This document shows, one piece after another, positions 1 through 64,000 of a stretch of DNA of 64,000 nucleotides (within the stretch, counting starts at the first letter, position 1; each line of letters opens with the position of its first letter). The DNA is from Gloeobacter kilaueensis JS1 (lineage in GTDB: Bacteria; Cyanobacteriota; Cyanobacteriia; Gloeobacterales; Gloeobacteraceae). Made by a program: the position numbers and the translations under genes. The stretch covers positions 1,984,001-2,048,000 of the forward strand of contig NC_022600.1 in assembly GCF_000484535.1 (NCBI RefSeq). The letters are read 5' to 3'. The notes below the pieces were generated by a model, which ran no database searches, was not told where the DNA came from, and saw only the letters and a list, made by a program, of their open reading frames with translations.

Positions 1-2387
1 ACCAGACCAGCGCCGGTGTAGAAGTTGAAGCTCGTCGTGTCGAAGACATTTTTGAACTTCGTGACGCTCGCCGAGCCATCTGAGAAGTTAACGGTGACGA
101 TCGCATTTTGCAAGACGTCCGCATTCCCTCCCGGCAGAAAGAAGGGATTCTCGCCTGCAAAGACGCGGTTGACGTTGAAGTTGATAAAGCTACCGGGCTG
201 AAACTCATTGGCATCGAAGGTGACAGTCAGCACCCGGTTGTCGGCGCTCGTCGTCGTGTCGAGTGCGACAATGCCGGTATTCGGGTCAGGAACAAAGCTG
301 CCGCCGTAGTTGCCTACGAGGGTGCCAAACTGAGGAGCAAAGACGACGCCATTGAGCCCCGTTCCGGTCGGATTGAGGTCGATGCTCACCGTCGAGATGT
401 TCTTGCCCGCACCCGACTTGAGGCTGAGCCGGAAGAAATTGGCGTCGAAGGTGCCTTCAAAATCGCCGCCGACGGCAAGAATTTTGCCCTCCGCAAAGGT
501 TGCCTTGCTGAAGGCCCGGCTGAGGTCGAGGGGCAGGCGGGTGGCTGTCGCCTGCAATGTCCGGTAGAGCTTCTGGGGAGAGACACTGCCCGGTCCGCCC
601 GCTGCCTCCAGCACCAGTGCCGCCACCCCGGCCACGTTCGGTGCTGCCGCGCTCGTGCCAAAAAACTGCGGGAAACCGCTTGGGCCGGGAGGGCCGCTGA
701 AGAAGGTGGTGCTCACCCCGTCTACACCGGCAATCTGTGGCACATTGCGCAGGTCAGGGGTGCCCAGACGGTTGCCTGCCACATCGAAGAGAATCGTCGA
801 GGGACCACGGGAAGAAAAATCCTCCGGCAGCTTTGGAAGACCAAAGAATACGGCACCCACCGCCTGTCCGCCCCTCGCCACAGCATGACCGTAGGTGGTC
901 GGCCCGTCGAGCACCGGCGTCGAATCGAAGGAAGAACCGTTGCCCAGATAGACGTAGCGCAGACGGTTCGCTGGACCGTTGTTGGCCTTGGCGATCGCCA
1001 GTTGGAAGTTGCCGAACGGGAAGACAATCTCCAGCGGCTGGTCGGTGGAGAGGTTTTTGTCGATGCCGCTCACCGAGCCCAGGTAATCCCCCGTCGTCGA
1101 GAAGATGAGCAGGTTGTAGTCGGTTTTGACCAGCCCGGCGTTGAAGGGTTCATCCCACTGAAAGACGATCGGGCCGCCGCTGCTGATCACCTGCTGGGTA
1201 ACGACCGGGATTGGCCCGGTCCCAAAGTTGTGAAAGTTCTTGGCAATCGAAGAAGGCACCTGGGAGAGGTCGATGTTGGTCAGACCCTGGTCTTTGAGTT
1301 GCTGGACGGTGCTGCGGCTCACTGGCTTGAAATTGGTATCTAAGCCCGTGCGCGAGTTGTTGCCCGCCGAGGAGAAGTAGGCCGCGCCGCTGCTGGCGAC
1401 GAAGTTGACCGCCTGGGCGATGACGCCATCCTCGAAGAAGGGCTCATCGAAGTAGATGACATCATCGACGATCACATCCGCGCCAAACTCGTTGCGCAGG
1501 CGAATGATGTTGTTGGCAAATTCAACTTCGCCACTAAAAGCCGTTGCAAAGCCCAGGTCCGCCTTCGGTGCAATGTCATGGACCAGTTGGAGGATCGCCC
1601 GGCCCTCGTCGGCTCCGCCTTCAAATTCTTCGAGCACCGTGACTGGAGTGGTGTTGCCATCGGGGTTGCCCGGACCTGGCAGATCGCCCGTCGCAATATC
1701 ATCCTCAGCCGTTGTTGTAGAGAAGGAGGTGTTGTAGCTGTCGGAGAGCACACCAATCTTGATCCCAGCCCCTTGAAAACCCAGATCTTGAACTGGCTGA
1801 ATCTTCTGGACACTCACCGCTTCGCTCGTCACCGCTCCGATGTTGCGCACCGGTGCGTAGGCAGCCGCGACACTGCGCAATCCCCCGAGCCTGGCGATCT
1901 CACCTGCTCGCTCCAGGGGGATGTAGCCCTCGATCACGCCTCGACGGTAGGTCGAGGTGGCTTTTACCGTGAAGCCGCGCTGCTGCAGCAGGGCAACGGC
2001 CTTTTTGAGCGAAATCTTGCCGTCGAGGTAGATATCGACCAGGGGCCGCTCCTTGCGCGCATCGAGAAGAAGCGGAAGCTGCTGTTTCGGCGAGCGCAAT
2101 TCGTTGAGAGCGGCGGTACGGTCAGTGTTGTGCAGACTGAGGATGCGGCGCAGAGCACCGTTGATGTTCTCAGGCAAATTTTGCCGATCAGGGACGTTTG
2201 CCCCAATGTCGGACTTGCTAGGAGGAGCGGCGCTGCGCTGGCGGGGCTGTCCCAGGTTTGAGGGTAGAGTCTTCTGGGCCCGGTTTGGAGCCGGACTCTG
2301 AGCATACACAGGTTGCAAACTCGTAAGGCTCACGATACCGATGGCTACGACGCTCAGAGTGAGCTTGAGTTGAATAGACACGAGCAT
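1..2387 (-). CDS. Secreted S8/S53-like serine peptidase, C-terminus beyond the window
   Basis: The frame is open from an ATG at 2387 (GGAGGA ribosome site just upstream) through base 1, giving at least 795 residues. It begins with a signal peptide ending near PVYAQ. Subtilisin-superfamily motifs are visible: Asp216 in IGVLSDSYN, a DEGRAILQLVHDIAPKA block, and the nucleophile Ser579 in GTSAAAPNVAGVAALVLEA. The position where subtilisins carry His shows Glu261 (DEGRA), as in sedolisin-type (S53) enzymes, so an Asp-Glu-Ser arrangement is inferred. A long insert of about 300 residues separates Glu from Ser. The last visible residues (SFNFYTGAGLV) look like the start of a C-terminal beta domain. 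Probably an exported protease; the substrate is unknown. Confidence 0.85.
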   Translation of the reverse strand, partial: MLVSIQLKLTLSVVAIGIVSLTSLQPVYAQSPAPNRAQKTLPSNLGQPRQRSAAPPSKSDIGANVPDRQNLPENINGALRRILSLHNTDRTAALNELRSPKQQLPLLLDARKERPLVDIYLDGKISLKKAVALLQQRGFTVKATSTYRRGVIEGYIPLERAGEIARLGGLRSVAAAYAPVRNIGAVTSEAVSVQKIQPVQDLGFQGAGIKIGVLSDSYNTSFSTTTAEDDIATGDLPGPGNPDGNTTPVTVLEEFEGGADEGRAILQLVHDIAPKADLGFATAFSGEVEFANNIIRLRNEFGADVIVDDVIYFDEPFFEDGVIAQAVNFVASSGAAYFSSAGNNSRTGLDTNFKPVSRSTVQQLKDQGLTNIDLSQVPSSIAKNFHNFGTGPIPVVTQQVISSGGPIVFQWDEPFNAGLVKTDYNLLIFSTTGDYLGSVSGIDKNLSTDQPLEIVFPFGNFQLAIAKANNGPANRLRYVYLGNGSSFDSTPVLDGPTTYGHAVARGGQAVGAVFFGLPKLPEDFSSRGPSTILFDVAGNRLGTPDLRNVPQIAGVDGVSTTFFSGPPGPSGFPQFFGTSAAAPNVAGVAALVLEAAGGPGSVSPQKLYRTLQATATRLPLDLSRAFSKATFAEGKILAVGGDFEGTFDANFFRLSLKSGAGKNISTVSIDLNPTGTGLNGVVFAPQFGTLVGNYGGSFVPDPNTGIVALDTTTSADNRVLTVTFDANEFQPGSFINFNVNRVFAGENPFFLPGGNADVLQNAIVTVNFSDGSASVTKFKNVFDTTSFNFYTGAGL

Positions 2388-2550
2388 TCCTCCAGATCGA
2401 ATGGGGCGTCGTCCCACTGTGTGAGACAGAGGGATGGTGGCACACTCGACTTTCTTAAGTTCGTATACCGGTTTCTAGAATTGGCGTTTTTGGTAAACAG
2501 GACGCTATCCCGCCGCTGTGAGCCGGGTTTGCATGTATTCTGGATGACAT

Positions 2551-4152
2551 CTATCGCCCGGCGCGCCGTCCGGCCAGGGTCCAGCCTGCCACCTGGGCCA
2601 GGGGCCGATAGGGAAAATGCAGGCGATCGAGCTGGGCACGCGACTCGGGGGCAAGCCACCAGTAGCTGTGGATCCGATCGCGCTGAACTCTAGCGGCGTC
2701 CAGGGCTCCGCCAGGGTTGGGCGTATAAAAGGCGAGGGCGATAAATTCTGAGACCCGCTCGCCGTTGTTTTCGTAGACCAGGGCAATCGGCTGGGCCGGA
2801 TCGATGAGGCTGCTCAGGCGCTGCTGGGTGAATGCCTTGAAGACAGGGCTGAAATCACCGATTGCTGTGCCCGCCAGCACCAGGGTGAGCCAGGGACCAC
2901 CGATCAAGGCTGCTGTCCAGATAGGTGGAGCCGCTGCCTTCAGCCGCTGCCAGGCTAGAGCCGCGACCGGAACCACCAGCCAGCAAAGCCCGAGCACCAG
3001 GGCCAGAGGCAGGTAGGGAGCTGCACCTGCTATCCAGGCCGGGTGCAAGATGAGCAGTACCACCGCAGTGAGCAAAAAAGCGGCGAATAGCGCGAGCAGG
3101 GCACTGGTGATCGTCCGGGGAAAATTGGCCTTGCCTCGAAGGCACTCCTCGATCCAGACTCCGCTCAGCAGCGCCAGGAAGGGACAGACCTGCAGCATGT
3201 AGTATGACTCTTTGGTCGAAAATAGCTGCAGCAGGACAAGCAGGCAGGCGGAGTAACTGACCAGTAAAAACGCTGCCTTTTGTCGGTGTCGCAGGAGTAC
3301 CCACGCTCCACCGATCGCCGAAAACAGCCACGGGAAGGTGTTAGCCGGCAGGTTCCAGAGATAATAAAACGGTCCGACCGCATGAAATTCCTGTCTACCC
3401 AGTTTGAAGAGGTGGCCAAAAAGCTGCTCGTAGACGACAGTGCCGTAGACCTGCGAGGCGGCCCAGTACCAGAGGCCAAACAGCCCCAGCCCCAGCCCCA
3501 GCCCCGCGTACAAAAACCGGTTGGTGAGCAATCGGTGTTCGCGCTGCCGCCAGAATAGCCAGGGAACGGTGGCCGCCGCCGGTAACAGTACCATCGTGAA
3601 CTTGAGTAGTAGCCCGAGACCGACAGCGATTCCCCAGCCTGCAGCCCAGAGGGAGCGTCCGGTCCGAGTCGCGAGCAACAGACAGCCCAGGCCCGCCAGT
3701 TCGATCGCCGTGAGCAACACATCGGTGACCGCCATCCGGCCATAGAACATCCACAGATAGACCGTGGGCAATACCAGCGCCCCGACAAAAGCAGGCCGGG
3801 GAGCAAGCAGCATCCGGCCAATGCCGTAGGTGAGCAGTACTCCAGCCACCGCTGCGAGGAGGCTGGGCAGGCGGGCACTCCCTTCGCTGATCCCAAAAAG
3901 CTGAAAGCTGATAGCGATGAGCCACTGGTTGAGGGGCGGCTTCTCGAACCAGGGGCCGCCCAGAAAAACCGAGCCCAGCCACTGGTGGGTGCGCAACATC
4001 TCGCGGGCCATCTGGGCGTAGTAGCCTTCGTCAGCGCCGATCAGGCTCTGGGAGCTGGGGTGAACCAGCAAGAGCGGTAGAGTGTAGCCGACCAGCCCTA
4101 AGCTGGAAAGAACGTCCGCGATCGATGGAGCGCGTTTAGATGACTGCAGCAT
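2551..4152 (-). CDS. ArnT/PMT-type integral membrane glycosyltransferase
   Basis: This 533-residue protein, taken from the ATG at 4152, has about ten hydrophobic segments. It carries the hallmark first loop of the dolichyl-phosphate-mannose transferase/ArnT superfamily (GT-C fold): GADEGYYAQMAREM with the acidic catalytic pair, then PWFEKPPLNQWLIAISFQLFG. Such enzymes move a sugar from a polyprenyl-phosphate carrier to lipid or protein on the outer face of the plasma membrane. The frame extends upstream, but that part is basic and Gly/Pro-rich with no membrane character, so the internal Met is preferred. With this start the 5' end overlaps the divergent binding-protein gene by 13 bp. The acceptor cannot be deduced. 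Confidence 0.85.
   Translation of the reverse strand: MLQSSKRAPSIADVLSSLGLVGYTLPLLLVHPSSQSLIGADEGYYAQMAREMLRTHQWLGSVFLGGPWFEKPPLNQWLIAISFQLFGISEGSARLPSLLAAVAGVLLTYGIGRMLLAPRPAFVGALVLPTVYLWMFYGRMAVTDVLLTAIELAGLGCLLLATRTGRSLWAAGWGIAVGLGLLLKFTMVLLPAAATVPWLFWRQREHRLLTNRFLYAGLGLGLGLFGLWYWAASQVYGTVVYEQLFGHLFKLGRQEFHAVGPFYYLWNLPANTFPWLFSAIGGAWVLLRHRQKAAFLLVSYSACLLVLLQLFSTKESYYMLQVCPFLALLSGVWIEECLRGKANFPRTITSALLALFAAFLLTAVVLLILHPAWIAGAAPYLPLALVLGLCWLVVPVAALAWQRLKAAAPPIWTAALIGGPWLTLVLAGTAIGDFSPVFKAFTQQRLSSLIDPAQPIALVYENNGERVSEFIALAFYTPNPGGALDAARVQRDRIHSYWWLAPESRAQLDRLHFPYRPLAQVAGWTLAGRRAGR
3482..3508. repeat. Short tandem CAGCCC hexamer run inside the glycosyltransferase gene
   Basis: About four head-to-tail copies of the hexamer CAGCCC lie inside a membrane segment of the glycosyltransferase and encode alternating Gly-Leu (AGLGLGLGLFG). 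The run stays in frame, so copy-number changes would lengthen or shorten the helix by two residues per unit. Confidence 0.6.
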
Positions 4153-5096
4153 TGCCTTCCAGCACCCAAACCCCGAGTCCAGATCTCCGGATTGTATCAT
4201 TGATCCCGAGCGCCACCGAGATCGTCGCCGCCCTTGGCCTGGCAAACCAACTGGTGGGCCGCTCCCATGAATGTGACTATCCCGCAGGTGTACAGGCGCT
4301 GCCGGTCTGCACCCGGCCCCGCTTCGACCCGGTGGGCAACAGCCGCGAGGTCCATGAGCGAGTCGATGCAATACTTAGAGAAGCCCTCAGCGTCTACGCG
4401 GTCGATCTGGCCGTGCTCGATGCGCTGAAACCGACTCATATTCTCACCCAGGCCCAGTGCGAGGTCTGCGCTGTGAGCCTTGCGGATGTCGAAAAGGCGG
4501 TTGCCCAGCTCAGCGGCGTTCAACCCCATATTCTTTCGCTGCAGCCGAACCACCTCATCGACGTGTGGGCGGACATCGAGCGGGTGGCGGCGGCCCTCGA
4601 GGTGGAGGGGATAGGGCTGGTGCAGCAGCTGCGTACCGGGGTCGAAATCTGCTCAGCCCAGGCCCAGGCAGCCGGCAGGCGGCCCCAGGTAGCCTGTATC
4701 GAGTGGACGGACCCGCTCATGGCGGCGGGCAACTGGATACCGGAACTGGTAGAACTGGCCGGTGGACACTGCCTGTTCGGCACCGCCGGTCGCCATTCGC
4801 CCTGGCTTGACTGGGCGGATCTGTGGGCTGCCGATCCGGAGGTGATCGTCTTTATGCCCTGCGGCTACGACCTGCAGCAGACCCGAGAGGCCGCCTGCGA
4901 TCTGGCCCGGCGACACGACGAGTGGGCACAGCTGAGCGCGGTCAAAAGTGGCGAAGTCTATCTGGTAGACGGCAACCAGTACTTCAACCGGCCCGGACCC
5001 CGGCTGGTCGATTCCCTCGCGATCCTCGCCCAGATCTTGCATCCGGAGCGCTTCGCCCGCGAGCATCCAGCCACGGTCTGGGCACGATTACTTTAA
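4140..5096 (+). CDS. BtuF-like cobalamin/siderophore-type substrate-binding protein
   Basis: The 318-residue product has the helical-backbone metal-receptor fold seen in BtuF/FhuD binding proteins. It opens with RIVSLIPSATEIVAALGLANQLVGRSHECDYP and ends with the typical VKSGEVYLVDGNQYFNRPGPRLVDSLAILAQILHP. No signal peptide or lipobox is visible, which is common for the stand-alone cyanobacterial cobalamin-binding-protein type but leaves the cellular location unclear. There is no transporter permease or ATPase next to it. The start lies inside the 5' end of the divergent glycosyltransferase gene, leaving no room for a conventional leader or a cobalamin riboswitch. Ligand identity is inferred from the family only. 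Confidence 0.8.
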   Translation: MTAALPSSTQTPSPDLRIVSLIPSATEIVAALGLANQLVGRSHECDYPAGVQALPVCTRPRFDPVGNSREVHERVDAILREALSVYAVDLAVLDALKPTHILTQAQCEVCAVSLADVEKAVAQLSGVQPHILSLQPNHLIDVWADIERVAAALEVEGIGLVQQLRTGVEICSAQAQAAGRRPQVACIEWTDPLMAAGNWIPELVELAGGHCLFGTAGRHSPWLDWADLWAADPEVIVFMPCGYDLQQTREAACDLARRHDEWAQLSAVKSGEVYLVDGNQYFNRPGPRLVDSLAILAQILHPERFAREHPATVWARLL

Positions 5097-5131
5097 TCGC
5101 GCCGGATTATCGAACGGCATGACCAAGGCCA

Positions 5132-5431
5132 TTACTCTGCGAATTGGCTGGTTACGTCTTGCTTACCATGGAGAACACGCAACAATACGAAGCTGTCATC
5201 GTCGATGCGAAAATAAAAGCAGCGTTCACGGTAAGGAAAAGCGCGCAGACCAGGACTGACCCATTCTCTGGACGCTCCTGTTATGCCTAAGACTGCGAGT
5301 TTTTCGAGCTGATTGGTCAGATCCTGTACGAAGGCAACTGCAGCAGCAGGATTATCTGCGGCAATTCCTGAATAGATGGTTTCCAGGTCTTCCAGCGCCT
5401 CGGGAGCAATGATCAGCTGTCGCGATTTAAT
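5132..5431 (-). CDS. ParE/RelE-type toxin, probable non-canonical start
   Basis: Downstream of and overlapping the antitoxin gene, a 99-codon frame encodes LIIAPEALEDLETIYSGIAADNPAAA, then LRAFPYRERCFYFRIDD and VLLRVLHGKQDV. This is the compact alpha/beta RelE/ParE toxin layout. Between the preceding in-frame stop and the conserved IIAPEA block there is no ATG, GTG or TTG. The best placed candidate is an ATT at 5431, about 8 nt after GGGGAG, giving MKSRQLIIAPEA. A CTG at 5416 is the alternative. The reading frame is intact to its stop. ParE-like members poison gyrase and RelE-like ones cleave mRNA; which applies is not decidable here. Confidence 0.7.
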   Translation of the reverse strand: MKSRQLIIAPEALEDLETIYSGIAADNPAAAVAFVQDLTNQLEKLAVLGITGASREWVSPGLRAFPYRERCFYFRIDDDSFVLLRVLHGKQDVTSQFAE

Positions 5432-5679
5432 CGTTGTTCTCCCCGCGCGATGACATCCTGGGCTAGCGTCTCACCGTTGCTGTAGGCCAAACCTTTTCCT
5501 GCCGCAATTGAGGCCGAAGCTAGGGCAATTTTCTCCCGCAACTGCTGCAGCTTTGCAGTATTGTCAGGCTCGTCCAGAAGGCGCGCCAGCACATATTCTT
5601 TGATGCTCAGGCCCTGAAGAGCTGCCATGGCCTTGATGCTCTGATGCTGTTGTTCTGTGACTTCGATCGTTAGTCTGCT
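5413..5679 (-). CDS. ParD-like antitoxin (ribbon-helix-helix type)
   Basis: A short protein beginning MSRLTIEVTEQQHQSIKAMAALQGLSIKEYVLARLL, a beta-strand plus two-helix pattern of ribbon-helix-helix DNA-binding antitoxins, followed by a charged C-terminal tail for toxin binding. The Met at 5679 is chosen because it begins the strand; an upstream Met at 5712 would add eleven residues. Its stop lies inside the 5' end of the toxin frame, so the two genes are translationally coupled. The likely role is neutralising the downstream ParE-like toxin and repressing the shared promoter. Confidence 0.75.
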   Translation of the reverse strand, partial: SRLTIEVTEQQHQSIKAMAALQGLSIKEYVLARLLDEPDNTAKLQQLREKIALASASIAAGKGLAYSNGETLAQDVIARGEQRLNRDS

Positions 5680-5712
5680 CATAGTGGCTTCGCTTGTGAC
5701 ACCAGAACTCAT

Positions 5713-5970
5713 TTTTAAGTCTCTAGCCTATCACACAAATGTACATATGTAAAATTGCGCGCCGTCAAGAAGCCCGCTCCCGTACCAGTCGCACTCCGCA
5801 GCAATGGCAATGGTGCTTCTCAAAACTTGGCAGTGCAGAGAACTTGATCTGTCCACTAAGCCCAATTTAGGAAAAGGGCTTGAGAGTGCGGGCATGTCTT
5901 TCGGCACTTCCAGCCGCAGCCGCGCCTACTTTTGCATTCCTGGCTACCCGTGCGCACAGCAATTTCTTAA
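5713..5970. other. Intergenic region, promoter side of the toxin-antitoxin pair
   Basis: AT-richer than its surroundings next to the antitoxin start, with the alternating stretch ACAAATGTACATATGT around 5733-5748, which could serve as an antitoxin operator. No gene, tRNA or convincing terminator is visible. Confidence 0.4.
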
Positions 5971-6765
5971 TTAGAGTGCAGGTTGCCGCTGGCGGGCGAC
6001 CTCGAATAGGAGCAGCGCGCAGCTGACGGCAACGTTGAGCGATTCGACGCCAGGGGCAAGGGGAATGCGCACGCTCTCGCTGATGGCACCCCGCAGCGCC
6101 GGGCTCAATCCCTGACCCTCACTGCCGAGCACAAAGGCAGAGGGCCGCATCAGGTCGTACTGCCAGAAGGTACGCTGTCCATCGGCGGCGGCGGCGAGTA
6201 CCTGGACATTCTGCCGAAGCAGCGCTTCGATGACTGCCTCCAGATCCAGACAGCGCAGCGGCGGATTTTGAAACCAGAGCCCGGCACTGGCTCGGAGTAC
6301 TTTTGGATGCTCCGGATCGACGCTATCGGCGCTCAAGATAAGTCCATCCGCTCCGACCGCAGCACAACTGCGCACGATCGTGCCGACGTTGCCAGGATCT
6401 TGGAGTGTTTCACCCAGCACCAGAAGGGACGGCCCTGAGCGGAGCAGAGTCTCCCAGGAGCGCTCCCGGCGGCGCAGGGCAGCGACGATCCCGCTCGGGT
6501 GAACGGTGTCGGCCACGGCTTCGAGCACGGCAGGACTCACGACTTCCAGCCGCGCCGTTGCCTTTTCGATGGGAGAAAGTTCGCCCGGATGCGCCCGGCC
6601 CCAGTCCTCGGTGACGAGCACTACCTCCGGTTTCCAGCCGGACTGAACGGCTTCCAGGACCGGGTGGGTGCCCTCGACCAAAAAAAGCCCCGCCTCGCTG
6701 CGCTCCTTTGCCGAGTGCAGTTTGCGCAACTGTTTGATGAGGGGATTTTGGCGGCTCGTCAGCAT
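5971..6765 (-). CDS. SpoU/TrmH-family RNA 2'-O-methyltransferase
   Basis: 264 residues with an N-terminal substrate-binding domain (LTSRQNPLIKQLRKLHSAKER, FLVEGTHPVLEAVQSG) and a C-terminal SPOUT knot. All three SpoU motifs are present: GETLQDPGNVGTIVRSCAAVGADGLIL (motif 1, with the catalytic Arg), FVLGSEGQGLS (motif 2, SAM binding) and IPLAPGVESLNVAVSCALLLFE (motif 3). It methylates a ribose 2'-OH in rRNA or tRNA using S-adenosylmethionine; the exact nucleotide cannot be told. It faces the S4-domain gene across a 43-bp divergent gap. Confidence 0.9.
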   Translation of the reverse strand: MLTSRQNPLIKQLRKLHSAKERSEAGLFLVEGTHPVLEAVQSGWKPEVVLVTEDWGRAHPGELSPIEKATARLEVVSPAVLEAVADTVHPSGIVAALRRRERSWETLLRSGPSLLVLGETLQDPGNVGTIVRSCAAVGADGLILSADSVDPEHPKVLRASAGLWFQNPPLRCLDLEAVIEALLRQNVQVLAAAADGQRTFWQYDLMRPSAFVLGSEGQGLSPALRGAISESVRIPLAPGVESLNVAVSCALLLFEVARQRQPAL

Positions 6766-6808
6766 CGAGCGGGACGGTTAGGGTAGAAAGAGTCGATCTC
6801 CAGCCAGT

Positions 6809-7597
6809 ATGCCCGACACCCTGCCCCGCGAAGAACTGATCCGCAAAGCCGAGCACCGCGATGTGATGGCCCGGCTCATCGATCTGGCGGAGGTGGCGCT
6901 GCGGGACTGGTCGGTGGTCGTCTCCGATTTTTATGCGCCGCCGGAGGTGGGCGAAGCGCTCGCCATCTTCGAAAGATTGGTCGAACTGCACGCCGTTGCC
7001 TGGGGTGGCTATCCCCAGGCGGAGCGCCAGCGGATCGCCCTTGCCCGCGAGAGCATCGCCGTCGAGGCGGATCAGATCCCGGTAGCAGCGATCGATATTC
7101 GCGGCAACTTTCTTTTTGACGCGGCAAGCCACCGCGACTTTCTGGGCGCACTGCTCGGCACGGGCATCGTGCGGGCGAAGGTGGGCGATATTCTCGTTCT
7201 GGGCGACCGGGGAGCGCAGGCGCTGGTGGTACCCGAACTGGTGCCGTTTCTTGAGATGCAACTTAAGAGTGTGCGGACGGTGAGCGTGCAGGTGGTGCCG
7301 GTGGATCGGAGCGAACTGCGCGTCCGGCCACCCCAGACCAAAGAGATCACCTCCGTCGAGGCGTCGCTGCGCATCGATGCGCTCGGTTCGGCGGGCTTTG
7401 GCCTCTCGCGCAACAAGATGGTCGAGGCGATCGAGGCTGGAGACGTGACCCTTAACTGGAAGACGGTCACCCAGCCCAGCAAGAACGTCCAGACCGGCGA
7501 CCGGATTGCCCTACGCGGACGCGGGCGGCTTGAGATAGGCGAGGTCGAACCCACCAAAAAAGGCCGCTTTCGCGTCCAGATGCTGCGTTACCAGTAG
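6809..7597 (+). CDS. Photosystem II S4 domain protein (YlmH-like)
   Basis: 262 residues. The N-terminal two thirds match the cyanobacterial/plastid YlmH-like layout (EHRDVMARLIDLAEVALRDWSVVVSDFYAPPE; GNFLFDAASHRDFLGALLGTGIVRAKVGDILV). The C-terminal 70 residues form an S4 RNA-binding domain (LGSAGFGLSRNKMVEAIEAGDVTLNWK, then DRIALRGRGRLEIG). In cyanobacteria this family is named for a role in photosystem II biogenesis, and YlmH of Firmicutes works in ribosome quality control, so an RNA or ribosome contact is expected. Supports the phototroph assignment. Confidence 0.85.
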   Translation: MPDTLPREELIRKAEHRDVMARLIDLAEVALRDWSVVVSDFYAPPEVGEALAIFERLVELHAVAWGGYPQAERQRIALARESIAVEADQIPVAAIDIRGNFLFDAASHRDFLGALLGTGIVRAKVGDILVLGDRGAQALVVPELVPFLEMQLKSVRTVSVQVVPVDRSELRVRPPQTKEITSVEASLRIDALGSAGFGLSRNKMVEAIEAGDVTLNWKTVTQPSKNVQTGDRIALRGRGRLEIGEVEPTKKGRFRVQMLRYQ

Positions 7598-7607
7598 GGT
7601 TGTCGCT

Positions 7608-7808
7608 TCAGGAAACGACAGCGGTCGAGGGGTTGGCGAATTCCTCGATGCTCAATCTGGGGGAGACGCGGGCGGCGCGGTTGAAGAGGTCCTTGCGCTC
7701 GGCCTCGCTCTTGGCTGCCAGGTAGCGCGCTCTAAGTTTGGCGAGCTTGTGTTTGCGGTGGCGGCGGCGGCCCAGTTCTTTGGTGCGCTCGATCTTCTTG
7801 AAGGACAT
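7608..7808 (-). CDS. Small basic conserved protein, DUF6800-like
   Basis: 66 residues with a strongly basic N-terminal half (MSFKKIERTKELGRRRHRKHKLAKLRARYLAAKS) and a Ser/Pro-rich tail. It resembles the small DUF6800-type proteins, whose ERTKEIRRRRHRK-like segment is characteristic, although I am not certain of the family number. The charge suggests contact with nucleic acid or the ribosome, which is inference only. It ends 10 bp from the convergent S4-domain gene and lies 27 bp downstream of the phosphomutase gene, so it may share that transcript. Confidence 0.65.
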   Translation of the reverse strand: MSFKKIERTKELGRRRHRKHKLAKLRARYLAAKSEAERKDLFNRAARVSPRLSIEEFANPSTAVVS

Positions 7809-7835
7809 GGGTACTCGGTTTCATTCCACAGCTAT

Positions 7836-9251
7836 CTACGATAGCACCTGCGAACCGGTGGCCCAACGCTCGGCCCACTGCAGCGTCTCGGTGACCCGCG
7901 CCGGGTCGGTCCCCTCGCAGTAGAGGCGCAAGAGCGGTTCGGTGCCGCTGAAGCGAATCAGGAGCCAACGCCCATCGCTCAGGCGGAACTTGTGACCGTC
8001 GATGGCTGTGTGTTCGATGACGGCGAGTCCCGCGATCTGCTGGGGAGGGCTCGCTTCCAGTTCGTCCAGCAATTTTTGCTTGAAGGCGGCGTCGGGCAGT
8101 TTCAGGTCGCGGCGGTCGTAGTGGGAGTGATAGTCCAGCTCGTCCTGCAATTCGGCAAAGAGCACACTCAGTTCCTTGCCGGTCTGGGCAACGATCTCAA
8201 GCAAGTAGAGCGCGCACAAAAGCCCGTCGCGCTCGGGGATATGACCCAGATAGCCGATTCCGCCCGATTCTTCGCCTCCTAGAAGCACCGGCTCACGCAG
8301 CATGATGTCGGCGATGTACTTGAAGCCGATCGCCGTCTCCTCCACCGGCAGGTGGCGGGCGCGGGCCACCTTCGCGATCAAGTCCGAACCGCTGATTGTC
8401 TTGACAACTTTGCCCGTAAGCCCCCGGCGGCGGGCCAGATGATCGACCAGCAGCGGAATCAGCACCTGGCAACTCAAGAAATTGCCCCGGCGATCGGCAG
8501 CGGCGATCCGATCGGCGTCGCCGTCGAGGGCCAGTCCGACTAAGGGCGCTTCGCCCTGGTAGCTGCGCACCGCCTTAAAGAGCGGAGCCAGATAGCGGCC
8601 AATCGGCTCCGGGGGCGTGCCGCCAAAGAGCGGATCGTGCCGCTCGCGCACCTCGATTACACCGGGGCCGAGCAGTTGGGTCAGCCCTCCCGCTCCGACG
8701 CCGTGCATGACATCGACGTAGACGGCGAGCCCGGCCTGCTTGATGGCGGCGATATCGACCTTGGTGCGCAGCAGCGCCAGGTAATCTTCCCAGGGATTAA
8801 AAAGCGTCTCTTCGGCCTGGGGCCGGGTTGGTGGCTCCGCTTCTTCTAAACGCTTCTCGATTGAGCGGGTGATGTCGCCCGGTACCGAACCGGCAAAGGC
8901 TCCCTTGACCTTGATGCCGCAGTAGGCCGCCGGGTTGTGGCTTGCAGTGAGCACCAGCGCCCCGAGGGCACCGTGGGCCTTGACCGCCCAACTGAGGGCT
9001 GGAGTCGGCGCGGGCCGGTCCGCGAGCAGAACCGGAATCCCCTGTTCGCGCACGGCCTGGGCGGCGGCGGCGGCAAATTCGGCGGCTAAAAAGCGCCGAT
9101 CGAAGCCAATAACCACTCCCTGGCCTGTGTAGCGCTCAGCCAGCACCCCGGCAGCAGCGGCGGCCACCCGCCGGACGTTCTCGAAGGTAAATTCTTCGGC
9201 GATAATCGCCCGCCAGCCATCGGTACCGAAGCGGATCGCCCTGCCTGTCAT
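7836..9251 (-). CDS. Phosphoglucomutase/phosphomannomutase family protein
   Basis: 471 residues from the Met that begins MTGRAIRFGTDGWRAIIAEEF. All four alpha-D-phosphohexomutase landmarks are present: the phosphoserine loop LTASHNPAAYCGIKVKG, the metal loop DGDADRIAAAD, the sugar-specificity loop GGEESGGIGYLGH and the phosphate-binding loop RFSGTEPLLRLYCEG. The enzyme interconverts hexose 1- and 6-phosphates, feeding glycogen and nucleotide-sugar synthesis (the CDP-glucose and GDP-mannose routes are both in this window). The frame continues upstream of the chosen start, but that part has no family resemblance. Confidence 0.92.
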   Translation of the reverse strand: MTGRAIRFGTDGWRAIIAEEFTFENVRRVAAAAAGVLAERYTGQGVVIGFDRRFLAAEFAAAAAQAVREQGIPVLLADRPAPTPALSWAVKAHGALGALVLTASHNPAAYCGIKVKGAFAGSVPGDITRSIEKRLEEAEPPTRPQAEETLFNPWEDYLALLRTKVDIAAIKQAGLAVYVDVMHGVGAGGLTQLLGPGVIEVRERHDPLFGGTPPEPIGRYLAPLFKAVRSYQGEAPLVGLALDGDADRIAAADRRGNFLSCQVLIPLLVDHLARRRGLTGKVVKTISGSDLIAKVARARHLPVEETAIGFKYIADIMLREPVLLGGEESGGIGYLGHIPERDGLLCALYLLEIVAQTGKELSVLFAELQDELDYHSHYDRRDLKLPDAAFKQKLLDELEASPPQQIAGLAVIEHTAIDGHKFRLSDGRWLLIRFSGTEPLLRLYCEGTDPARVTETLQWAERWATGSQVLS

Positions 9252-9327
9252 CGCCTGTTTTCCTCGCAGCTTTTCGCACTTGCGAGTATAGGCGATGGCG
9301 ACAGTTCGACAACGGCCCCGAGCCTTT

Positions 9328-10257
9328 TCAACAAAAATAGGTGACAGGCAGTACGGCGCGGCCCCAGTCGCGAGCTTCGGCAAAGAGCGTCTGTTCTGTA
9401 AAGAAGAAGACGGTACCCTGGGCCGCTTCGATGGGCTGGCGGGCGTTGCAAAAAAAGGACATCTCGCCGCCGTTGCCAACCCTGTACAGCCCAATGTGCC
9501 AGTGATAACCGCGCTCCCGCAGGCCGCTCACCAGTGTCGGCCAGTGCTCAGCCACCGGCGGCAGGGGCAGGGCAACCACAGGATAGCGCTGCTCGTTCTG
9601 CCCGCTCAGCGCCCAGAGAACGTCGGTGCCTGCGCCAAAGTACATCAGGCCAATCGCTTCCGGCAGCTTGCCGCTGGTGTGCAGATCCATTAGCGTCCAA
9701 CCTGCCGCAGTGTTCTCCTCTGCCAGACTCAGCTGCAGCGGATGCAGATCCGGCAGATCCGGCAGTGCTGCACGGTGGACACCCAGTACCCAGACAGCAA
9801 AACCTGCAGCCAGCAAGCCTGCCGTCGCCTCGCCCGCTGTGTCCTCGACGGCAAGGGCAACACGGCAGGGCAGGAAGCTATAAAGATGGGCGATCAGCGC
9901 CAACTCCGGGCGAACCGACGCTGAGCGGCGGATGACAGGCTGACCAACCGCAGGCAGGTGCTGCTCCTGTCGGGCAATCAGCTTCTCAAAGACGGCGATG
10001 AGCTGTTTGTCCTTGAGCTGCTGTTGCTCGGCCTGATACAGTTGCTGGGCGGCTATCTGCTCAAGAAACATCTTCTGGGAAAGCCCGAGGCGGCTGAGGT
10101 GCTCCGCTTGAAAAGCAGCCGCCTCCAGGGCGGCTGTTGTGCTCTCAAGGGTAGCGTTGACCACCAGTTCGATGCCCGCTGTCCGGGTCAGCAACAGATC
10201 GAGTTTTTCGAGAAATAGATCTTTAATCGTCTTGACTTTACCGATCAGCGAGGCCAT
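9328..10257 (-). CDS. Degenerate FkbM-like methyltransferase-fold protein
   Basis: 309 residues. The first 110 residues are helical and rich in Gln and Leu, probably a coiled coil. The remainder resembles cyanobacterial FkbM-type proteins: a LIAHLYSFLP segment, then a loop where DVGANTG would be expected but EDTAGEATAG is found, and the C-terminal LRERGYHWHIGLYRV ... SFFCNARQ ... GTVFFFTEQTLFAEARDWGRAVLPVTYF. The altered SAM loop suggests weak or lost methyl transfer. It sits 33 bp downstream of a glycosyltransferase-like gene in the same direction, so a role in surface glycan decoration is plausible. The FkbM relationship is judged by eye. Confidence 0.6.
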   Translation of the reverse strand: MASLIGKVKTIKDLFLEKLDLLLTRTAGIELVVNATLESTTAALEAAAFQAEHLSRLGLSQKMFLEQIAAQQLYQAEQQQLKDKQLIAVFEKLIARQEQHLPAVGQPVIRRSASVRPELALIAHLYSFLPCRVALAVEDTAGEATAGLLAAGFAVWVLGVHRAALPDLPDLHPLQLSLAEENTAAGWTLMDLHTSGKLPEAIGLMYFGAGTDVLWALSGQNEQRYPVVALPLPPVAEHWPTLVSGLRERGYHWHIGLYRVGNGGEMSFFCNARQPIEAAQGTVFFFTEQTLFAEARDWGRAVLPVTYFC

Positions 10258-10290
10258 CTTCTCCCTGTGCGCTCCTGGTTGAATACGTGC

Positions 10291-11535
10291 TCATCCGTCT
10301 CTGTCAAAGCGGTTGAAGCGGTCGTCGCAGGGGGCACCTGCCGCCAGCGAGCGCCAGATCCACTCGGCGGTGCCCGAGGCGGCCAGCGAAGCGGCGAGCC
10401 TGGCGGCGTTCTCGCGCAGGGTGCGCCGGTTGGCTGGTTCGCAGACGAAGGCGACGGCCTGCTTGAAACTTTCCGGTTCGTAGCTACTCACCGTGCCGAC
10501 GCCGTAGCGGCGGACAAAGCGGGCGGCAGCGGTCTGCTCGCTGCCCAGAATAATAATCGGGGTGTTGGAGGTGGCCAGGATAAAGACGATCCGGCTGGGC
10601 AGGCTCAGCCGCGAGATGGCCGGGTTGTCGTCGGCTGCATCGAGGGTGCCGGAGGGCACGACCGTAAACGGGCGGGTGCGCAGGTCCGCCACCAGACCTT
10701 CCTCCGTCTCGATCGGCGTTCTGAGCAAAATACCGTCTTCTTCGAGGGCAGCGCGCTCGGTAAGCCGCCGGTCGAGCCAGGAACCGCCCGTCCAGTACCA
10801 GCAGACTTGAATGCTGGTGCCGCGCACCGTCCGGCGCAACAGTTCCAACCAGCGGTCGCTCCAGATGTTGCCGATAATCAGGCCGACCGGCGCGGTAAAA
10901 GTGCTCTCGGGAGGCACCTGGGCACTGGTCGAAAGCAGCGCATCCGGCACCACCGGCGGCAAAAAATGCAGCGGCAGATCGTACTTGTCCTGGTAGGCGC
11001 GCTGCAACTCGGGTGAGATCGCGAGTCTGAGGCTGGATTTGGCGAGCAATTCACCCATCAGTTCGTCTGAAATCACCTGGACCGAGATATTCTGGTCGTC
11101 CATGATCCAGGTACACAGGGGAACGTTGAACAGTTCCTTGACGGCGAGGGCGGTCATCACATCGTCGTAGTAGTAGGGAATACACAGGATGCGGCGCGGA
11201 GCGAGGCCGTCGAGGGCGCGCATGACGCTGAAGAAGGACTGCTGGCGCGAGGCGGTCGGGTGCGGCAGACAGAAAGCCACTTTGCCGAACTGCTGATCGG
11301 CTCCGTAGATATTGCGCGAGCGAATGGCAAGAATATCCGGACAGTGGCCGAACAGCCGTTTGACCAGCACCCCGGTGCCGTGACGGCCATTCACTTCGTT
11401 GGGGGTGATGATCACATCGAGGGGAGCACCCTGGGCAAGAGGGGCTTCGATGCTGACGCGCTCGAGCACCGAGGCAAGATTCAAGCGGGCGTGGGCGTTG
11501 TCTCGAACGAGCTGCTGCAGGTCGGTCTGGGACAT
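10291..11535 (-). CDS. GT-B fold glycosyltransferase-like protein
   Basis: 414 residues. Features consistent with a two-Rossmann glycosyltransferase: an N-terminal half with ILCIPYYYDDVMTALAVKELFNVPLCTWIMDDQNI, a linker LAISPELQRAYQDKYDLPLHFLPPVVPDAL, and a C-terminal half with GLIIGNIWSDRWLELLRRT, a VPSGTLD segment and IVFILATSNTPIIILGSEQTAAARFVRRYGVGTVSSYEP. No membrane segment is seen. Its only clear partner is the FkbM-like gene 33 bp downstream. Donor and acceptor are unknown. Confidence 0.6.
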   Translation of the reverse strand: MSQTDLQQLVRDNAHARLNLASVLERVSIEAPLAQGAPLDVIITPNEVNGRHGTGVLVKRLFGHCPDILAIRSRNIYGADQQFGKVAFCLPHPTASRQQSFFSVMRALDGLAPRRILCIPYYYDDVMTALAVKELFNVPLCTWIMDDQNISVQVISDELMGELLAKSSLRLAISPELQRAYQDKYDLPLHFLPPVVPDALLSTSAQVPPESTFTAPVGLIIGNIWSDRWLELLRRTVRGTSIQVCWYWTGGSWLDRRLTERAALEEDGILLRTPIETEEGLVADLRTRPFTVVPSGTLDAADDNPAISRLSLPSRIVFILATSNTPIIILGSEQTAAARFVRRYGVGTVSSYEPESFKQAVAFVCEPANRRTLRENAARLAASLAASGTAEWIWRSLAAGAPCDDRFNRFDRDG

Positions 11536-11664
11536 AACCGGTGCGATTTTGACTGCACTTTAACACCCATCCGCCGCAAATGGGCAGCGATAGTCGCCTG
11601 GTTGCTCCCGCTGCACCGGTGTTAGAATCGCCCCGGCCCATGGGTGCCTTCTGGAATCAAAAAG

Positions 11665-12636
11665 ATGACTGAACGAACGATTAGCCGGTTCATCGAACGG
11701 CACTACCGCCACTTCAACGCCGCCAGCCTGGTCGATGCGGCAAAAGCCTACTGCGCCCACCTCGACGGTGGTGGCAAAATGCTCGTTACCCTGGCCGGAG
11801 CGATGAGTACGGCGGAGTTGGGCCTCTCGCTCGCCGAGATGATCCGCCAGGACAAGGTTCATGCCATCAGCTGCACCGGAGCCAACCTCGAAGAAGATGT
11901 CTTCAACCTCGTCGCCCACGACCATTACCGCCGCATCCCCAACTACCGGGAATTGAGCGCCCTCGAAGAAGAAAAACTGCTCTCCCAGCACCTCAACCGC
12001 GTTACTGACACCTGCATTCCCGAAGAAGAAGCGATCCGCCGCATCGAGCGGGCGGTGATCGACGAGTGGAGTGCGGCGAGCCAGGCGGGCGAGAGCTACT
12101 TTCCCCACGAGTATCTCTACCGGATCTTGCTCGACGGTCGGCTAAAAGAAAGCTATCAGATCCCTCCCGAAGACTCGTGGCTCCTGGCTGCAGCCCAGAA
12201 GCAACTGCCCATCTTCGTCCCCGGCTGGGAAGATTCGACTTTGGGCAACATCTTCGCCGCCCGCTGCATCGAGGGCAAGGCGGCCTCCAGGGCGATGCGG
12301 CCCGGCATCGAATACATGGTCGCCCTCGCCAGTTGGTACGAATCGACCTGCTCCGAGCACGACATCGGCTTTTTTCAGATCGGTGGCGGCATCGCTGGCG
12401 ACTTTCCGATCTGCGTCGTCCCGATGCTCAACCAGGACCTGCTCAAGGACGTGCCCACCTGGAGCTACTTCTGCCAGATCTCCGATTCGACCACCAGCTA
12501 CGGCTCCTACTCAGGGGCGGTGCCCAACGAGAAGATCACCTGGGGCAAGCTCAACGCCACCTCGCCGCGCTTCATCGTCGAGTCGGACGCCACAATCGTC
12601 GCCCCCCTCGTCTTCGCCTACGTCCTGGGCTGGTAA
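11665..12636 (+). CDS. Deoxyhypusine synthase-like (DHS family) protein
   Basis: 323 residues from the ATG at 11665, where the family consensus starts (ISRFIERHYRHFNAASLVDAAKAYCAHLDGGGKMLVTLAGAMSTAELG). NAD-binding segments SCTGANLEED and FFQIGGGIAGDFPICVVPML are present. Near the end, the lysine that forms the covalent intermediate in eukaryotic DHS is kept in ITWGKL, followed by ESDATIVAPLVFAYVLGW. Bacteria lack eIF5A; bacterial members are thought to act in polyamine chemistry such as homospermidine formation. A GTG at 11644 would add seven residues. Parts of this gene reappear as a decayed copy about 1 kb downstream. Confidence 0.85.
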   Translation: MTERTISRFIERHYRHFNAASLVDAAKAYCAHLDGGGKMLVTLAGAMSTAELGLSLAEMIRQDKVHAISCTGANLEEDVFNLVAHDHYRRIPNYRELSALEEEKLLSQHLNRVTDTCIPEEEAIRRIERAVIDEWSAASQAGESYFPHEYLYRILLDGRLKESYQIPPEDSWLLAAAQKQLPIFVPGWEDSTLGNIFAARCIEGKAASRAMRPGIEYMVALASWYESTCSEHDIGFFQIGGGIAGDFPICVVPMLNQDLLKDVPTWSYFCQISDSTTSYGSYSGAVPNEKITWGKLNATSPRFIVESDATIVAPLVFAYVLGW

Positions 12637-12660
12637 GAAGAAGTAGCCTTATTCCTGCCC

Positions 12661-13562
12661 GTGATCCAAGAGATCCTGGCTCGTCAGCAGCACGAGAGCT
12701 GGGGAGCAAAGGTGATCGAGCGGCTTTCTAAAGATCTGCGCCGGGACTTCCCGGAGATGAAGGGCTTCTCTGCCCGTAATCTCAAATATATGAGGGCATT
12801 GGCTGAGACTTATCCTGACGAACTATTTGTGCAACAGCTTGTTGCACAAATTCCCTGGGGCCATAACGTAAGGATCCTGGATAAAGTTACCACCAGCCAG
12901 GAAAGAGAATGGTATATTTACAAGACCATCGAAAACGGCTGGTCGCGCAACGTCCTCGAACTACAGATCGACTCGGGGCTCTACCGTCGTCAGGGCAAGG
13001 CCGTCACCAACTTCACCCGTACCTTGCCCCCTGCCCAGTCCGATCTCGCGCAACAACTGCTCAAAGATCCCTATAACTTCGACTTTCTCACCCTCGGTCA
13101 GGACGCCCACGAGCGGGATCTGGAGCGGGGCTTGCTTGTGCATATTCGCCAGTTTCTGCTGGAGTTGGGGGCGGGGTTCTCCTTCGTCGGTAGCCAGTAC
13201 CACCTCGATGTCGGCGGAGACGATTTTTATATCGACCTGCTCTTCTATCACTTGAAGCTACGCTGTTTCGTGGCCATCGACCTGAAGATGGGCAAGTTCA
13301 TTCCCGAATACGCGGGCAAGATGAACTTCTATCTGTCGGTGCTGGACGACCAGTTGCGCCATCCGAGCGATGAGCCCAGCATCGGGCTCATCCTCTGCCG
13401 CACCGACAATCAGCTGGTCGTTGAGTACGCCCTGCGCGACGTCAATAAACCGATCGGCGTCTAGCCTACCAGATCACCGAATCCTTGCCGGAGCACCTGC
13501 AGGGCAGCCTGCCCACGATCGAGCAGTTAGAAGCGGAACTCCAGAATTTGCCGAACGAGTAG
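12661..13562 (+). pseudogene. Decayed YhcG/DUF1016 PDDEXK nuclease gene: N-terminus missing, frameshift near 3' end
   Basis: The longest frame (GTG at 12661, stop after IGV at 13464) encodes the YhcG/DUF1016 core: WGAKVIERLSKDLRRDFPEMKGFSARNLKYMRAL, IPWGHNVRILDKV, NGWSRNVLELQI, DPYNFDFLTLG, FVGSQYHLDVGGDDFYIDLLFYHLKLRCFVAIDLKMG (PD-(D/E)XK site, D-x11-D-x-K type), GLILCRTDNQLVVEYALRDVNKPIGV. The usual 50-60 N-terminal residues containing YWxIGR are absent, because the sequence joins directly to the end of the dhs-like gene. After IGV a one-base loss shifts the frame; the next frame continues the family C-terminus (YQITESLPEHLQGSLPTIEQLEAELQ) to a stop at 13560-13562. YhcG proteins are implicated in replication-fork nuclease work and phage defence. 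This copy is probably inactive, although the nuclease fold itself is intact. Confidence 0.8.
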
Positions 13563-13587
13563 CGAGGGACTTCAAATCATCGCCCTT

Positions 13588-13671
13588 CGTCACCCTGGCC
13601 GGGGCGGTGAGTACGGCGGAGTTGGGCCTCTTGCTCCCCTCGTCTTCGCCTACGTTCTGGGCTGGTAAGAA
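13588..13671 (+). pseudogene. Internal-deletion remnant of a second dhs-like gene
   Basis: Two short blocks match the dhs-like gene upstream. The first (13588-13635) corresponds to the codons for VTLAGAMSTAELGL, the second (about 13633-13671) to the last codons LVFAYVLGW plus the stop and a few bases beyond. Roughly 780 bp between them are missing. The blocks differ from the intact gene at several third positions, so this is an old paralogue or old duplication rather than a fresh repeat. No intact reading frame remains. Confidence 0.75.
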
Positions 13672-13677
13672 GCAGCA

Positions 13678-14718
13678 TTACTCAGAGGTCGAGCCAGGCA
13701 GGCTGTTCCCCGCGCTCGGCACCTGCAGCAGGCGCTTGAGCAGAGCAGAACCAGCCGTGTCCATGCTGAAGACGTGCAGGCCGAAGTGCTCGGAGAGATC
13801 CTGGCAGACGCGGATGCCCCGCAGGCTGTTGCCCTGGGACTGCAGTCGGGGCGAGAAGACGGCGATGCCCATTACTCCCGGCACGACGGCGATGATACCG
13901 CCGGTAATCCCGCTTTTGGCAGGTAGACCGACGTTGTAGGCCCACTCGCCCGAGTAATCGTACATCCCGCAGGTGTACATCACCGAGAGCAGGTCGCGGA
14001 CGTAGTGCTCTTCGAGGGCGCGCTCTTTTGTATGGGGGTTGACGCCGTTGTTGGCGAGGGTAGCGGCCATCAACGCCAGGTCGCGGCAGTTGACCATCAC
14101 CGAACACTGCTGAAAGTATAGATCGAGCACCTGCTCGACGTGGGCGTCGATCATCCCGAAGTTGAGCATCAGGTAGGCCATTGCCCGGTTGCGGTGACCG
14201 GTAGTTCGCTCGGACACAAAGACGGACATATCGACGAAGACATCGTGACCGACGTAGCGCCGGAACATGGCGAGCATCCGGTTGAGACGTTCGGTCGGAT
14301 CGGAGCCTTTGATCAGGCTGGCCGTGGCGATTGCCCCGGCATTGACCATCGGGTTGAGGGGCCGCTTCGAGGACTCGTCCAGCTTGATAATCGAGTTGAA
14401 CGGATCGCCGGTCGGTTCCACCCCGACGCGGGTGAGCACGTAGTCGCGACCGTGGTCTTCCAGCGCTAGCCCGTAGACGAAGGGCTTGGAGATGGACTGG
14501 ATCGTAAAAAGTTGTTCGTCGTCCCCTACCTGAAACAGCCGCCCATCGACAGTAACCGCACAGATGGCAAACCAGTCCGGGTCCGCTCGGGCAATCTCAG
14601 GGATATAGCTCGCTACCACCCCTTCCTGCAGAGAGCTGTAGGTGCGGTGCAACTGCTGCAGGTAGGCCAGAAACTGGGAGCCACTTTCTTGTTCGACTGG
14701 AATAGCAGAGGAGCCCAT
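13678..14718 (-). CDS. glsA: Glutaminase (GlsA type)
   Basis: 346 residues from the Met beginning [29 protein letters not shown]; a TTG further upstream would add 29 residues without family resemblance. The beta-lactamase-like glutaminase fold is clear: the catalytic Ser-X-X-Lys in [54 protein letters not shown] and the [24 protein letters not shown] loop. It hydrolyses glutamine to glutamate and ammonia in the cytoplasm. It ends 7 bp from the dhs remnant on the opposite strand. Confidence 0.93.
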
Positions 14719-14949
14719 CGGGAAGACCAACGGTATTTTGCCTGACTCTACACTGAGCCCGGCTGCCTGATATCTTGCACACGCCTGATTTGTTGAGGCT
14801 GGCAAAGATTGGTATTGTTCTTCAACTCCTCGATGTCTACTTAATTAGCTTACATTTCGCTTTGAGATTTCCAGAATGGGTTTGCAAACTGACTGTGCTT
14901 CCTCAGCTTCTGGCGGCAGCGACTCCTGTAGAGCGAAAGAGTATCTCAG
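14719..14949. other. Gene-free stretch between glutaminase and the sigma/WD40 remnant
   Basis: No coding frame with a ribosome site or family resemblance is seen. The AT-rich segment around 14838-14860 could hold the glutaminase promoter. Given the remnants on both sides, this is probably decayed DNA. Confidence 0.4.
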
Positions 14950-15078
14950 TTACTCACAGGTAGTGCTGACAAATTCTGCAAACCTCCAAAGCCGGACCGT
15001 GTTGTCCTCACTTCCTGAGGCAAGGGGGTCGCCCGCGCACCACTGCTGCAATAGCTGGGTTACCTCTGGGGAGGACAT
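14950..15078 (-). pseudogene. 42-codon chimera: ECF sigma N-terminus fused to a WD40 blade fragment
   Basis: An ATG at 15078 preceded by AGGAG opens a frame ending at TAA 14950-14952. The first 17 residues, MSSPEVTQLLQQWCAGD, match the N-terminus of Sig-70_X6-like ECF sigma factors (usually followed by an AALxxLxPLVYxEL-like stretch). The next residues, PLASGSEDNTVRLWRF, are the end of a WD40 blade. The two fuse in frame. Neither half could form its fold alone, so this is most simply a deletion scar joining two genes, although the start signals survive and a small peptide could be made. Confidence 0.65.
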
Positions 15079-15217
15079 CGCCGAAACTCCTCTCGCCAAC
15101 TTCCCATTTCGGTCGAGATGCTATGAGTATCGCTTCCTCTGGAAACTGCTTCCCGATAGTTCCGGCTGAGCCAGGATATGCAGGCATCGAACAGTCCTTC
15201 GTTTAGCTTGTGAAGGT
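15079..15217. other. Gene-free stretch beside the TPR gene
   Basis: No coding potential recognised. The AGGAG for the chimeric remnant lies at its left end. No terminator hairpin was found. Confidence 0.35.
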
Positions 15218-15973
15218 TTAAGGCGTCTGCCCGACGAGCAGTTCCTTTTGCAGAGCAACGAGCGCCTGCTTCGCCGTTGCTGCTGCACTGCTGTTGCCCT
15301 CCTGTTCCCAAAGCGCGACTGCTTGCTTGTAATCAGCGAGGGCTTTTTGCCGTTCACCCATTAGCCAGTAGACCCTGCCTCGGTTGTGGAGGGCGAGGGT
15401 GTAGCGCGGCTGCATCTGGAGCGCCCGGTTGTAGTCGGCGATGGCTTGATCCAGCTCGTTCAGGTGCCGGTGCTCGTTGCCGCAATTGAGCATCGAGCGC
15501 GTATCCTCGCTGTTCAGGCGCAGCGCCTCGCTGTAGTCGGCGATCGCTCCCCTGTGATCTCCCAGCTGGGAGTGGACCGTTGCCCGGTTGTAGTACAGCA
15601 GCGGCTGAGCAGGGGCAAGGGCAATCGCCCGATCGTAGTCTCGGAGGGCAGCCTGCCGTTTGCCCAGCTTCTGGTAAGCGATGGCCCGATCCATCAGGGC
15701 GAAGGTGTCGTCGGGATTTTGCCCGAGCAGTTGATCGAAGCTCTCGATCGCCCCGGAGGCGTCGCCGTCGTGCAGACGCTGGACACCCCGCTGTTCAATA
15801 GCAGCCTGACGAAGATCGATAGCAGCAAAGGGCACATCGACCACAGTGACAGTCACGGGAGGAGCGGCCTGGGCAGGCAGGAGCAGTGCGCTCAGCAGAG
15901 CAAGTGTCCCAAAAGAACGGACAGCAATGGAAGGGAGACCGCAGTAGCGCAGCAGGAAGTTAGGAGCGTTCAT
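15218..15973 (-). CDS. Exported TPR-repeat protein
   Basis: 251 residues from the Met of MNAPNFLLRYCG. A hydrophobic signal sequence follows (SFGTLALLSALLLPAQAAPPV, cleavage probably after QAA). At least five 34-residue tetratricopeptide repeats run from about residue 60 to 235 (for example AALRDYDRAIALAPAQPLLYYNRATVHSQLGDHRGAIADYSEALRLNSED). TPR proteins scaffold protein-protein contacts; export points to the periplasm or outer membrane. No partner gene is adjacent. Confidence 0.85.
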   Translation of the reverse strand: MNAPNFLLRYCGLPSIAVRSFGTLALLSALLLPAQAAPPVTVTVVDVPFAAIDLRQAAIEQRGVQRLHDGDASGAIESFDQLLGQNPDDTFALMDRAIAYQKLGKRQAALRDYDRAIALAPAQPLLYYNRATVHSQLGDHRGAIADYSEALRLNSEDTRSMLNCGNEHRHLNELDQAIADYNRALQMQPRYTLALHNRGRVYWLMGERQKALADYKQAVALWEQEGNSSAAATAKQALVALQKELLVGQTP

Positions 15974-16099
15974 GGAAAGTTCCTTTTTGCTCACGGTTGG
16001 CAAACCCTGGGGGTTCAACAGGACACGCGCAATCACAGCAAAAACAGGATCACTTCTGGCAAAAAATATGGCTGATGACCTTCGCCATTACAATCTTTT

Positions 16100-16990
16100 T
16101 CAATGTTCCGACAATTTTCCTATGCCCTCCTCCAGTCGGATCTGGGGCTGCCAGCCCGGCAGCGCCCGGCCACCGCTCCAGGGAATCATCACCTCGCGCT
16201 CGCGGTAGGCTCTGCCGCCCCAGCGAACCAGGAGCCGCAGGCCGCTCTCGCGCTCGTAGATGGCGACGACTTCCTTGAGGGTGAGGTGTCGGCCACTGGT
16301 GACGGCGTAGCGCTCGTGGGCGTGCAGTTCGAGCGTCCGCAGGTGGCGATGGGCGCACAGAAAAGCCTCGGCAACATCCTCGACGTGGACCAGATCGAGG
16401 AGTTGCTCGCCGGGGGTGAGGGCCAGCACCTCGCCCGTGCGCGCTGCCTGGGCCAGGAGGTTAAAAAGCTTTGGGCGGGGGTCGGCGGGACCGTAGCTGT
16501 CGAAGAGTACGAGGGTAATTGCTTTTAGCTCAGCGGCCTCAAGATAGTACTGCAGGATCGCCTCGAACGCCTGTTTGGTGGCGGCGTAGAGGTTGACGGG
16601 GTTGTAATCCTGTCCTTCGTAGTGTTGCCAGTAGCTCCCCGTGTTGATGAGTTGCGAGACACCTGCGCTCACCATCGCCTCGACGAGTTGGGTTGCAAAG
16701 ACGAGGTTGCTTTCAAGCAACGGGACGAGGGTGGCGGGGGTGTGCCCAGTGAGAACCAGGGCCGCCAGGTGAAAGACGACCGCCGGTGCAGCGGCCTGGA
16801 GGATCGCCGTTAGATGCGCCGTACTGCCGTCGTGGACGTGGACCACCAGCTGGTCGCGAACGGAAGCGAGGGGTTCGAGATCCGAGGCCGGGCGGACGAC
16901 GACATGGACGGTGTAGCTGGCCGCGAGCAGGCGGCGCACCAGATGGGAACCGGTAAAACCGGTCGCACCGGTGACGAGGGCCACCGTCAT
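16100..16990 (-). CDS. NAD(P)-dependent sugar epimerase/reductase, probable CDP-abequose/paratose synthase
   Basis: 296 residues with the extended SDR fold: [16 protein letters not shown] (NAD(P) loop), an [12 protein letters not shown] segment and the catalytic Tyr-X-X-X-Lys in [17 protein letters not shown]. The NTGS(Y/F)WQH...[11 protein letters not shown] stretch resembles RfbJ-type CDP-abequose synthases. Its ATG overlaps the rfbH stop (ATGA), so it is translated with the dideoxysugar cassette. The predicted step is reduction of the 4-keto group of CDP-3,6-dideoxy-4-ketohexose. Whether abequose, paratose or another epimer forms cannot be read from sequence. Confidence 0.75.
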
Positions 16991-18306
16991 CGAGCGCAAA
17001 ATTCCCGGATCGTCTGGGCGGTGTAGGCGAGCATCGCCTCGTCCAGGCCGGGATACAGCCCGATCCAGAAGGCATTTTCCATCACGAAATCAGAATTTTT
17101 GAGGGAGCCTGTTACCCGGCAGGGACGGCCCTGATAGGCGGGCTGGCGCAGGAGGTTGCCCCCGAACAACAGCCGGGTGCCGATGCGGCGCGCCTCCAGG
17201 TGCTGGACCAGGGCGTTCCGGCTGAAGGGAGCCGTTTCCCGCACGAACAATAAAAAACCGAACCAGCTCGGATCGCTTTTGGGTTCGGCCTCGGGGAGGA
17301 TGAACAGGTCTTCCAGCCCCTCCAGTTGCCGGTGCAGGAAGTGGAAGTTGGCGCGGCGGCGGGCAACAAATGCGTCCAGCTTGTCGAGTTGGGCGCAACC
17401 GACAGCGGCCTGCATGTCGGTGAGCTTCAGGTTGTAGCCCAGGTGCGAGTAGGTGTACTTGTGGTCGTAGCCCATCGGCAGATCGCCCAGCTGCCAGCCA
17501 AAGCGCCGGTTGCAGGTGTTGTCTACCCCTGGGGCGCACCAGCAGGAGCGGCCCCAGTCGCGCAGCGATTCGACGATCTGCTTGAGGCGGCTGTCGGAGG
17601 TGAGCACTGCCCCCCCTTCGCCCATCGTCAGGTGGTGGGCCGGGTAGAAACTCACCGTCGCCAGGTGGCCGAAGCTGCCGGTCTTTTGGCCGGCGTAGAG
17701 ACTGCCCACCGCATCGCAGTTGTCCTCGATGAGCCAGAGGCCGTGGGCGCGGGCAAAGGCGCTCACCGCCTCCAGGTTGAAGGGATTGCCCAGGGTGTGG
17801 GCGGCGATGATCGCCCGCGTGCGCCCGCTCAGAGCCGCTTCTAGCTGCTCGACGGCGAGGCCGCAGCCGGGCAGTTCGACATCGACGAATACCGGCACCA
17901 GTTGGTTCTGCCAGATCGGGTTGACGGTGGTCGGAAAACCGGCGGCGACGGTGATCACCTCGTCCCCTGGCTGGAGGGCGCGATCGCCCAATTGCGGAGA
18001 AGTCAGGGCGCTCAGGGCAAGCAGATTGGCCGAGGAGCCGGAGTTGACCAGCGAGCAGTGCTTTGTTCCCATCCAGCGGGCAAAGCGCTGCTCGAATTCG
18101 GCGGCGAAGCGACCGGTGGTGAGCCAGAAATCGAGCGAGGCATCGACCAGATGCACCAGTTCCGCCGCGTCGAAGACCTTGCCTGAGACAGGCACGTAGG
18201 TCTGGCCGGGCTCAAAGGTGACAGGCTGGAAGCGCTGCTCGTAGTAGCGGCGGACGGCAGCCTGCACCTCGGCGCGCAACTGGATAAGCGGGTCGGTAAG
18301 CGTCAT
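16987..18306 (-). CDS. rfbH: CDP-6-deoxy-4-keto-glucose 3-dehydrase (E1, RfbH/AscC type)
   Basis: 439 residues of the DegT/DnrJ/EryC1/StrS aminotransferase fold. The position normally holding the PLP lysine is histidine ([14 protein letters not shown]), the hallmark of the E1 3-dehydrase, which uses PMP. A Cys-X57-Cys-X1-Cys-X7-Cys array, from NCDAVGS to [12 protein letters not shown], exactly matches the spacing described for the [2Fe-2S] cluster of E1. It removes the C3 hydroxyl of CDP-4-keto-6-deoxyglucose. The start ATG overlaps the rfbG stop, and the stop overlaps the next gene. The E3 reductase that recycles the cluster is not in the window. Confidence 0.93.
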
Positions 18307-19325
18307 GGCGGAGCGAGGGTAAGGGTAGATGGGTCGTGGCGGGCAAAGTAGCGGCGGTACCAGTCGATCGTTTCGCTGAGGGCCGCCTCAAGGGAGTAGC
18401 GGGCAGACCAGCCCAGGAGCGTGCGCGCCTTGTGGGCACTCAGGTACTGGTGGACGATCTCGTTGCGGGCCTGATCGAGGATGATCACTTCGAGGTCGTC
18501 GCGCTCCATGAGCGTCAGAATCCGGCGCACCATCTCAAGCACGCTCAGCTGCAGTTCGTTGCTGAAGTTGAAGGCTTCCCCCAGCACTTCGGAGCGGTCC
18601 ATCTGCTGGGCCAGGTGCAGGTAAGCGAGGGCACCGTCGCGGACGTAGAAGTAGTCGCGGATGTAGCTGCCGTCGCTTCTGATTGCCACCGGTTCGCCCC
18701 GCAAAACGGAGCGGATCGTCTCAGGAACGAGGCGATTGAAGTTGAGATCGCCGCCGCCGTAGAAGTTGCCGCAGCGGGTGATGCAGACCGGCAGGCCGTA
18801 GCTGACGTAGTAGGTGCGGCTGATGAGATCCGCGCAACTTTTAGAAACGTCGTAGGGGTGTTCGCCCTGCAGGGCAGTCTCTTCGTCGTAGGGAAGCACC
18901 GCCTGATCGCCGTAGGCTTTGTCGCTGGAGGCGACGACGATCCGGCCTGCGGTGCCGGTGCGGCGGCAGGCTTCGAGCAGATTCCACGTCCCCCGGATAT
19001 TGGCCTCGAAGGTGGCGAGCGGGTCGCGGTTGGCAACGCCGACGATCGTCTGGGCGGCGAGGTGAAAGACCGTATCGACCTCGTACTCGTTCAGCACCCG
19101 CTGCAGCAGGGCGATGTCCTCGACGCAGCCTGTGACAGTGACGATCTGCCGCTCCAGGCCGGTGCTCACCAGCCGCGAGCGGGGCACCCCGTCGCGCACC
19201 AGACCCACCACCCGCGCCCCACGGGCGAGCAATTCCTCCACCAGCCAGCTTCCCAATAGCCCCGTACAGCCGGTGACGAATACCGATCGCTCCCGCCAGA
19301 AGCGATCTACTCCCAGACCTTCCAA
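18303..19325 (-). CDS. rfbG: CDP-glucose 4,6-dehydratase
   Basis: 340 residues assuming the TTG at 19325, which has GGAG about 8 nt upstream inside the end of rfbF and lies just before the conserved [25 protein letters not shown]. Extended SDR motifs: [31 protein letters not shown] and [15 protein letters not shown] (YxxxK). It converts CDP-glucose to CDP-4-keto-6-deoxyglucose using bound NAD+. It overlaps rfbF upstream by 19 nt and rfbH downstream by 4 nt, indicating tight translational coupling. Confidence 0.92.
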
Positions 19326-20107
19326 GGCACTTCTCCGGTGGAATACAGGTGATTGAGCAGTTCCAGCTCGCGGTAGGTATCCATGCACTGCCAGAAACCT
19401 TCATGGCAGTATACGGCCAGCTCCCCCATCGCCGAGAGCTGCTGCAGCGGTTCGCTCTCGAAGCTGGTTTCATCCCCGCCAATCAGATCGAGCACCTTGC
19501 GGTGCAGGACGAAGAAGCCGCCGTTGATCCAACCGGCGCTGGTCTGGGGCTTTTCTTGAAAGTGGCGCACAAAGCCATCTTCGATCCCCAGTTCACCGAA
19601 GCGGGAGGCGGGGCGGACGGCGGTGACGGTGGCGAGCTTGCCGTGGCGGAGGTGAAAGGCGAGCAGCGACGGGATGTCGATGTTGGCCACCCCGTCGCCG
19701 TAGGTAGCAAAGAACAGATCGCTGCCGCTTTCGGCCAGGTAGGGGGCGAGGCGCTTGAGGCGGCCACCGGTGAAGGTTTCCTGACCGGTGTCGATGAGCC
19801 AGAGCCGCCAGTTCTGCTCGTCTCGGCTCGAATTTCGCAGGCGCGTCACCCGCTTGCTGCCCAGTTCGAGCAGAATGTCGCTGTGGTTCCAGTCGTAGTT
19901 AAAGAAATACTCGCGGATCAGCTCGCCCTTGTAGCCCAGACAGAGCATAAAGTCCGTAAACCCGAAGTGGGCGTAGAGCTTCATGATGTGCCAGATGAGC
20001 GGCCTGCCGCCCACCAGGATCATTGGCTTGGGCCGAAATTCGGTTTCCTCCCTCAGTCGTGTGCCCTTGCCGCCACAGAGGATGACTACAGGTAGCCGAG
20101 TCGTCAT
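19307..20107 (-). CDS. rfbF: Glucose-1-phosphate cytidylyltransferase
   Basis: 266 residues. The nucleotidyltransferase signature is [36 protein letters not shown], followed by [10 protein letters not shown] (metal-binding Asp), [17 protein letters not shown] and [15 protein letters not shown]. It joins CTP and glucose 1-phosphate to CDP-glucose, the committed entry to the 3,6-dideoxyhexose route encoded by the next three genes. First gene of the cassette, with a 384-bp divergent promoter region upstream. Confidence 0.94.
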
Positions 20108-20491
20108 CGAGAGTTCAGGCCGCGCCAGCCGTCGAGTGTCAGGAGCTTAGCTTACTCAATTATTGCGCTTTTAGAAAATGCTTCCGAAAAACGAATTTCG
20201 CCAGTAGCTCTTTAAAACGTACGTCTCATTGTGCTCGATAACATCGATTTCTTTATTAAGTGAAACGCTGTACGCGGATCTCATACATCCTTCCAGATTG
20301 AGACCACAGGGCCAATCAATCAAAAACTTGCGCGCCATGTCCATGGATTCGAAGACCGTTTAGGGAGAGTTCACTTCGCGGGAGCCTGCACCAGTAAAGG
20401 TTCTTGACGAAAAGTCAAGGGGCAAAGGGACTCTCATCGTTTTCTTAAACAGTCACGCTTTGATAGTAGATAAGTCGATGGAGAATGGGCC
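20108..20491. promoter_or_regulatory. Divergent promoter region between the rfb cassette and the two-component genes
   Basis: 384 bp with no gene. It is AT-richer than its neighbours around 20150-20280. The small perfect inverted repeat TTGACGAAAAGTCAA (about 20402-20416) lies 75 bp before the response-regulator start and could be an operator or part of a -35 element. A ribosome site (GGAG) precedes the ATG at 20492. Confidence 0.4.
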
Positions 20492-21175
20492 ATGCGGGTA
20501 CTGGTGGTCGAAGATGAACAGGGCATTGCCCAGTTCGTGTCCCAGGGGCTGAGGGAGGCCGGGTTTGCCGTGGATATGGCCCAGGACGGTCAGGCGGGGC
20601 TGGATTTTGCCCTCGTGGCCGAGTACGACCTGTTCGTGCTCGATATCCTCCTGCCGGTGATCGACGGGCTGAGTCTATTGCACCGGTTGCGCGATCGCCG
20701 TATCCGCACACCGGTACTTCTACTGACAGCGCGCGACACGGTGGAGGACCGGGTGCGGGGGCTCGACGCCGGGGCGGACGATTATCTGGTCAAGCCCTTC
20801 GCCTTCAGCGAACTATTGGCCCGCCTGCGGGCGCTGTTGCGCCGCCCGCCCCTCCAGTCGGACACAATCTTGCGGGTAGGAGATCTGGAGATGGACACAG
20901 CCCGCCGCCAGGTGCATCGCGCCGGCCAGTCTATAGAGCTGAGCGTCAAAGAATTTTCGTTGCTCGAATACTTTATGCGCCACCCTGGCCAGGTGCTCAG
21001 CCGCACCCAGATCGCCGAGCACGTCTGGAATTTTGACTTTTACAACCAGTCCAACGTCGTCGATGTCTACCTGGGCTACCTGCGGCGCAAGGTGGACCGG
21101 GACTTCGAGCGGCCCCTGCTGCACACGCTGCGGGGAGTGGGCTACCGGCTGAGCGCCGAGGTGAGCCATGGTTAA
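20492..21175 (+). CDS. OmpR/PhoB-family response regulator
   Basis: 227 residues. The receiver domain (1-115) has VVEDEQ acidic residues, phospho-acceptor Asp51 in DLFVLDILLPVIDG, the T/S position in LLLTARDT and the KPF lysine. The winged-helix effector (about 128-224) ends with HPGQVLSRTQIAEHVWNFDFYNQSNVVDVYLGYLRRKVD...LLHTLRGVGYRL. It overlaps the kinase gene by 8 bp. The close link to a cupredoxin gene suggests a metal or redox stimulus, which is inference. Confidence 0.93.
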   Translation: MRVLVVEDEQGIAQFVSQGLREAGFAVDMAQDGQAGLDFALVAEYDLFVLDILLPVIDGLSLLHRLRDRRIRTPVLLLTARDTVEDRVRGLDAGADDYLVKPFAFSELLARLRALLRRPPLQSDTILRVGDLEMDTARRQVHRAGQSIELSVKEFSLLEYFMRHPGQVLSRTQIAEHVWNFDFYNQSNVVDVYLGYLRRKVDRDFERPLLHTLRGVGYRLSAEVSHG

Positions 21176-22523
21176 ATTCGCCCGGCGCTGGGGCACGCTG
21201 CGGGTCCGCCTCACCCTCTGGTACAGCGGCCTTTTGGGAGCGACGCTGCTGGTGTGCAGCATCCTGCTGTACTTCCAGCTCGAAAACGGTCTGCTCGCCC
21301 AGGTGGACAGCACCCTCACCCAGGTCGCCGACCACTGCATCGGCAGCACCGCTGCCCTGCCTGCGGTGTTCCACTGCTCGAACGAGGCGGGGGTGGCAGT
21401 ACGGCTGCAGGTGCCCACCGGGGGCGGCTGGGAACTACCCGGAGAGGATCAAGCCCGGCCCGACTGGCCAACCCCTGCGCCGGATCTGCGGGCCCTATCG
21501 AACACCCAGGGAGGCTGGCGGGTTCTGAGTCGGCCTGTGGCGGGGGGCTGGTTGCAGGTGGCAAAATCCCTGGCTCCTGAACAAAAATTGCTCGCGGGTC
21601 AGCGCCAGCAGGCGCTGCTGCGCGTGCCGCTAGTGGTGCTGCTGGCGGGGCTGGGAGGTTTATTTCTGGCCGGTCGCGCCCTCTCGCCCATCGATCGCAT
21701 CCGCCGCACCGCCCAGGCGATCGGTGCCGGGGATCTCACCCGCCGCATCGACCACCGGGGGCCACCGGATGAGGTGGGCGAGCTGGCTGCCGCCTTCGAT
21801 AACATGCTCGATCGGCTGCAGGCGGCCTTCGAGCGCGAGAAGCGCTTTACTGCCGATGTCTCCCACGAACTGCGCACCCCCCTCGCTGTGATCAAGGGCC
21901 GGATCGAGGTGGCCCTGGGCCGCCCGCGCAGCGAGCAGGAGTACACCCATATTCTTAAAGACATCGCCCAGGCAGTGGAGCGGCTGAGCCGCCTGACCAG
22001 CGGCCTGCTATTTTTAGCGCGCCTCGATCAAGGCCACCTCCACTGGCAACCGGCCTGGGTGGACCTCGATGAACTGCTGGAGGCCGTCGTCGAGCAGGCC
22101 GAACCCCTGGCAGCAGCCAGACAGATCGACCTGAGCGTCGATGTTGCCTCCGAGCTGGACGTGCAGGGCGAACCCGACTATCTCATCAGTTTGTTTTTGA
22201 ATCTGCTGGATAACGCCATCAAATACACGCCGGCAGGCGGCAAGGTGACGGTGCGGGCCCTGCGCGCAGGTGACTCGATTCGTGTGGCATTTCTCGATAC
22301 TGGTCCGGGTATGCCGGCGGAACACCTGCCCCACCTGTTCGAGCGGTTTTATCGGGTGGAGGCGTCCCGCAGCGGCGGCGGAGCGGGCCTGGGCCTCGCC
22401 ATCGCCCAAGAAATCGCCCACCTGCACAGCGGCAAGATTGCCGTCGAGAGCGCACCGGGCCGGGGCAGTGCCTTTACGGTCCGGCTGCCTGCTGCAGGTG
22501 CCGCTGCCGTCCTCTCGCGATAA
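21168..22523 (+). CDS. Sensor histidine kinase with HAMP domain
   Basis: 451 residues. TM1 is at about 17-38, a short periplasmic domain of about 110 residues contains two Cys (ADHCIGS, VFHCSNEA), TM2 is at about 148-168 (LLRVPLVVLLAGLGGLFLAG), then HAMP (ALSPIDRIRRTAQAIGAGDLTRRI). The HisKA phospho-acceptor His, near residue 232, is in FTADVSHELRTPLAVIKG. The ATPase has N box LLNLLDNAIKYTP, G1 DTGPGMP, F box FERFYRVE and G2 GGGAGLGLAIAQEIA. The layout resembles CusS-type metal sensors, but the ligand is unknown. Translated together with the response regulator. Confidence 0.92.
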   Translation: MVKFARRWGTLRVRLTLWYSGLLGATLLVCSILLYFQLENGLLAQVDSTLTQVADHCIGSTAALPAVFHCSNEAGVAVRLQVPTGGGWELPGEDQARPDWPTPAPDLRALSNTQGGWRVLSRPVAGGWLQVAKSLAPEQKLLAGQRQQALLRVPLVVLLAGLGGLFLAGRALSPIDRIRRTAQAIGAGDLTRRIDHRGPPDEVGELAAAFDNMLDRLQAAFEREKRFTADVSHELRTPLAVIKGRIEVALGRPRSEQEYTHILKDIAQAVERLSRLTSGLLFLARLDQGHLHWQPAWVDLDELLEAVVEQAEPLAAARQIDLSVDVASELDVQGEPDYLISLFLNLLDNAIKYTPAGGKVTVRALRAGDSIRVAFLDTGPGMPAEHLPHLFERFYRVEASRSGGGAGLGLAIAQEIAHLHSGKIAVESAPGRGSAFTVRLPAAGAAAVLSR

Positions 22524-22599
22524 GAATACTCTTAGAGTTCTCTCACCCTGGTTGTAATCTGCAGCCCGATGCTGAAGATGTACCGGATGAGAGACTTTA

Positions 22600-22953
22600 A
22601 TGTACATACGATACTGGCCCCTCGGGCTTTCCTGCCTCGGTTTTTTTAGCATCAGTCTGGCGATGCTCACCCTGGGTGGCCGGGCTGCAGCCATCCCGGC
22701 GACGGTGACGATCGACCGCTTCCAGTTCCAGCCTGTGACCTTGAAGGTGCAGGCGGGTCAGGCTGTGCGCTTCCTCAACAAGGACGGCGAGCCGCACACT
22801 GTCGCGGCCCAGGACGGCTCTTTCACCTCACCGGCCCTTGATACCGGCGATAGCTGGAGCTACGCCTTCACCCAGCCCGGCACCTACCCTTACATCTGCA
22901 CCATCCACCCCTTCATGCGGGGAACGATCACCGTCACAGGAGCAAAGCCATGA
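22600..22953 (+). CDS. Exported cupredoxin (plastocyanin/amicyanin-like)
   Basis: 117 residues with an N-terminal signal segment (LGLSCLGFFSISLAMLTLGGRAAA). The mature part is a single blue-copper domain: VTIDRFQFQPVTLKVQAGQAVRFLNKDGEPHTV supplies the first His, and YICTIHPFMRGTITV supplies the Cys-His-Met cluster of a type 1 site. Expected to carry an electron or a copper ion in the periplasm. It lies 76 bp after the kinase gene and its stop overlaps the next start, so it is coupled to the phosphoesterase. Confidence 0.88.
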   Translation: MYIRYWPLGLSCLGFFSISLAMLTLGGRAAAIPATVTIDRFQFQPVTLKVQAGQAVRFLNKDGEPHTVAAQDGSFTSPALDTGDSWSYAFTQPGTYPYICTIHPFMRGTITVTGAKP

Positions 22954-23855
22954 AGCGCAGCGACTTTCTTCGCCACGTGAGCTGGACCGGCCTCGGTCTT
23001 TTGTGGAGCTTCGATAGCCGGACTGGCGCGTTTTTATCGCAGCGGCTCGGCAGTGCGGCGGCAGCGTTGCCCACCAACTTGAACTTTGTCCAGATCTCCG
23101 ACACCCATATCGGCTTTCACAAACCGGCCAACGAACACGTAGATGTCACCCTCCAGGCAGCCATCGCCGCAATCAACGCCCTGAGCGTTCCCCCCGCCTT
23201 CGTCATCCACACAGGCGATCTGACCCAACTGTCTAAACCAGCAGAATTTGATCAAGCCCGGCAACTCCTCTCAACTCTAAAAGCGCCCCTGCTCACCCTG
23301 CCCGGCGAACACGATGTAATCGGCGATCGGGGCAAGCTCTACAACGAGCAATTCGGCTCCCGCGACCGGCGCGAGGGATTGCAGTCCTGGGACCACTCCG
23401 GTGTTCACTGCGTATCGCTCACCAACGTGCTCGACTTTGGCACCACCGGCCAGGGGCAGATCGGCGCTGCCCAGCTTGAACTGCTGGCCAAAGATCTCAC
23501 CCCCCTCGCAAGCGATACGCCGGTGGTCGTCTTCAGCCACATTCCCCTCTTCGATGTCTACCCAAAGTGGGGCTGGTCCACAGCCGACGCCCGGCAGGCG
23601 ATGAACCTGCTCGCCCGCTTTGCCTCGGTGACGGTCCTGAGCGGCCACATCCACCAGGTGCTGCAGCGCGCCGAAGGGCACATCCACTTTGCCACCGCCG
23701 CCTCGACCGCCTTTCCCCTGCCTGCTCCCGGCAGCGCCGAGCGGCCCGACCCGGTTGTCCTGCCGGAGAAGCAACGGCGCACCGCCCTCGGATTTCGCTC
23801 CATCGCCCTTGCCACCGCCAAGCCGGTGCAGCTGGAGGAGCACCCCCTGAGCTGA
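22950..23855 (+). CDS. Exported calcineurin-like metallophosphoesterase
   Basis: 301 residues. The N-terminus, MKRSDFLRHVSWTGLGLLW, resembles a weak twin-arginine-type signal (KRSDFLR), so folded export is possible. Metal-binding motifs occur in order: ISDTHIGFH, IHTGDLTQLS, PGEHDV (usually GNHD/E), FSHIPLF and LSGHIHQV. Substrate unknown. The ATG overlaps the cupredoxin stop (ATGA). A strong terminator follows the gene. Confidence 0.87.
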   Translation: MKRSDFLRHVSWTGLGLLWSFDSRTGAFLSQRLGSAAAALPTNLNFVQISDTHIGFHKPANEHVDVTLQAAIAAINALSVPPAFVIHTGDLTQLSKPAEFDQARQLLSTLKAPLLTLPGEHDVIGDRGKLYNEQFGSRDRREGLQSWDHSGVHCVSLTNVLDFGTTGQGQIGAAQLELLAKDLTPLASDTPVVVFSHIPLFDVYPKWGWSTADARQAMNLLARFASVTVLSGHIHQVLQRAEGHIHFATAASTAFPLPAPGSAERPDPVVLPEKQRRTALGFRSIALATAKPVQLEEHPLS

Positions 23856-23860
23856 TCCTG

Positions 23861-23900
23861 TAAAAGCCGTCTTCTTGAACGATCAAGAAGACGGCTTTTA
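23861..23900. terminator. Bidirectional Rho-independent terminator
   Basis: A perfect 18-bp inverted repeat (arms 23861-23878 and 23883-23900, with the ACGA loop between them) has A-rich and T-rich ends that provide a U tract in both directions. It sits between the convergent metallophosphoesterase and thioredoxin-like genes. Confidence 0.92.
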
Positions 23901-23908
23901 TTTACAGC

Positions 23909-24490
23909 TCAACCGTAGTAGGCCGGATGGTTGCCCGCCTTCCACTTGATGTTGCAGCCGATGCTGGGCTTTTGCTCGGCAGTGGGCGCATGACCGGCGA
24001 GCACAGCGTCGATGGCGGCGCGCAGGTCCTTGCCGGTCACAGGCAGATCGTTGCCGGGGCGGCTGTCGTCGAGTTGCCCGCGATAGGCCAGTTTTTGATC
24101 GGCGTCAAAGAGAAAAAAGTCGGGCGTGCAGGCGGCCTCGTACGCTTTGGCGGTCTGCTGGCTCTCGTCGTACAGCAGCGAAAAGACGAAACCTACCTCC
24201 TTGACCATCTCCTTGAGGCTCTCGGGGCGGTCGTCGGGATAGTTGGCCGCGTCGTTGGAGCTGATGGCGACGATGCCCAGGTCTTTGTCGCCGTAGTCTT
24301 TGCCCAGCCGGGCCAGTTCGTCTTGGACATGTTTGACGAACGGGCAGTGGCGGCAGATGAACATCACGAGCAGTCCCTTTTTACCCTTGAAGGTGGCGAG
24401 GCTGACCGTCTTACCGGTGGTTACATCCGGCAGAGCAAAATCCGGAGCCTGCGTCCCCAGATCGAGCATCGTCGAGGCAGTGCGGGCCAT
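23909..24490 (-). CDS. Thioredoxin-fold (AhpC/TSA-Redoxin type) protein
   Basis: 193 residues from MARTASTMLDLGTQAPDFALPDV, with GGAGA upstream. The redox motif is Cys-Arg-His-Cys in LLVMFICRHCPFVKHVQDELARLGKDYG, followed by VAISSNDAANYPDDRPESLKEM, the cis-Pro region CTPDFFLFDADQKLAYRGQLDDSRPGNDLPVTG and a C-terminal PSIGCNIKWK. This combination is typical of a widespread thioredoxin-family group of unknown partner. No signal peptide, so cytoplasmic. Confidence 0.88.
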   Translation of the reverse strand: MARTASTMLDLGTQAPDFALPDVTTGKTVSLATFKGKKGLLVMFICRHCPFVKHVQDELARLGKDYGDKDLGIVAISSNDAANYPDDRPESLKEMVKEVGFVFSLLYDESQQTAKAYEAACTPDFFLFDADQKLAYRGQLDDSRPGNDLPVTGKDLRAAIDAVLAGHAPTAEQKPSIGCNIKWKAGNHPAYYG

Positions 24491-24552
24491 GGTGCGTCTC
24501 CAGTAATTTTCCGCACCATCCATTTTACGGGTGGGGAGAGCCCGCTATCGGT

Positions 24553-25581
24553 TCAGCGCTGGGCTGATTCTTCTGGAACGATGGCGAAGGACAGCTTCTG
24601 ATTGCGCCGCAATAGGGTGATGAGCGAGCGCACACCTACCTGTCGGTCATCCAGTAATCGGTGCAGGGCGTCGATGTCGCCGACCGGCTCATCGCCAAAG
24701 GCAAGAATGACATCGCCCTCCTGCAAGCCGGCCTTTGCTGCCGGGCTATTGGCCTCGACGGAGACCACCAGCACCCCCGCCTCGGTGGGCAGGCCCAGGG
24801 AGCGGCTCACAAAGCGGGGCACAGTCACGTTCTGGCCACCGACGCCGATGAAGCTGCGCCGCACCCGGCCACCGTTGATGAGTTGGCCCGCTACCCGCTT
24901 GGCAGTGTTGACGGCGATCGCAAAGCAGATGCCCTGGGCGGGCAGGATCACCGCCGAGTTGACGCCGATTACCTCGCCTTGAGAATTGACGAGCGGCCCG
25001 CCGGAGTTGCCGGGGTTGAGGGCGGCGTCGGTCTGGATCACGTTGTCGATGAGCCGCCCGGAGCCGGAGCGCAGCGAGCGACCGAGGGCGCTCACCACAC
25101 CGGCGGTGACGGTGTACTGAAACCCGTAGGGACTGCCGATGGCTATCGCCAGTTGGCCGACGCGCACCCGCTGGGAGTCGCCCAGTTGGACCGGCATCAG
25201 GTTGCTGCCGTGGATGCGGATTACGGCCAGATCGCTGTCGGGATCGTCGCCTACGGGCGCAGCACTCACCCGACGGCCATCCTGCAGGGTCACCTCCAGA
25301 TCCACTGCGTCGTGGACGACGTGGCTGTTGGTGAGGATGTATCCATCGGGGGTAAATAAAAACCCGGAACCGTTGCCGCGCACCGGCTGGCTACCGCGCC
25401 GTCCACTCACCCGCTTTTGCACGTCGATGTTGACCACCGAGCGGCTCACCGTCTCCGCTGCCCGCGTCACCGCCTGCGAGTAAGCATCCAGAAGTACCCC
25501 ATCGTCTACCGCCGGTGGTAGTGACGTGGACGACAAATTTGCAAAAGGATTGTCGGAAACCAGCCTGAGATGTCCTGCCAT
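24553..25581 (-). CDS. HtrA/DegP-type serine protease with one PDZ domain, no signal peptide
   Basis: 342 residues. Chymotrypsin-fold triad: His in ILTNSHVVHDAVDLEV, Asp in DDPDSDLAVIRI, Ser in IQTDAALNPGNSGGPLVNSQGEVIGVNSA. A single PDZ follows (about 255-335: GVLVVSVEANSPAAKAGLQEGDVILAFGDEPVGDIDALHRLL). Unlike most cyanobacterial HtrA/HhoA/HhoB proteins it has neither a signal peptide nor a transmembrane anchor at this start, and I see no in-frame upstream alternative. A cytoplasmic location is therefore inferred. Confidence 0.9.
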   Translation of the reverse strand: MAGHLRLVSDNPFANLSSTSLPPAVDDGVLLDAYSQAVTRAAETVSRSVVNIDVQKRVSGRRGSQPVRGNGSGFLFTPDGYILTNSHVVHDAVDLEVTLQDGRRVSAAPVGDDPDSDLAVIRIHGSNLMPVQLGDSQRVRVGQLAIAIGSPYGFQYTVTAGVVSALGRSLRSGSGRLIDNVIQTDAALNPGNSGGPLVNSQGEVIGVNSAVILPAQGICFAIAVNTAKRVAGQLINGGRVRRSFIGVGGQNVTVPRFVSRSLGLPTEAGVLVVSVEANSPAAKAGLQEGDVILAFGDEPVGDIDALHRLLDDRQVGVRSLITLLRRNQKLSFAIVPEESAQR

Positions 25582-25847
25582 TACCCCCGCTCCCGTGGCT
25601 AAAAATCCACGCTAGCACAGTTGATGCAGTGCATTCTTCTGAAAATTAAAGTAAGTACTTGTTTTGGGCTTTCGGGATATTCCGCCCCCAGGTAGAGCGC
25701 CCCACCGGCAATTGTCGATAGATTGAACACATCGGTGCAGATTTGAAGATTAATTAAGCGTGGATGGGAGCAGGTCGGGCCGACGTGTGATCCTGGCCCC
25801 TTGCTTCCTGCCTGCCTGAATTGTTCCTATCGACAGTATGGATTTTT
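25582..25847. other. Divergent intergenic region
   Basis: Divergent spacer between the HtrA-like and small membrane protein genes. It holds an AT-rich tract (25640-25665) and ATTAATTAA near 25750 that may be promoter elements. No gene or RNA recognised. Confidence 0.35.
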
Positions 25848-26105
25848 ATGCGCGAAATCGACGACAAGGATAAGCTTGAATCCGGTATATTTATTTATAG
25901 ACTTCAGAAGGGGATCTGGCTGCTCGGCATCTGCGGCTGGATCTTTGGGCTGTGCGATCGAACGACGGCAGCGCTGGCGGACGGCTATCTGTCGGCCCTC
26001 GATATGGTGCTGCTGTTCACCGCTTCTTTTTTCTTTGTCTGCTGGCTGTTTTTGAAGCCGTCGCGCTCCAGCGTCACGAGCCAGGGGCTGCGCAAGCTCA
26101 ATTAG
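25848..26105 (+). CDS. Small two-helix membrane protein
   Basis: 85 residues from MREIDDKDKLESGIFIYRLQKG; an upstream ATG at 25821 would add nine residues. Two hydrophobic spans are visible, IWLLGICGWIFGLCD and DMVLLFTASFFFVCWLFLKPS, with a charged N-terminus and a Ser-rich C-terminus. Family not recognised. Not close to a partner gene; the structured element at 26121-26217 follows. Confidence 0.55.
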   Translation: MREIDDKDKLESGIFIYRLQKGIWLLGICGWIFGLCDRTTAALADGYLSALDMVLLFTASFFFVCWLFLKPSRSSVTSQGLRKLN

Positions 26106-26120
26106 GGCCGAGCAAAACAA

Positions 26121-26217
26121 AACGGGCTCCACACCAGGGGGGTGCGTGGAGCCCGTTCGCCGTCTGGCGCAGACGGAAAGCTTGCCTGTTGGCTAGCTTC
26201 TTTATCGTCCCAGGCAA
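26121..26217. other. Cluster of stable hairpins, candidate terminator or small RNA
   Basis: Three stems occur within 100 bp: a perfect 12-bp stem (26121-26132 with 26146-26157), a 7-bp stem with a 3-nt loop (26160-26166 with 26170-26176), and a 7-bp stem TTGCCTG/CAGGCAA (26182-26188 with 26211-26217). The last overlaps by one base an alternative AAGCT/AGCTT stem (26178-26182 with 26195-26199). Read on the minus strand, the first stem is followed by TTTTGTTTT, as in an intrinsic terminator, which would suit a minus-strand small RNA. On the plus strand it lacks a U tract. Confidence 0.45.
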
Positions 26218-26298
26218 AGTGAAGACCGGCTATGGCGGTGAGCCTACTTTGAGGTGCGCTTGGGCGCAGCCCTCGCTGCGGCTGGACGCAGGGCCAGG

Positions 26299-26316
26299 TG
26301 AGCTAAAATGCGCTCA
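26299..26316. promoter_or_regulatory. Palindrome around CTAAAATG upstream of the IscA-type gene
   Basis: TGAGC-TAAAATGC-GCTCA: arms of 5 bp flank a TAAAAT that also resembles a -10 hexamer, 24 bp before the IscA-type start. The CTAAAATG core is shared with the two palindromes upstream of the suf operon. Confidence 0.45.
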
Positions 26317-26339
26317 GAATCTACAACGGTGAACTGGCG

Positions 26340-26693
26340 ATGATCAACCTGACCGATGCTGCCCTGCGCGAAGTCAGGCGTCTGCGGCAAAAAAGCGGCG
26401 ATCCGCGCAAGTTTCTACGCCTCGGGGTGGCCAACGCCGGTTGCTCCGGGATGTCCTACACGATGAAGCTCGACAGCGCAGCGCAGCCAGACGATCAAGT
26501 TCACGAGTACGGCGATCTCAAAGTCGCGATCGACGCAGCGAGCCTCGCCTACCTCGACGAGTTGACCCTCGATTGGTCGAGTGACCTGATGGGCGGCGGT
26601 TTTCGCTTTCACAACCCCAAGGCCACCCACACCTGCGGCTGTGGTTCGTCTTTTTCGACCAATCCTGAGGCTGCCGCCGGGGCAGTTCACTGA
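26340..26693 (+). CDS. IscA/SufA-type iron-sulfur carrier protein
   Basis: 117 residues. The HesB/IscA/SufA domain is complete, with the three conserved Cys: GVANAGCSGMSYTMKL (Cys near 35) and the C-terminal THTCGCGSSF pair. The LMGGGFRFHNPKATHTCGCGSSF ending is typical of the A-type carrier found in cyanobacteria and plastids. It would receive and deliver Fe-S clusters or iron downstream of the SufBCD scaffold. It stands alone, far from the suf operon, but has a related promoter palindrome. Confidence 0.92.
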   Translation: MINLTDAALREVRRLRQKSGDPRKFLRLGVANAGCSGMSYTMKLDSAAQPDDQVHEYGDLKVAIDAASLAYLDELTLDWSSDLMGGGFRFHNPKATHTCGCGSSFSTNPEAAAGAVH

Positions 26694-26959
26694 CCGGCAC
26701 TCTCCGCTTCGCAGTTTGCCGCTTTTAATTCGCTCATCGGCAACCAGCCCGGCTCCCAGAGGTCGCGGTTTTTGAGGTTGTCAGCACTGATCCAGACTTT
26801 GATCTGGGCGGCGCAGACCGACTGCAGCAGGGCAAAGACGATGCCCTTTCGCTCCTCGCGGGCGATAACTTGAAAGTGCCGCCAGCCCATCAGCGGGCTG
26901 GTCGCCGTCCAGCACGAGCCGAGCAAGTAGGGAAACTTGATCTTGCGTCTGCCCTTCAT
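26687..26959 (-). CDS. TIGR02450-type Trp-rich protein
   Basis: 90 residues with regularly spaced Trp and basic residues: KIKFPYLLGSCWTATSPLMGWRHFQVI, QIKVWISADNLKNRDLWEPGWLPMSEL. This matches the small Trp-rich family TIGR02450, found in cyanobacteria and some marine bacteria, function unknown. It overlaps the convergent IscA-type gene by 7 bp and lies 9 bp downstream of the 533-residue hypothetical gene in the same direction, so it may be the last gene of that transcript. Confidence 0.8.
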   Translation of the reverse strand: MKGRRKIKFPYLLGSCWTATSPLMGWRHFQVIAREERKGIVFALLQSVCAAQIKVWISADNLKNRDLWEPGWLPMSELKAANCEAESAGQ

Positions 26960-26968
26960 CGGAATCTG

Positions 26969-28570
26969 CTAACCAAAATCGGGCATCAAATTGAGCACGC
27001 CGAGGCCGAGATCGTCGATCGAAAGCGTCTGCAATTCAAAGAGAGCAAGCATGTCCTTCAGTTCAGGGTTGCCCCGTCCCGAACCGGTGACGCCCTGAGC
27101 AATCACCAGGCCGCAGCGTCCGCCGCTTTTGCGGCAGCGCTCGTTCCACTGCCGCCGCGCCTTGACGTGGTGGGGATCGTCCAGTTCAAATTCGCCAAAA
27201 AGGTGGAGCTGGCCGTTGCCGGTGCGCAGCACCGCCAGATCGTAGCGGGTACGGGTAAGCAGATCCTGTCCAGGGTTAAAGCCGAAGCCGGTCGGGCCAC
27301 CGGCGCGGTCTAGCTCGGCTATCAGTCCCCGCGCCTTGGGCCGACTGGTCTGCACCAGAATCGTCGGCAGACCATCGGAGCGCTCACGGCGAGAAGGAGC
27401 AGGCTGCTGCTGCCTGGCAGCCAGGAGCAACTCGACCACCTCCCAGGGCAGCATGCCGATGCTGTAGATTGCGCCTTCCGGCAGCAGATCGTCGCTGAGC
27501 GGTGGGCCGTCGTCCTCGAACGGGTCGGCGACCGGAGGGCGGATAGCGACCAGTTGAGAAAGTTCGTCCGCCAGCTGCGGCTGGGTCGAGACTCTCACCG
27601 TCACCTTGCGGCTCGGCCCTAGGTCGATGCGGTAGCGGCCAGAAATCGCTGGAAAGCTCTCCAATCCCAGCTCACGGTGGCGCAGGCGGAAAAAGCGCTG
27701 CAGCGCCTCGAGGGTGAGCATCACCGTCTGGGCTTCCTCCTCGCCCAAAAACGGGCGAGCCCCTTCGAGCGGATGCAACTGGCCAAAACTGGGTTCGACC
27801 TCGGAGGCAGGGAGGTCCGCCAGGTCCGTTGGTCCGTCGTCCTCTTCTGCCCCAGCCTGCTCGTAGGTCATAAACAGGCAATCCTGCTGCAGGTAAGCTT
27901 CCTGGCGCTGCTGGGGGGTACGGTCATGGCTCAACTGTTCGCGGAAGCGCCGCAAGGAGTCGATCGAACGGTACATCAGCACCCCGTACTCCTGGCCCAA
28001 AAGACCCAGAAGCGAAATGTGCAGCGCTGCGGGCTCCCAATCTTCGATCTCGACGCGCAACACCTGATGATCGGCAAGATACCGCCAGGGCGCTTCTTGC
28101 CAGAGGGCGCGCGCCAGGCGCAACAGCGGCTGGCGGTAGAGGGGCGGTAGTTGAGGCTGCCGGTTGCTGATAAATTTTTGCAGGCTCTCGTAAACATCGT
28201 CCAAAAGCGGCAGCTGCGGTGCATACTCGACGACGATATTGAGTTCTTGCAGTGCGCCGCGCAGAAACAACTGCACCTGCCGGTCGCGCACGACCACCTT
28301 CTCGGGCCTACCTGGCGGAAACTGCGAGTGGGGCTGCTCGATCGCCTGCAATAGACAGCGGACGATCGCTTCGTTGCCGACTTCGGGGGCAACCAGTTCA
28401 GTTGCCCGTACGGTGCCCTCAGCCGCATCGGCCCAGACGATCAGCTCCGGCGGCTGCTCCTGATCGGCGATCGAGACTGTGGCAAGCACGCGCCGATCAC
28501 CCTCCCAGGCGGCACTCAGTTGCGGCAGCCTCTGCAGGCGACGAAGAGTCGAAGGGTTGAGAGTACTCAT
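26969..28570 (-). CDS. Conserved hypothetical protein, 533 residues
   Basis: Start at MSTLNPSTLRRLQRLPQLSAAWEGDRRVLATVS. Soluble, acidic and without a signal peptide. Notable stretches are PELIVWADAAEGTVRATELV, the central YLADHQVLRVEIEDWEPAALHISLLGLLGQEYGVLMYRS, and a late PTILVQTSRPKARGLIAELDRAGG. There is a low-complexity acidic linker near residue 260. I associate this layout with a cyanobacterial protein of unknown function (possibly DUF6930) but cannot confirm the family. Trp-rich protein gene 9 bp downstream. Confidence 0.65.
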   Translation of the reverse strand: MSTLNPSTLRRLQRLPQLSAAWEGDRRVLATVSIADQEQPPELIVWADAAEGTVRATELVAPEVGNEAIVRCLLQAIEQPHSQFPPGRPEKVVVRDRQVQLFLRGALQELNIVVEYAPQLPLLDDVYESLQKFISNRQPQLPPLYRQPLLRLARALWQEAPWRYLADHQVLRVEIEDWEPAALHISLLGLLGQEYGVLMYRSIDSLRRFREQLSHDRTPQQRQEAYLQQDCLFMTYEQAGAEEDDGPTDLADLPASEVEPSFGQLHPLEGARPFLGEEEAQTVMLTLEALQRFFRLRHRELGLESFPAISGRYRIDLGPSRKVTVRVSTQPQLADELSQLVAIRPPVADPFEDDGPPLSDDLLPEGAIYSIGMLPWEVVELLLAARQQQPAPSRRERSDGLPTILVQTSRPKARGLIAELDRAGGPTGFGFNPGQDLLTRTRYDLAVLRTGNGQLHLFGEFELDDPHHVKARRQWNERCRKSGGRCGLVIAQGVTGSGRGNPELKDMLALFELQTLSIDDLGLGVLNLMPDFG

Positions 28571-28829
28571 GCGCTCAAAACAGGGGCGGGCAGTTGCGTG
28601 GATAGATCCATAATGGGTCACATCTTAGCGAAGATGCTCCCCGCTTCGCTGCCGGACGGGCACTTCCTGCCCCAACTCTATCGCCAGGCAGACCAGAAAC
28701 TGTCAGGGGCACTGGTGTCTATGGACAAAACTGGCTCCCCAAAGCTGATGGCTCCAATCCAGACCAGCGGAGGATTTATGGATGCCATTGCCGCATTACA
28801 TTTGAAGGGTAGACCCCGGATCTTCTGCT

Positions 28830-30203
28830 GTGGCAACCTACTCCGACATCGACCGGCGCGGCAAACTCTTCTGGCCCCTCGAATGGATCTTGCTCATCGT
28901 CGCCAGCGTTAATCTGGTCTGGGTAATCTTCGATGTTAGCTACGTGCCGCTTCGAGATCTCTACCTACTAAACCTGCCCCAGGTGACGCGCTGGTACGAC
29001 CCGATAAAGGGCATCGAACCGTTCGATACGACGACTGCCTACCTGCAGACGGTCGATCAATACAAGGCCGCCGTCAGCAGTCAGAACCCGGACCAACAGA
29101 AAGCCCTGCTCGCTAGTCTGCGCAGCCAGAGTGCCCTCATCATTCAAGAAAATTCGTTCCAGCAGGCAGAAAAGCAGGGTGCCCTCGAGCGGATCAAAAA
29201 CCGCATCCGCAAGCACATGGGTCAAAAATCTTCTACTGAGTCATTCCAGCTTTTTTGGAGCGAGCAGAACCTCACCCCCGCCCGCCGCGCCGACGAGCTG
29301 AAATTTTTTGATACCAAATTGCGGCCCCTGTATGCCGTCAATTATTTTCGCCACTACGGCGAGGACGGCGACTACGTCGATCTGTACTTCTGGCGCTACG
29401 ACCTCTGGTTTATGCTCGTCTTCGTCGTCGAGCTGTTGCTGCGCACCGTCGTCACCCGCCGCCAGCATCCGAATTTGAGCTGGCAGCAGGCGGCAGCGGA
29501 GAACAGTTTCGATCTGATCAACGTGCTCCCGGCGATCAACTTGATTCCGGGGGTGCATCTGGGCTGGATTGCCCTGGGACGCCTTTTTACCTACAGCAAT
29601 CGCCTGCAGCGGCTGGGGGTCTTTCCTTCGCCGATTGCCGCCTTGATCCACCGCTACTCGGCCTCGATCGCCAACGAAGTCACCGACCTGGTCGTCGTCA
29701 AGGTGCTCGGCCAGCTGCAGGACGCGGTGCGCGACAGCGATTTTAGCCGGATGCTGCCGGGGGCGAGTCGCAGCAGCACAGCTTCGCCGACCCCCGTCGA
29801 TGGCTTTGTGAGGACGCAGACTCAGCTGGTCGTCAAAGAAGTGCTTCCCCAGGTGCGGCCCGAACTGGAGCGGTTGATTGCCCACACGATCCGCCAGTCA
29901 CTGCCTCTGGCCAACGGCCTTGCCGGCAATCTGGCAAAAGCGGCGGTAAATGCCGCCTACGGCGCTGCCAACGGTGCCATCAAGGCCGACCCGGAAGGGG
30001 AGCGGCTGGCCCGTCAGCTCACCGATAAACTTCTGAGCGTGCTCGGCAGCGAGTGGCGCGAGCACGGGACCGCCCGCGACGCTCAGCAACTTTTGCTCTC
30101 CCTGCTCGAACAGGCCAAGCGCGACTACATCCGGCGCAACGACATCGAGACCGACCTGCTGCCGCGTGCCCAGATCCCCGATCCGGATATCAATCTGCGC
30201 TAA
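28830..30203 (+). CDS. Membrane protein with voltage-sensor-like helices, unknown function
   Basis: 457 residues from a GTG at 28830. A first hydrophobic helix is at 16-38 (WPLEWILLIVASVNLVWVIF). A soluble stretch with many Gln follows, then YDLWFMLVFVVELLLRTVVTRR and NSFDLINVLPAINLIPGVHLGWIALGRLFTYSNRLQRLG, whose spacing of Asp, Pro and Arg recalls S2-S4 of ion-channel voltage-sensor domains. The C-terminal 180 residues are soluble and helical with Ala/Gly-rich AKAAVNAAYGAANGAIKADPE. Function unknown; a conserved cyanobacterial membrane protein is my best description. Confidence 0.6.
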   Translation: MATYSDIDRRGKLFWPLEWILLIVASVNLVWVIFDVSYVPLRDLYLLNLPQVTRWYDPIKGIEPFDTTTAYLQTVDQYKAAVSSQNPDQQKALLASLRSQSALIIQENSFQQAEKQGALERIKNRIRKHMGQKSSTESFQLFWSEQNLTPARRADELKFFDTKLRPLYAVNYFRHYGEDGDYVDLYFWRYDLWFMLVFVVELLLRTVVTRRQHPNLSWQQAAAENSFDLINVLPAINLIPGVHLGWIALGRLFTYSNRLQRLGVFPSPIAALIHRYSASIANEVTDLVVVKVLGQLQDAVRDSDFSRMLPGASRSSTASPTPVDGFVRTQTQLVVKEVLPQVRPELERLIAHTIRQSLPLANGLAGNLAKAAVNAAYGAANGAIKADPEGERLARQLTDKLLSVLGSEWREHGTARDAQQLLLSLLEQAKRDYIRRNDIETDLLPRAQIPDPDINLR

Positions 30204-30207
30204 CCTC

Positions 30208-30777
30208 TCAAGGCTGGCTGGAGCCAGCTGCCAGTTTTTCTTTGTCGCGCCGCCGCTTGCGGGCATAGAGCTGAATCGTCACCGCCATCAGTACCACCAG
30301 CGCCGCGATGAGCCAGGCAGCCAGGTCGGTCGGCAGGTCGTTTTTGAAGACCGCCAGCAGCACGATCGTCACCAGCAAAATCGTCGGTGCCTCGTTGAGG
30401 GCACGCAACTGCTTTGAACTCCAGCGGCAGGTGCCCCTGTGGAGCTGTTTCATCAGGTACATGCAAAAAAAGTGATAGAGCACCAATAGACCGACCAGGG
30501 CGAGCTTGGCGTGCAACCAGCCGTCTTTGAGCCAGCCTGGCTGCAGGCACAGAAGCCCGACCGCCATTGCCACGGTCACGACCATCCCTGGCGTCGTGAT
30601 GATGTTTAATAGCCGCTTTTCCATCAGCTGGTACTGGTTTTGCAGGATGCTGCGCGCCGGTTCGGCTTGCTCGTCAGCTTCGACGTGGTAGATAAACAAG
30701 CGCACCAGATAAAAAAGACCGGCGAACCAGACGACGACGCCAACAATATGAAAGGCTTTGAACCAGAAGTAGACCAT
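30208..30777 (-). CDS. hemJ: Protoporphyrinogen oxidase HemJ
   Basis: 189 residues from the Met of MVYFWFKAFHIVGVVVWFAGLFYLVRLFIYHVEA. This is a near-perfect match to the cyanobacterial HemJ start, so upstream Met candidates are rejected. Four membrane helices, the conserved His of KAFHIVG, and MEKRLLNIITTPGMVVT, WLHAKLALVGLLVLYHFFC and RALNEAPTILLVTIVLLAVFKND are all present. It oxidises protoporphyrinogen IX to protoporphyrin IX for heme and chlorophyll in the plasma membrane. Divergent from the PP2C gene with 137 bp between starts; 4 bp from the convergent upstream gene. Confidence 0.93.
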   Translation of the reverse strand: MVYFWFKAFHIVGVVVWFAGLFYLVRLFIYHVEADEQAEPARSILQNQYQLMEKRLLNIITTPGMVVTVAMAVGLLCLQPGWLKDGWLHAKLALVGLLVLYHFFCMYLMKQLHRGTCRWSSKQLRALNEAPTILLVTIVLLAVFKNDLPTDLAAWLIAALVVLMAVTIQLYARKRRRDKEKLAAGSSQP

Positions 30778-30914
30778 TGGGTGTGCTGTGATACTGCGAC
30801 CGGTTTCAATCATAGTGCGGACAATCCGGCGATCGCACCTGCGCTGTGGAGGCCACAGCCTTGCTGGTACGATAGAAATTCGCTGCAGGCGAGGCGCGCT
30901 GAGATTCGCTGAAC

Positions 30915-31769
30915 ATGGACACACCCTGGCAGATAGCTGGTTGCTCCGTGCGCGGAGCTTCCCACGACCGCACCGGTCTTCCCAATCAAGATGCGATCGG
31001 CTGGCGTCCGGGCCGCTGGCCGATTCTCTCGATCGCCGACGGCCACGGCAGCGCCCAGCATTTTCGCAGCCAGACCGGCTCTCGCCTGGCGGTCGAGGCG
31101 ATGCTTTCGGTGCTCTGCGCCTTCATCGAGGGTCTCGATCCCGCGCAGCCGATCGAGAAGCTGGAACTGGCGGTCGAGGATGAGCTGCGCAGCCAACTGG
31201 TCACCACCTGGCGGCAGTCGGTGCGAGCGCACCTCCAGGAGCAACCGGAGAGCGAGGCGGAGTGGAGCCAGCTCACCAGCGAGCTGGGCTTTTCTGGCCG
31301 ACTTTTGCAACAAAAAGTGCCCGAGCTGGCCTACGGTTCGACGGTCCTGGGTGTGCTGGGCAGCGCCCATTTTCTGCTATTTGTGCAGTTGGGCGACGGC
31401 GACATTCTCTGTGTTAGCGATACAGGCAGCGTCAGCCGCCCCTTCGAGCGCGACCGCCGCTTTGCGATCAACCAGACGACCTCGCTCTGCCTGGAGGAGG
31501 CGGCCCTCGAAACCCGCATTCGATTGTGGGGTGCGCCGCTGCCTGCCCTGGTTTTGCTCAGCACCGACGGCTACGCCAATTCTTATGCGAGCGAGGACGA
31601 GTTTGCCGAGATTGGCCCGCAGTACCTGCAGTTTATTCGCGCCCACGGCCTCGACCGGCTTGAAATCGAACTGCCGGCAGTGCTGCAGGAAGTCTCCCGG
31701 CGCGGCAGCGGCGACGATATTACCCTCGGCGTGCTCCTGCGCGGCCCATCATCGCCTACTCCGGAATAA
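30915..31769 (+). CDS. PP2C-family serine/threonine phosphatase
   Basis: 284 residues. Metal-binding motifs of the PPM/PP2C fold: GLPNQDAIGW, ILSIADGHGSAQHFRSQTGSRLAVEAM, AYGSTVLGVL, LLSTDGYANSYASEDEF and GDDITLGVLLRG. It belongs to the divergent bacterial PP2C_2 type. It dephosphorylates Ser/Thr proteins in the cytoplasm; the partner kinase is not nearby. The 3' end overlaps the convergent zinc-ribbon gene by 14 bp. Confidence 0.88.
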   Translation: MDTPWQIAGCSVRGASHDRTGLPNQDAIGWRPGRWPILSIADGHGSAQHFRSQTGSRLAVEAMLSVLCAFIEGLDPAQPIEKLELAVEDELRSQLVTTWRQSVRAHLQEQPESEAEWSQLTSELGFSGRLLQQKVPELAYGSTVLGVLGSAHFLLFVQLGDGDILCVSDTGSVSRPFERDRRFAINQTTSLCLEEAALETRIRLWGAPLPALVLLSTDGYANSYASEDEFAEIGPQYLQFIRAHGLDRLEIELPAVLQEVSRRGSGDDITLGVLLRGPSSPTPE

Positions 31770-32133
31770 CGTAGGTAACGAAGAAGTTTTTGATATTGGC
31801 AAATAGACCCTTCTGCCGCAGGCGGTCCAGTTCGCCGCCGTCGAGCCAGCGGCCCCCGCACTGGGGGCAGACATCCATCTGTACGTCACCCACCTTGACG
31901 TCGTTGACCGTGTCCATGAGCGTACCGTCGCGCGGGCAATTGAGAGGCACGATCGTCCGCAGCCCGCCCGGTTTGCCCTTGAGCTGGATTTCTCCCAGGT
32001 TGGGCCTGCCAACCACAGCCGACAGTTCGCTCACATCGAACCAGATGCCAAGACAATGGGGACATTGATCGACTTCGATATCGTCGGCCTTGATCGTCTT
32101 CAACTCGTAGTCGGTGCAGCGGGGACACTTCAT
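31756..32133 (-). CDS. Zinc-ribbon (TFIIB-like) protein
   Basis: 125 residues from MKCPRCTDYELKTI. Two zf-TFIIB modules: CPRC...VDQCPHCLGIWFDVSEL and NCPRDGT...MDVCPQCGGRWLDGGELDRL. The C-terminus (LFANIKNFFVTYVIPE) is hydrophobic. Small proteins of this type occur widely in cyanobacteria with unknown roles, presumably as zinc-dependent interaction modules. It lies 24 bp after truA in the same direction, so it may be read from the ribosomal operon. Confidence 0.8.
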   Translation of the reverse strand: MKCPRCTDYELKTIKADDIEVDQCPHCLGIWFDVSELSAVVGRPNLGEIQLKGKPGGLRTIVPLNCPRDGTLMDTVNDVKVGDVQMDVCPQCGGRWLDGGELDRLRQKGLFANIKNFFVTYVIPE

Positions 32134-32157
32134 GGGGCAGTCGCTCCTGTTGAACAA

Positions 32158-33012
32158 TCAGAAACCGCTCTCGTTCAGTATAGTTTGGGACGGCTCCTGC
32201 CCAGTATCGCACCTGGAGGTGACCGTTTCGTTTGTCCTGAACGGATCGACCGGGTAGCCCACACCCACCAAGCACAGGCCCTGGGGGGGAGCGGCGTACT
32301 TGATCGCCTCACGGTTGCCGCTCTGCCAGAGTTCCGCAAAGCGCTGGACGCTCCAGCGGCCCGTAGCGACCTCGGCGAGGGCACCGACCAATAGGCGCAT
32401 CATTCCATACAAAAAACTGTTGGCCCGCACGCGGACAGTGATGAGCTGCCCTGCGCGGCGGCATTCGACCTCGTCGATGCGCACCAGCGAATGGGAACGG
32501 TTGGAACCGGCGCGCCGAAAGGCGCGAAAATCGTGCTGGCCCTTGAGAGTATCGAGGGCGCTGGCCATCGCCCGCTCGTCGAGGGTGCTGTAGGGGTAGT
32601 ACCAGCTGGTGGAGCGCACGAAGAGATCCGGAACGGTGCTGTTGTAGATGCAGTAGCGGTACTCGCGCCATAGCGCGCTGAAGCGGGCGTGCCAGTCCGG
32701 CGGTACCCAGGCGGCATCTTGCACAGCGATGTCCTCGGGCAGAACGGCGTTGAGCGCCCGCCGCCAGGTCTCGGGGACGAGCCGCTTTTCGGTGTCAAAG
32801 TGAACGACCTGGGCGCTGGCGTGGACGCCCGTATCGGTGCGACCGGCGGCACTGCAGCGCACGGGCTGGCGCTGGATCTTTTCGATCGCTGCTTCGAGGC
32901 ACTGCTGGACGGTGCGCTGGCCGGGTTGCCACTGCCAGCCATAAAAACCGCCCCCAAGATACTGGATCCGGAGGGCGAGGCGGCGAGTGGCCTGCGCCCC
33001 TGACTCGCTCAC
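32158..33012 (-). CDS. truA: tRNA pseudouridine(38-40) synthase
   Basis: 284 residues from GTG at 33012; the adjacent TTG at 33015 is an equal alternative. TruA landmarks: LRIQYLGGGFYGWQWQPGQRTVQQCLEAAI, the catalytic Asp in AAGRTDTGVHASAQVVHFD, PEDIAVQDA, HDFRAFRRAGSNRSHSLV and the late FLYGMMRLLVGALAEVATGRW. It converts uridines in the tRNA anticodon arm. It follows rplQ by a few bases, the usual cyanobacterial order. Confidence 0.94.
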   Translation of the reverse strand: MSESGAQATRRLALRIQYLGGGFYGWQWQPGQRTVQQCLEAAIEKIQRQPVRCSAAGRTDTGVHASAQVVHFDTEKRLVPETWRRALNAVLPEDIAVQDAAWVPPDWHARFSALWREYRYCIYNSTVPDLFVRSTSWYYPYSTLDERAMASALDTLKGQHDFRAFRRAGSNRSHSLVRIDEVECRRAGQLITVRVRANSFLYGMMRLLVGALAEVATGRWSVQRFAELWQSGNREAIKYAAPPQGLCLVGVGYPVDPFRTNETVTSRCDTGQEPSQTILNESGF

Positions 33013-33018
33013 CAAAGA

Positions 33019-33369
33019 TCAGACCAGTTCGATAATCGCCATCTCAGCGTTGTCGCCGCGCCGGGTGACGGTGCGCAGAACGCGGGTATAGCCGCCGTTG
33101 CGGCTGCCGTAGCGCTCTTGGGCGGCAGCAAAGATCGACTGCACCAGATCAGGATCGTAAAGAAAGCCCGCTGCCCGCCGCCGGGCCGCAAGGGAACCGT
33201 CCTTGGCGAGGCTGATCATCCGGTCAGCCTCGCTGCGGACCACTCTGGCCCTGGCCAGGGTCGTGCTGATCCGGCCATGGCGCAACAGTTCAGTCGTCAG
33301 GGTGCGCACGAGGGCGTCGCGCTGATCGGCGGCGCGGTTTAACTTGGCAACGCGGCGGCGGTGTCTCAT
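33019..33369 (-). CDS. rplQ: 50S ribosomal protein L17
   Basis: 116 residues, full length: [52 protein letters not shown], ending with [27 protein letters not shown]. Four bases after rpoA, so translationally linked. Confidence 0.97.
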
Positions 33370-33373
33370 CGGT

Positions 33374-34318
33374 TTAGCTCCTGCCCGGTTTGTCTTTAGG
33401 AAGGCTGAGGCCCATCTTTTCTTGCAGCGCTTCGATCACTTCTTCGGCGGACTTTTGGCCAAAGTTTTTGATCTCAAGCAGATCTTCTTCGGTGTACTCG
33501 AGCAGGTCGGCCACCGTGTTGATCTGGGCGCGCTTGAGGCAGTTGTAGGCGCGCACCGACAGCTGCAATTCTTCGATGGGCACCTGGCCTACGGTGTTGC
33601 TCTGGGGCCGGGTGGGTTCGACCGGCGGCTCGAAGGTAATCTCTTGCAAGGGCCGCAGTTGATCGACGAGAATCTTGGCCGCCTGGGAGAGCGCCTCTTG
33701 AGGAGAAAGCGAGCCGCTCGTCCAGATCTCGATGGTGAGCCGGTCCTGCTCGCCGCTGCCGTTGTTGCTGACGCTCTCGACGGTCCAGTTGACCTTGCGC
33801 ACCGGCATAAAGATCGCGTCGATCGACAGATAATCGATCGATGCGCCGTCTTCGCTGCCGCGCTCGATCGAGCGGTAGCCCTTGCCGCGCTCGATCTGAA
33901 ATTCCATCTCGAGTTGGCCATCCTCGGCGAGGGTGGCAATGTAGTGGCGCGGGTTGACCACCTGCACCTCGGCGGGCAGTTCCAGATCCGAGGCGGTGAC
34001 CCGCCTGGGACCCTGCACGGCCAACCGGCCAATCTGAATGTCGCCGGTGTAGGAGCGCAGCACCAGCTCCTTCATGTTGAGCAAAATGTCGAGCACATCC
34101 TCGCGGATGCCCTTGATCGTCGCAAATTCGTGGTTGACCCCGGTGATGCGCAGGGCGGTGACCGCCGTGCCTTCGAGGTTCGCAAGCAAAACGCGCCTGA
34201 GCGCCGTTCCCAGGGTCGTCCCCTGGCCGCGCTCGAGCGGTTCGAGGACAAATTTGCCGTACTGGCCGCTGTCGGCCTCGGTCCGTGTCTCAACGCACTC
34301 AATCGTATATTGCGCCAT
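33374..34318 (-). CDS. rpoA: RNA polymerase alpha subunit
   Basis: 314 residues from [45 protein letters not shown], preceded by GGGAGAGG. The N-terminal dimerisation/assembly domain and the C-terminal DNA-binding domain (about 240-300: [61 protein letters not shown]) are both complete. Located between rpsD and rplQ. Confidence 0.97.
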
Positions 34319-34334
34319 GCCTCTCCCCTTCGCC

Positions 34335-34955
34335 CTAGCGGGAGTAAAACTCAACAATCAACAGTTCCTGCACCGGTGTGTCGATGTCTTCGCGCTCAGG
34401 AAGCGCCTTGACCGTCGCACTGATCGTCTCGCGGTTGACCTCCAGCCACTTGGGCGGATGGGGCAGACTCGCCACCTCAAGGCCCGCTTTGACGAAGGCC
34501 GCCGAGCCCGGCAGCACCGCAATCTGATCGCCAGGACGCACGCGGTAGCTCGGGATCGAGACGCGGCGGCCATTGACGGCGAAGTGGCCGTGGTTGACCC
34601 ACTGGCGCGCCTGGGGGCGGGAGGTGGCAAAACCCAGGCGATAGATCACGTTGTCGAGCCGACGCTCGAGCAGTTCGAGAAACTTGGCCCCGGTGTTGCC
34701 CTTGGAGCGGCCAGCATCGGAGAAGGTGCGCCGAAACTGCTTTTCGAGGATGCCGTAGGTCCAGCGCGCCTTTTGCTTTTCTTTGAGGCGGATGGCGTAT
34801 TCGCTGAGCTTTTGGCGCGACTGGCCATGGACGCCGGGGCGGGTGTTGCGCCGTTCGATGGCGCACTTGGGCGAAGAGCAGCGGATGCCCTTGAGGTAGA
34901 GCTTCATGCCGACAGCACGGCAGAGTTTGCAGACAGGTCCGGTGTAGCGAGCCAT
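34335..34955 (-). CDS. rpsD: 30S ribosomal protein S4 (zinc-binding form)
   Basis: 206 residues. It keeps the four-Cys N-terminal cluster of the C+ (zinc) form: GPVCKLCRAVGMKLYLKGIRCSSPKC. The S4 RNA-binding domain is at about 96-157 (RRLDNVIYRLGFATSRPQARQWVNHGHFAVNGRRVSIPSYRV). Gene position between rpsK and rpoA matches the ancestral alpha operon. Confidence 0.97.
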   Translation of the reverse strand: MARYTGPVCKLCRAVGMKLYLKGIRCSSPKCAIERRNTRPGVHGQSRQKLSEYAIRLKEKQKARWTYGILEKQFRRTFSDAGRSKGNTGAKFLELLERRLDNVIYRLGFATSRPQARQWVNHGHFAVNGRRVSIPSYRVRPGDQIAVLPGSAAFVKAGLEVASLPHPPKWLEVNRETISATVKALPEREDIDTPVQELLIVEFYSR

Positions 34956-34986
34956 GATGTTTTAGAGCAATCTCAAAAGATGGGAA

Positions 34987-35379
34987 CTAGACGCGGCGGC
35001 GCTTGGGTGGGCGGCAACCGTTGTGGGGAATTGGGGTGACATCGCGGATGAGCGTGATCTCAAGGCCCACCGCCTGCAGCGCCCGGATAGCTGTCTCCCG
35101 GCCTGCGCCGGGACCACTGACCATCACTTCGCACTGGCGCATTCCGGAGTCAATTGCCCGGCGGCCCGCCGACTCAGCCGCCTGCTGGGCAGCGAAGGGG
35201 GTGCCCTTTTTGGCACCCTTGAAGCCGCTCGAACCGGCGGATGCCCAGGAGATTACATCGCCTGCGGTGTCGGAGATCGTGACGATCGTGTTGTTGAAAG
35301 TCGATTGAATGTGCGCGACGCCGCTCGGCACGTTGCGCCGAACTTTCTTTTTTTGCCCGCCACGGGTTGGTTTGGCCAT
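34987..35379 (-). CDS. rpsK: 30S ribosomal protein S11
   Basis: 130 residues, full length. [56 protein letters not shown] and the C-terminal [19 protein letters not shown] are diagnostic. 21 bp after rpsM. Confidence 0.97.
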
Positions 35380-35400
35380 TGCTCGATCCTGATGATGAAA

Positions 35401-35784
35401 TTACTTCTTGGCGGAGGCTTTCTTTTTGCCCGCCACGGTCTTGCGCCCACCCCGCCGGGTACGGGCATTGGTGCGGGTGCGCTGGCCGCGCACCGGCAGA
35501 CCGAGGCGATGGCGGCGACCGCGCAGGCAGCCGATGTCCATGAGGCGCTTGATGTTGATGTTTTCAAAGCGCCGCAGATCCCCTTCGACCTGGTACTTTG
35601 ATTCGATCTCTTCGCGCAGGGTGTTGACCTGGGCATCGCTCAGATCGCGCACCCGAAGGTCAGGAGAGATGCCGGTGGATAAAAGAATCTGCAGAGCCCG
35701 CGCCGGGCCGATGCCGAAGATGTAGGTGAGGGCCACCTCGACCCGCTTTTCTCTGGGAATGTCTACGCCTGCAATACGCGCCAT
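35401..35784 (-). CDS. rpsM: 30S ribosomal protein S13
   Basis: 127 residues: [34 protein letters not shown], helix-two-turn-helix region, [23 protein letters not shown] and a Lys/Ala-rich tail. 37 bp after rpmJ. Confidence 0.97.
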
Positions 35785-35821
35785 GGATCAGTACTCTTTC
35801 CTTTTTTGCCTCAGGTGCCAG

Positions 35822-35935
35822 TTAGCCTTGCCGCTGCTTGTGCTTGGGGTTTTCGCAGATGACCATGACCCGGCCCTTGCGGCGGATCACCCGACACTTT
35901 TCGCAGATCGGTTTGACGGACGCACGAACTTTCAT
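35822..35935 (-). CDS. rpmJ: 50S ribosomal protein L36
   Basis: 37 residues beginning [14 protein letters not shown] and continuing with [23 protein letters not shown], with the CxxC...C...H zinc ligands. First gene of the ribosomal run; infA and secY are not directly upstream. Confidence 0.96.
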
Positions 35936-35994
35936 AGCTGGCCGCAAATTGTGCAGATCCTAGTTTAGATAAGCGAACTGCGCTCTGTCAAGGA

Positions 35995-37548
35995 TCAGCG
36001 TCGGCTGCGCAGCACGACGATCCAGCCGGCGATGGGTTCGCCTTTGTCGGTGCGCAGAACACTCTGCTGGGCACTGACTTCGACAAATTCTGCAAAGGCG
36101 GCGGCCTGCCTGAGATAGGACAGTGCGTGGGCGTAGCGGCCACTGGGCTGGAGGAGATAGTCCTCCTCGGGGCCCGCCTCCACCGAGAAGGCGAGCAGGC
36201 CGCCGGGTACGAGGGTGACGGCGCTCGCAACGAGCACCGGCAACAGATCGCCCAGGTACGGAAACACGTCGGCGGCCACGATCAGATCGAACGCGTCGCG
36301 GTAATGGGCCAATTGCTCGCCTATCTCGCCTGTCACCAGCTCGTCGTAGACCGCCCGCGCCCGCGCCTTTTCGATCATCCGGCTTGAAAGATCGATGCCC
36401 ACCAGCCGGTGGGCGAGGGGCTTAAACAATGGACCGCACAAACCCGTGCCGCAGCCGAGATCGAGAATATTGAGCAGGTGGTTGGCGTGGGGAGCGGCGG
36501 CGCGCACCGCCTCAAGGAGTTGCCGGGGCGTGCTGTAGGCCAGATCTTCCAGCAGATGGGCGTCGAAGCGCTCGGCGTAATCGTCGAACAGGGCCGCGAC
36601 GTAGCGCGGATCGGCAGCCGGTGGTACCGGCGCGCCGCCGACCGCCGCCAGATAATGGCGGGCCTCGCTGTCGGCGGGATCGAGCCGGATCGCTTCTGTA
36701 TAAGCGGCGGCGGCCTGGGCAAGCTGCCCCAGATCGCGCCGGGCGTTGCCCAGCCCCCGGTGGGCTGCCGCCAGCCACGGTGCCAGTGCAAGGGCCGCTT
36801 CAAAGCTCTCGATCGCCTCGCGCACCTGACCCAGCGAGAGCTGGGCGTTGGCGAGGTTGGTCTGGGCTTCGGCCAGATCGGGTTTGAGCAAAAGCGCGGT
36901 GCGGTAGACCGCCGCCGCCTCGCTCCACTGCTGCTGCGCCTGCAGGACCAGGCCGAGGTTGTAGTACGCCTCGGCAAAATCCGGCTGCAGGGTCAGGGCG
37001 CGCTTGAAGCAGGCCGCCGCTTCGGACCGCTCGCCCTGGTCTTTGAGGGCGACGCCCAGGTTGTTGTGGGCCTCGACGTAGCCCGGATCGAGGGCGATTG
37101 CCCGGCGGCAAGAAGCCACCGCCTCGTCGAGCGCCCCCAGTTCGCGCTGGACGGCTCCCAGGTTGTTGTGGGCCTTGACGTACTCCGGTTCGATGGCGAG
37201 CACCCGCTCGTAGGCGGCGACGGCCTCCTTGAGCCTGCCCTTCTCGTGCAGGGCCGTGCCCAGGGCAAAGTGGGCGTCGGTGTAGTAGCTTCTCAGTTCG
37301 ATGGCCCGCTGCAGGTGGTCGATTGCCCCGTCGAGGTTGCCCTGGGCCTGCAGGGCGAGCCCGAGGGCAAAGTGGGCCTCGACGTAGTCTGCTTGAAAAT
37401 CCAGCGCCTGGCCGTAGCGGACGATCGCTTCGGCCAGGCGGCCCTGGCGGTGCAGCACCAGGCCGAGATCGAACATTTCGGCGGCCTGGGCAAGGGCGGT
37501 GGCAGGTTTGCGATCGCGGCGCGGAGGCTTGCCGAAGCCAAGGGGCAT
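35995..37548 (-). CDS. TPR-repeat protein with C-terminal SAM-dependent methyltransferase
   Basis: 517 residues. About nine tetratricopeptide repeats run from residue 25 to 320 (for example EAIVRYGQALDFQADYVEAHFALGLALQAQGNLDGAI). A class I methyltransferase follows at about 345-517: LLNILDLGCGTGLCGPLFKPLAHRLVGIDLSSRMIEKARAR (motif I and acidic motif), DAFDLIVAADVFPYLGDL, then the YAHALSYLRQAAAFAEFVEVS C-terminus. TPR plus methyltransferase fusions modify small molecules or protein substrates captured by the repeats; the target is unknown. It lies between clpB and the ribosomal genes in the same direction, 59 bp before rpmJ. Confidence 0.88.
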   Translation of the reverse strand: MPLGFGKPPRRDRKPATALAQAAEMFDLGLVLHRQGRLAEAIVRYGQALDFQADYVEAHFALGLALQAQGNLDGAIDHLQRAIELRSYYTDAHFALGTALHEKGRLKEAVAAYERVLAIEPEYVKAHNNLGAVQRELGALDEAVASCRRAIALDPGYVEAHNNLGVALKDQGERSEAAACFKRALTLQPDFAEAYYNLGLVLQAQQQWSEAAAVYRTALLLKPDLAEAQTNLANAQLSLGQVREAIESFEAALALAPWLAAAHRGLGNARRDLGQLAQAAAAYTEAIRLDPADSEARHYLAAVGGAPVPPAADPRYVAALFDDYAERFDAHLLEDLAYSTPRQLLEAVRAAAPHANHLLNILDLGCGTGLCGPLFKPLAHRLVGIDLSSRMIEKARARAVYDELVTGEIGEQLAHYRDAFDLIVAADVFPYLGDLLPVLVASAVTLVPGGLLAFSVEAGPEEDYLLQPSGRYAHALSYLRQAAAFAEFVEVSAQQSVLRTDKGEPIAGWIVVLRSRR

Positions 37549-37590
37549 ACGCGGTCAGACGGTGGGTACAGTGCCCCTATCGTACACAGC

Positions 37591-40209
<2,619 letters not shown>

Positions 40210-40256
40210 AAAACTCTGGCCTTGCTGCTGTGTAGATGGGCAGGTCTAGGGTCATT

Positions 40257-40273
40257 GTAGGCACTCAGCCTAC
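40257..40273. promoter_or_regulatory. Short inverted repeat between clpB and the PTPS gene
   Basis: GTAGGC-ACTCA-GCCTAC, a perfect 6-bp repeat with a 5-nt spacer, lies 48 bp upstream of the clpB start and 99 bp upstream of the PTPS gene. It could be an operator; it does not match CIRCE. Confidence 0.3.
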
Positions 40274-40371
40274 CTGAGAGCAGCCGGTTTTCCGAATCAA
40301 AAGGTAGGTATTGCCGACCGGGCAGAGTCCCCGGTGTATCCTGAAAATTGAGGTATCGAAATGTTGCGACC

Positions 40372-41202
40372 ATGACGAGCTGCCTGATCGTGCGCCGCTC
40401 CCGTTTCAGCGCCGCTCATCGCTACTGGCTGGAGGAACTGAGCGCCGAGGAGAACCGGCGGCGCTTCGGTGCCGCCGCCAACATCCACGGCCACAACTAC
40501 ACGATATTGGTCTCGATGAACGGGCCGGTGGACCGCTTCGGCATGGTGCTCAATTTGAGCGAAGTCAAGCAGATTATCCGCCGCGAGGTCTCAGGCCAGC
40601 TCGACAGCCAGCTGCTAAACGAGACCTGGGAGGAGTTTGTCCGGACACTGCCCACCACCGAGCACATGGCGCGGGTCATCTTCGAGCGCCTGCGTCCCCA
40701 TCTGCCGGTGGTGCGGGTGCAGCTATTTGAATCGGAAGATCTCTGGGCCGAGTATCAAGGAGAAGCCATGCAAGCGTATCTGACGATCGCCGATCACTTT
40801 GCGGCTGCCCACCGGCTTGCCCTCGACGAACTGTCGCTTGAAGAAAACACCGAAATCTACGGACTGTGCGCCCGCACCCACGGCCACGGCCACAACTACC
40901 ACGTCGAGATCACCGTCAAGGGCGAGGTGGACGAGCGCACCGGGATGCTGGTGGACCTGGTGGCATTGCAGCGCCTGCTTAAAGACAAGGTGCTTTTGCC
41001 CTTCGATCACACCTTCTTGAACAAGGACGTGCCCTACTTTGCCCAGGTGGTGCCGACGGCTGAAAATATCGCCCTGCACATTCGCGACCTGCTCGAAGAA
41101 CCCGTGCGCGCCCTCGGAGCCCGCCTGCACAAAGTCCGCCTCATCGAAAGCCCCAACAACTCCGTCGAGGTCTACACCGAGAGCTTTGCGCCGATCGCCT
41201 GA
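40372..41202 (+). CDS. Tandem-fused 6-carboxytetrahydropterin synthase (QueD/PTPS-like)
   Basis: 276 residues from MTSCLIVRRSRFSAAHRYW, made of two PTPS domains. The C-terminal half (about 130-276) is complete: zinc His in ADHFAAAHRLAL and HGHGHNYHVEI, catalytic Cys in YGLCARTHGHGH, Asp-His in LPFDHTFLN and Glu in RLIESPNNSVEVY. The N-terminal half keeps the zinc His residues (SAAHRYW, IHGHNY) but has Ala where the Cys should be (FGAAANIHGHNY) and LDSQLLN instead of the Asp-His pair, so it is probably structural. PTPS/QueD enzymes make 6-carboxytetrahydropterin for queuosine or related pterins. A single-chain heterodimer-like arrangement is inferred. Confidence 0.85.
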   Translation: MTSCLIVRRSRFSAAHRYWLEELSAEENRRRFGAAANIHGHNYTILVSMNGPVDRFGMVLNLSEVKQIIRREVSGQLDSQLLNETWEEFVRTLPTTEHMARVIFERLRPHLPVVRVQLFESEDLWAEYQGEAMQAYLTIADHFAAAHRLALDELSLEENTEIYGLCARTHGHGHNYHVEITVKGEVDERTGMLVDLVALQRLLKDKVLLPFDHTFLNKDVPYFAQVVPTAENIALHIRDLLEEPVRALGARLHKVRLIESPNNSVEVYTESFAPIA

Positions 41203-41204
41203 CA

Positions 41205-41333
41205 TTACAGGCGGTACTGCAGGCGGCGGATGGCCAGGCCCAGCAGGCTCAAAGGCAGGGCAAGGGCAAGCAGCGCCGCGTAATAGATAAAAAAGTAATT
41301 GCCGAGGTTCGCCGTCAGATTCAGGTGGCTCAT
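41205..41333 (-). CDS. 42-residue single-span membrane protein
   Basis: A frame missed by length cut-offs: ATG at 41333 with a strong GGGAGG site 8 nt upstream, encoding MSHLNLTANLGNYFFIYYAA, then LLALALPLSLLGLAIRRLQYRL, stop at 41205-41207. One transmembrane helix with a short basic C-terminal tail (RRLQYR). The size and layout fit the small subunits of cyanobacterial photosynthetic or NDH-1 complexes (NdhP, PetL and Psb types), but I cannot match a named one. It ends 2 bp from the convergent PTPS gene. Confidence 0.6.
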   Translation of the reverse strand: MSHLNLTANLGNYFFIYYAALLALALPLSLLGLAIRRLQYRL

Positions 41334-41358
41334 CGCTTTTTCCTCCCGTTCGATACTG

Positions 41359-41376
41359 GCAGCCTAAAATGGCTGC
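41359..41376. promoter_or_regulatory. Palindrome GCAGCC-TAAAAT-GGCTGC upstream of the suf operon
   Basis: A perfect 6-bp inverted repeat around TAAAAT lies between the small membrane gene and the Rrf2 regulator, 105 bp before the regulator start. First of two CTAAAATG-centred palindromes here. Confidence 0.45.
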
Positions 41377-41430
41377 GCTCGATAGATGGCGGCTGTTAGA
41401 CCAGTTTTTGCACCGGCACAGGCGGCGGGC

Positions 41431-41460
41431 TTGCCCAAAATAGGACTAAAATGGTCTTAT
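41431..41460 (+). promoter_or_regulatory. Putative suf promoter with overlapping Rrf2-type operator
   Basis: An imperfect palindrome (arms ATAGGAC at 41440-41446 and GTCTTAT at 41454-41460 around TAAAATG, 6 of 7 arm pairs matching) resembles type-1 IscR/Rrf2 sites (GACTA-N-TAGTC-like centre). TTGCCC (41431-41436) and TCTTAT (41455-41460) give a plausible sigma70 promoter with an 18-nt spacer. The operator would cover it, as expected for autorepression by the gene starting at 41481. Confidence 0.55.
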
Positions 41461-41480
41461 ATGAAGGCAGGTAACAAGCC

Positions 41481-41954
41481 ATGCTCCGCATGACCCGGCA
41501 ATCGGACTACGGCATCGTGCTCATCAGCTATCTGGCCGCTCGCCCTGAGCGCAGTTTTGGGGCGGCGGAGCTGGCGGCCCAGACCGCGTTGCCGGTGCCG
41601 ATCGTGCGCAAGATCTTGAAGCTTCTGGCTAAAGGCGCGCTTCTGGTCTCCCATCGGGGCATCAAGGGCGGCTACAGCCTTGCCCGGCCCGCGAGTGCAA
41701 TCTCGGTGGCCGATATTCTCACAGCCCTCGAAGGGCCGATTGCCCTGACCGAGTGCATCGAAGAAGCCCCCGGCGGCTGCAGCCACGAGGCGCTCTGCCC
41801 TTTGCGGCCCAAGTGGCAGCGCATCAACGCCGTCGTCCACCACGCCCTCTCTTCGATCAACCTCAGCCAGCTCATCGCCCCCTGGCCCCACGAGTACCTG
41901 AACCTGTCCAGGCCCACTGCCGCCCTCAGCACTGTCCAGTCTCCCCTACGCTAA
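41481..41954 (+). CDS. Rrf2-family regulator of the suf operon
   Basis: 157 residues. The winged helix-turn-helix of the Rrf2 family occupies 1-75 (MTRQSDYGIVLISYLAARPERSFGAAELAAQTALPVPIVRKILKLLAKGALLVSHRGIKGGYSLARPASAISVADILTALEG). A three-Cys cluster ECIEEAPGGCSHEALCPLRPKW would hold an Fe-S cluster, as in IscR and SUF-type Rrf2 regulators. It lies 18 bp upstream of sufB and is probably cotranscribed, so it likely senses Fe-S status and autorepresses the operon. Most cyanobacteria use a DeoR-type SufR instead. Confidence 0.9.
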   Translation: MLRMTRQSDYGIVLISYLAARPERSFGAAELAAQTALPVPIVRKILKLLAKGALLVSHRGIKGGYSLARPASAISVADILTALEGPIALTECIEEAPGGCSHEALCPLRPKWQRINAVVHHALSSINLSQLIAPWPHEYLNLSRPTAALSTVQSPLR

Positions 41955-41972
41955 AAGTTCAACGGAGCTACG

Positions 41973-43421
<1,449 letters not shown>

Positions 43422-43448
43422 CTTGAGCAAGCGAGCAAGAGAGAGAAG

Positions 43449-44216
<768 letters not shown>

Positions 44217-44225
44217 AGGAATCGC

Positions 44226-45542
44226 ATGTCGCAGCTGACGATCGAAAAGAACACGTTTTTGACCGACTTTGCCGACTTTGCCGCTGGCCGGACCGACGAG
44301 CCGCCCTTCGTCGCCTCGCTGCGCAGCGAGGCGCTCTCGCAATTTGCCACCGCCGGTCTGCCGCACCGCCGCCTCGAAAAGTGGCGGCAACTGGATCTCT
44401 CGGGCTTTCGCAGTCACGAATTTGCCCTCATCGAAAAGCCGCCTGCGGTACTGGCCCATGCCATTGCGCCGCTGCGCCTCGCAGGAGCGCAGGAGCTGGT
44501 GTTTGTCGATGGCCACTTCGTACCCGAACTGTCCGAGGCCGGGAGTGTGGCGGGGGTGCAGGCGGGCAGTCTGGCGGTTGCGGCGCGCCAACAGCCGACC
44601 CCCCTAGGCCGCGACGTCGATTTGAGCGAGCCCTTCGCCGCCCTCAACACGATCTACTGGCAGGACGGCGCGTTTGTTCAGTTGCAGCCCGGCGCAGTTG
44701 CCCAGCGGCCCCTGCACCTGTTGTGCGTAGCCACCGGCGGCGAGCAACCGACGGCGAGCTACCCGCGCCACCTGATCGCCCTCGGGGCCAACAGCGAGGC
44801 GACGGTGATCGAGACCTATACGAGCCTGGGTGCGGGCGTTCACTTTAGCTGCCCCCTGAGCGAGGTCGGGCTGGCCGCCAACGCCCGGCTCAACCACCAC
44901 CGCTTCGTCCGGCAGAACCCGGCTGCCTACCACCTGGCCACCAGCCACCTGCACCTCGGGCGCGACAGCCGCATCAACGCCCTCGCCGCCTGCCTGGGGG
45001 GCAGTCTGACCCGCCACGATCTCCACGTCGATCTGGCCGCCCCCGGCAGCGAGGCCAACCTGCAGGGCCTTTATCTGGCCGCCGACACCCAGCAGGTCGA
45101 TAATCACCTCTGGGTCCGCCACAGCGCTCCCCATACCAGGAGCCGCCAGAGCTACCGGGGCATCCTGGCAGGCAGGGCGCAGGCGGTCTTTAACGGCAAC
45201 ATCCACGTCGAAGCCGCCGCCGCCAAAACCGATGCCCGCCAGAGCAACCGCAACCTGCTCCTCTCGGATACGGCCCTCGTCCACACCAATCCCCAGCTTG
45301 AGATCTACGCCGGCGACGTGCGCTGCACCCACGGTTCGACCGTCGGCCAGCTCGACGAGGAAGCGCTCTTTTATCTGCGCTCGCGCGGTCTGGACGCAGC
45401 CTCGGCCAGAAACCTGCTCACCTACGCCTTTGCCAGCGACCTCATCGATGCGGTCGAGCCCGCGATTCTGCGCCCACAACTGGAGCAGGCGCTGTTCGAC
45501 TGGCTCAGCTTAAACGTCGGCTTTCGCGGAGAAACACGATGA
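44226..45542 (+). CDS. sufD: Fe-S cluster assembly protein SufD
   Basis: 438 residues. C-terminal SufBD domain with SRQSYRGILAGRAQAVFNGNIHVEAAAAKTDARQSNRNLLLSD and HGSTVGQLDEEALFYLRSRGLDAASARNLLTYAFASDLI. Pairs with SufB in the SufBC2D complex. The stop overlaps the sufS start (ATGA). Confidence 0.95.
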   Translation: MSQLTIEKNTFLTDFADFAAGRTDEPPFVASLRSEALSQFATAGLPHRRLEKWRQLDLSGFRSHEFALIEKPPAVLAHAIAPLRLAGAQELVFVDGHFVPELSEAGSVAGVQAGSLAVAARQQPTPLGRDVDLSEPFAALNTIYWQDGAFVQLQPGAVAQRPLHLLCVATGGEQPTASYPRHLIALGANSEATVIETYTSLGAGVHFSCPLSEVGLAANARLNHHRFVRQNPAAYHLATSHLHLGRDSRINALAACLGGSLTRHDLHVDLAAPGSEANLQGLYLAADTQQVDNHLWVRHSAPHTRSRQSYRGILAGRAQAVFNGNIHVEAAAAKTDARQSNRNLLLSDTALVHTNPQLEIYAGDVRCTHGSTVGQLDEEALFYLRSRGLDAASARNLLTYAFASDLIDAVEPAILRPQLEQALFDWLSLNVGFRGETR

Positions 45543-46795
45543 CGCTCACCGCTTCGACCTCCACCACCCGCCTCACCCCCGCCGCCGTTGCCCAACTGCG
45601 CGCGGACTTTCCGATTCTGGGCGAGTCCGTCCACGGCAAACCGCTCGTCTACCTCGATAACGCCGCTTCGACCCAGAAGCCCCAGGCGGTGATCGACGCG
45701 ATTAGCCGGCTCTACACGAGCTACTACGCCAATATCCATAGAGGCGTCCACCAACTCAGCCAGCTTTCGACGGCGGCCCACGACGAGGCGCGCCGCAAGG
45801 TGCAGCGCTTTATCAACGCCAGAAGCGACAAAGAAATCATCTTCGTGCGCGGCTGCACCGAGGCGATCAATCTGGTCGCCCAGACCTTTGGTCGGCAAAA
45901 TATCGGCCCCGGCGACGAAATACTGATCACAGCGATGGAGCACCACTCCAACATCGTCCCCTGGCAGATGCTCTGCCAGGAAAAGGGGGCCGTCCTCAAA
46001 GTCGCGCCGATTAGCGATCAAGGCGAACTGCTCGTAGACGCATACGAAAAGCTCCTGGGCGAGCGCACGAAGCTGGTCGCCCTCGTGCATCTTTCTAATG
46101 CTCTGGGCACGATCAACCCGGTGCGGCAACTCGTCGAGCTGGCCCACGCCCGATCGATCCCGGTGTTGCTCGACGGAGCCCAGGCCGTCTCCCACATTCC
46201 CGTCGATGTCCAGGCGCTCGACTGCGACTTTTATACTTTCTCGGGCCACAAGCTCTACGGCCCCACCGGCATCGGTGTGCTCTACGGCAAAGAAGAACGG
46301 CTGGAGGCGATGCCCCCCTGGCAGGGCGGCGGCGATATGATCCGCTCCGTCAGCTTTGAGAAGACGACCTTCAGTGGCATCCCTTTTAAGTTCGAGGCGG
46401 GCACCCCGGATATCTGCGGCGCGATTGCCCTGGGCGTCGCCATCGATTACGTGCAGCAGGTGGGCCTCGCGGCGATTGCCGACTATGAGGCGGAGCTTTT
46501 AAGCTACGCCACCGAGCAGATCCAGGCGGTGCCGGGGGTGCGCTTGATTGGCACCGCCCGCGAGAAGGCGAGTGTGCTCTCTTTTGTGATCGATGGCGTC
46601 CATCCCCACGACATCGGCACGATCCTCGATCAACAGGGCGTGGCGATCCGGGCGGGCCACCACTGTGCCCAGCCGGTGATGCAGCGCCTCAAGCTTCCCG
46701 CCACCGCCCGCGCCTCCTTTGCCTTCTACAACACCCGCGCCGAGGTGGACGCCCTGGTGGCGGCGGTCTACACAGTTCAGGAGATGTTTGGTTGA
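45539..46795 (+). CDS. sufS: Cysteine desulfurase SufS
   Basis: 418 residues, group II desulfurase. YLDNAASTQKPQAVIDAI, the PLP lysine in FYTFSGHKLYGPTGIGVLYG, and the catalytic Cys in IRAGHHCAQPVMQRL are present. It releases sulfur from cysteine as persulfide and hands it to SufU, encoded one base downstream. Confidence 0.97.
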   Translation: MTLTASTSTTRLTPAAVAQLRADFPILGESVHGKPLVYLDNAASTQKPQAVIDAISRLYTSYYANIHRGVHQLSQLSTAAHDEARRKVQRFINARSDKEIIFVRGCTEAINLVAQTFGRQNIGPGDEILITAMEHHSNIVPWQMLCQEKGAVLKVAPISDQGELLVDAYEKLLGERTKLVALVHLSNALGTINPVRQLVELAHARSIPVLLDGAQAVSHIPVDVQALDCDFYTFSGHKLYGPTGIGVLYGKEERLEAMPPWQGGGDMIRSVSFEKTTFSGIPFKFEAGTPDICGAIALGVAIDYVQQVGLAAIADYEAELLSYATEQIQAVPGVRLIGTAREKASVLSFVIDGVHPHDIGTILDQQGVAIRAGHHCAQPVMQRLKLPATARASFAFYNTRAEVDALVAAVYTVQEMFG

Positions 46796-46796
46796 T

Positions 46797-47249
46797 ATGT
46801 CAGAACTGCGCGAACTGTACCAGGAAGTAATCCTCGATCACTACAGGCGGCCCCGCAACTACGGCGAGTTGCCGGAGGCGAACCGCGAGGCGGAGGGTCA
46901 CAACCCCCTGTGCGGCGATCAGGTGACGATCTATCTGCAGCTTCAAGATGGCCTGATTCAGGACATCCACTTCGAGGGAGCCGGTTGTGCGATCTCGACA
47001 GCGAGTGCTTCGCTGATGACCGAGGCGCTCAAGGGCAAGAGCGTCGCCCAGGCGGCCCACCTTTTTGAGAACTTTCACCAACTGGTAACCAGCGACGATG
47101 CAGAGGCGCTTCCTGCCCCCGATCTGGGCAAACTGGCGGTGCTGGCCGGCGTGCGCGAATTTCCGATGCGCGTCAAGTGTGCCACCCTCGCCTGGCATAC
47201 CCTCAACGCTGCCCTCAAAAATACCGGCGAGCTGGTGAGCACGGAGTAA
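46797..47249 (+). CDS. sufU: Sulfur acceptor SufU
   Basis: 150 residues from MSELRELYQEVILDHYRRPRNYGELPEAN. The three Cys and the Asp that bind zinc in SufU are present: NPLCGDQVTIY, GAGCAISTASASLM and RVKCATLAWHTL. The insertion around residue 95-110 distinguishes it from IscU. In Gram-positive bacteria SufU is the zinc-dependent sulfurtransferase of SufS; the same role is inferred here. Confidence 0.93.
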   Translation: MSELRELYQEVILDHYRRPRNYGELPEANREAEGHNPLCGDQVTIYLQLQDGLIQDIHFEGAGCAISTASASLMTEALKGKSVAQAAHLFENFHQLVTSDDAEALPAPDLGKLAVLAGVREFPMRVKCATLAWHTLNAALKNTGELVSTE

Positions 47250-47251
47250 TC

Positions 47252-47563
47252 ATGGAAAAAGACACCGAACTCAAGGAGCAGGTGATCGGGGCACTCAAGA
47301 GCGTCTACGATCCCGAAATTCCCGTCAACATCTACGATCTGGGCCTGGTCTACGACGTGGGCGTCGTCGCCGGTCACGTCGCCGTCCAGATGACTCTCAC
47401 CACACCGATGTGTCCGGTCGCAGGCTCGCTGCCCGGCGAAGTCGAGACGAAACTGCAGGAGTTGCCGGGAGTGGTCTCAGCCCAGGTCGAACTGGTCTGG
47501 GAGCCCGCCTGGACGATGGACAGGATGCCTGAGGAAGCGAAGCTGCAGCTGGGACTGTTTTGA
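47252..47563 (+). CDS. sufT: SufT/MIP18-family (DUF59) Fe-S maturation protein
   Basis: 103 residues: LKEQVIGALKSVYDPEIPVNIYDLGLVYDVGV, the conserved Cys in TLTTPMCPVAGSLPGEVE, and VELVWEPAWTMDRMPEEAKLQLGLF. The MIP18/DUF59 domain assists late Fe-S delivery. Last gene of the suf operon, 2 bp after sufU. Confidence 0.9.
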   Translation: MEKDTELKEQVIGALKSVYDPEIPVNIYDLGLVYDVGVVAGHVAVQMTLTTPMCPVAGSLPGEVETKLQELPGVVSAQVELVWEPAWTMDRMPEEAKLQLGLF

Positions 47564-47815
47564 GAGCGGATTGTCTGGCTGGAGTCGGTTGAATTGAAAG
47601 GGGGGCATTTCCGCAAGCTGGGGTTAAAAAGCTGCCTGTAGCTGACAACTCGATTTTTGCGCACTGCTGTTTTCAACTATCAACGGTAAACGCCCGCTGC
47701 CGCCTTGCCGTCGAATTGCCGTCGAACCAGCGCAAAACAAATGTTAAGTTTTGTGTAGAGAGGGATTTAGAAAAGTTCCGCCTGCGGCTAAATACGTTTA
47801 GAACGACAGGCAACT
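47564..47815. other. Intergenic region after the suf operon
   Basis: 252 bp without a recognisable gene. No clear stem-loop with a U tract. The AT-rich stretch near 47735-47800 probably carries the promoter of the following regulator gene. Confidence 0.35.
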
Positions 47816-50746
47816 GTGGTAGTACAACTGCGGCTGGCGCTGTTGGGTCCGTTTGTGGCCCAGCTCGATGGCCGGGAGATCACGGACTTCTCCTATGGGA
47901 AGGTGCGGGCACTGCTGGTCTATCTGGCAGTGGAGGCAAACCGCTCTCACCAGCGCGAGGTTCTGGCCGGATTGCTCTGGCCCCGTCAGTCGCTCGATCG
48001 GGCACGCGCCAACCTGCGCGGGGCGCTCGCGGTGCTGCGCCGGGTGCTCAACAGTCAGGCAGACCTGCCTTTTTTGTGCATCGAACACAGCACCCTCCAG
48101 TTCAACCGCCAGAGCCCCCACTATCTGGATGTGGAGGAATTTGGCCGTCTCATCGACACCGCCCTCGCTGGGCACCGCCCACAGGCAGGCCGACTGGGCG
48201 AGGAGGAGGCTGGCTGGCTGGCGCAGGCGGTGGCGCTGTATCGAGGCGAGTTTCTTGAGCAGGCAGAACTCTGCGACGGCGAGGAGTTCGAGGAGTGGGT
48301 CCAGGTGCAGCGCGAACGGTTGCACCAGAGAGTCGTTGCGGCCTGTACCGCTCTGGTCGCCCACTACGAGGCACTCGGTCACTGGGAGCAGGTGCAGCGC
48401 TTTGCCCGGCTGCAGCTGCGCAGCGAGCCCTGGAGCGAGCGGGGCCACCGCTCGTTGATGCGAGCCCTCAGCAACGGTGGGCAGCGCGCCGAGGCGCTCA
48501 AGCAGTACGAGCGCTGCCGCCGTCTGCTGGCCGAGCGCTGGGGTGCCGAACCGGAGGAAGCGACCAGGGCACTCTACGAGCAGATCCGGGCCGGTAGTGG
48601 CGCAGGTGTTTCCCTTGCCGCTGCCCCCGGACCGCCCCTGCCGGAGCCCGGCAATCTGCCGATACCGGTGGCCTCGTTTATTGGTCGTCAGCAGCAGATA
48701 GCGGAGGCCCAGGCGCTTTTGACCCGGCCCGAGGTGCGCCTGCTCACCTTCAGCGGCACCGGCGGCACCGGCAAGACGAGTCTGGCCCTGGCGGTGGCCC
48801 ATAAACAGAAGGTCGTCTTCCCCGACGGCGTCTGGTTCGTCGGGCTCGCCTCGCTGCAGGACAGCAGACTGGTAGCGGACGCGATCGCCGGGGTATTGGG
48901 GATCAAGGAGGCGGCTGTCGAACCACTGCTCGATCGGCTCGCCCACTTTGTCCGCCGGCGGCAGATGCTGCTGGTACTGGACAATTTCGAGCACCTGCTC
49001 GAAGCGGCGGGCCTGATTGGCCATCTGCTCGCCCGTTGCGAGCATCTGAAGGTGCTGGTGACCAGCCGGGTGCGGCTGCACCTGTACGGCGAGTGGGAAT
49101 ACTTCGTGCCACCGCTTGGTCTGCCGGACTCGGGCGACGCGCTGCGGCGCAATCCGCAACGGCTCATCTCGGAGGCCGAGCAGCTTTTTATGGCCCGCGC
49201 CCAGGCAGCGGGGCATCGCTTTCAGCTCGACGAGCAAAGCGCTCAGAGTGTCGCTGCGATCTGTACGCGCCTGGACGGTCTGCCACTGGCAATCGAACTG
49301 GCGGCGGCCCAGCGCTCGTGGAGCGATCCGCGCCTGCTGCTCGGCCAGCTTGCCGATCAGTTCTCGGTTCTGGTCGATGGGCCGCTCGATCAGCCGGATC
49401 GACACCGGACGCTGCGCTGTGCGATTGAGTGGAGTTACCGGTTGCTCAGCGCCCGCGAGCAGAGGCTCTTTCGGTGCTTGAGCGTCTTTTGTGGCAGCTG
49501 GACCCTGGCGGCGGCGCGGGCCGTCTGCGGTGAGGACGAACGGACTGCCCAGGATCTGAGCGTTCTGCTCGATCACCACCTCATCCACCAGCAGAGCAGC
49601 GCGGACGGCGAGCAGTGCTTCTTGATGCTGCAGACGCTGCGCGCCTTTGCTCAGGACGAGCTGGTGCGCTGTGGCGAGGTGTCGGCCCTGCAGAACCGCC
49701 ATGCCCAGTACTACCTGGCCTTTGCCGAATCTGCCCAGCAGCCTTTGATGAGCGCCGAGCAGTCGCTCTGGGTGCAGCGGCTGGCCGGGAACAATGAAAA
49801 TCTGCGCGCCGCCCTGCACTGGGCAGAGCGCGCGGGCGAAGCTGAGATCCTGGCCCGGATGGCGAGGGCGCTCTACCGCTTCTGGTATGTTCGCGGTTAT
49901 CTGAGCGAGGGCCGCAGCTGGCTGGAGGCGGCCCTGTTGCGCGCCGACGCTCTGCCGGTGCCTCTGCTGGCACAGGTGTTCTACGGTGCCGGTATTCTCG
50001 CCCTGCGTCAGGCCGATTTTGAGCAGGCGGCCCGCCGCTGCGAGCAGGCCCGTGTTCTCTTTGGCCAGTTGGCCGAGCCGGGAGGGCTGGCCAGGGCGGA
50101 GCTGGGTCTGGGCCTTGCGGCTTTTTTTGAAGAAGATTACAGCCGCTCCCAGTTGCACCTGGAGCGCAGCCTCGCTATCGGGCGCAACCAGGGCGGCCTC
50201 TCCGGCTCGGAGGTCACCTTTGCCCTGTTTTTTCTGGCGGCACCGCTCTCGTTTGTCGGCCAGTACGACCGGGCGCGCGCCCTGATCGAGGAGGCGCTGA
50301 CCCTCAGCCGGGCTAACCAGGACAGCTTTGCTATCGCCCTCTGCCTGGGCGGGATCGCTCAGATCGAGCACCAGAGCGGGGACCATAGCCAGGCGGAGCG
50401 GTTCTACAAGGAGGCGCTGGCCCTCTACCGCTCGCTCGGAGCCCAGGACGGGGCCGTAAGCTGGATTCTTTCTGGCTGTGCCGCCCTCGCCCTCGTCCAC
50501 ACCCAGACCCAGCGGGCCGTCCACCTCTACGCGGCGGCGGCGGCCCTGCGCGAGGTCGTCGGCGCTTCTTTGGCCCCCGACGTGCGCAAGTTCCACGAAC
50601 CGCTGATCGCCTCTGCCAGAGCGGATCTGGGGCCGCGCATCTTTCAGGCGGCCTGGACTTTGGGTTCAAGTTGGAGTTTTGAGCGCGCCTTTAGCGAAGT
50701 TCTCGATGCCGGACCTCTCGTAAGCGGGAGCCGGATCCCGCCTTAG
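47816..50746 (+). CDS. Large SARP/BTAD-type regulator with NB-ARC ATPase and TPR domains
   Basis: 976 residues from GTG at 47816. Order of domains: N-terminal OmpR-like winged helix (1-95: [52 protein letters not shown]), bacterial transcriptional activation domain BTAD (about 100-260), NB-ARC/AAA ATPase (about 285-560, Walker [10 protein letters not shown] near 315, then [11 protein letters not shown] and [10 protein letters not shown]), and a long TPR-like C-terminal half. This is an AfsR/SARP or STAND-type signal integrator. The ligand and target promoter are unknown, and no clear target operon adjoins. Confidence 0.88.
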
Positions 50747-51333
50747 ACGGCGGCCAGCACGTCGCGCGAAGCCAGTACCTCGACGAAGGCGGCAAGCCAG
50801 CGCGGGTGGGCAGGCCAGGCCGGGGCGGTGACAAGCTGGCCGTCCACCACCGCTTCGCTTACGGCCACCTCGACGTAGTGGCCACCGGCGAGCGTCACCT
50901 CCGGCCCGCAGGCCGGGTAGGCGGTGGCACGCCTGCCTGCGAGCACACCCGCCGCTGCCAGTAGCTGCAGCCCGTGGCAGATGGCAGCGATCGGCTTATC
51001 GGCGGCAGCGAAGTGGCGGACGATTTCGATCACCCGCCCGTTCAACCGCAGGTACTCCGGGGCGCGGCCACCGGGCACCACCAGCGCGTCGTACTCCTCG
51101 GGGCGCACCGCCGCAAAGTCGGCGTTGAGGGCAAAGCGGTGGCCCGGTTTTTCGCTGTAGGTCTGATCGCCCTCGAAGTCGTGGACGGCGGTGCGCACGA
51201 ACTGGCCGGTGCGCTTATCCGGGCAGACGGCGTGGACAACGTGGCCGAGCATCTGGAGCGCCTGGAAGGGCACCATCACCTCGTAGTCCTCCACAAAGTC
51301 CCCCACCAGCATCAAGATCTGTTTGTTCGCCAT
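50743..51333 (-). CDS. DJ-1/PfpI-family protein
   Basis: 196 residues from [26 protein letters not shown], with GGGAGG upstream. The glutamine-amidotransferase-like nucleophile elbow [25 protein letters not shown] holds the catalytic Cys, with a preceding [13 protein letters not shown]. Members act as proteases, glyoxalases or chaperones; the exact activity is not predictable. It overlaps the stop of the convergent BTAD gene by 4 bp. Confidence 0.87.
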
Positions 51334-51368
51334 GCCTCTACCTCCCGCAACGCTTCGCGTCTTTTTTA

Positions 51369-52898
51369 TCACGATTGCCGGGTAGAGTTGCGGGCTTCCC
51401 GGACGAGCCGGGCGTAGGTCTGGGCGGGCCGATCCCCCAGGTGGTCCTGGAGGAGGCGCTCACCTCCGGCGGCAAAGTCGATCGCAAAAAGGCCAAAGCG
51501 CGGCGTAAACGATCCCCACTCGTAGTTGTCGGTGAGCGACCAGTGCAGGTAGCCCACGAGCGGCACTCCCTCCGCCCGCAGGCGCATCACCTGCTCGATG
51601 TGCGCCACCAGAAACTGGCTGCGCGAGATCTGATCGGGCCTGCGGCTGGCGACGCTGTTGTCGGGCTTGCGGCGCAGGGCCATGCCGTTTTCGGCGATCA
51701 GCACCGGGCAGTTGCCCAGATCTTCTGCGTAATACTGGCAAAAAAAGTGCAGCCCCTCCGCCAGACAGCGCCAGTCCCACCATTTGCTGGTGATGCCGCT
51801 CACCAGCCAGGCGTGGGGACTGCGCGTCGTAAATTCAAAATCAGAGAACACCGGCAGGCGGAAGGTGTGGGCAAAGAACGGGTCGTAGTAGTCGGTGGCG
51901 ACAAAATCGAATAGCCCCGAGCGCGGCGAGCGCTCCAGTTCTCCCAGCCAGAAATCGAGGCTGTCGCTGTTAAAGAACGGGCGGGCCAACCCGCTCGCCA
52001 GCCGGCGGGCCAGACGACCGGCCCGGTACGGCAGATCGCGCCGAAAGGGCAGTCTGGCGGCGGCGAGAGCCGTATCGAGCGCCTGGGCCTTTTCGCAAAA
52101 ATATTCTGCGAGCCTGCCCGGCTTGATCTGCCGCTCCCGCAGGCTGAGCAGATCCCAGATCACCTTCTCCGACCAGTACAGGTCGCTGCAGAGGGTGTTG
52201 AGCGAGACGCGGGGAGTGGGCCAGCCCTGCGCCTCGTAGATGTCGTGAATGCAGTTGTAGGCCCGCAGGTGGGCTGCCAGCAGGTGGTTGTAGGCGCGCA
52301 GCACAGCCGCCGGTCCCCAGTGCGCTCCGGCGGGAAACTGGCGGCTCAAGTAGGTGTTGAGGGCGAGGATGTTCGGTTCGTTGACGGTGATGTACCAGCG
52401 CACCGGCGGCAGGCCGTGCTGTTCGATCAAAAGGCGGTTGATCTGCTCGACGCTGGTGCGGACGTAGGCGACAAAGCAATCGACGGTGGCCGGGTCCAAC
52501 CAGGCATCGAGGCCGAGCCAGGCCGGGTGGGTAAAGTGGTGCAGCGTCACGATAGGCTCCAGACCGGCCTGGCGGCAGGCGGCCAGTCGCCTTGCGTAGG
52601 CGGCGAGAGCGGCAGGATCAAAATCCGGTGCCCGCGTTGTGCCGGTGCCCGTGCCTGGCTGGATGCGCGCCCACTCCCAGCCCAACCTGAAGGCATTGAG
52701 CCCGAGGGCGCGGCAGGTCTGAAAATCTTCTTCGTAGCGCTGCCAGAATTCGGCGGCTCGGCCCGTGCGCATCACCGTGCCGGCCCGCTCGCTTTCGGAC
52801 CAGTTGTTCTGCGGCTGGCCGGGAGCGTTGTAGCCCCCCTCGCTCTGGTAGCCGGAGGTGGCCACGCCCCACAGGAAGCTACTGGCGTCACTGTGCAT
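51369..52898 (-). CDS. Glycoside hydrolase family 1 protein
   Basis: 509 residues from [26 protein letters not shown]1 signatures: [12 protein letters not shown], acid/base Glu174 in [13 protein letters not shown], nucleophile Glu403 in [12 protein letters not shown], and the C-terminal [31 protein letters not shown]. No signal peptide. The start lies within the end of the GT28 gene (11-bp overlap), so the two are cotranslated. Usually a beta-glucosidase or beta-galactosidase, but the context suggests a glycolipid substrate (see findings). Confidence 0.9.
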
Positions 52899-54048
52899 CG
52901 AGCACCTGGGCTTCAAGTCGAATATCGAGCATCGCGAGGATCCGCTCGGCAATCGTGAGCGCCGCCCGTGGCCTGCCGAACACCTTTGCCCGCTCGCGCA
53001 TAAAGGCGAGGTGCTCCGGCTGCTCCATCAGAAACTGCACCGTCGGGGCGACCATCTCCAATAGCCGCAGCTGGATGCCGACGCCGTAGGCGGCAATCGC
53101 ATCGGCGTTCCATTCTTCCTGGCCGGGGATCGGATCGATGATCACAAGCGGCGTCCCGCGCGCGATCACCTCGCTCGCGATAAGCCCGCCCGCCTTGGTA
53201 ACCACCACGTCGCTGGCGGCGATCAGATCATCGACAAAATCGATCCGGCCAAGGGAGTACAGGTGCATCTGCGGGCCATCTTCGAGATTCGCCAGAGCCG
53301 CCTCAAGGGCGTGGTTGCGCCCGGCGACGACTACCAGGGTGCCCCGCAGCGGGCTTTCAAGCAGCCTCCGGACGATCGTGCGCACCCGCTGGGGCTGCAG
53401 GCCGCCGCCAAAAAGGGCGACGAGCGGCTGCTCGATGGGCAGGTTGTGCTTGAGGCGCATCTGCTGCATCGGCTTTGGTTCGCAGATCTCAAGCTTGATC
53501 GGGATGCCTGTGATGTGCAGCAGCAACGGATCGATGCCGTCTTTGATGAGCAGTTCAGCGGTCAGATCCCCGGCTAAAAAATAACCGTCCACGTCGTAGT
53601 TGATCCAGGTGCTGTGGGCAACCATGTCGGTAATCACGACGTAGTGCGGCTGGCGGAGGCCGTATTCTTTCTGGACCAGCTGCAACAACCGGCTTGGGAT
53701 CTGCTGGACGCAGATGAACACGTCCGGGGATTCTTCTTTGATGAGTTGCTCGAACTTGCGAAAAAAGGGCCGCTCGATCTTGCTCAGTAGCAGCGTATTG
53801 CTCATCGATTCGCGCAGGTCGGACGTGTCGCTGCCCTCGTAGATGAGCCGGTAGAGCCGGGGCGCTTTTTCGCTCAACTGCTCGTAGGCGCGGGTGAGCG
53901 TCTCGCGCAGAATCGGACTGGCGTAGGCCAGGGCGTCCTCGACGCGCACCTCGACGTTTGGATAGCGACCGAACGCCTCACGGAGCGCCTGGGCCGCGTA
54001 GATGTGCCCCGAACCGAGCGAGGCATAAAGAATCAAGATCCGGGCCAT
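52888..54048 (-). CDS. GT28 glycosyltransferase of the MGDG synthase/processive diacylglycerol glucosyltransferase type
   Basis: 386 residues from MARILILYASLGSGHIYAAQALREAF. Both domains of the GT-B fold are visible: the N-terminal LYASLGSGH loop and VVITDMVAHSTWINYDVDGYFLAG, and the C-terminal VALFGGGLQPQRV, VVVAGRN and DVVVTKAGGLIASEVIARGTPLVIIDPIPGQEEWNADAI nucleotide-sugar site. It resembles plant MGD1 and UgtP-like enzymes that add galactose or glucose to diacylglycerol. Divergent from hisB; overlaps the GH1 gene. Confidence 0.87.
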   Translation of the reverse strand: MARILILYASLGSGHIYAAQALREAFGRYPNVEVRVEDALAYASPILRETLTRAYEQLSEKAPRLYRLIYEGSDTSDLRESMSNTLLLSKIERPFFRKFEQLIKEESPDVFICVQQIPSRLLQLVQKEYGLRQPHYVVITDMVAHSTWINYDVDGYFLAGDLTAELLIKDGIDPLLLHITGIPIKLEICEPKPMQQMRLKHNLPIEQPLVALFGGGLQPQRVRTIVRRLLESPLRGTLVVVAGRNHALEAALANLEDGPQMHLYSLGRIDFVDDLIAASDVVVTKAGGLIASEVIARGTPLVIIDPIPGQEEWNADAIAAYGVGIQLRLLEMVAPTVQFLMEQPEHLAFMRERAKVFGRPRAALTIAERILAMLDIRLEAQVLDAQ

Positions 54049-54107
54049 ACCAGCGATGGGGGTTGCTTCCGTGAGCATAACCTGCCCGTTCCGCTAGACT
54101 GAAGGGC

Positions 54108-54701
54108 ATGGAACATCGCACCGCCTCGATCGTGCGCACGACGCGCGAAACCGATATCCAGATCCAGATAGATCTCGACGGCCAGGGCCAGGTTCAAGCG
54201 GCAACGGGCATTCCCTTTCTCGATCACATGCTCGGCCAGATCGCCACCCACGGTCTCATCGACCTCGACGTGAGCGCCCAGGGCGACCTGCACATCGACG
54301 ATCACCACACCAACGAGGATGTGGGCATCGCCCTCGGGATGGGCCTGACCAAGGCCCTGGGCGACAAGCGCGGCATCTGCCGCTTTGGACATTTTCTTGC
54401 TCCCCTCGACGAGGCGCTGGTGCAGGTGGTGCTCGATCTTTCCGGCAGGCCGCACCTGAGCTACGGCCTTGAGATCCCGACCGAGCGCATCGGCAGCTAC
54501 GAGACCCAGCTGGTGCGCGAATTTTATCAGGCGGTGGTCAACCACGGGGCGCTGACCCTGCACATTCGCCAACTGGCCGGGATCAACTCCCACCACATCG
54601 TCGAGGCGAGCTTCAAAGCTTTTGCCCGCGCCCTGCGCATGGCAATCGAAGTCGATCCCCGCCGCGCGGGCACCCTGCCCAGCAGCAAGGGAGCGCTCTA
54701 A
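54108..54701 (+). CDS. hisB: Imidazoleglycerol-phosphate dehydratase
   Basis: 197 residues. Manganese-binding His/Glu motifs: [31 protein letters not shown], and the second half [23 protein letters not shown]. Monofunctional plant/cyanobacterial type. Histidine biosynthesis step six; no other his genes adjoin. Confidence 0.96.
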
Positions 54702-54703
54702 TA

Positions 54704-54730
54704 GGGAGCGGAGGACTTGCCCCCGCTCCC
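54704..54730. terminator. GC-rich hairpin between hisB and the S53 peptidase
   Basis: GGGAGCGG (54704-54711) pairs with CCGCTCCC (54723-54730), an 8-bp perfect stem with an 11-nt loop, just after the hisB stop and before the convergent S53 stop. No U tract on either side, so it may pause transcription or terminate weakly. Confidence 0.5.
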
Positions 54731-54741
54731 GTGGGTCTGAG

Positions 54742-56418
54742 CTACGGTGCGCTCACCAGAGTGTTGAGCAGCTGGTTGACGACCGGTACACCGATGCCGG
54801 TGGCCAGGTCGTAGCCGGGTCCGGCGCTGTAGGCACCGATGCTGCCACTGGTGATGTCGCGGAAGTTGCTCGTGCCCAGAAGCGGATAGACCCGGGGACC
54901 GAGCAGGCCGAGGCTGCCTTTGCCGGCGGCGGCGCGGCCCTGGTTAATGATCGCTGCGTAGCCTGCCCAGATCGGGCTGGAGAGGCTGGTACCGCCGAAC
55001 TGGTAGGTCTTGCCGCCCACCACGGTGTAGGCACCGGTGTTCGGATCGGCCACCAGCGCCACGTCCGGAACGGCGCGGGCCGTACCGGAGGGCACCCCGG
55101 AACCTACCTGCCAGCTCGGACGGGTGTAGATCGTGCTGAGGCCGCCGCCGCTGCCGCTCCAGGCGGTCTCAGAGGAGATCGTGCCGTTGGTGTTGAGTCG
55201 GAGCGATGTGCCGCCCACTCCCGCCAGATTTGGATCGACGGCGAAGTACTGGGTAGCGGTGGTCGAACAGCCGTTCGCTGTCGAGCCGCTATCGCCCGAG
55301 GAGGTGAAGGTCGTCACCCCCTGGCTCGCCAGGGTCGCAAACAGCTGCGAAGCGGACTGCAGCTGGCTGGAGGGCAGAGCGCTCTCGCAGTAGCCGTAGC
55401 TGATCGTGAGCACTCTCAAGGTCGGCTGGCTGGGCAGGTCGTTGATGATCGCCTGCAGGCCGGTGCTGAAGAGGCTGATAAACGAACTGATCTGGGCCGG
55501 GATACCGACGGCGTACTGGCGAATCACCGCACCCGTGGCGGTACCGGAGGCCCACTCCGCGTCCAGGTTCGCCTCCGAGAGATAGGTGCAGTTGGTGCTG
55601 CTGATGCTGCGGGTGCAGCGCGGGTTGGGGATGTTGCTCGAAACGGCCACCTTCTCGACGTTGGCGCTGCTCTGGGGCACGCCGTTCGCCGACCAGAAGG
55701 AGGTGAGGTCGCTGTCTTTGGCAAACAGCGATCCGAGAATCGCGATCTTCTGGCCTGCGCCGTTGTAGGCGAGGTTGTTGGCGCTGTAGGCGGTGAGCAG
55801 ATCGTTGGTGCTGTAGGGCGGTTTGAAGGGCGAAGTCGGGCTGTTGGGAATGGGCGTGCCGTCGCTAATCAGGGGCACCAGCCACTCGTTGGCCGGCTGC
55901 AGGCCGCTGAAGCTCAGCACAAAGCGCTCGAAACCGGCGGGCAGGCTGGGGGCGGTGCGCGTCGAGATAAACGGCTGGCCTCTAAACTGAATGCGCACAA
56001 AATCGACGCCGAGGGCGCTGCGCACCTGGGCAACGCTGCCGCGCACCTCCAGGGTCAGCCGGTTGTTGTAGGTGCGCTCGACGGTCAGTCCCTGGGAGCG
56101 CACCCAGTCGGTGAGCGTCCTGTAGTCGGCGGCAAGCGGATAGTATTTCGCCTCCAGCTCCGCCGGTGCAATCACTTCTCCAGCTGCAATTCGCCTCTCC
56201 AGTCCGGCAAAATCGCGCATCTTGAGGGCCAGTTGAAACTTGACGCCCGCCTGGGCATCGGCTGCGCCAAGGACACGGGCCTCGCTCACCAGCGGCTTGA
56301 AACTGTTGCTGAAGACCGTGCGCGACGGTGCAGCCTGGGCGCTCTGGGCGGTGAGAACAATTGCGGATGCCAGCAATACTGGAACGCCGGGGGCGAACAA
56401 CCGCTTCAAAGTATACAT
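54742..56418 (-). CDS. Sedolisin (S53) peptidase with pro-domain
   Basis: 558 residues. Signal peptide ends near residue 30 (VLTAQSAQAA). The pro-kumamolisin activation domain spans about 40-190 (FQLALKMRDFAGLERRI...YYPLAADYRTLTDWVRSQGLTVERTYNNRLTLEVRGSVAQV). The catalytic domain keeps Glu282 and Asp286 in YLSEANLDAEWASG, the oxyanion Asp376 in TSSGDSGSTANG and the nucleophile Ser478 in FGGTSLSSPIWAGYAAIINQGRAAAGKGSLG. The C-terminal Ca site is GYDLATGIGVPVVNQLL. An exported endopeptidase, usually acid-active. Divergent from a BlaI/M56 pair. Confidence 0.92.
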   Translation of the reverse strand: MYTLKRLFAPGVPVLLASAIVLTAQSAQAAPSRTVFSNSFKPLVSEARVLGAADAQAGVKFQLALKMRDFAGLERRIAAGEVIAPAELEAKYYPLAADYRTLTDWVRSQGLTVERTYNNRLTLEVRGSVAQVRSALGVDFVRIQFRGQPFISTRTAPSLPAGFERFVLSFSGLQPANEWLVPLISDGTPIPNSPTSPFKPPYSTNDLLTAYSANNLAYNGAGQKIAILGSLFAKDSDLTSFWSANGVPQSSANVEKVAVSSNIPNPRCTRSISSTNCTYLSEANLDAEWASGTATGAVIRQYAVGIPAQISSFISLFSTGLQAIINDLPSQPTLRVLTISYGYCESALPSSQLQSASQLFATLASQGVTTFTSSGDSGSTANGCSTTATQYFAVDPNLAGVGGTSLRLNTNGTISSETAWSGSGGGLSTIYTRPSWQVGSGVPSGTARAVPDVALVADPNTGAYTVVGGKTYQFGGTSLSSPIWAGYAAIINQGRAAAGKGSLGLLGPRVYPLLGTSNFRDITSGSIGAYSAGPGYDLATGIGVPVVNQLLNTLVSAP

Positions 56419-56697
56419 ACTCAGCTCTCCCTGTGGATAGGAATTGGCCAGGACAGGTACAGACCAACCGAGAAAATTCTATCGGTCGGCGACAATTTGT
56501 CAGGGCGACTATGAAAAATCTGGCGAGGAACTACACCACTGTATAGATAAACACAAGTACGGAAGGGTACTCCGTACAAAAGCATACAGGTGCAGGGTCC
56601 CCTTACGGGGGCGGGGCGGAGGCAGATTGAATAATTTTGACTACGACAGCCGGTCAAAGTTCTCGTCGGCCCTTTTGGCTACGATGGCGATGCACCG
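56419..56697. promoter_or_regulatory. Divergent regulatory region between the S53 peptidase and blaI-like gene
   Basis: 279 bp with three palindromes: GACAATTTGTC (56491-56501), TACA-CCAC-TGTA (56532-56543) and GTACGGA-N7-TCCGTAC (56557-56577). TACA/TGTA and GACA/TGTC half-sites recall BlaI/MecI operators. They lie about 70-160 bp from the S53 start and 120-200 bp before the BlaI-type start. Confidence 0.45.
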
Positions 56698-57129
56698 ATG
56701 CCGCCTTTTATGTCGCAACTGCCAGAACACCGTCCAAACCGCCTTTCCCTGGGTCCGCTCGAAACAGAAATCCTCCAGCTTCTTTGGGATCACGGCTCGA
56801 TGAGCGTCAAAGACATCCACGAGAAATTGTTAAGCGATCCTGACAGAGAGCTGGCCTACGCTTCGGTCACGACCGTTCTGCGCCGGTTGGTTCAAAAAGG
56901 CTGGCTTGCCTGCAACAGCAGCCAGCGCGCCTTTTGTTTCACCGCCTTGATTGGCCGCGACGCAGCGCGTGCCCTTGCTGCCCACAGCCACCTGCAGGCG
57001 TTTCTGGCGGTGAGCACGCCCGAAGTTGCCGCTGCCTTTGCCGATAGCCTCGATCAGGCGAGCGTCGAACAACTCGATGCGATTGCCCGCCGCATTCGTT
57101 CGGTGCGCGAGGCGAGGGGCGAGCTGTGA
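56698..57129 (+). CDS. BlaI/MecI/CopY-family repressor
   Basis: 143 residues; Met at 56698 or 56710. The winged helix (18-90) reads LGPLETEILQLLWDHGSMSVKDIHEKLLSDPDRELAYASVTTVLRRLVQKGWLACN, as in BlaI/MecI. A helical C-terminal dimerisation tail follows (DSLDQASVEQLDAIARRIRSVREAR). Its stop overlaps the start of the M56-type gene (GTGA), the usual repressor-protease pairing. Confidence 0.88.
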   Translation: MPPFMSQLPEHRPNRLSLGPLETEILQLLWDHGSMSVKDIHEKLLSDPDRELAYASVTTVLRRLVQKGWLACNSSQRAFCFTALIGRDAARALAAHSHLQAFLAVSTPEVAAAFADSLDQASVEQLDAIARRIRSVREARGEL

Positions 57130-57995
57130 TCCACCCGGCCCTGCTGCTGCTTGCGATCTTGATTGGCTGGTCGCTGCGCGCCCGGCCCCGCCCCGCCAGC
57201 GACTGGTCCGGGCGGTGGCAGAGTGCCCTTGCCCGGTTTTTGACGCCTTTTGGACTGCTGCTGACCAGTGCGCTCACCCTCGTCTGGATGGGCACGCCGG
57301 GAGCAGCCGCCTGGCAGTGGCAGGGACAGCTGGCTTACGGCGCAGCCGGACTGTGGCTGGGTTTTGCCCTGCTCTGCGGGCTGGTTCACACCTGGCGGTG
57401 CGCCCGGACGATCGAGCTTATCTGCCACCTGCCAGTAGCGACGATTGCCGGTGAGCGCGGCAGGCTGATCGACGCGCCGGGACTCTATATCGCCCAGGTC
57501 GGATTCTGGCGGCCCCAGCTGGTCTTCAGCCGGGGGCTCAGCGAGTGCCTGAGAGGTGATCAGCTCGCAGCCGTCCTCGCCCACGAGCAGGCCCACTGCC
57601 ACTACCGCGATCCGTTCTGGTTCTTCTGGCTGGGGTGGGTGCGCCGGGCGACGTTCTTCTATCCCGGCACCGAAGCCCTCTGGCAGGAGCTGCTCCTCCT
57701 GCGCGAGTTGCGCGCCGACCGCCGGGCGGCCCTCCATGTCGATAGCCTGTCTCTCGCTGAGACCCTGCTCCTTCTGGCCCGCTCCGCCAGTGCCCCGGCA
57801 GAACCTGCTTTTGCCGCAACCATGTATTCTGCCGGTGCGCGCCTGGGCGAACGGGTCGATGCACTGCTGGCCGCTCCCCAGCCGCCGTCGTTGCCCCTGT
57901 GCCCCCTCAGCTGGGCCGGCTGGCTCTTATTGGGCCTGCTGCCCCTCGCCACCTGGCCGCTGCATACCCTGGCCATCCACGGCCTCTGTCCTTGA
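57126..57995 (+). CDS. Short M56/BlaR1-like membrane metallopeptidase
   Basis: 289 residues from GTG. Hydrophobic helices at 1-17, 45-60 and 75-95. The zinc site is HEQAHCHYRDPFWFFWLGWVRRATFFYPGTEALWQELLLLRELRADRRAAL (HExxH and the downstream Glu/Asp). A last helix is near the C-terminus (LCPLSWAGWLLLGLLPLATWPLHTLAI). It lacks the penicillin-binding sensor domain of BlaR1, like many cyanobacterial M56 proteins. It probably inactivates the BlaI-type repressor encoded just upstream; the signal it senses is unknown. Confidence 0.83.
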   Translation: MIHPALLLLAILIGWSLRARPRPASDWSGRWQSALARFLTPFGLLLTSALTLVWMGTPGAAAWQWQGQLAYGAAGLWLGFALLCGLVHTWRCARTIELICHLPVATIAGERGRLIDAPGLYIAQVGFWRPQLVFSRGLSECLRGDQLAAVLAHEQAHCHYRDPFWFFWLGWVRRATFFYPGTEALWQELLLLRELRADRRAALHVDSLSLAETLLLLARSASAPAEPAFAATMYSAGARLGERVDALLAAPQPPSLPLCPLSWAGWLLLGLLPLATWPLHTLAIHGLCP

Positions 57996-58120
57996 ACTGT
58001 TGAAAATAGAATCAATAAGAAAAATCAGGCCAGCATGAGACGTTAGGAGAGAACAACCGGCGGCCTGACTCGTGGACAGCGAGATTGCTGCGCCTTCCAC
58101 TGCAATTAGTTTATAGCTAT

Positions 58121-58135
58121 TGATAATCACTGTCA
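58121..58135. promoter_or_regulatory. Fur-box-like 7-1-7 site upstream of cysM
   Basis: TGATAATCACTGTCA matches the classic 7-1-7 Fur consensus (TGATAAT-C-ATTATCA type) at 13 of 15 positions. It lies 91 bp before the cysM start. An AT-rich tract surrounds it. Confidence 0.45.
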
Positions 58136-58226
58136 ATTAATTGTTACCCGCTAAAACCGATAGACGAGCCTGGGATTTGGAGGGCACGTTGGTTAAGATA
58201 AAGGGCGTGCGTCGAGGGATTGTGCC

Positions 58227-59180
58227 GTGTTGAGCACCGATTTTGCCCAGGCTGACAAGCAAGCGCCGAGCGAGACAGAATTGCTCCGCTGGGTGGGGAA
58301 CACGCCGCTTCTGCGCCTTGAGCGCATCGGAGCGGATCTGCCCAAGAGCGTCGAAATTTACGGCAAGGCAGAATGGTTCAATCCGGGCGGGTCGGTCAAA
58401 GATCGTCCCGCCCTCAACATGCTTCTTGAGGGCGAGCGCAGCGGCAGGTTGAGCGCCGGTAAGACCATCCTCGATGCGACCTCGGGCAACACCGGCATCG
58501 CCTACGCCTGGATCGCCGCCCGCAAAGGCTACAAGGTCAAACTCGCCCTGCCCCTCAACGCCAGCCACGAGCGCAAGCGCATCCTCAAAGCCTACGGCGT
58601 CGAGCTGATTCTCACCGATCCGACCCTCGGCTCCGACGGAGCGATCCAGGAGGCGCGGCGGCTTTTTGCCGCATCGCCGGAGGCGTACTTTTATCCGGAT
58701 CAATACAGCAACGACGCCAACTGGCAGGCCCACTATCTCACCACGGGCGTCGAGATTTACCAGCAGACCGCCGGACGGGTGACCCACTTCGTCGCCGGTC
58801 TTGGTACCTCGGGCACCTGCATGGGCGTGGGCCGCCGCCTGCGGGAGTACGACCCGGCCATCGAGGTGATCGCCATGCAGCCCGACTCGCCCTTTCACGG
58901 CCTCGAAGGGCTCAAGCACATGGAGACGGCGATCGTGCCTGCGATCTACGACGACCGCCTGCCCGATCGCCAGATCGCTGTCTCCACCGAGCAGGCCCAG
59001 CGCATGGTCAAGCGCCTCGCCCGCGAGGAAGGGCTGCTTGTGGGCATCTCCGCCGGGGCAAACGTCGTGGCTGCCCTGCAGGTAGCCCGAGCGATCGACA
59101 GCGGTGTGATCGTCACTATCCTCTGCGACGGTGCTGACAAGTATCTTTCTGAGCGCTTCTGGGACGACCCGGCGCTATGA
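58227..59180 (+). CDS. cysM: Cysteine synthase, CysM type
   Basis: 317 residues from GTG at 58227 (TTG at 58230 possible). PLP lysine in WFNPGGSVKDRPALNMLLEGE, the substrate loop TSGNTGIAYAWIAARKGYKV, and the phosphate loop GLGTSGTCMGVGRRLRE. It forms cysteine from O-acetylserine (or O-phosphoserine) and sulfide. The N-terminal LLRWVGNTPLLRLERIGADLP is typical of the family. A Fur-like box upstream hints at iron control. Confidence 0.92.
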   Translation: MLSTDFAQADKQAPSETELLRWVGNTPLLRLERIGADLPKSVEIYGKAEWFNPGGSVKDRPALNMLLEGERSGRLSAGKTILDATSGNTGIAYAWIAARKGYKVKLALPLNASHERKRILKAYGVELILTDPTLGSDGAIQEARRLFAASPEAYFYPDQYSNDANWQAHYLTTGVEIYQQTAGRVTHFVAGLGTSGTCMGVGRRLREYDPAIEVIAMQPDSPFHGLEGLKHMETAIVPAIYDDRLPDRQIAVSTEQAQRMVKRLAREEGLLVGISAGANVVAALQVARAIDSGVIVTILCDGADKYLSERFWDDPAL

Positions 59181-59294
59181 TGAGCGTCCGATGACCCACC
59201 GGCAGCAAAAAAGTTGAATAATTGGTGTGGTAAATGGCCGACCCCGGACGGTGCCGGGTTCTAGGCTGGTGGTGGGCAGAGAGACAAAAAGATT

Positions 59295-60284
59295 ATGCGC
59301 GTCCTGGTGACAGGCATTGGTGGACAGGATGGTTTTTATCTGGCGCAGCAAATGTTGCACCAGGGCCACGATGTCACAGGCATTTTGCGCACGCGGGCCG
59401 TGCCACTGGCTTTGAGCGAACTGCAGACTCACAGCAGCCAGTTGCAACTGCTCACAGGCGATGTCACCGACCGCGATTTTTTGCGCTCGGCGATCGTTGC
59501 GAGCGCGCCCGATCAGATCTACAACCTGGCCGCCCAGAGCCATGTCGGTGAGAGCTTCACCTCTCCAGTGCCCACCTTTGAGGTCAACACCCTCGCCCCG
59601 CTCTACCTGCTGGAGCTGATTCGCCAGATCGATCCCCACATTCGCTTTTTTCAAGCCTGCTCCGCCGAAGTCTTCGGTGAAAACCCACCGGCTCCCCAGA
59701 CCGAGACGACGCCCTTTGCCCCCGCCAGTCCCTACGCCGTCTCCAAAGCCAGCGCCTTCTGGCTGGTCGAAAGCTACCGGCGCTCCTACGGTCTTTTTGC
59801 CTGCAGCGCCATTCTCTACAACCACGAATCGCCCCTCAGAGACGAGAGCTTTCTTTCGGGCAAGGTCGTTCACGCTATCGCCCGCATCCTGCAGGGCAGG
59901 CAGCAGACCCTCGCTCTGGGGAACCTCGATGTCCAGCGCGACTGGGGCTTTGCCGGCGATTATGTCGAAGCGATGGCCCTGATGCTCGAGCAGGAGCAAC
60001 CGACCGACTACGTGATCGCCTCGGGCCAGACCTACAGCGTCGGTGAATTCGTCGAGGCCGCCTTCGGATACGTCGGCCTCGATTGGCGGCAGTACGTCGT
60101 CGTCGATGCAAAGCTCCTGCGGCCCGCCGATGCCCAGCTTCTAAGGGGCGACGCCGGGCGCGCCCGCAGGCAACTGGGCTGGCAGCCGCGCCTCGACTTT
60201 CAGATGCTCGTCGAGTTGATGGTAGACGCAGCGATCAAGCAATCGAAGCAGACGGCCCTCAGCGCTGCCCTCGGCGAGAGCTAG
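59295..60284 (+). CDS. gmd: GDP-mannose 4,6-dehydratase-type enzyme
   Basis: 329 residues. Extended SDR with [65 protein letters not shown] and the YxxxK in [38 protein letters not shown], which is diagnostic for GMD. It converts GDP-mannose to GDP-4-keto-6-deoxymannose, the precursor of GDP-fucose, GDP-rhamnose or perosamine. No GDP-fucose synthase adjoins. Confidence 0.9.
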
Positions 60285-60313
60285 CCCCGAGCTGCCCGTG
60301 CCACACTAGGCAT

Positions 60314-61093
60314 ATGGCCGTCTCGATCCACCACCTGCGCCGCCTCAAAGAGCGCGCCCAGCCGATCGTCGCCCTCACCGCCTTCGAGTACGCGACGGCG
60401 CGCCTGCTCGATCAAAGCGGCGTCGATCTGCTGCTGGTGGGCGACTCGCTCGCGATGGTCGCCCTCGGTTATCCAAGCACCGTGCCGGTGAGCGTTGAAG
60501 AACTGCTGCACCACTGCCGCGTCGTGCGCCGGGGCGTCGAGCACGCCCTGCTGGTGGCAGACCTGCCCTTCGGCTCCTACGAGCAGAGCCCCGCGCAGGC
60601 ATTTGCCACCGCCAGCCGCTTTTTAAAAGAAGCCGGTGCCCAGGCGGTCAAGCTCGAAGGGGGCTACAGGCGCATGGTCGAGACGGTGGCCTTTTTGGTC
60701 GAAAGCGGCGTTCCGGTCCTCGCCCATATCGGCCTCACCCCCCAGGCGGTTCACCAGTTGGGCGGCTACCGAATCCAGGGCAAATCGGAGCAGGAGGCAG
60801 CCCGGCTGAGCGAGCAGGCGTTTGCGCTGGAGGCCGCCGGTGCCTTTGCAATCGTCCTCGAACACATCCCCGCCCCCCTCGCCGCCGACATCACCCGCAA
60901 CCTCACGATCCCCACGATCGGCATCGGTGCCGGTCCCGGCTGCGACGGTCAGGTGCTGGTCACCCACGATCTATTGGGCCTGAGCGAAAAGCCGCCCGCC
61001 TTTGCCAAACCCTACGTCGATCTGGCGGCGTTGATTCGCGAAGCGGCGACTCGCTACGCCGAGGATGTGCGCGATCGCCGCTTTCCGTTGTAA
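60314..61093 (+). CDS. panB: 3-methyl-2-oxobutanoate hydroxymethyltransferase
   Basis: 259 residues from [48 protein letters not shown]. Metal Asp in [29 protein letters not shown] and [20 protein letters not shown] are characteristic. First committed step of pantothenate/CoA synthesis. 29 bp after gmd; the longer frame that begins inside gmd is not used. Confidence 0.94.
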
Positions 61094-61232
61094 GGACCGT
61101 CTGCCGGAAGAGAGATCTTATATGCGCCAGTAGAAGGCAGAACAGCGAGGCCGGATATACCCAGGGGTGGAAGCAAAGCATTGCTTACTGTGGGAGCATT
61201 TGGAACATATATCTATAGTTCGACAAATAGCG

Positions 61233-62318
61233 ATGCCTGCTGCCCTGACTACTGCTCAATCTCGCGATCAGCGGCCTGCCCAGAGAGAGCCTTTTTATCT
61301 GGGGGCCGTTCCGGCGCTGTTGCGGGAGGCGATTGCCGGTTGGTCCGAGGACAAGGTGCCCAGACTCTCGGCAGCCCTCGCCTACTACACGTTTTTTTCC
61401 CTCGCCCCGCTGCTGGTAGTGGTCATCGCCGTGGCCGGTGCCTTCTTTGGTCCCGAGGCGATACGCGGCCAGCTCGACAACCAGCTTACCGGTCTTATCG
61501 GTCCAGACAGCGCGGGTGCGGTTCAAGAACTGGTGCGTCGCGGTTACCAGCCCGCCTCCGGCATCGTCGCCTCGGTGATCGCTGTTGCGACGATTCTGTT
61601 CGGTGTGTCCGGCCTTTTTTCTGAATTGCAGGATGCCCTCAATACGATCTGGGGCGTGAAACCCAGGCCGGACCGCAGCTGGAAGGACGTACTCAAGGAG
61701 CGCTTCGTTTCTTTTTCGATCGTCTTTGTGATTGCGCTTGCATTGCTCGCGTCGCTCATCGTCAGCGCAGTGATCTCGGCGGTGACCGGGGTGGTCGGAG
61801 CGGTGCTGCCCCTGCCGGATTTTGCCTTCCGTTTGATCGACACGGCGGTGTCGCTGGGCCTCACCACCTTAATGTTCGCTGCTATCTACAAGATCCTGCC
61901 CGATGTAAAGCTCGCCTGGAAGGACGTTCTGGTCGCCGCCGGGATCACCTCGGTCCTGTTTGTGATCGGCAAGGCGCTCATCAGTCTCTATCTGGGCTAC
62001 AGCACGATCACCTCGGCCTACGGGGCGGCAGGTTCGCTGGTGGTGATTCTCGTCTGGGTGTTCTACAGCGTCCAGGTGATGTTCTTTGGCGCTGAGGTTG
62101 CCAAGGTCTATACCCGCAAGCACGGTTCGGGGATCGTCCCGGCGCGCAACGCGATGCTGATTGCAGACAGCAACCCCCAGCCTGCCGACACACCAGCGCC
62201 TGCTCCACCACAGCAACAAAATAGCGAGCCGTCGCCACCGAAGCCCCCTGGAGCGATCAAGCGCACCGCTGCCTTTATGCTGAGCTTTCTGGTGCTGGCC
62301 CGTCGATTGCGTTCCTGA
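61233..62318 (+). CDS. YihY/BrkB-family membrane protein
   Basis: 361 residues from MPAALTTAQSRDQRPAQREPF. Six membrane helices in the BrkB pattern: LSAALAYYTFFSLAPLLVVVIAVAGAFFG, GIVASVIAVATILFGVSGLFSELQDALNTIWGVKP, FSIVFVIALALLASLIVSAVISA, TTLMFAAIYKILPDVKLAWKDVLVAAGITSVLFVIGKALISLYLG, AAGSLVVILVWVFYSVQVMFFGAEVAKVYTRKHG. The C-terminus is a Pro-rich tail. Formerly annotated as RNase BN in error; function remains unclear. Confidence 0.9.
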   Translation: MPAALTTAQSRDQRPAQREPFYLGAVPALLREAIAGWSEDKVPRLSAALAYYTFFSLAPLLVVVIAVAGAFFGPEAIRGQLDNQLTGLIGPDSAGAVQELVRRGYQPASGIVASVIAVATILFGVSGLFSELQDALNTIWGVKPRPDRSWKDVLKERFVSFSIVFVIALALLASLIVSAVISAVTGVVGAVLPLPDFAFRLIDTAVSLGLTTLMFAAIYKILPDVKLAWKDVLVAAGITSVLFVIGKALISLYLGYSTITSAYGAAGSLVVILVWVFYSVQVMFFGAEVAKVYTRKHGSGIVPARNAMLIADSNPQPADTPAPAPPQQQNSEPSPPKPPGAIKRTAAFMLSFLVLARRLRS

Positions 62319-62330
62319 GGAGCACCTGCT

Positions 62331-63149
62331 TCAAAAAAGCGTAAGCACCAGCGGTTGCTCGGGCCGCAGGTAGGCAGCCGTCTGGGGAGGCAACTGGTCG
62401 GGCCGGGACAGATCGCACAGCGAGCGGTAGCCGCAGCGGCGGCAGTGGCCACCTGGCTCCGGCTCCCAATCGCTGCCGCTGACAAGCTGACTCACCAGCC
62501 GCCGGGCTATCTCCAGAGCGTACTGCTGGTGGGCTGGCTGGACCTCGAAGGTCAACTTCTCGCCGCTCAGCAAGTAGTAATGGCTCACCGAGCGCAGGCT
62601 GTGGCCGTAGAGAGCCCGCAGGCCCAGGATGTAGCACGACAGCTGCAAATCCGCCTCCAGCTGGCTTAAAGAGCGCACCTGCCGGGCTGTCTTAAATTCG
62701 ACCAGATCGAGTTGGGCGGCACCCTGGCGGTCCGGCTCACCCCATACAAGCAGGTCGTAGCGCGACTCGAAGTGGACATCGACCCGTTCGAGCACCAGGC
62801 TGTGGCGAATGCGGCCCTCACTGGCAAAGGGCCGGGGAGGCTCAGGCGAGGCGGCCACTTCCTGCAGATAATACATCCGCAGCGCCTGCCAGCCACTCTG
62901 GCGCTCCGCCTCGTCGAGTTCTACCGCTTCTTGGCCCCAGATACGCTCCAGCTGGCCTATAGTGCGGTCCCCCCGCCGTTCGAGCCAGGCGCGCCAGAAG
63001 CGGTTGAGAGCAGCGTGCAGCAGGATACCCAGTTTTTGCCGCCGACCACCGCCTCCCGGTTCCGGATAGTGGTAGCGGTACTTCCAGGCGTAGGAGCGGG
63101 GGCAGGTGGCGTAGCGGACCAGGCGCGAAGCCGAGAGCAGCACGGACAT
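62331..63149 (-). CDS. PD-(D/E)XK nuclease, RecB/Cas4-like, with four-Cys cluster
   Basis: 272 residues from MSVLLSASRLVRYATCPRSYAWKYRYHYPEPG. The catalytic core is RYDLLVWGEPDRQGAAQLDLVEFKTARQ (E-x-K), with the motif LQLSCYILGL (Q/Y) after it. One N-terminal Cys (ATCPRSY) and a C-terminal C-x2-C-x5-C (HCRRCGYRSLC) make up the AddB/Cas4-type Fe-S cluster set. There are no cas genes or recombination genes next to it, so it is a stand-alone DNA-processing nuclease of unknown role. Divergent from rplK. Confidence 0.87.
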   Translation of the reverse strand: MSVLLSASRLVRYATCPRSYAWKYRYHYPEPGGGGRRQKLGILLHAALNRFWRAWLERRGDRTIGQLERIWGQEAVELDEAERQSGWQALRMYYLQEVAASPEPPRPFASEGRIRHSLVLERVDVHFESRYDLLVWGEPDRQGAAQLDLVEFKTARQVRSLSQLEADLQLSCYILGLRALYGHSLRSVSHYYLLSGEKLTFEVQPAHQQYALEIARRLVSQLVSGSDWEPEPGGHCRRCGYRSLCDLSRPDQLPPQTAAYLRPEQPLVLTLF

Positions 63150-63350
63150 AGCAAAAGTGCCTCGCAGCACAGGATAACCGTACCAAACACTATATATGGT
63201 CTGGCTGCTCCCGTCAGTGCGCAGGCGTCCACTGCTGGTGGGGGGTTCCGCTTTGGCAGCACCAAAAACAGCTCTTGCCGAAGTCTCAACCGATCGGCAA
63301 TAATGCAAGACTGTGCCTTTATGCACGAGTGATTTTCTCGACCCGCAACC

Positions 63351-63776
63351 ATGGCCAAAAAAGTTACCGCCAAAATCAAACTGGCTCTGCCCGCCGGCAA
63401 GGCCAACCCGGCACCGCCCGTCGGTCCTGCCCTCGGTCAGCACGGCGTCAATATCATGATGTTCTGCAAAGAATACAATGCCCGCACCGCCGATCAAGTC
63501 GGTACGGTCATCCCGGTCGAGATCACGGTCTTCGAAGATCGTAGCTTTACGTTTGTGCTCAAGACCCCACCGGCGTCGGTGCTGCTTACCAAGGCCGCCG
63601 GTGTCGAAAAGGGGTCCGGCAAGCCCAACCAGCTCAAAGCCGGTTCGATTACCAACGCCCAGCTCCGGCAGATTGCCGAGCAAAAGCTGCCCGACCTCAA
63701 CGCCAACGATGTCGAGGCGGCGATGCGGATCATCGCCGGTACCGCCCGCAACATGGGCATCGCGATCGCCGATTGA
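63351..63776 (+). CDS. rplK: 50S ribosomal protein L11
   Basis: 141 residues, full length: [46 protein letters not shown] and the C-terminal RNA-binding domain [37 protein letters not shown]. The usual secE-nusG pair is not upstream; a nuclease gene on the other strand is. 51 bp before rplA. Confidence 0.97.
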
Positions 63777-63827
63777 TCACACACCGGGGCAGGGACATTT
63801 TCCCGCCACGACCCCACGGAGGACACC

Positions 63828-64000
63828 ATGGCCAAGATTTCTAAGCGGCTTACTGCCCTGCGCGAGCAGGTAGACCGCCAGACGCTCTACACGCCCCAGC
63901 GGGCGATCGAAATGGCGATCGAGCTTGCCACCGCCAAGTTCGACGAGACGATCGAGACTCACATCCGGCTGGGCATCAACCCCAAGTACGCCGATCAGCA
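63828..64000 (+). CDS. rplA: 50S ribosomal protein L1, 3' end beyond the window
   Basis: Starts at ATG 63828 after GGAGGA with [20 protein letters not shown] and continues with [33 protein letters not shown], the conserved L1 N-terminus, to the window edge. Follows rplK as usual. Confidence 0.96.
   Translation, partial: [57 protein letters not shown]

Follow-up and report, generated by a model that had tools for sequence, protein, structure and literature searches.

The type 1 sites of E. coli IscR are dyads with an inner GAC and GTC placed 7 nt apart. The described system closest to ours is that of RisR in M. xanthus, which the original report presents as a repressor of suf and isc in its holo-Fe-S form (PMC9973013). 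Its footprint, T(t/g)GAC-N7-GTCC(t/a), was found before both suf and isc, where it overlaps −10 or −35 hexamers, and mutation of one RisR half-site raised reporter expression 3-fold for isc and 4-fold for suf, which was less than the effect of deleting risR (same source). RisR was placed in group IS6 of the Rrf2 family, a group that includes Cyanobacteria (Sourice et al. 2023, PMC9973013), and, according to that report, was the first regulator of this group to be studied. The operator of SufR in other cyanobacteria is CAAC-N6-GTTG, as cited in PMC4755962; SufR represses the sufBCDS operon, as is predicted here for the Rrf2 protein of Gloeobacter, but belongs to another protein family and has another operator. 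To the extent of our literature searches, neither a Gloeobacter Rrf2 protein nor its operator has been described in print.

The window, i.e., the whole stretch of DNA that was analysed, comprises 64,000 nt (G000:C1:1984001-2048000) of a genome of 4,724,791 bases, designated G000, which together with G001 to G008 forms our set of nine Gloeobacterales genomes. Genes of the window were named from NCBIfam matches at curated cut-offs (Table 1). They include an operon with the order rrf2-sufBCDSU followed by a SUF-associated gene (TIGR02945). An orthologous rrf2-sufB pair was present in 7 of the 9 Gloeobacterales, and 78 of the best 80 of 409 related loci had a sufB match 3' of rrf2 in the same orientation. 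By family, the Rrf2 protein is a regulator of Fe-S assembly, passing the curated cut-off of TIGR02944, "SUF system Fe-S cluster assembly regulator" (suf_reg_Xantho), with no tested difference from that model. After a limited literature search, we know of no published operator for this model. The window protein shares the family fold of E. coli IscR, and the site described below shares its dyad geometry, but the protein fell below the cut-offs of the IscR models TIGR02010 (57.2 of 207.55 bits) and NF008110 (34.8 of 275 bits), and positions 40/43/44 of its recognition helix are P/R/K versus S/E/Q in E. coli IscR (PMC9973013). The likeness to RisR, which was judged by its published description, extends to an Rrf2 protein with three C-terminal cysteines, linkage to suf, GAC-N7-GTC in suf and isc promoters, and AT-rich flanking arms. 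However, the three cysteines are found at 92/102/108 in RisR (PMC9973013) and at 92/100/106 in the window protein, where they are invariant in 7 of 7 Gloeobacterales orthologues; in addition, the isc part of G000 consists of iscS-iscA, with no iscU found between the two genes, and the half-sites vary, with GTAC in other genera.

Table 1 Genes and sites of the window discussed in the text, with their profile matches or sequence features. Positions are those of the window.
Feature	Position	Strand	Evidence
Site 3, −10-like TAAAAT, not in the operator class	26299..26316	+	TGAGC-TAAAATGC-GCTCA
IscA/HesB-type A-carrier gene	26340..26693	+	TIGR00049 119.3 bits (cut-off 58.8); PF01521
Site 1, not in the operator class	41359..41376	.	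palindrome GCAGCC-TAAAAT-GGCTGC
Site 2, predicted operator of a RisR-type Rrf2 (G000)	41437..41463	+	AAAATAGGAC-TAAAATG-GTCTTATATG; matrix rank 1; kept in 7/7 orthologous loci
TAAAAT, possible −10 hexamer within the 7-nt operator spacer	41447..41452	+	position and likeness only
rrf2, Fe-S assembly regulator, putative repressor	41481..41954	+	TIGR02944 137.3 bits (cut-off 110.65); PF02082 111 bits; Cys92, Cys100, Cys106
sufB	41973..43421	+	NF008773 923.8 bits (cut-off 717)
sufC	43449..44216	+	TIGR01978 363.2 bits (cut-off 212.8)
sufD	44226..45542	+	TIGR01981 269.3 bits (cut-off 222)
sufS	45539..46795	+	TIGR01979 600.6 bits (cut-off 475.1)
sufU	46791..47249	+	TIGR01994 166.4 bits (cut-off 92.5)
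SUF-associated protein	47249..47563, start codon uncertain	+	TIGR02945 145.2 bits (cut-off 143.4)

Two further reading frames lie on the other side of the rrf2 upstream region. A 42-aa ORF (41205-41333, minus strand), divergent from the suf operon, has one likely membrane helix and ends in RRLQYRL; a Pfam search with it returned no family over the cut-off. At the same place, locus L003 has a small ORF resembling it, with RRLQY at its end, and L002 has a shorter relative. With two stretches matching the 6-pyruvoyl tetrahydropterin synthase/QueD family, the 284-aa ORF at 40348-41202 seems to be a fusion of two such domains.

Site 2 had been noticed over 41440-41460, where it reads ATAGGAC-TAAAATG-GTCTTAT, and had been compared with IscR-type sites; this resemblance was confirmed, the site having the geometry GAC-N7-GTC. 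Its perfect arms, of only 3 bp, are the shortest among the three sites of the first-pass annotation. With a symmetric matrix of 27 columns built from 70 sites outside Gloeobacterales, site 2 ranked first of 63,974 window positions, with 31.3 bits against 6.0 for the next, and it was again first when the arms only were scored (23.4 bits, the highest other score being 8.0). The dyad was found 16-17 nt 5' of the ATG in all seven Gloeobacterales with an orthologue of rrf2. Besides the site of the window, the operator reads GAAATAGCAC-taaaatg-GTCTTGTATG in G001-G003, GAATAAGTAC-taaaatg-GTACTGATTC in G005, AGAATAGTAC-caaatta-GTACTGTTTC in G007, and GATACAGTAC-taaaaag-GTACGGTTTG in G006. Across these genomes the two arms changed as a pair, from GGAC/GGTC to GTAC/GTAC. 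In the three other Gloeobacter genomes the left arm, AATAGCAC, is less symmetric, and the arms scored 15.1 bits.

The same class of site was found in other organisms. Our scan of a genome collection for relatives was restricted to the best 80 of 409 loci, from which three Gloeobacterales loci (L088, L091, and L101) were set aside, leaving 77. Among these, RKAC-N7-GTMY occurred in the 160 nt 5' of the gene in 70 loci and in none of the 77 in-gene control stretches of equal length; the remaining 7 had no such site within the 160 nt. The core letters of this expression were chosen after inspecting the sites and, because it was written after the first list, its eight core positions cannot count as independent evidence, unlike the outer arms and a second set drawn from Myxococcota. 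In the outer arms, A prevailed among the 70 sites, with 93% at −12 and 85% at −11. Within the half-sites, the base at −6 matched on both sides in 59 of the 70 (G|G in 45, T|T in 14) and differed in 11. The second set comprised 29 of 36 Myxococcota loci passing TIGR02944, two of which were unparsable; the pattern was present in 26 of the 27 readable loci versus 1 of 27 control stretches. From these observations we regard site 2, with high confidence, as the operator through which a RisR-type Rrf2 repressor, encoded by the first gene of the suf operon, would control its own synthesis; this regulator would probably also repress iscS-iscA.

In 15 of the 70 other loci the operator spacer is filled by TANAAT. 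These loci (L133, L142-L144, L146, L148-L150, L152, L153, L155, L159, and L161-L163) are gammaproteobacterial, mostly of the Methylophaga type, with TATAAT as the hexamer listed, so that a −10-like hexamer is enclosed as at site 2. An association was also seen between residue 43 of the protein and position −7 of the suf operators, A being found there with Arg43 in 14 of 16 cases and with other residues in 0 of 51, once 10 of the 70 sites with low symmetry were left out. This association is weak, because Arg43 was found in two lineages only (Gloeobacter and Methylophaga-type proteins) and because the isc sites of G000-G003 depart from the pairing by keeping G on both sides.

A second target was recognized before isc, where loci were scored after a pattern match near iscU in G008. 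In G000, the site at G000:C1:3627553-3627579, before iscS-iscA and 1.6 Mb from site 2, reads GAAATAGAAC-cgctccg-GTCCTATTTT, with AAC instead of GAC as the core of its left half, and scored 22.5 bits; IscS and an A-carrier could be named at this locus. Sites before iscS or iscU scored 14.8 bits in G001, 8.1 bits each and at the same position in G002 and G003, 13.6 bits in G004, 6.5 bits in G007, and 25.1 bits in G008, while G005 and G006 had no isc site at that place. The isc sites present in 7 of the 9 Gloeobacterales are thus four strong and three weak ones, and the weak scores (8.1, 8.1, and 6.5 bits) are of the order of the highest other arms score in the window, each being the best of only 220 nt. 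These results suggest that isc is probably a second target of the repressor encoded by rrf2.

A wide regulon, on the other hand, found no support in pattern searches of the nine Gloeobacterales genomes. For the pattern common to suf and isc sites, which gives zero-mismatch matches by construction, these two sites were the only places in G000 with at most one mismatch, and another three had two mismatches. ANARSAC-N7-GTSYTNT was found at one place in G000 (control, 1), while the other eight genomes had 2-4 places each (controls, 1-5), among which are those at suf in G001-G003 and at isc in G008. A GTAC-type pattern had 0-3 places per genome, with controls of 0 except for 2 in G005; four of its places beyond suf (two in G004, one in G006, and one in G007) were compared with the ORF listings and lay near no evident Fe-S gene, and two other places are in G007 and G005. 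The core pattern GACTAAAATGGTC, searched genome-wide with 3 mismatches, was discarded as uninformative (533 matches versus 1069 in the control).

The first-pass annotation had described three TAAAAT-centred sites with inverted arms, all of which were found in place (Table 1), and had proposed for them a common Rrf2 operator. Site 1 lies in the stretch that separates the divergent 42-aa ORF from rrf2, at 104 nt from the start of the latter, and site 3 ends 23 nt before the IscA-type gene. As bare palindromes the two are unremarkable, because such dyads are common in the window: with spacers of 4-8 nt, there are 131 dyads with perfect 6-bp arms and 522 with 5-bp arms. The best matrix scores at sites 1 and 3 were about −25 bits (ranks 1960 and 1902), in-register scoring of the arms only gave −41.3 and −35.0, respectively, and the AC-N7-GT core was missing at both. 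At site 3, the constant element in 8 of 8 orthologues, its own included, was TAAAAT, TACAAT, TAGAAT, or TATACT (G006 had a paralogue only); the flanks of these orthologues were not palindromic by eye, the arms were not kept, and no matrix score above 0.1 bits was found within 200 nt upstream. In view of matrix scores, the missing core, and non-conservation, we exclude sites 1 and 3 from the operator class, and site 3 is most simply read as a −10 box. The proposal of a common operator stands in part: it holds for site 2, kept in all orthologous loci and matched across relatives, and for the site before isc, and fails for sites 1 and 3. With isc in the place of these two, more than one Fe-S operon does seem to share an Rrf2 operator. 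The restriction to Fe-S genes that had also been remarked upon was found to be a statement about the window only, because CTAAAATG occurs 3 times in the window (0.78 expected; 5 of 100 shuffles reach 3), while the genome as a whole has 30 copies (11 + 19; control, 86), 27 of them outside the window. As the motif itself, CTAAAATG was rejected, only site 2 among the 30 genome places fitting the matrix.

It had also been considered that the shared part might simply be a −10 box; in the full form of this alternative, the three sites share nothing but the hexamer TAAAAT and their arms are due to chance. This describes site 3 well, where the hexamer is kept in all orthologues and the arms are not, it is compatible with site 1, and TAAAAT is present in the spacer of site 2 as well, in a window where palindromes of this size are common. 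At site 2 both readings are open to the same six letters, which belong to the 7-nt spacer of the operator and are possibly also a −10 box inside it; a consensus scan found neither a −35 partner for this hexamer nor a complete sigma-70 promoter. Beyond the genus, however, the arms of site 2 are conserved and stay paired, while the spacer becomes CAAATTA in G007 or TAAAAAG in G006 and TAAAAT is missing from it. In G007 a separate TATAAT lies further upstream, so what is shared, at least there, is the dyad rather than a −10 box. Since the arms alone also place site 2 first in the window, we consider it very improbable that only the hexamer is common to all three sites. Site 1, whose perfect 6-bp arms stand between two divergent genes, might instead be a second, independent control element (hairpin or dyad) belonging to the suf leader or to the 42-aa ORF, but this appears unlikely: it was absent from the 1500 nt upstream in three other Gloeobacter genomes, the window holds 26 perfect 6-6-6 dyads, site 1 included, and no promoter- or terminator-like match was found in 41190-41500.

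It may also be asked whether the Rrf2 protein encoded next to site 2 is what binds there, or whether another regulator does, e.g., another Rrf2 protein. Further Rrf2-like matches exist at G000:C1:1225915 and 2911281, and G004 and G008 possess an isc site without an orthologue of the window protein. Neither sufB nor an orthologous rrf2 was found in the assemblies of these two genomes (95% and 93% complete), and their best Rrf2 proteins, with 34% and 32% identity, scored 82.2 and 87.0 bits with TIGR02944, below the cut-off. However, the operator precedes TIGR02944-type genes across phyla (70 of the 77 loci retained from the best 80 of 409 relatives, and 26 of 27 in Myxococcota), which points to the product of that gene, and we hold the involvement of a different regulator at site 2 to be highly unlikely. 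The preferred reading is thus that site 2 is the operator of the repressor encoded next to it.

The isc regions also differ in their content. An intact iscU was found there in G004, G008, and G007, and a fragment in G001 and G002, while the region yielded no iscU in G000, G003, G005, and G006; the loci compared were L222, L225, and L226 (intact) versus L218-L221, L223, and L224. The presence of an intact iscU in G004 and G008 argues for a real absence of suf from these genomes rather than an assembly gap. Among the six SUF-bearing genomes with iscU fragmentary or not found, the isc operator is kept in four. According to PMC10631705, which draws on earlier work, the SUF system of Gloeobacter was replaced by a laterally acquired one. 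In our comparison, SufB of Gloeobacterales reached up to 86% with SufB of Acidobacteriota versus at most 76.6% with 23 SufB sequences fetched from other cyanobacteria; a C-terminal SufB fragment of 286 residues in G017 reached 80%. A quick SufB tree separated Gloeobacterales from other cyanobacteria, with an AU p of 0.66 and the constrained tree being the better one, and a careful tree separated them through starred branches, with an AU p of 0.09, both sampled with a bias because the outside sequences were chosen for having an rrf2 gene. Our own data lean towards a lateral origin of suf in Gloeobacterales, and the trees would be compatible with a cyanobacterial clade. One may imagine, though we are inclined to doubt it, that the regulator arrived with a foreign SUF operon and also came to command ISC in this early-branching cyanobacterial order, that the ISC scaffold then wasted away, and that the isc operator of G004 and G008 is now read by another Rrf2 protein; residue 43 may, in this scenario, help to set the half-site.

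By analogy with RisR, we infer cluster binding, the sense of regulation, and promoter occlusion, as well as binding and repression at site 2. When clusters are plentiful, the regulator would carry an Fe-S cluster on its three cysteines, and the holo dimer would bind AATAGGAC and its partner half-site across the 7-nt spacer. As the putative −10 hexamer TAAAAT lies within this spacer, binding would cover the promoter and keep rrf2-sufBCDSU down. Upon loss of the clusters, through iron shortage or oxidants, the apo form would leave the DNA and the operon would be induced. The iscS-iscA genes would probably be repressed by the same regulator through the operator found before them.

SufR (TIGR02702, SufR_cyano) was over its cut-off in none of the nine Gloeobacterales, with weak sub-cut-off matches in G000 and G006. 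In a search of 50 other cyanobacteria it passed the cut-off in 47, and the three misses are the three genomes of one family (f4). The RisR-like operator at site 2 is very probably an element of a known kind, newly placed in Gloeobacterales and with a second target at isc. What is gained is a defined candidate operator, a matrix that works across several phyla, and a short list of targets, suf and isc. Beyond what PMC10631705 describes, the suf operon of Gloeobacter would thereby have a regulator and an operator of the type that accompanies suf in Acidobacteriota, among others. In a cyanobacterial order with no SufR over the cut-off, Fe-S homeostasis in Gloeobacter thus becomes directly testable.
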